Assembly (NCBI GenBank): GCA_002686195.1
Contig: NZAS01000155.1
Location: 1-18,587 of the forward strand
Length of the DNA: 18,587 nucleotides
Source: Candidatus Pacearchaeota archaeon
GTDB taxonomy: Archaea > Nanoarchaeota > Nanoarchaeia > Pacearchaeales > GW2011-AR1
Reading direction: 5' to 3'
Under the pieces are notes generated by a model. It did not search any database, was not told where the DNA came from, and worked only from the letters and a program-made list of their open reading frames with translations. The position numbers and the translations under genes are program-made. Positions 1 to 18,587 of the stretch are shown here, piece by piece (the stretch's first letter is position 1; each line of letters begins with the position of its first letter).

Positions 1-748
1 TACTTCTACTTCCAGCATTCACAATAGCATCCCACATCTTATCCTGTTCACTTTTAGGCTGAGCTGAGGGTTGTCCATTAAGGACACCTGCACTACGTGG
101 TGCTGAACTTTGAACAGACCTTGCAGTTTCTACCGAACTTTGACCTTCACGTACTGGGATTCCCATATTATCCTTAAACAGCTTTACCAGAGAACTTAAT
201 GGGACATTCTCCTTAGGCTGTGTGACAAATTGCATAAAGTCACGTACTTGATTATCATTAAAGTTGTGCTTATTCTTAAGCTCATTAACGGTATTATTAA
301 CTACCATCTGTTCTTGTATTTGCTGTTGATACCTTCCTAAGCTATTATTAATCCTATCATTTTCCTGCTGTACACGAAATTGATATGATTTAGATTCTGG
401 CTTATTATAAGCATCCCAAGGGTTAAACTCTTCTTCAGTTAATGCTATACGTCCATTGTCACGATTTTGGACATTTGCCTGTTGAGATTCCTGTGCTCTT
501 ATGTACTGCTCTACTGCACCCTCTAATTTAGATTTGTCAGCATGAGTCTTATCATACATAGACTGCCATTTTTTAGCTTCTTCCTGCCAGTCTACTTGTT
601 TAGATACACTCTGTGAATCACCGTCAGCAACTGGATATTCTTCCAATTCCTGACCTTGTTCGGCAACATCTTCTATGTGACCGCTTTCGTCAACACTACC
701 ATCCTGATTATCAGCAACATAATCGGTGGATTTTGCTTCTGCTTCCAT
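1..748 (-). CDS. Scaffold-like head assembly protein (partial, C-terminus beyond window)
   Basis: An open frame of 249 codons runs off the left edge with no stop; the start at 748 (MEAEAKSTDYVAD) has a strong AAAGGAGA ribosome binding site 5 nt upstream and lies 11 nt after the portal stop. The product is very acidic at its N-terminus (residues 1-50), then rich in Gln, Glu, Asn and Lys with predicted helical, coiled-coil-like stretches (about residues 55-90 and 120-160), and has a Ser/Pro/Gln-rich tail. No enzyme motif is visible. Position directly after terminase and portal, together with this composition, is typical of a phage scaffolding protein that guides capsid assembly, normally followed by the major capsid gene. 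The role is inferred from context; a virion-internal protein is an alternative. Confidence 0.6.
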   Translation of the reverse strand, partial: MEAEAKSTDYVADNQDGSVDESGHIEDVAEQGQELEEYPVADGDSQSVSKQVDWQEEAKKWQSMYDKTHADKSKLEGAVEQYIRAQESQQANVQNRDNGRIALTEEEFNPWDAYNKPESKSYQFRVQQENDRINNSLGRYQQQIQEQMVVNNTVNELKNKHNFNDNQVRDFMQFVTQPKENVPLSSLVKLFKDNMGIPVREGQSSVETARSVQSSAPRSAGVLNGQPSAQPKSEQDKMWDAIVNAGSRS

Positions 749-759
749 AATGTCTCCTT

Positions 760-2841
760 TTATGATGTCCCGAAATCTTCCATAGAAACTGGGATGCCAT
801 AAGGAGCAACCTGATTTTTAATTTCAGATTCCATTTCCTTACCAACACCACGCAATCTCTCTGATTCGGACTTCACCATATTAGCTATTTTTTCTGCTTT
901 TACTTTATTGTCGGCTTTAGCGTCTGTCAATATATCGTGAAGTCGAGATTTGAATTTACTAACCTCGACCTGCTTACGATTATGCACAGACTCCCTTTCC
1001 GCTGTTTGAAGGTCTCCCTTCAATTTTTTAATCTGTTCTTGAGCACCTTGCAACTGTTGGCTCAACTGTGCGATTTCACTCATACGCTGGAGTACACCAG
1101 CCTTATCAAATATTTCTGGATTCTTCTTTAGAACTTCTGTTCTATCTATTAATCCTATTTTATATGCATCTAAATATACACCAAACTCAGCCCACTTGGA
1201 AGTAGGAAGTGTAGACCCTGGTACAATTCTTATATCATGTTGCCAAATATTGTTTCTGTCACGTTTAATATCTACTATAGTTCCAACCTTATCATCATAA
1301 AGGTTTATAGTTACTTCCGACATATCGTTATTAGGCTGCACCAATCTAAACATCTTTTCATATGTATAATGATTTTTAGCTAAACCATATATAACCCTGC
1401 CTAATTTTGTTATACTAAATTCTATATCTCTTAACTTAGATTTAGGTCTATCAGAACCTAATGCTATCATCTTATCAGTACCTTTACTGGTTTCAGGTGC
1501 TTTATCTGGAAACCCATGCATCATCTCTGGAAGTCCAAATATAAAGTCTATATAATGCTCACACTGCTGTATTAATTTATAAAACTCTGCAGCTAATGGT
1601 GTAGGTGCAGGATAATGTGGCTCTCCCTGTGATGTATCTACTTCTATTACAGCATTAGGATTAGCCCAATCCTTTTCTAATTGTTCCACACCATCTATAG
1701 CACTACCTACAGGAACTAATAATTTTAAACCAGCAGATGCTTGTGCATGTGATATAGCTAATTGCCACAGCTTATTCAATAGTCTTTGTTGTGGTCTAGC
1801 TCTAGATACGTCTGAAGTAGAGTATGGAGTTTCAGTCCAGTTATTAGGCATTGGTATTAATGGGTATTCATTAATATTTAAAACATATTCTTCAAGAACG
1901 ACCTGTCCTAATGAAGAAGTAACGCCAATACGTGTCTGCATTATCTGCTCAAATTGTGCCTGACCATTCTCAAATATACCTGGATTATCCTCAAGGAACA
2001 TTTGAAACTCACCTTCAGAAAGCACCATCTCAGTTACACCGCCCTGTTGCCCTTCCTGTTGCATCGAAATCCTATAGAACGGTACTTTAGTTTTGTAAAA
2101 TCTTTCCAATACCTGATATTTATTATCAGCATAACCCAGGTCCTTAGCTTCTGATGGTGTCCACACACTTCTACTATTCTTATTCTGTGCATCTGGATAA
2201 TCCTCATCATTATAAGCATCTAATTCCTCTATTATTCCAGGTACAACTTCACCAGTCTCTTCATCAACCTGAGGACCTAATTCTGGGTAGAGGGAAACAA
2301 CCTGTTCACCTGTGAGGATTGTAGAAAGAATGATACCTTCAGCATCATTAAACCATCTATCTCGAGATGACGGAGGAACATAAACACGAAACGGATTGAT
2401 ATGTGTGAACTTTATGTCCCCTCTACCAAAATCAGACTCCCTGTCTGTATAAACATATAAATAACCAAGACCTGTTACCGCATAATCATGTATAGCATCC
2501 TTAATATGTGCATCACCATCTGAAGAATCCCATACATAGCCAAGTATAGTCTGCCATACCTTAGCCATCTTAGCATCTGAATCTTCCCTAGGGGAAGCAG
2601 TAAATACAGGAGGTCTAGATGTAAGTACAGCTTTCAGCTTTTCTATAGCAGGAGAAATTCTATCCATTGGTACATCAGGCTGATTCCTTTGATTCAACTC
2701 ATCAGACTCATCTGATGTAAAGTGATTTCCCATATAGAAATCTATATCATTACGTGCCTCAGTATCCCAATCAGAACGTGCATCACGCCATTTTCGGTAT
2801 AGCTCTTGGTTTAAATCCGCCCTAGGGTCAGTTTCAATCAT
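760..2841 (-). CDS. Portal protein, P22-like
   Basis: This 693-aa protein would form the dodecameric ring at one capsid vertex through which DNA is packaged and to which the tail attaches. The N-terminal third (helical segment near 8-40, the RPPVFTASP stretch near 76-84, and the segment around 115-185 with AVTGLGYLYVYTD and HINPFRVYVPPSSRD) has the character of P22-type portals, and the length is close to P22 gp1 (725 aa). The C-terminal 100 residues form a long charged coiled coil (about 585-675), matching the barrel/helical end of such portals. It follows the large terminase by 32 nt and precedes the scaffold-like gene. The ATG start has no evident ribosome binding site; upstream is only AT-rich sequence, so translation may depend on an unstructured leader. 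Family assignment is by recognition, not a search. Confidence 0.9.
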   Translation of the reverse strand: MIETDPRADLNQELYRKWRDARSDWDTEARNDIDFYMGNHFTSDESDELNQRNQPDVPMDRISPAIEKLKAVLTSRPPVFTASPREDSDAKMAKVWQTILGYVWDSSDGDAHIKDAIHDYAVTGLGYLYVYTDRESDFGRGDIKFTHINPFRVYVPPSSRDRWFNDAEGIILSTILTGEQVVSLYPELGPQVDEETGEVVPGIIEELDAYNDEDYPDAQNKNSRSVWTPSEAKDLGYADNKYQVLERFYKTKVPFYRISMQQEGQQGGVTEMVLSEGEFQMFLEDNPGIFENGQAQFEQIMQTRIGVTSSLGQVVLEEYVLNINEYPLIPMPNNWTETPYSTSDVSRARPQQRLLNKLWQLAISHAQASAGLKLLVPVGSAIDGVEQLEKDWANPNAVIEVDTSQGEPHYPAPTPLAAEFYKLIQQCEHYIDFIFGLPEMMHGFPDKAPETSKGTDKMIALGSDRPKSKLRDIEFSITKLGRVIYGLAKNHYTYEKMFRLVQPNNDMSEVTINLYDDKVGTIVDIKRDRNNIWQHDIRIVPGSTLPTSKWAEFGVYLDAYKIGLIDRTEVLKKNPEIFDKAGVLQRMSEIAQLSQQLQGAQEQIKKLKGDLQTAERESVHNRKQVEVSKFKSRLHDILTDAKADNKVKAEKIANMVKSESERLRGVGKEMESEIKNQVAPYGIPVSMEDFGTS

Positions 2842-2873
2842 AAGTTAATATACAACATTTTTTATATATAAAT

Positions 2874-4451
2874 CTATATTTTTGCACCAGTCATCCAATT
2901 ATACACACTTTTAATAACTTTAGGCTTATCATCACGCTGTTCATACATATCTATATCAATAGTGCTACTCCTAGGTGCCTTAGCAAAATAGTCAGCATAA
3001 TACAACGCATCCAGTATATCATCATTTTTAGGTAGTGGATGTTCAAAGAACTCATCAACTATCTCTGTCATTTCTCTCCTAATATAAAGTTTCTTAGTAT
3101 TTACTATTGGACCTAATGATGTTTCAAGCCTATCTGCTTTTTTTATACCAGCTGGAGGTCTGACACCTTTAAATATTCCAGGTATAAGCCTTCTATCGTT
3201 TGCAGCCATGCGAGTAACCATATCCCTAACCATTTCCTGAGCAGCTACAGTTTCTATAGTTACACGTTTCACTGGAGAATACTTTTTAGCTAAGTCTATT
3301 ATTTTCTCAGGAACGTCAAAAGTTGGTATCCTATCACGAAAATACTCCAATACATATCTATTATTGTTAGAATCTACACCCAACACAAGTACTACCTGAT
3401 AATCAGATGTAGATGTAGCAGTTGCGGCAACATCCACACCTATATAAACATTTATTGGTATTGCGTCTTTACCTGTAACTAAGTAGCTAAATCTACCTTT
3501 TGACTCATAACTACCAGTATAGTACTGTATTTTATCAATTTTAAACGAGGCGGATGAAATATCACGTGCATCATTCATATACTCCTGTGCAAACTTATTT
3601 ACAAGACCAGCCTCTATAAACTCTTTCTTTTTAGATTCAAGCTTTTTAACTGAGAATTGGTCAGACCATAGAGGTATACCATCCTCTATAGCTCTATAAA
3701 ATGTCACATCCCAAGGATAATCAGCATTATTCTTCTTAGCAGTATTATAACCATCAACTATCATCTGTAGAAAGCTGTCATAATGGACTATAGTACCAGC
3801 TAACCATATCCAGCCTTCATTACCAGGTGTCTCCTCAAGTGCAGGAAAAACGGTTGAAACGACCCATTGTTTAATAAGTTCCCGTCTTTCTGGTGTTTTA
3901 GTGTTTAATTCAGACTCAAAGTCATCTAACACTATTCCAGTATACCTTACATCTATTTCTGCACGACCCCTCAGTCTCTGAGAGGTACCTTTAGCTATAA
4001 CCCTGTCTCCTTTAGATGTAACTATATCCTTCTCTGTCCATCTATTCCCTACAGAATCTCCAGCTAAATTACCAAAATAATATCTTATTTGCTGATTATA
4101 CTCTATATGTGTCTTTATATACTTTAAGTGGTCTATAGCCTGTCCCTGTTCTTCTGCTACCCATGATATAAAATTTCTCTCATCTTTAGATGTAAAGCAT
4201 ATTTTATGTAGGATAGCAGCTTTAGACAGTATAGATTTACCAAAACCTCTTGGTAGTATATTGCATATTCTGGCACCTGGTTTTGTAGTTATAAGCTTTT
4301 TTGCTACTTCATAATGAAATTCAGGAGTAGTACTCTTATCCAGAAAGTCTTTTGGTAGAAATGCTCTGCCAAAGTAGATAAGGTCATTATAAGACCTTGA
4401 TAATACTTCGTCTTTAGCTCTCGAATCCTTTTGGGAAGATATAATCTTCAC
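2874..4451 (-). CDS. terL: Terminase large subunit (ATPase-nuclease)
   Basis: This 525-aa protein is the DNA packaging motor: it hydrolyses ATP to translocate DNA through the portal and cuts the concatemer. Visible motifs: Walker A variant PRGFGKS (67-73), Walker B VLDDFE (174-179), coupling motif LAGTIVHYDS (217-226), then an RNase H-like nuclease domain with acidic residues D340 (YIGVDVA), E400 (VTIE) and D481 (NDDILDALYYAD). Length and motif order fit a complete terminase. The start is GTG at 4451: the codon upstream is a stop, an SD-like GGTGAT lies 4 nt upstream, and no ATG occurs close downstream in frame. It sits between the small subunit and the portal. All key catalytic residues appear intact. 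Confidence 0.95.
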   Translation of the reverse strand: MKIISSQKDSRAKDEVLSRSYNDLIYFGRAFLPKDFLDKSTTPEFHYEVAKKLITTKPGARICNILPRGFGKSILSKAAILHKICFTSKDERNFISWVAEEQGQAIDHLKYIKTHIEYNQQIRYYFGNLAGDSVGNRWTEKDIVTSKGDRVIAKGTSQRLRGRAEIDVRYTGIVLDDFESELNTKTPERRELIKQWVVSTVFPALEETPGNEGWIWLAGTIVHYDSFLQMIVDGYNTAKKNNADYPWDVTFYRAIEDGIPLWSDQFSVKKLESKKKEFIEAGLVNKFAQEYMNDARDISSASFKIDKIQYYTGSYESKGRFSYLVTGKDAIPINVYIGVDVAATATSTSDYQVVLVLGVDSNNNRYVLEYFRDRIPTFDVPEKIIDLAKKYSPVKRVTIETVAAQEMVRDMVTRMAANDRRLIPGIFKGVRPPAGIKKADRLETSLGPIVNTKKLYIRREMTEIVDEFFEHPLPKNDDILDALYYADYFAKAPRSSTIDIDMYEQRDDKPKVIKSVYNWMTGAKI

Positions 4452-4529
4452 TCATCACCCAATATACTAGCAATGAAAAATCAATATTGTTAATATTATA
4501 TATATTACCAAGATTAACCTCAAAAATAA

Positions 4530-4721
4530 CTATATTATCCATGATTCTAGCATTTTTTTCTGCTTTTTAGCTGTTTTATACGTGCTATGTGTTCCTTTTG
4601 CTTCACCAGTGACACTATTTATCACAATATAGTTATCATTGTCACGAATTATGCTATAATCACACTTAACTTTATCTATATCCAGATAATCCCCGAACCA
4701 ACTTTCGTAATTATCCTTCAT
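4530..4721 (-). CDS. Small hypothetical protein between terminase genes
   Basis: A 63-aa product (69 aa if started at the ATG at 4739). I prefer the ATG at 4721 because it overlaps the end of the small terminase gene in the compact ATGAAGGATAA arrangement; neither start has a strong ribosome binding site, so translational coupling is likely. The sequence ends with YIVINSVTGEAKGTHSTYKTAKKQKKMLES, a TG...GTHxTxxxAxxQ-like pattern (shortened here) that I associate with small phage proteins of unknown function. There are no transmembrane segments and no cysteine pairs. Position inside the terminase operon suggests a packaging or head-related accessory, but this is only context. A 78-nt gap separates it from the large terminase. 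Confidence 0.6.
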   Translation of the reverse strand: MKDNYESWFGDYLDIDKVKCDYSIIRDNDNYIVINSVTGEAKGTHSTYKTAKKQKKMLESWII

Positions 4722-5472
4722 TATGCTCAATCTCAGCATGTGCTATAGCTTTAGCATCTGAAGATTTCAGCTGTTCCAGCTGTTCCTGTGAAAAACCTTG
4801 AAAAACTGTTAATGACTCAGACTTTTTATCATTAGCAGGGAACATTCCAGCTACCTTCATCAGTGTTTCTATAGCCCTAAGCTTGTCTGAATCTCTAGAA
4901 TTGTTCTTATCTATGATTTTTTTAGAGTTTTTTAGCAAATACTCAGGGTCAACACCAACTTTATCTAAAGCTGCCTTCATTTCTTCTGTAATCAATTTCT
5001 GTATCCTCTCTGTTTTAATTAGTTTTGATGAAGAGTTCTTAGCATAGCTTATGTCTTTAGTTTTAAATGCCTTTAAGTATGCCTTTTCTATATCTAAGCC
5101 TGTAGCTACGTACTTTGCAAACATAATTTCATTCTTTGTAGGCTTATCTCTATTATCCCTTAGTTTTTCAGCATATTCTTTGTTACTAAAAGAGTAAAAA
5201 TTTCTAACTGGTCTACCTTCAAGTTTTGAATTTTCTGTAATTGTAGCCATCCCAAGTAAAGTTCGTATATATCCCACTGGCTGCTGCCTATTTCTACTTT
5301 TAAAGCTGGACTTTTTGAGTATTCTACAAACTTGCATATCATCTGTAAGCACCCAATCTCCATCATTAGCTGTCTTCCAATCATTTAGCTTCTCATCAGG
5401 GTAAAATAGCCTAAACTCAGACTCATTATCAAAAACATACTCTAACTCTCCATTAACTTTTCTAGTAAACAT
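4711..5472 (-). CDS. terS: Terminase small subunit
   Basis: This 253-aa protein should recognise the packaging site and load the large subunit. Residues about 112-205 form a helical terminase-type region: NEIMFAKYVATGLDIEKAYLKAF resembles the N-terminal helix-turn-helix of small terminases (the A-Y-x-x-A-F pattern), followed by a helical oligomerisation segment around the phrases KLITEEMKAALDKVG and DKLRAIETLMKVAGM. The C-terminal stretch FSQEQLEQL is helical and may contact the large subunit. The first 100 residues are an extra N-terminal part without recognisable family. The ATG at 5472 lies 6 nt after the stop of the upstream gene, with AGAGGAAA about 14 nt upstream, which is a long spacing. 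Assignment rests on the domain pattern and position just before the large subunit. Confidence 0.85.
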   Translation of the reverse strand: MFTRKVNGELEYVFDNESEFRLFYPDEKLNDWKTANDGDWVLTDDMQVCRILKKSSFKSRNRQQPVGYIRTLLGMATITENSKLEGRPVRNFYSFSNKEYAEKLRDNRDKPTKNEIMFAKYVATGLDIEKAYLKAFKTKDISYAKNSSSKLIKTERIQKLITEEMKAALDKVGVDPEYLLKNSKKIIDKNNSRDSDKLRAIETLMKVAGMFPANDKKSESLTVFQGFSQEQLEQLKSSDAKAIAHAEIEHNEG

Positions 5473-5478
5473 ACATTT

Positions 5479-5715
5479 CTACTGTTTCCTCTTATATAAA
5501 ACTATCTTATCAGCCTTCCTAGATAATTTTGTAGCTGCATCATCACGGCTAAAAGCTAATGCTATCTTGCCACCATTAGATTTAAACACATCAGAACCAT
5601 TACCTATAGCTTCAACTACTACTAGGTGCCTAAGATTACAATCACAACACCAAAAATTAAAATATGACTCTGCATCTACTGCAAAAGCATCATCATCAAA
5701 TGTCTTAATATTCAT
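5479..5715 (-). CDS. Small CCDC-motif phage protein, unknown function
   Basis: A 78-aa protein, first gene of the leftward operon, with a clear AAGGAA ribosome binding site before the ATG at 5715. The central FWCCDCNLRHLVVVE segment (about 22-36) contains a Cys-Cys-x-Cys-x3-His cluster, and the C-terminal part has a SRDDAATKLSRK pattern. Small phage proteins with a CCDCGLxH motif followed by an R-(D/N)-x-x-A-T-x-x-x-R tail are common near packaging genes; this one fits that type with Asn in place of Gly. The Cys/His cluster could bind zinc, but there are too few ligands for a classical zinc ribbon unless two chains pair. Function is not known to me. Confidence 0.75.
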   Translation of the reverse strand: MNIKTFDDDAFAVDAESYFNFWCCDCNLRHLVVVEAIGNGSDVFKSNGGKIALAFSRDDAATKLSRKADKIVLYKRKQ

Positions 5716-5738
5716 ATATGTTCCTTATTTTATTAACT

Positions 5739-5766
5739 AATTTAACTATTTTAATGCTAAAGTCAA
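5739..5766 (-). promoter_or_regulatory. Candidate leftward promoter for packaging operon
   Basis: On the minus strand a TTGACT -35 (5761-5766) and a TAAATT -10 (5739-5744) are separated by 16 bp and lie about 23 bp before the first leftward ATG. The same TTGAC-N16-TAAATT architecture recurs before the ribbon-helix-helix gene. The -10 matches the sigma70 consensus only partly. Confidence 0.4.
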
Positions 5767-5791
5767 ATTATTTTCTTTTTAGTTGATTTGC

Positions 5792-5866
5792 ATATATAAT
5801 ATATATATAGCTATAGCTATAGCTATAACTATATCTATAGCTAGATAGCTAGGTAAGCTATATATA
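5792..5866. repeat. CTATAG/CTATAA hexamer array with 11-bp inverted repeat in divergent control region
   Basis: Five consecutive hexamers CTATAG, CTATAG, CTATAA, CTATAT, CTATAG run from 5811 to 5840. The array is bounded by a perfect 11-bp inverted repeat, TATATATAGCT (5802-5812) and AGCTATATATA (5856-5866), so the whole block could extrude as a cruciform or be bound symmetrically by a dimeric protein. It sits between the leftward and rightward operons. The first 23 bp of the hexamer run (5811-5833) recur exactly at 13014-13036. Confidence 0.75.
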
Positions 5867-6206
5867 AAAAGAAGATTTTGAAATTAATGGAAAATACAAA
5901 AAAATTAATGTAAAATACAAAAAATAGCTGTACAATGTGTGTCTGTCTTTTTCCGTCCGCCGTACTCCGTATCGGTTTTTTTCGCACTTAACGGATTTAG
6001 TTGAAAAACATTGATTTTATTATACATAATATACGTTATACGGATTCAAGTATTGATATTATTGAAGATATAAAGAATGTTAATCATCACTTATTAGTAA
6101 TTTCAGTTTTAAATTACTATTCTTTTATTGTTTTTTAATGTGAATTATTTTAACTTTGTTACGTGAAAAAAGTACATTTATTAACTATTCAAAGCGAGGA
6201 ACTTAC

Positions 6207-6695
6207 ATGAGTAAACCAGACCGAATAGCTGATAGTGTAGAGCCTATTGATATACTTAGTAACTTACAGACAACAGACACCGACACAGACACAGATGAAA
6301 CCAAGACGCCTAAAGTTGGAGTTAAAATCGGTGGCAAAACGAAAAAAGCTCTCTTTGACTTAGCTGAACAGACTGGAAACAAAAAGATATTAGCTTTCCT
6401 AGAAACGGCTAAAGATAGTGGCTTAATCAGTGATAGTACTAGAGTGTCTAACGCAAGTGATGCACCTAAGATGAAAAATATCAGAGTTGGGTTTAAAAAA
6501 CTCTGTAAAGATAACAGCGATGGATACGACCTAAATAACAACGGAACGAAAGTACATTACTGTATTGACTTGGACGGAGTAAAGCGAATACCTAGGCTGT
6601 ACATTAAAAGTGAAAAAGCTGAAGAAACTGAAGTTGAAGAAACTGAAGTTGAAGAAGCTGAAGTTGAGGAAACTAACGAAGATACGAAAAAATAA
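6207..6695 (+). CDS. Hypothetical protein with acidic repeat tail
   Basis: A 162-aa protein and the first rightward gene. The start chosen is the ATG at 6207 (MSKPDRIADSV) because GAGGAA lies 5 nt upstream; an upstream TTG at 6156 in the same frame has no such support. Residues 19-32 are a Thr/Asp-rich stretch. The middle (about 35-135) is basic and mixed alpha/beta in appearance (KVGVKIGGKTKKALFDLAEQ; KLCKDNSDGYDLNNNG), and the last 28 residues are an almost purely Glu/Val/Thr tail encoded by a 15-bp tandem repeat. A strong terminator follows 20 nt after the stop, so this gene probably forms its own short transcript, as often seen for highly expressed early phage genes. I do not recognise the family; a DNA- or host-protein-binding role is only a guess. 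Confidence 0.75.
   Translation: MSKPDRIADSVEPIDILSNLQTTDTDTDTDETKTPKVGVKIGGKTKKALFDLAEQTGNKKILAFLETAKDSGLISDSTRVSNASDAPKMKNIRVGFKKLCKDNSDGYDLNNNGTKVHYCIDLDGVKRIPRLYIKSEKAEETEVEETEVEEAEVEETNEDTKK
6621..6674 (+). repeat. 15-bp in-frame tandem repeat encoding acidic tail
   Basis: Three near-identical 15-bp units (6621-6635, 6636-6650, 6651-6665) plus a 9-bp partial unit encode repeated E-E-T/A-E-V. The unit keeps the reading frame, so copy number can change without breaking the gene. Confidence 0.8.
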
Positions 6696-6715
6696 ATATC
6701 TTTTAGTTAGTTGTT

Positions 6716-6747
6716 AAAGCCCTAACCATTGGAGTTGGGGCTTTTTC
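6716..6747 (+). terminator. Rho-independent terminator
   Basis: An 11-bp stem (6716-6726 with 6734-6744, a single T·G wobble) with a 7-nt loop is followed by a T-tract (6742-6747). It is the clearest intrinsic terminator in the window. It ends the transcript of the acidic-tail gene only 13 nt before the next start codon, so the downstream genes need read-through or another promoter. Confidence 0.85.
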
Positions 6748-6760
6748 TTACATTAAAAAA

Positions 6761-7168
6761 ATGATTACAATAAATATAAATAATAAAAAGTCCATTAGAT
6801 TCAAATTGAATCAAAAGACAGAAATATTAACATTTACAAGCTATGGGGCTTTAAAGATACACCTAAAAAAATTAATTAAGTACATAGTAGAAGAAAAAAT
6901 TCATAATCTTAGGATAGTAAATAAAGTAGATGGTACTGTTAGGACATTCAACTGTAAAGCTAAAGAGATAAAGATAAATAATAAACAGAGGATTAAAAAA
7001 GTATTAAAACCTAGGTACTTACCGAATAAAATGGTAACAGCTATAAGGTCAGATAAAGATATAAAAAATAATGAACGTGAAAGGTTAGTACGTGCATGTG
7101 ATTTAGCTATAAAGTCAGGGAATATGGATAATGTTAAAAAGTATATTCAGGAAATGAATAACCTATGA
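6761..7168 (+). CDS. Hypothetical basic protein
   Basis: A 135-aa, lysine-rich protein of unknown function. The N-terminus looks beta-rich (MITININNKKSIRFKLNQK), followed by a helical segment around YGALKIHLKKLIKYIVEEK, a second beta-like stretch, and a helical C-terminus (from about 95) with ERERLVRACDLAIKSGNMDNVKKYI, which resembles a short helical repeat. No cysteine clusters or membrane segments. The ATG at 6761 has no ribosome binding site and lies 13 nt after the terminator T-tract, so expression is probably low or depends on read-through. It overlaps the next gene by 4 nt (ATGA), implying translational coupling. Confidence 0.65.
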   Translation: MITININNKKSIRFKLNQKTEILTFTSYGALKIHLKKLIKYIVEEKIHNLRIVNKVDGTVRTFNCKAKEIKINNKQRIKKVLKPRYLPNKMVTAIRSDKDIKNNERERLVRACDLAIKSGNMDNVKKYIQEMNNL

Positions 7169-7533
7169 ATCACACTATAAAAGAATTAAAAGAGGCTAAT
7201 GATAAAATGCTACACTTTAAAAATAGTCTGATTGAATTAGAGTCATCAGTTATAGCCTTAACTAAAGACCTTGTTAGTGCTGATAGTATTAACAGTCATT
7301 GTAAAAGAGCATTACCTATAATATCAGACTGCTATAGAAAGACCTGTAATATTAAAGAAGATTTAAACGATTATCTAAATGAATACAAAGGAATCATTGA
7401 TAGTATGGGAGATGATATAGCAGAAGTAAAAATTAATATGACCATAAGTATTGATAAACTGATAAAAGAGTTAGGTCATATATTAAAAGTATTAATAACA
7501 ATCAACAGGAATAATAATAATGGAAACGATTAA
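7165..7533 (+). CDS. Hypothetical helical (coiled-coil) protein
   Basis: A 122-aa product starting in an ATGA overlap with the preceding gene; AGGAAA lies about 11 nt upstream. It is predicted to be almost wholly alpha-helical, with heptad-like Leu/Ile spacing from residue 5 to 45 and again from 65 to 110, and two cysteines in the middle. It has no transmembrane segment and ends in an Asn-rich tail. Such coiled-coil proteins occur as phage structural or inhibitor factors, but I see nothing decisive. The end overlaps a micro-gene for a membrane peptide by 14 nt. Confidence 0.65.
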   Translation: MNHTIKELKEANDKMLHFKNSLIELESSVIALTKDLVSADSINSHCKRALPIISDCYRKTCNIKEDLNDYLNEYKGIIDSMGDDIAEVKINMTISIDKLIKELGHILKVLITINRNNNNGND

Positions 7534-7642
7534 AATTATTATGGGTACTATTGGGTACTACATAGATAAACACTCATTGAATATAACTTTATTTATATTA
7601 GGTTATTTTCTATGTCATATAATTAATTACTGGATAAAATAA
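7520..7642 (+). CDS. Micro-protein with one membrane segment
   Basis: A 40-aa open frame beginning METIKIIMGT, with AGGA 9 nt before the ATG, overlapping the coiled-coil gene by 14 nt and ending 2 nt before the next gene. Residues about 19-37 (SLNITLFILGYFLCHIINY) form one hydrophobic span bounded by Lys/His before and Lys after. Its fit into the gene chain (overlap on one side, 2-nt gap on the other) supports it as real. The role is unknown; small single-span phage proteins may act as lysis regulators, superinfection blockers or membrane anchors. Confidence 0.55.
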   Translation: METIKIIMGTIGYYIDKHSLNITLFILGYFLCHIINYWIK

Positions 7643-7644
7643 AC

Positions 7645-7830
7645 ATGAAAGTTAAAGGTAAAAAAGTTACAAAGTGGTTACCTAAACGTGATGAAGGGTT
7701 TTGTCTTATGCTGAAACACATGATTCAAAAGAATCAAGGTGATTACAGTTGGCTTGAACGCAATGATAAAGGACAGATTGCACTGTTTAGAACTACTAAT
7801 GGATTAAGGCACGATTATATTGATGTCTAA
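7645..7830 (+). CDS. Small hypothetical protein
   Basis: A 61-aa basic protein starting MKVKGKKVTKWLPKRDEGFCL, with only a weak GGA about 9 nt before the ATG. It has Trp residues at 11 and 36, a central helix-like section (GFCLMLKHMIQKNQGD) and a C-terminal stretch that looks like a beta hairpin (GQIALFRTTNGLRHDYI). It overlaps the next start by 8 nt. I do not recognise it; compact size and basic charge allow nucleic-acid binding, but this is not shown. Confidence 0.6.
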   Translation: MKVKGKKVTKWLPKRDEGFCLMLKHMIQKNQGDYSWLERNDKGQIALFRTTNGLRHDYIDV

Positions 7831-8032
7831 TACAAAAAATTTGAACGAAATACTGACTGAGGAACAGTTACGTGAAGTCATGAAGATAATAAACCTATCT
7901 AATAATGATGAAGCTATACTTGAAGGATTGAAACAGTATTTCCTATCAATTAAAGAACAGCTTGAAGCTAAGGGATTACTTAGTGATTACCTCGCTTGGG
8001 CTGTTTACGCAAACTGTAAGAACTTACTTTGA
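7823..8032 (+). CDS. Small acidic hypothetical protein
   Basis: A 69-aa product from the ATG at 7823; a TTG codon directly before it is a less likely start. AAGG lies about 12 nt upstream. The protein appears all-helical: LNEILTEEQLREVMKIINL, then DEAILEGLKQYFLSIKEQLEAKG, then DYLAWAVYANCKNLL. No catalytic motif. The gene ends 10 nt before the AAA+ ATPase start, and the stop is followed directly by that gene's GGAGGAA ribosome binding site, so it is probably co-transcribed with the ATPase. Confidence 0.65.
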   Translation: MSNTKNLNEILTEEQLREVMKIINLSNNDEAILEGLKQYFLSIKEQLEAKGLLSDYLAWAVYANCKNLL

Positions 8033-8042
8033 TGGAGGAATA

Positions 8043-10136
8043 ATGTCAGATAAAGTTAATAGTTTGCACCTACAACTAAATAAAAAGGGCTACATCTGCG
8101 ATGATAAGTTCAGTGTTAATTTGGGTCATGCCATTAACACTAAACCAGTCGGAGGTGCTTTTTTGTTTGGGCCTGCTGGGACAGGTAAGAGCTATCTTCC
8201 TATGATACTGAGTGAACTACTTAAACGTGAATTATTCATGTATCAATGTTCATCTGGTACAAGAGAAGATGACCTCTTATTAAAAATGTTACCATCTGAA
8301 GACACAGTAAGCGGTATCAAAATAGAGGAATCTGTAGTCTATAAGGCTGCGATTAAATCTAAAGATGAAAAGGTTGTACTTGTGTTTGATGAATGGGATA
8401 AAACAAGACCTACTGCTGATGGATTCTTCTTAGATTTCCTACAGTATGGTAGGTTATCAATACCTGGTAGGGAAGTTGGTGCTAACCTAAATAACATGCT
8501 GATATTTTTTACATCGAACAACGAAAGAGATATTAGTGAGGCGTTACTTAGACGTTTCCCTAAAATAGATGTTGAACCTCTGAGTATAGATGTAGTGTAT
8601 AAGGCACTCAACTTAACTCATAAGGGTCATACATACATAGGTAATATACTTTCGCTGTATGAGAAAACCTTACAGTCTGAAATGACTAAACCAGCAACGA
8701 TTCAGGAGCTACGACAACTGCTTGATGCTATAACATTACTTAATGCTAATGGTGATGAATGTGATTGGGATACGCTGGTTTATATGTACGTTACAAAGAC
8801 ACCTGAAAATCACGCACTGCTTAGTAAAGCTATATCAGATGGAAGTAGTAACAATAATAGAGGTAATGGTAGAATGTCTATTGATGTTGATTCATTCAGT
8901 TCTATATCAACCTCTGGTGTATCTACAACGTCTGCTAAAGGTGTAATGCCATCTCTTATTGACATAAACAAATACGATTTAGTCGTAGGTGATACTGAAT
9001 TGGAAGTTGGAGATGAGAAGATTACATGTTTACTTGAAAAGGACGATACTAACTATAGTAACAGTGTGAAGACACAGTTAGTAGAGTTAGAAGGTGAATT
9101 AACAGGTGACCCTGCTGATATAGATTGGATAAAATCTGTAAAAGGCTCATTGATTTCAACTAAACCTATTTTATTATGTGATATATCCAAACATGATAGA
9201 TTGTTTGCAGATACACGTAATAATAATACTAATAAAGCTAAAGGTGAAATATTAGTGTTTGAACCTAATGCATGTTGGGATGATATGATAGATTTAATCT
9301 CAGTTAAAAGCGACCGATTAATAATACGAAAGGCAGAAAAAGATGAAATTATAGGTCGTTATGCACATAATAGTAGAGTACATCTTGATTTTAGGTGGAC
9401 ACCTGAAACAGGTGCTGAGATTATAGCTAATGCAAGTAGGGTTGGTCATGAATCCATTAGGAATTTTGTAGGTGATGGATTAGCAGGTTGGTATAATTCT
9501 AATGTTAATTTCCTCAGTAAATACGATGTGTATGATGCCCTTGATGATAACTATGATAGGTTCTGTGATATTGGTGAACTGGTATTGAAAAGTTGTATAG
9601 GCAGTAGCAGTTACGCAAATTACGGTATCAACAAATCTCCTAATGGTTGTCAGTATTGTGATGACATAGCAGTACCTTCATACGAAGCACTGGAAAAAAT
9701 ATCAAATGTAAAATATGGTGTTAGGTTTACACGATACAAATCCAGTGGCATAGTTATCAACACATACCATAGTAAGGTGTACGGAAGAAACCACAGATGG
9801 GACGTTATGGTTACTGGACCATTTGATTCACGTATCCTTAGAATACTGTATATGTGGGGCTTATCACACTTTTACCTATACTATATGTGTAAATTGCCTG
9901 GCTTCGATGTAGCTAAACAACTGGTTAAAAAGTATAACTGGAAACGTAGCAGTGATAGAAACGGTAATAGGATGATAACTAATAAGTCGTATAAATGTTT
10001 CATCTATCCTGATTCACTTATGTTTGCAGTTGACATTACTAAAACCAAAGTTAAAAGGTGCGATAATGTTAAGCTGGACAAGTACATAACTGATGTCATT
10101 AAATGGCTGGACGGTTGGAAAGGTGCAAAAAAATAG
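8043..10136 (+). CDS. MoxR/CobS-like AAA+ ATPase with large unknown C-terminal region
   Basis: A 697-aa protein. Start is the ATG at 8043, preceded by a strong GGAGGAA; an earlier in-frame non-ATG start would overlap the previous gene by 70 nt. The N-terminal 250 residues are an AAA+ domain of the dynein-related/MoxR-CobS-CbbQ type: Walker A GPAGTGKS (43-50), Walker B VLVFDEWD (112-119), sensor-1 FFTSNN (155-160), arginine-finger-type ALLRRFP (167-173). Such ATPases are remodelling chaperones or metal-insertion motors and usually work with a VWA protein, which is the next gene here. A Ser/Asn/Gly-rich linker (about 258-290) leads to about 400 residues I cannot assign, with a CQYC pair and Trp/Tyr-rich segments near the C-terminus. 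Substrate unknown. The next gene's GTG start overlaps the final base. Confidence 0.85.
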   Translation: MSDKVNSLHLQLNKKGYICDDKFSVNLGHAINTKPVGGAFLFGPAGTGKSYLPMILSELLKRELFMYQCSSGTREDDLLLKMLPSEDTVSGIKIEESVVYKAAIKSKDEKVVLVFDEWDKTRPTADGFFLDFLQYGRLSIPGREVGANLNNMLIFFTSNNERDISEALLRRFPKIDVEPLSIDVVYKALNLTHKGHTYIGNILSLYEKTLQSEMTKPATIQELRQLLDAITLLNANGDECDWDTLVYMYVTKTPENHALLSKAISDGSSNNNRGNGRMSIDVDSFSSISTSGVSTTSAKGVMPSLIDINKYDLVVGDTELEVGDEKITCLLEKDDTNYSNSVKTQLVELEGELTGDPADIDWIKSVKGSLISTKPILLCDISKHDRLFADTRNNNTNKAKGEILVFEPNACWDDMIDLISVKSDRLIIRKAEKDEIIGRYAHNSRVHLDFRWTPETGAEIIANASRVGHESIRNFVGDGLAGWYNSNVNFLSKYDVYDALDDNYDRFCDIGELVLKSCIGSSSYANYGINKSPNGCQYCDDIAVPSYEALEKISNVKYGVRFTRYKSSGIVINTYHSKVYGRNHRWDVMVTGPFDSRILRILYMWGLSHFYLYYMCKLPGFDVAKQLVKKYNWKRSSDRNGNRMITNKSYKCFIYPDSLMFAVDITKTKVKRCDNVKLDKYITDVIKWLDGWKGAKK

Positions 10137-11149
10137 TGAATAGCACAATAAAAAGGAATTGGAGAAACTGGAACGACAAAAGTAATTCGTCTCAGCAGGA
10201 CGGTAAGTCGAACCACAATACAAATGGCTCTGGTTCTGACGGTGATGGGGGAGGTGTAAAAACCTCCCCTATCTCTATTAATATGGACTTACGCAATAAG
10301 AAGTCCTATTCACCGTATAAAACTAATAACAAAGTTAATACTGGTGGGGTTAAGGGCAAATATGATTTCAAAAAATATTTAAAGTTTGTTGATATGGGTA
10401 TGAACACATCAATAGGTAATAACAGTTTTAATATCAGTGATACTGGTTCATACTTAAAATATAACTCATGGTCAAATTCTTCACGTAGGATATATAAAAT
10501 AAACAAAAGGACTGTTAATAAATGTTTTGATATAGACCTGAAGATACTACATAAGCGGAGACTATCTAACTCTTTAGCTGTAATGGTATCTAAAATAGCA
10601 GAGGATAGAGCTGGTGAACCTACAATAGGTGATGATTATTGGAGTATTCCAGAGCTATTGAATAGGGTAGTATCTAAACAGCAGTTATCATCTTGTAAGG
10701 AAACAAGAGAGAAGGAAAGAATTATAGTTATACTTGATACATCACCCAGCTGTGCTGAAGAGGCTATATTTTATATGGATATAGCTAAGGCTTCGTGCAG
10801 TTTAAATGATTTAGAAATGTATGATGCACCTAACGGATACATAGTTAAGGCATATAACAAAAAAAATAACAAGTTTGATACATTACCTAGGAATATATTT
10901 ACTGTGTTTTCCAAATGGCAGATGTTTAAGAATAGGACAATAATATTTTTTGGTGATTACGATGGTTCAAATATACTTATTGATTCTGCAAAATTAAACA
11001 GTGTGTACTGGCTCAATCCTATGTATAACATTATACGTGATGACAGTCATCACGATAAAATCAGTGATAAGTTTGTAAAACGTGGAGGTAAAATTTTTAA
11101 GTGTAGTAATGAAAAAGATTTTATGAATGTTGTTAGAAAAATGAGGTAG
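10136..11149 (+). CDS. VWA-domain protein, partner of AAA+ ATPase
   Basis: A 337-aa product if started at the GTG at 10136, which overlaps the ATPase stop (TAGTG) and has AAAGGTG about 10 nt upstream; an in-frame ATG at 10103 would add 11 residues but has no ribosome binding site. After a Ser/Asn/Gly-rich, low-complexity N-terminus (about 13-42), the C-terminal third contains a von Willebrand factor A fold: IIVILDTSPSC (196-206) gives the MIDAS DxSxS metal site, and TIIFFGDYDGSN (268-279) fits the later conserved strand and Asp. VWA proteins beside MoxR/CobS-type ATPases act as adaptors that bind substrate through the metal site (CobT in cobaltochelatase, CbbO with CbbQ). The true target here is not visible. 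An 8-bp GC-rich hairpin lies within the 5' part. Confidence 0.75.
   Translation: MNSTIKRNWRNWNDKSNSSQQDGKSNHNTNGSGSDGDGGGVKTSPISINMDLRNKKSYSPYKTNNKVNTGGVKGKYDFKKYLKFVDMGMNTSIGNNSFNISDTGSYLKYNSWSNSSRRIYKINKRTVNKCFDIDLKILHKRRLSNSLAVMVSKIAEDRAGEPTIGDDYWSIPELLNRVVSKQQLSSCKETREKERIIVILDTSPSCAEEAIFYMDIAKASCSLNDLEMYDAPNGYIVKAYNKKNNKFDTLPRNIFTVFSKWQMFKNRTIIFFGDYDGSNILIDSAKLNSVYWLNPMYNIIRDDSHHDKISDKFVKRGGKIFKCSNEKDFMNVVRKMR
10248..10269 (+). other. GC-rich hairpin inside the VWA gene
   Basis: GGGGAGGT (10248-10255) and ACCTCCCC (10262-10269) form a perfect 8-bp stem around a 6-nt loop, in a region otherwise AT-rich. It is followed by TATCTCTATT, a poor T-tract, and an in-frame ATG at 10283. The mRNA hairpin could slow elongation or act as an attenuator; no function is proven. 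Confidence 0.6.
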
Positions 11150-11152
11150 AAT

Positions 11153-11716
11153 ATGAAATACAAAATCAGTAAGGACTATATGTATGATTCATATAATGAA
11201 TCTGATAAGGTCAATCTTTCAAAAGACATATCTAAAATTAGGTATGACAGTGAAAGTCCTAGAGAATTTTATGACAATCTCATATTATACTTTAGTGATA
11301 GACCTATAGTTGTTAAAGAGCTGGATAAGTCAATCAAAAAACTCGCTTCTGAAATAACTGGTATCAGTATACTTAAAATAATAGCTAAAGAGAGTAATCG
11401 TTTAATGAAGGTGATATTAAAAAATCCTGGTATTATATCTAAGTTCGGTGTTGAGGTAGATAAAATGGCAACTAAGGATATGTTGGATATACATAAACTT
11501 AAATTAGCTATTAGTAATAAAGGTGATGTATACATAGGTGAAGATGTGACTAATCTTGAAATGCTCTTAGGTGATAGTGGATATGATAGTTCAACTAAAG
11601 AAAGAAGTGGGTTTACTGAGGTTAAATATACATATACTAATAAGAATATAAAGTTAGATGATGTACCTGGTGTATCAATCAAAGATATAGATTTACATTT
11701 AGAAGGTGAATCATAA
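11153..11716 (+). CDS. Hypothetical protein of the AAA+/VWA cassette
   Basis: A 187-aa product starting 3 nt after the VWA stop, with GAGGTAG just upstream of the ATG, so it is probably co-translated with the VWA protein. Residues 1-50 are charged and Tyr/Asp/Ser-rich; residues 50-125 look helical (VVKELDKSIKKLASEITG, then ISILKIIAKESNRLMKVILK); the C-terminal part has KGDVYIGEDVTNLEMLLGD and a Gly/Val/Thr-rich end. No cysteines, membrane segments or known motif. The tight linkage suggests it belongs to the same functional unit as the ATPase and VWA protein, perhaps as substrate or assembly factor, but this is only from position. Confidence 0.65.
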   Translation: MKYKISKDYMYDSYNESDKVNLSKDISKIRYDSESPREFYDNLILYFSDRPIVVKELDKSIKKLASEITGISILKIIAKESNRLMKVILKNPGIISKFGVEVDKMATKDMLDIHKLKLAISNKGDVYIGEDVTNLEMLLGDSGYDSSTKERSGFTEVKYTYTNKNIKLDDVPGVSIKDIDLHLEGES

Positions 11717-12048
11717 TGTCAGATGTTAAAATATTGTCCAATGACAATGATGTATTGGAGTATTCAGAACTGTTTAATATAAGAGGTAGACTTGAAACAT
11801 ATCTAAAAGATAGGGTTGAATGTACATTCATAAGACAAGTTGATACTGGTGATGGTAAAATATCAGTATCAATAATTAATGTACATACACTCAAAAGTGA
11901 CCCAGGTTTTACGTGTGTTATATTTAGAGATAAGGATAAATCATTAGATAAGATAGAAAAATTCCTCAAATTCAGAGCCAAATCATGCGGTATAAAGAGG
12001 ATTGAAGATGAAGGCTCATTGTATAAAGACATAGTAGGTATAACATGA
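11716..12048 (+). CDS. Hypothetical protein
   Basis: A 110-aa product whose ATG overlaps the upstream stop (TAATG) with AGGTGA 6 nt before it. The central section alternates in a beta-like pattern (DRVECTFIRQVDTGDGKISVSIINVHTL) followed by GFTCVIFRDK and a C-terminal helix containing KIEKFLKFRAKSCG. This suggests a compact alpha/beta domain of roughly 100 residues. I do not recognise the family. The 1-nt and 4-nt overlaps on each side make it part of the operon running from the AAA+ ATPase. Confidence 0.65.
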   Translation: MSDVKILSNDNDVLEYSELFNIRGRLETYLKDRVECTFIRQVDTGDGKISVSIINVHTLKSDPGFTCVIFRDKDKSLDKIEKFLKFRAKSCGIKRIEDEGSLYKDIVGIT

Positions 12049-12320
12049 ATAAAATAACTAACAATTATGGACAGATTGTAGTATGTGATGGATGTAATGG
12101 ACCTTATGGTAATAACGTGAAAGGTGGTGCACTTGTAGGCTCATATGCAATGTGTGGTGAGTGTTGTGATAGGTACGATTATGATAAGTCTGACTATAAA
12201 TACGCCAATGAGGTGGACGAAATATGGGATAAAGAAAAGACCTTCAAAGATAATGTTCTTGAATATAGAGAAAGGACATATGGAAGTAGTGATTTAATAA
12301 TCAGTATAACTTCAAATTAA
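12045..12320 (+). CDS. Small zinc-ribbon-like protein
   Basis: A 91-aa product starting in an ATGA overlap. Two cysteine pairs, VCDGC (13-17) and MCGEC (36-40), the second followed directly by a further cysteine, are separated by a Gly-rich loop with GGALVGSYA. This is the layout of a small zinc ribbon (CxxC-x18-CxxC), common in short phage proteins. The C-terminal half is acidic and charged (YDYDKSDYKYANEVDEIWDKEKTF) with no clear fold. The zinc site suggests DNA, RNA or protein binding; nothing more specific can be supported. A 26-nt gap then precedes the next gene, which has its own ribosome binding site. Confidence 0.7.
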   Translation: MNKITNNYGQIVVCDGCNGPYGNNVKGGALVGSYAMCGECCDRYDYDKSDYKYANEVDEIWDKEKTFKDNVLEYRERTYGSSDLIISITSN

Positions 12321-12346
12321 ATTAAATTAAAACAAAAGGAACACAG

Positions 12347-12886
12347 ATGAAACTAAATTATGGTGAATTTGATGACCTAAAGAATGATACTATAAAATTC
12401 GCTAAGAATCTTTTAGTTAAAGATAAGGGTCATATACCAATAGTTTTAGCTATAACTAAGCAAGGTACAATACCTCTTGATATTAGTGCAATGCTCGATA
12501 GTGCAAGTGCTGTAGATGATGTAAATGATACAACTGCATATCATCATGCAAAGGACTTAATAGCTAAAGCAGTAGCTCAATTCATACAAACTAATAATTC
12601 CTATGCATATATGTACATATCTGAGTGCTGGTATGTAAAGAGAAAAGATGGTAATTACGCAGATATAGAAACCAGGCACATGGAAGATAAAGAAGAGGCT
12701 CTAACTATATCATGGGAATATGACGCATACAATATCTACAAGACTGGTATGACTATAATACCATTCTATCGTGATGAGGATGGTTCAATACTTATACTTA
12801 AAGAAGTAGATAAAGAGTATGACGCATCTGCCGATAGCCCAAAGTATTCAGGCAGATTTACCAGCCTGTTAAGAGTATCAGCCTAA
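12347..12886 (+). CDS. Conserved-type phage hypothetical protein
   Basis: A 179-aa product with AAAGGAA 6 nt before the ATG. The pattern 'IPIVLAITKQG ... DLIAKAVAQFIQTNNSYAYMYISECWYVKR ... EEALTISWEYDAY ... GMTIIPFYRDEDG' suggests a single alpha/beta domain; a hydrophobic strand followed by ISE-x-W and then a downstream E-A-L segment is a combination I associate with uncharacterised phage and bacterial proteins, but I cannot name a family. It is the last gene before the second AT-rich control region and probably ends the operon. There is no convincing intrinsic terminator after it; GAGA-CAG-TCTC at 12895-12905 is too short. Confidence 0.65.
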   Translation: MKLNYGEFDDLKNDTIKFAKNLLVKDKGHIPIVLAITKQGTIPLDISAMLDSASAVDDVNDTTAYHHAKDLIAKAVAQFIQTNNSYAYMYISECWYVKRKDGNYADIETRHMEDKEEALTISWEYDAYNIYKTGMTIIPFYRDEDGSILILKEVDKEYDASADSPKYSGRFTSLLRVSA

Positions 12887-12917
12887 TGTGAATTGAGACA
12901 GTCTCTTATTATAGTAG

Positions 12918-13037
12918 CTATAACTATAACTATAACTATAACTATAATAGCTATAATAAAATAACTATATGCTATTATTAATATTATTATTTAGATATAA
13001 TTAATATAACTAACTATAGCTATAGCTATAACTATAA
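12918..13037. repeat. Second CTATAA/CTATAG hexamer array in control region
   Basis: CTATAA is repeated five times in tandem (12918-12947), with a further copy at 12951. A second block at 13014-13037 reads CTATAG, CTATAG, CTATAA, CTATAA, of which 23 bp match 5811-5833 exactly. Between the blocks the DNA is almost pure A+T. The array is upstream of the ribbon-helix-helix gene, whose product is the natural candidate to bind such spaced repeats. Confidence 0.75.
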
Positions 13038-13151
13038 CCTAATATAGATAATATAACTTACTATAGATAAAACTTTAGTCAAAGATAAAGATATGAGATT
13101 GCTAAAAATATGAGATTCTAAAAAAAGATGAGAAAAAATTAAAAAAAATAT

Positions 13152-13179
13152 TTGACAGAAATTTTAACAGATATAAATT
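13152..13179 (+). promoter_or_regulatory. Candidate promoter for replication operon
   Basis: A consensus TTGACA -35 (13152-13157) is followed after 16 bp by TAAATT (13174-13179), within a TATAAATT context, about 50 bp upstream of the ribbon-helix-helix start. The same architecture appears before the leftward operon. The -35 is perfect; the -10 is partial. Confidence 0.5.
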
Positions 13180-13228
13180 TATACGTGAATTGAGATAAAA
13201 ATTAATAGTTACAAAACAAGGAACATAT

Positions 13229-13423
13229 ATGGATATAGAAGATAAACAAAAAGCTACATCGTTTCGTACATCAGAGGAGCTGTGGATGCAGTTCAAGATG
13301 GTATGTACTGCAGAAAGTGTAAATGTTAGTGATAAGATAAATGAATTAGTATCATCTTACGTTAAACGTAATATACATAAAGCAGAAATAATAACACGAA
13401 ACGCAGAATCTTTTGTCGCTTAA
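13229..13423 (+). CDS. Ribbon-helix-helix DNA-binding protein
   Basis: A 64-aa product with AAGGAACATAT before the ATG. Residues 8-14 (KATSFRT) match the beta strand that inserts into the DNA major groove, followed by helix A (SEELWMQFKMVCTAES), the turn VNVSD, and helix B (KINELVSSYVKRN): the Arc/MetJ/CopG-type ribbon-helix-helix fold, which works as a dimer and usually represses its own promoter. It lies immediately downstream of a promoter and an iterated hexamer array, as expected for an autoregulator. It overlaps the nuclease gene by 11 nt. Fold assignment is by pattern; binding site is inferred. Confidence 0.75.
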   Translation: MDIEDKQKATSFRTSEELWMQFKMVCTAESVNVSDKINELVSSYVKRNIHKAEIITRNAESFVA

Positions 13424-14165
13424 GAATGAAGTACCTAAAGTACAGGACATATACGATAGCTACATAGAATCACTACAATCAGATAAGTTTGCTACCAGAT
13501 ATAGTGGTAAAGAAAACTGGTATCATTCATCTGTTGCTGGAATGTGTATAAGAAAGCATTACTTTGCTTCTGTACTTAAAGTAGAGCAGTCGGATAAAAA
13601 GAATCCTAAAACATTAAGACTGTTTAGATTAGGTGATATAGTACACCATGATATACAAACAGCAGTTCAACAGTATGCCTTAGCTAAAGGCTTACCTCTC
13701 TTTATAGAAAAGGAATTATTTATAGATGACCTAAATGTTAGAGGTTTTATAGACTTAGGGTTTGTTGATAAGCATATACTATATGACATTAAAACTACTA
13801 ATGCGTATAGGTGGAAGTTAATGTTTGGAAGGGATGGTGATTTCATGGAGGTATCAAAGAATTATCAGTTACAGTTAGGAACTTATGGCTTATGGTATAA
13901 GAGAGAGTATGGTGATTTAAAAGGATTAAAACTTGTATTCTATAATAAAGATACATCAATAATGAAAGAAGTGGATTTAGAATTAGATGTATTGGATAAA
14001 GCAGAAGAATACTGGCTAAAGGTAAAAGATTTAATTAGTAAAGGGCAACCGCCAATAGCTATGCACTCATCACCATACTATAGGTGGGAGTGTAACCCAT
14101 CGTATTGTTCATACTACACCGTATGTGGCGGAGGTGTGGAAAGAAAGCATTTAAAAAATGTTTAA
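13413..14165 (+). CDS. Cas4/RecB-type PD-(D/E)XK exonuclease with putative Fe-S cluster
   Basis: A 250-aa product related to Cas4/RecB-family nucleases. Motifs in order: Cys45 (GMCIRKHYF), H78/H79 in LGDIVHHD, D114 in GFIDLGF, D125-I-K127 in YDIKTT (PD-(D/E)XK site with Asp as the acidic residue), Q152/Y158 in the YQLQLGTY motif, then Cys227, Cys232 and Cys238. One N-terminal and three C-terminal cysteines are the arrangement that holds a 4Fe-4S cluster in Cas4 and AddB. The role is likely processing DNA ends for the annealing protein downstream. Start is TTG at 13413, the first start-type codon after the stop at 13392-13394, overlapping the upstream gene by 11 nt; no ATG precedes the conserved Cys45 region. 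No cas1/cas2 or CRISPR is present, so a phage recombination role is preferred. Confidence 0.8.
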   Translation: MSLKNEVPKVQDIYDSYIESLQSDKFATRYSGKENWYHSSVAGMCIRKHYFASVLKVEQSDKKNPKTLRLFRLGDIVHHDIQTAVQQYALAKGLPLFIEKELFIDDLNVRGFIDLGFVDKHILYDIKTTNAYRWKLMFGRDGDFMEVSKNYQLQLGTYGLWYKREYGDLKGLKLVFYNKDTSIMKEVDLELDVLDKAEEYWLKVKDLISKGQPPIAMHSSPYYRWECNPSYCSYYTVCGGGVERKHLKNV

Positions 14166-14329
14166 GGGTATAGCCGTGCACTCATACAAGAGTGGGATAC
14201 TATGTAATTCAACAACTCATATAAATAAACTCATACTTCCTACTCATATCATATAGTTATGATTAATTACTCCTATCATATGATTATTACTCCTATGTCA
14301 AAAAGCAAGAGTCACGGCTTACCTTTAAA
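14161..14329 (+). ncRNA. Candidate structured RNA closed by a long stem
   Basis: The two ends of this gap are complementary: 14161-14170 pairs with 14320-14329 (10 bp, one G·U), 14172-14178 with 14313-14319 (AGCCGTG/CACGGCT, 7 bp), and 14180-14183 with 14309-14312 (4 bp), with two single-base bulges (T14171, C14179), giving about 21 bp. The enclosed 125 nt contain smaller hairpins, CACTC-ATACAA-GAGTG (14179-14194), which competes with the inner stem, and ATCATA-TAGT-TATGAT (14248-14263). ACTCATA or ACTCCTA motifs occur six times. The 5' side begins 2 nt before the nuclease stop codon. Not a tRNA. It could be a processed leader, regulatory RNA or an RNA with a phage-specific role; the orientation is assumed from the operon. 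Confidence 0.5.
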
Positions 14330-14376
14330 CAATATAACAATAAATAATTCTTTAACTAAAATAACGGAGGAACATA

Positions 14377-15096
14377 ATGGCAACTAAAAAGAAGGCAGTA
14401 AGTACTACCACCCATGATAACATGAAGTTGTGGAACTCAGTATGTACTACTGACCCGCAATACACTAAACGAGTCAACCAACGAGGTGGATTCACAGCAA
14501 TAGGTGCACAGTCTCAGATAATGGAAGCAACTAAGGTGTTTGGTCCTTTTGGTACTGGGTTTGGTGTGCATACTGAGACATTCACATCATTTGATTTAGA
14601 AGGACTATGCTTATATCAAGCTACACTATGGTACAAAAGCAGAATCATTAGAGGAGAAATAAAAGAGTTCCCTATTCATTCATCTATAAAATACTCTTAT
14701 AATGGCAGGATAGATGATGACTTTGCTAAAAAGGTAGCAACAGACGCATTAACTAAAGGTCTTAGTAAGTTAGGCTTTAATGCTGATGTATTCTTAGGTC
14801 TCTTTGATGACAATAAATACGTTAATCAACTGAAATCTAAACCAAAGGCTAATGGTAACGGCAGTATGTCTATAGCTATAGATGATAACATGAAAGCTAA
14901 GATAATTGCAGAATTAAACAAGTGTAGTGATACATCATTTATAACTAAAGTTAATACTGCTATTGATAAAAATACAATTAATGTTAATAACTTCAAAGAA
15001 TCATTAGCTAAGGTGGTCAATCATGTTAAAGCTGATAATGCAGCTAATATTATAAAGGCTGTAGATAAAAAATATGGTGAGACTACTAATGAGTAG
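14377..15096 (+). CDS. Single-strand annealing protein, Rad52/Sak3-like
   Basis: A 239-aa product with GGAGGAAC before the ATG. The N-terminal part shows the pattern of a phage annealing protein family: KLWNSVCTTDPQYTKRV (17-33), GGFTAIGAQSQIMEATKVFGPFGTGFGV (37-64), a mixed beta segment (65-110), and DFAKKVATDALTKGLSKLGFNADVFLG (115-141), the helix typical of Rad52/DdrA/Sak-type folds. The protein probably anneals complementary single strands and pairs with the upstream nuclease, as in lambda Exo/Beta. The C-terminal 80 residues after a Lys/Asn/Gly linker (about 154-163) are a helical tail that could bind the SSB-like protein. Family choice among annealing proteins is tentative, the general role less so. 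Confidence 0.75.
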   Translation: MATKKKAVSTTTHDNMKLWNSVCTTDPQYTKRVNQRGGFTAIGAQSQIMEATKVFGPFGTGFGVHTETFTSFDLEGLCLYQATLWYKSRIIRGEIKEFPIHSSIKYSYNGRIDDDFAKKVATDALTKGLSKLGFNADVFLGLFDDNKYVNQLKSKPKANGNGSMSIAIDDNMKAKIIAELNKCSDTSFITKVNTAIDKNTINVNNFKESLAKVVNHVKADNAANIIKAVDKKYGETTNE

Positions 15097-15619
15097 CGTG
15101 GATGATGTAATAGATGATGTGTTAGATGATGATGCTTACTATGACCCTGATGAAAAGATTATTATACCTGAAGGTTCATACCCAGCACATATAATATCAT
15201 TCTATGTAAGCAAAGAGAAACCAACTCGATATGGTAATCCATATAATATCTATAAACCTGTCTATCGTATAGATGAATCAGTAGATATTTATGGAGGTAT
15301 GTCTGTATCAGATAAGGGTATATTCCGTTTTCGTGGTAAGAATAATAATCCATCTAAAAAATCAAACTCAAAAGGAAATCTTCCATATAAAACTATGCTT
15401 GATAAACTTGAGATACCACTTAATAAAGTTGTTGTGAATGGAAAGGAGGTGTATAGACTACCATCTGTAGATGAAAGCCAGGTCTATGGTAAGCCAGTCA
15501 TTATCAATGTATATCATGATACTTTTAAAGGTAGTTATGGTGTACAGAAAGTTGCTGTTGCTAACATAGCCCATGCATGGAAAGATGGTAAACCTTTAGA
15601 TGGTTCACCACAGTTTTAA
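15089..15619 (+). CDS. Single-stranded DNA-binding-like protein (OB-fold candidate)
   Basis: A 176-aa product. The start chosen is the ATG at 15089, preceded by GGTGAG 7 nt upstream and overlapping the annealing gene by 8 nt; an ATG at 15074 would overlap more and lacks support. After an acidic N-terminus (SSVDDVIDDVLDDDAYYD) comes IPEGSYPAHIISFYVSKEKPT, the typical opening strand of phage OB-fold proteins, then NPYNIYKPVYRI and a beta-rich rest ending with a DGKPLDGSPQF tail. Location between an annealing protein and the helicase fits a single-stranded DNA-binding protein. The acidic segment is N-terminal, unlike the C-terminal tail of bacterial SSB. Assignment is from pattern and context. 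Confidence 0.6.
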   Translation: MSSVDDVIDDVLDDDAYYDPDEKIIIPEGSYPAHIISFYVSKEKPTRYGNPYNIYKPVYRIDESVDIYGGMSVSDKGIFRFRGKNNNPSKKSNSKGNLPYKTMLDKLEIPLNKVVVNGKEVYRLPSVDESQVYGKPVIINVYHDTFKGSYGVQKVAVANIAHAWKDGKPLDGSPQF

Positions 15620-15801
15620 TGTGTGAAAACCACATTAGACTATTAAAACTACTTAAATCAAAACCATACATAACTAAATCTTTTCTTATGGAAGAAGGAT
15701 TTTATGAATTTGAGTATTCGATTTCTTATTTAATGTCAATGGGAATTAAGATTAAAAACAAAAAACTAAATAACGAAATGAGGTATATGATTGTCAATTA
15801 G
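15619..15801 (+). CDS. Small winged-helix-like protein
   Basis: A 60-aa product whose ATG overlaps the upstream stop (TAATG) without a separate ribosome binding site, pointing to translational coupling. The sequence HIRLLKLLKSKPYITKSFLMEEGFYEFEYSISYLMSMGIKIKNKKLNNEMRYMIV (positions 5-59, shown as a pattern of two helices, a recognition-like helix and a hairpin ending Y-x-I) resembles a winged helix-turn-helix DNA-binding domain: L-L-x-x-L, then a Leu/Met-rich helix, then 'Y-L-M-S-M-G-I-K-I'. It may regulate replication genes or act as a helicase loader accessory. The stop lies 11 nt inside the helicase gene. Confidence 0.55.
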   Translation: MCENHIRLLKLLKSKPYITKSFLMEEGFYEFEYSISYLMSMGIKIKNKKLNNEMRYMIVN

Positions 15802-17125
15802 TACAAGAGTATTACCATCATCCATAGAGTCTGAACAGGCATTGATTGGGTGTATCTTAAATGATAATGAGCAAATAGATAAGGTCATGCATTTAATACC
15901 AGAGGATGATGTTTTTTATAACAAGGTATGTAGATTATTATGGGGTATAATGTTCAGGCTTAGAAGTGAGGGTAAACATATAGACCTCATAACACTATCA
16001 TCTGAGATACCTGATAAATATAAGAATGGTGGTAATGTAAATATAGTTTATGAAATGTCTGGATTCCCCGATATACCTCCATCCCCTACTACTGCACCAT
16101 CATATGCTAAAACTTTATATGAAAAGTGGCTAATGAGAAATCTGATAAAGAAGTCAAGAATGATTGAGGATGCAGCTAACAATCCATCTGAAAGTGCTAT
16201 AGCTAAACTTGAGGAATTATACAACAGTATAGGTGATGCATTAAACCTTCAAACATCTGACTACTTCAACTTGGATACTCTTTTAGATGATACTATTAAA
16301 AACATATACGATAAGAATAATGTTATACCATCAGGTATAACTGCACTTGATAACATTATATGTGGCTTTACCCGTGGTGAAATTTCAATTATAGCTGGAA
16401 GACCTGGACATTTTAAATCTACAATGATGATTAATATTGTAGGTAATTTAGTTAAAAAGGGTTTCAAAGTTTTAGTTATGAATAGAGAGATGAGTAATGT
16501 GGAGATGATGAAAAAAATTATAGTTATGGAATCAAGGAATATTAACTATGATACCATAAGAAGTGGTAATTATAATGATGATGAAGAAGATGATGTGATT
16601 ACCACCATTAAGTATATCTCTAATGAGTATAAAAATTTAATAATGTATGATAATATAATGGACTTAGCGGGTGCTATGCGTGAGATACGTAAGCATAAGC
16701 CTGACATTATTGTAGATGATTATATAGGGCTTATTAATGTAAAGGGTATTGATGATAATAGGCTAAAGATAGATACAATTATGAAACAGTATAAGTGGGC
16801 AGCTAAAAATAACAACATGGTATGTATATTATTATCTCAGCTGAATAGGAAATGCGAAGAACGTAATAACAAAAGACCCCTTCCATCTGACCTCCGAGAA
16901 AGCGGTAGCATTGAGCAGGATGCTGAAATGATATTATTTATGTACTATGAGTGGCGATACCTCAATCAGAAATCAACACTGGGTGAGTACGGTCTTGAAG
17001 TAGTTATCGGAAAGAATAGATATGGAAAGACTGGAAACCTGAATATAGGTGTTAGCGGAAGTAAGTGTAAAATGTATGCAGACTCTGATATAGCACTCGC
17101 AAGTACCATAATAAAGGAGAAGTAA
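15791..17125 (+). CDS. Replicative DNA helicase, DnaB-like
   Basis: A 444-aa product that should unwind DNA 5'-3' ahead of the phage replication fork as a hexamer. Residues 8-110 are the DnaB N-terminal domain (SSIESEQALIGCIL); the RecA-like motor follows with GITALDNIICGFTRGE (182-197), Walker A GRPGHFKS (203-210), catalytic E233 in NREMS, Walker B DIIVDDY (305-311), SQLNRKCEERNNKRPLPSDLRESGSIEQDAE (349-379) and the arginine-finger motif GKNRYGKTG (407-415). The Walker A has Phe where DnaB usually has Gly before Lys. The start is TTG at 15791 because GAGGT lies 7 nt upstream and no ATG precedes the conserved N-terminal motif. It overlaps the upstream gene by 11 nt. Confidence 0.92.
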   Translation: MSISTRVLPSSIESEQALIGCILNDNEQIDKVMHLIPEDDVFYNKVCRLLWGIMFRLRSEGKHIDLITLSSEIPDKYKNGGNVNIVYEMSGFPDIPPSPTTAPSYAKTLYEKWLMRNLIKKSRMIEDAANNPSESAIAKLEELYNSIGDALNLQTSDYFNLDTLLDDTIKNIYDKNNVIPSGITALDNIICGFTRGEISIIAGRPGHFKSTMMINIVGNLVKKGFKVLVMNREMSNVEMMKKIIVMESRNINYDTIRSGNYNDDEEDDVITTIKYISNEYKNLIMYDNIMDLAGAMREIRKHKPDIIVDDYIGLINVKGIDDNRLKIDTIMKQYKWAAKNNNMVCILLSQLNRKCEERNNKRPLPSDLRESGSIEQDAEMILFMYYEWRYLNQKSTLGEYGLEVVIGKNRYGKTGNLNIGVSGSKCKMYADSDIALASTIIKEK

Positions 17126-17126
17126 T

Positions 17127-17225
17127 ATGACAAGTTTTATATGCTGTATGCAAATGTTATACAGATACTTCTATTATGGAAGTGTAGAATTTTATGAATG
17201 GTTACTTAAACTAATTGGAGGATAG
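17127..17225 (+). CDS. Micro-protein of 32 aa
   Basis: A short frame (start MTSFICCMQMLYRYFYYG, then a helical end) with a strong AAGGAGAAG ribosome binding site 5 nt before the ATG, directly following the helicase stop. Its last codons GGA GGA TAG are the ribosome binding site of the next gene, so translation is coupled. It is aromatic and Cys-rich at the N-terminus. No family is recognisable; realness rests on the ribosome binding site and fit between neighbours. Confidence 0.5.
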   Translation: MTSFICCMQMLYRYFYYGSVEFYEWLLKLIGG

Positions 17226-17228
17226 AAC

Positions 17229-17429
17229 ATGATACATGTAAGTAAAGTAAAAAAGGTATTCCACGATAGTGGTGTACAAATATCAACTAATGCTATAAAC
17301 CTAATAAGAGATGACTTCAATAGGAATGTTAGAAGAATGGCGAATAGGTGTAGTGATGGTAATGTAAAAAGATTAACAAATGATACATACCATATAGCCT
17401 TAGGACATTTAGATAACTATCTAAAATAA
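17229..17429 (+). CDS. Histone-fold-like small protein
   Basis: A 66-aa product with GGAGGA just upstream. Its pattern matches the histone-fold plan: a first helix (VSKVKKVFHDSG, 4-15), loop 1 (VQIST), a long central helix (NAINLIRDDFNRNVRRMANRC, 21-41), loop 2 containing VKRLTND (46-52) and a last helix (TYHIALGHLDNYL, 53-65). The loop-2 R-x-T-x-x-D/N style sequence and the single-domain length resemble archaeal histones and NFYB-like singlets. It is rich in Arg and Lys, consistent with DNA binding. Histone-fold singlets occur in some bacteria and viruses, so a phage copy is plausible. It may compact or regulate phage DNA. The assignment is by pattern only; a generic three-helix protein remains possible. 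Confidence 0.5.
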   Translation: MIHVSKVKKVFHDSGVQISTNAINLIRDDFNRNVRRMANRCSDGNVKRLTNDTYHIALGHLDNYLK

Positions 17430-17441
17430 AAAGGAGATAAT

Positions 17442-17540
17442 ATGAAAACAATATTATTATTTGAGTTCTTTGTAATTACACATATTATACTACTGTTTGT
17501 ACTGTACATAATATACAACATGTGGAAAAATAAACGGTGA
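17442..17540 (+). CDS. Single-span membrane micro-protein of 32 aa
   Basis: AAGGAGATAAT lies before the ATG, giving a frame that starts MKTILLFEFFVITHIILLFV and runs as a hydrophobic helix to about residue 25, ending in a basic MWKNKR tail. The basic C-terminus after a long hydrophobic span favours the inside-facing positive tail of a one-pass membrane peptide. Its stop overlaps the GTG start of the next gene in GTGA, supporting translation. Function is unknown; holin- or antiholin-like or membrane-modulating roles are possible. Confidence 0.55.
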   Translation: MKTILLFEFFVITHIILLFVLYIIYNMWKNKR

Positions 17541-17740
17541 GGACTAATGGTATAGTTGTAGTTAAGTTTACTGAATCTGAACTGAATATACTTTATGAAT
17601 CCTTAAAGTATATGCTACAAATTAAGAATCTTTCGGTGTTTGATGATGCTGATAAGTTGAAGAATGATTTAGAAGATATTAACAAATGGATATGTAATGA
17701 GAAAGAAAAAGCTAAAGAAAAAGCTAAAGAAAAACATTAA
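17537..17740 (+). CDS. Small helical hypothetical protein
   Basis: A 67-aa product starting at GTG 17537 inside the GTGA overlap. VVVKFTESELNILYESLKYML suggests a strand then helix; a second helix covers about residues 36-56; the Lys/Glu-rich end (EKEKAKEKAKEKH) is encoded by 12-bp near-repeats that are read in a second frame as the start of the next gene. The overlap is 44 nt, longer than other overlaps here. No recognised family. Confidence 0.55.
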   Translation: MRTNGIVVVKFTESELNILYESLKYMLQIKNLSVFDDADKLKNDLEDINKWICNEKEKAKEKAKEKH

Positions 17741-18041
17741 AAGAGGCAGACGCAATCGCCAACGTGGTCTTGAGCTACAGCGTAATGCTGTTAGATTAGC
17801 TAAAGACATGGGACTCAATGCATATAACCGTGATAGAGGCGGTGCTCAACATGAGATGGGTGATATAGAAATAGAAGACAAGTTTTACGGCTGTAAAAGA
17901 CGCAAGGTCATACCCAAGTGGCTCTTACCTGAAAAAAGTGAGGTGGGAGTGGTATTTAAAGCCGATAGACACCAAACCATGATTGCACTACCCCTATCAG
18001 TATACTATTTACTACTTAAACTGGCATCTGATGATGAATAA
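17697..18041 (+). CDS. Resolvase-like or KRRK-type PD-(D/E)XK nuclease candidate
   Basis: A 114-aa product starting ATG 17697, overlapping the previous gene by 44 nt; the first 20 residues are almost purely Lys/Arg/Leu/Asn. The core 'NRQRGLELQRNAVRLAKDMGLNAYNRDRGG' then 'GDIEI' (55-59) and 'GCKRRK' (65-70), 'IPKWLLPE', and a final FKADRHQTMIALPL strand matches small phage nucleases related to Holliday junction resolvases (G-D-I acidic motif, C-K-R-R lysine motif, basic helix). A Gly replaces the Glu often found two residues before the Lys, so the active site may use E58/E60 or be altered. A resolving/debranching role fits the recombination genes upstream. Confidence is limited; no structure is available. 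Confidence 0.55.
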   Translation: MRKKKLKKKLKKNIKRGRRNRQRGLELQRNAVRLAKDMGLNAYNRDRGGAQHEMGDIEIEDKFYGCKRRKVIPKWLLPEKSEVGVVFKADRHQTMIALPLSVYYLLLKLASDDE

Positions 18042-18237
18042 ACTTATACTGAATATGATAGAGCAACGTCTATCTGTAGGTGCTAAAAAATACGGAGAAA
18101 ATATAGATGTTGATGATGGTAGGAATTGGACTGTCGAAGCATTAGAGGAGTTGCTTGATGCATGTGTGTACATAGCTGCAGAAATTTTAAGATTAGAAAA
18201 AAATAAAATCAAAGGAGAACTAAAAGAAAATGACTAA
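18031..18237 (+). CDS. MazG-like nucleotide pyrophosphohydrolase fragment or domain protein
   Basis: A 68-aa product from ATG 18031 (a second ATG follows at 18034); the longer reading from 17983 would overlap the nuclease gene by 59 nt and is less likely. It contains the phage MazG-type pattern R-L-x3-A-x-K-Y-G (13-22), then DGRNWTVEALEELLDACVYIAAEIL (29-53) with the metal-binding E36, E39/E40 and D43. All-alpha NTP pyrophosphohydrolases hydrolyse (d)NTPs and may reset host ppGpp or nucleotide pools. The protein is shorter than classic MazG domains (about 100 aa), so it is either a minimal version or acts as a dimer. No ribosome binding site is evident; it overlaps the upstream stop by 11 nt. 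Confidence 0.6.
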   Translation: MMNKLILNMIEQRLSVGAKKYGENIDVDDGRNWTVEALEELLDACVYIAAEILRLEKNKIKGELKEND

Positions 18238-18457
18238 ATCAGAAGTACAAAAATACCTATCCAACTACAAAGATGATGAAGAATTGTTTGTGATGTGGTG
18301 GGATAAAGAGTTTATCGATGGGTGTTCGTATAAACCAATTACTGACAAAGAATGGAAAGGGATATTAGATAGATTAGATGGCTATGGATTTGGTATAGTA
18401 AATGAAGAAATATTTCGAGCAATGGAAAGTGAACTTGAAGATATAAAGGAGAAATAA
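18230..18457 (+). CDS. Small phage hypothetical protein (WWDK motif)
   Basis: A 75-aa product with AAAGGAGA 12 nt before the ATG, overlapping the MazG-like gene by 8 nt. The N-terminal half shows VQKYLSNYKDDEELFVMWWDKEFIDGCSY, with the strand ELFVMWWDKE and the later pattern DKEWKGILDRLDGYG; a strand ending in W-W-D followed by D/E-x-W is seen in short phage proteins of unknown role. No cysteine clusters or membrane segments. I can give no function. Confidence 0.6.
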   Translation: MTKSEVQKYLSNYKDDEELFVMWWDKEFIDGCSYKPITDKEWKGILDRLDGYGFGIVNEEIFRAMESELEDIKEK

Positions 18458-18458
18458 A

Positions 18459-18587
18459 ATGATATCAGACATATCAGCAAAGATAAACACAAGAACACCA
18501 AGCAAATGGACTTGTCAGTTATTTGGTAGTGATTCCGATATTGAATGGACACCGCAAAAAGGTAAAGAACCTAACTGGTTTTGGAGA
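18459..18587 (+). CDS. Hypothetical protein, partial at right edge
   Basis: Forty-three codons from the ATG at 18459 run off the right edge with no stop. AAAGGAGA lies 6 nt upstream of the start and the previous stop is 2 nt before it, so the start is well supported. The visible part begins MISDISAKINTRTPSKWTCQ and contains several Trp residues (17, 30, 40, 42). Not enough sequence to assign a family. Confidence 0.55.
   Translation, partial: MISDISAKINTRTPSKWTCQLFGSDSDIEWTPQKGKEPNWFWR

Follow-up and report, generated by a model that had tools for sequence, protein, structure and literature searches.

Two adjoining genes on the forward strand of the window (the whole 18,587-nucleotide stretch of DNA analyzed here) probably encode one ATP-driven protein-remodeling machine of the NorQD/CbbQO kind, composed of a MoxR-class AAA+ ATPase and a VWA-like partner. 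We place the probability of this reading at about 0.7, a figure that refers to the class of machine and not to its client. The original prediction listed a Walker A/B ATPase gene, a one-base-overlapping gene with DTSPS and FFGDYDG motifs, and two tightly coupled genes, all of which are present in the sequence, and offered the four-gene linkage as the strongest candidate for an undescribed system. Phage AAA/VWA pairs are already known, however, and the window pair is a variant among them, marked by an altered MIDAS, a fast-changing ATPase tail and kin in bacterial genomes.

The ATPase gene (8043..10136, + strand) encodes 697 aa, with a MoxR-class motor (residues 1-265) followed by a tail of ~400 residues. 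Walker A (GPAGTGKS; 8169..8192, +) can be read directly in the sequence, and its residues G43, G46, T47, G48 and K49 are invariant in 34/34 family members, the window protein included, as are D116, E117, W118 and D119 of Walker B (VLVFDEWD; 8376..8399, +). The AAA_5 domain is matched by the window protein (E 4.3e-16) and by all 34 members. A helix-2 insert is a MoxR-class feature, and the predicted model contains both this insert and a pre-sensor-1 hairpin as marks of the class. The insert is modeled as a beta hairpin at residues 80-96 (8280..8330, +), with strands 80-84 and 92-96 lying between helices 75-79 and 98-105; a second hairpin is predicted at 137-140/143-146, and pLDDT block means at the two hairpins are 73-81. 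The best PDB fold matches of the ring domain were NorQ and CbbQ. As judged by its motifs, its AAA_5 match and its predicted ring-domain fold, the ATPase is a MoxR-class AAA+ protein. The "CobS-type" label of the original prediction did not survive: ten NCBIfam families were matched, none of them CobS, and the fold ranking is NorQ/CbbQ. A sequence search of solved structures (E<=0.01) returned the Vps4 P-loop only, and the 50 matches listed from a viral fold library (TMq <=0.31, <=403 alignment columns) included no full-length match. The NCBIfam family MadB_ATPase matches 34/34 members and was rejected, as the matches fall far below its cut-off (40 vs 475 bits for the window protein); a literature search gave no paper that could be tied to this family.

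The partner gene (10136..11149, +; 337 aa) starts with a GTG that overlaps the ATPase stop codon by one base and is preceded by AAAGGTG at 10119-10125. Translation could also begin further upstream, at TTG 10115 or ATG 10103, but when relatives are aligned, almost all have M at the residue encoded by this GTG. MIDAS motif 1, DTSPS, is followed by an invariant Cys (10736..10750, +; D201, S203, S205 and C206), and the motif 3 strand is FFGDYDG (10946..10966, +; F272, D274 and D276), so that DxSxS and FxDxD are invariant in 44/44 aligned VWA proteins. No conserved Thr that could serve as the canonical MIDAS threonine was found between residues 222 and 267, where no column holds Thr in more than 12/44 or Ser in more than 14/44 proteins, whereas the Asn233 of an APN motif (10826..10834, +) is present in 44/44. 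Asn233, in its putative placement, may take over from the canonical threonine, and the partner is therefore described as VWA-like with a variant MIDAS rather than canonical. A sequence search against solved structures gave no match at E<=1. The sole significant Foldseek match was a chain of a NorQD complex. A short modeled beta hairpin (residues 236-251, strands 238-241 and 246-249; 10841..10888, +) is a candidate pore "finger" by analogy with NorD.

The conserved unit is this pair, which some phages recovered as environmental DNA carry. Forty-six relatives were surveyed for linkage, 11 of which have a contig end at the ATPase; the original prediction tied the ATPase to a VWA gene, and the two adjoin in all 35 testable relatives. 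G188/L065, whose ATPase relative has a very long branch and which gave no VWA match, was excluded from pair counts. Database searches (E<=1e-3) returned 279 proteins for the ATPase and 32 for the VWA protein, the window's own counted, which together with the 44/44 invariant VWA motifs argues that the pair is not a product of chance. The proposed four-gene linkage fared less well. Gene 3 (11153..11716, +; 187 aa, no assigned function) begins 3 bases past the VWA gene, and gene 4 (11716..12048, +; 110 aa, no assigned function) overlaps it by one base; a fifth gene overlaps gene 4 at 12045, so the coupled run exceeds four genes. Homologues of gene 3 occur in 15/46 relatives (directly behind the VWA gene in 14 of those 15) and of gene 4 in 2/46 (L019 and L024, directly behind the VWA gene in both). 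Genes 3 and 4 are thus coupled in the window and are not constant partners of the pair. A match of gene 4 to POT1 (E 0.012) lay below the POT1 cut-off and was disregarded. A promoter and terminator scan was uninformative (54 promoter-like sites vs 44.7 expected; 1 terminator-like site vs 2.0).

The two halves of the ATPase change at very different rates. Between relatives, the ring is 60% identical and the terminase 71%, while the tail reaches only 15.7-23.2% depending on the part. Part 1 (residues 301-465; 8943..9437, +) is divergent, yet alignable in phage and cellular members (median 23.2%, 116 pairs). Part 2 (residues 466-697; 9438..10133, +) is hypervariable, some relatives having a shorter version or none, and its median identity of 15.7% compares with 15.0% for shuffled whole tails. 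The N-terminal part of the VWA protein likewise diverges, in contrast to the conserved ring. No internal duplication was seen in the tail (hhalign probability 0.2). We propose that part 2 may be the client-recognition part.

NorQ/NorD, a MoxR ATPase and VWA protein that insert Fe into nitric oxide reductase, resemble the pair in the ring-domain fold, the adjoining VWA partner and the predicted helix-2 insert. The phage proteins differ from them in the ~400-residue tail past the ring domain, as compared to NorQ chains of about 255 residues, and in a partner without the conserved MIDAS Thr and with an invariant Asn. The long tail also separates the phage ATPase from the CbbQ/CbbO Rubisco activase. 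Neither a nitric oxide reductase nor a Rubisco gene was found among the 16 window proteins scanned; a reductase client could still belong to the host, or lie beyond the ends of a record that may be incomplete. In NorQ, the helix-2 insert touches the NorD finger, according to PMC13036017. By analogy, the phage ATPase would form a hexamer, and the short VWA hairpin could enter its pore and meet the helix-2 insert. ATP hydrolysis would then move the VWA protein, straining a client gripped by the VWA protein and the ATPase tail. Among related phages the motor stays constant and the tail varies almost without bound. The likeliest reason is that the tail recognizes a client that varies by host or escapes; such a client would most probably be a protein or complex of the host, on which the machine would act early in infection. 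A host-directed client is our leading guess, held at slightly under even odds. More speculative, and less likely than not, is a wider scheme in which the constant MoxR/VWA motor carries exchangeable tails, fast-changing and particular to each phage lineage, that aim the same ATP-driven mechanism at different host complexes or defenses, with the machine taken from or shared with the family in bacterial genomes.

Pairs of AAA and VWA genes are widely reported in tailed viruses and have so far been interpreted as B12 or chaperone genes. Because this family is not CobS by profile, lies on the replication-gene strand, was not found in several related phages and splits into a constant motor and a fast-changing tail, it provides a direct handle on what such pairs do, through what the tail binds; the bacterial copies are a second route.

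A part in replication or recombination, with a replisome, helicase or recombination protein as the client to be loaded or stripped, is unlikely but a serious contender. The pair shares its strand with the PD-(D/E)XK nuclease (26/26) and DnaB-like helicase (24/24) genes, and among PHROG families the ATPase best matches one of clamp loaders (E 2e-8), over the AAA+ region only. However, DnaB is 55.0% identical between phages whose tail part 2 sits at the shuffled level (both comparisons leave out short sequences and pairs whose terminases are at least 95% identical), and a protein devoted to a conserved helicase would be expected to evolve more slowly. A pair-less relative, L134, also retains the nuclease.

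Less probable still is a chaperone that helps particle assembly. Excerpts of PMC7911831 and PMC7824862 cite a role of MoxR/vWA in tail development of ATV (source Scheele 2011), and the latter proposes virion assembly for the pairs of group 2.2 jumbo phages. Like ATV p618/p892, these are virus-borne MoxR and vWA proteins; the jumbo-phage vWA is described there with an N-terminal metallopeptidase, whereas Pfam shows none in the window VWA protein. TerS, TerL and portal genes lie on the opposite strand to the pair at every locus counted. Of 529 terminase relatives, the best 80 were used; six of these have at least 6 kb upstream, two with the ATPase (contigs of L003 and L005) and four without, and two shorter ones carry part of it (contigs of L044 and L029). 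Nine records chosen from the best 80 were searched whole, and the pair was not found in eight, which may be fragments and whose silence is not proof; the ninth is the contig of L013, a carrier already known. Six related loci, likewise possibly fragments, show neither gene. Their terminases (6) are 68.3% identical to those of pair-bearing phages (71.6% within the latter) and their portals (4) 63.8% (66.3%), with TerS further off (37.1% vs 47.2%); the structural comparison extends up to the portal. The pair looks accessory, and its strand and the failure to find it in 8/9 records with related terminase weaken for the window the virion role proposed in jumbo phages. Of the original prediction of a phage-owned remodeling machine with a host- or virion-directed client, the machine class is probable and the virion-directed client has lost ground.

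That the phage carries the pair as a module for defense or for conflict with other phages is improbable. The PADLOC candidate PDC-M37B matches ATPase residues 30-220 (E 2.4e-8), the accessory look of the pair would fit, and PMC7159879 describes MoxR-vWA systems among those that bacteria use in conflict. Against this, the match is limited to the AAA+ region, no constant third gene stands beside the pair, and neither the VWA protein nor any of four proteins encoded downstream gave a PADLOC match.

Phage cobST pairs have been suggested to supply the CobS/CobT subunits of a cobaltochelatase that works with host CobN in making vitamin B12. The same role for this pair is very improbable: a weak ATPase match to PHROG 249 (porphyrin biosynthesis; E 4.3e-6) and the reported pairs favor it, but none of the 34 ATPase members matches CobS at E<=0.01, the CobS profile TIGR01650 has no match in the window's own record (the control matched in 2/14 genomes), and CobT is disfavored, less firmly, as no CobT-named family appears among NCBIfam and Pfam matches of 44 VWA members at E<=0.1; both databases presumably hold a CobT model. 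Neighboring cobST genes of uncertain role are described in excerpts of PMC8651126 and PMC11288001 for haloviruses, cyanophages and CRP-810-type roseophages; the window pair resembles them in its side-by-side ATPase and VWA genes and differs in an ATPase that is not CobS by profile.

The remodeling pair is also found in bacterial genomes, including 6/52 in the phylum holding SAR324, and these MoxR-like ATPase/VWA pairs belong to the same family as the phage pair. Bacterial relatives align with the phage ATPase over the ring domain and tail part 1; among the matches listed, they are mostly about 480-660 aa, with other tail ends. The VWA profile matches four loci outside its build (L060, L061, L062 and L064) at 6e-62 to 8e-65, and the pair at L046 neighbors a response regulator-cNMP protein and a MoCF-domain protein. 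On the ring-domain tree, the cellular label needs three changes, and support is weak where the SAR324-type clade attaches to long phage branches. No description of the family was found in open-licence literature. Against 50,697 phage records, a set that may omit close neighbors of the window's record, tblastn gave no match for the ATPase at 1e-5 or for the VWA protein at E<=1. A viral scan that used only the window protein as query yielded no confirmed relative; pattern matches were confirmed as relatives in 3/50 cases in genome contigs and 44/181 (43 loci) in another scan. Against named phages, the L041 ATPase had no match at 0.01 and that of L040 had 101 weak matches, 27 of the 30 listed being annotated clamp loaders. 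The top L040 match lies in phage S-SKS1, at a site where no gene is annotated but which is close to sliding-clamp and clamp-loader genes.

The conserved unit is two genes, the ATPase gene and the VWA gene. In the window, the 697-aa AAA+ ATPase gene (8043-10136, + strand) has one base of its stop codon in common with the GTG-started, 337-aa VWA gene (10136-11149, +), and the originally predicted Walker A, Walker B, DTSPS and FFGDYDG motifs are all present. In the VWA protein (P0002), Cys187 (10694-10696) and Cys206 (10751-10753), the latter directly after the MIDAS DxSxS, are invariant in 44/44 VWA proteins; VWA_CoxE gave no match to the window's own VWA protein. Relatives were collected with patterns from the ATPase only, which yielded 43 viral and 3 bacterial loci. 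Eleven of these 46 stop at the ATPase gene or at most 142 bases past its end, and the VWA gene comes next in all 35 testable loci. This neighbour was called by a longest-ORF rule in 34 loci; in L047, where a longer antisense ORF misled the rule, it was found by profile search (E 3.8e-63), the sole independent profile match among the 35 because the profile was made from the other 34 plus the window. The original prediction of a four-gene linkage did not hold for the small genes of unassigned function that follow: gene 3 (11153-11716, +) has homologues in 15 of the 46 loci, immediately 3' of the VWA gene in 14 of them, gene 4 (11716-12048, +) in two, and no locus has both. A fifth gene, overlapping gene 4 from 12045, encodes a 91-aa cysteine-rich protein (12045-12320; CDGCN...CGECC), zinc-ribbon-like by eye, with homologues 3' of the pair in 13/46 loci.

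The window sits within a viral record of 24 kb, whose coordinates are inconsistent (window placed at 5777-24363, record length given as 24297 bases). In the loci holding them, TerS (36/36 ORFs), TerL (36/36) and portal (29/29) are always oriented opposite to the pair; the ATPase strand holds the VWA gene (35/35), a PD-(D/E)XK nuclease (26/26) and a DnaB-like helicase (24/24), all names except VWA being assignments made on the window's proteins. The window also encodes a RusA-like Holliday junction resolvase (17697-18041; PHROG 244, E 2.7e-5). Among 50,697 phage records, neither the ATPase (tblastn, 1e-5) nor the VWA protein (E<=1) had a match, and the window's portal matched 2, its terminase 241 (∼24-26% identity among the matches listed) and its helicase 1277. 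Judged by sequence, the pair-bearing phages are far from named phages.

The pair looks accessory in these phages. Pair-less loci were sought via terminase relatives (best 80 of 529), and loci with an identical TerS-TerL-portal order but no ATPase or VWA match exist. Six (L102, L111, L119, L134, L141 and L145) hold TerS and TerL, and four of them the portal; L119, a contig of 9 kb, is not long enough to judge absence. Identity to the pair-bearing group, as compared to identity within that group, was 68.3% versus 71.6% for terminase, 63.8% versus 66.3% for portal (four loci) and, dropping more, 37.1% versus 47.2% for TerS. L134 runs from the terminase genes through to the nuclease on one record, with different genes in between. 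Nine whole records, which may be incomplete, were then searched: one contained both pair proteins and eight neither, the latter including lengths of 57.0, 42.1, 38.9 and 32.4 kb. An early-strand ORF of 313-332 residues is closest to TerS in L102, L134 and L145.

Rates of change are strikingly unequal. Over one set of 116 pairs among 16 phages, median identity was 71.1% for TerL, 66.0% for portal, 55.0% for DnaB, 49.1% for nuclease, 47.1% for TerS and 27.7% for the VWA protein; within the ATPase it was 60.0% for the ring, 12.9% for the linker, and 23.2% and 15.7% for tail parts 1 (residues 301-465) and 2 (466-697), with shuffled whole tails at 15.0%. Identity in the VWA protein was 16.8% over the N-terminal 132 residues and 33-39% after (946 pairs, 44 proteins). 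Among 20 phage pairs and one cellular pair of closer relationship, dN/dS was higher in the tail than in the motor in 19/19 with defined values, and every value was below 1, which indicates that the tail is selected to work yet changes rapidly, or is exchanged. It is not alone in its divergence, since a 135-aa gene of unassigned function on the same strand (6761-7168, +; 30/47 loci, window counted) is equally divergent, at 20.0% identity between phages (62 of the 116 pairs).

That the motor is constant while the tail and the N-terminal part of the VWA protein are hypervariable suggests that the client would differ between hosts. RavA binds LdcI through its C-terminal part and, by analogy, the added ATPase tail may be the client-binding site. 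We consider it reasonably probable, at roughly 70%, that the pair belongs to the NorQD/CbbQO class of remodelling machines. According to the NorQD study (PMC13036017), a finger of the VWA domain is inserted in the ATPase pore, touching the helix-2 insert; the ring rotates the VWA domain, stretching the NorD linker and so remodelling the client, and its authors presume finger-in-pore insertion to be general for AAA+/VWA pairs. Like NorQD, the pair is predicted to have a helix-2 insert in its ATPase and, in its partner, a VWA-like domain with a short candidate finger hairpin at residues 236-251. The original CobS-type label is not supported, as CobS was absent from the NCBIfam matches of 34 ATPase family members at E<=0.01.

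Virus-borne AAA/VWA pairs are already known, being described for haloviruses and cyanophages (PMC8651126, PMC7911831), CRP-810-type phages (PMC11288001), and jumbo phages and ATV (PMC7824862). The window's pair differs from these in its sequence family, long ATPase tail and variant MIDAS, and no peptidase domain was seen in it; no description of it was found in the open-licence literature searched.

The pair is also present on three bacterial genome contigs. Some bacteria are taken to carry the family on their chromosomes, because database relatives occur on contigs of up to 4.4 Mb. In a tree of ring domains, the cellular label takes three changes and the SAR324-type clade groups weakly with long phage branches, which favours neither direction of transfer. 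In a sample of 297 genomes from another phylum, the ATPase matched two, the query's own genome and a distant one, the latter with no VWA match. In the SAR324-holding phylum, the ATPase occurs in 6/52 genomes (a count that includes the SAR324 genome and that of the query) and the VWA gene in five of these, the sixth contig stopping with the ATPase. An upstream gene is common to 5/6 of these loci (L046, L060-L064), and a downstream gene to three (L046, L061 and L062); in the bacterial locus L046 the upstream one encodes a response regulator carrying a cNMP-binding domain, the downstream one a MoCF-domain protein.
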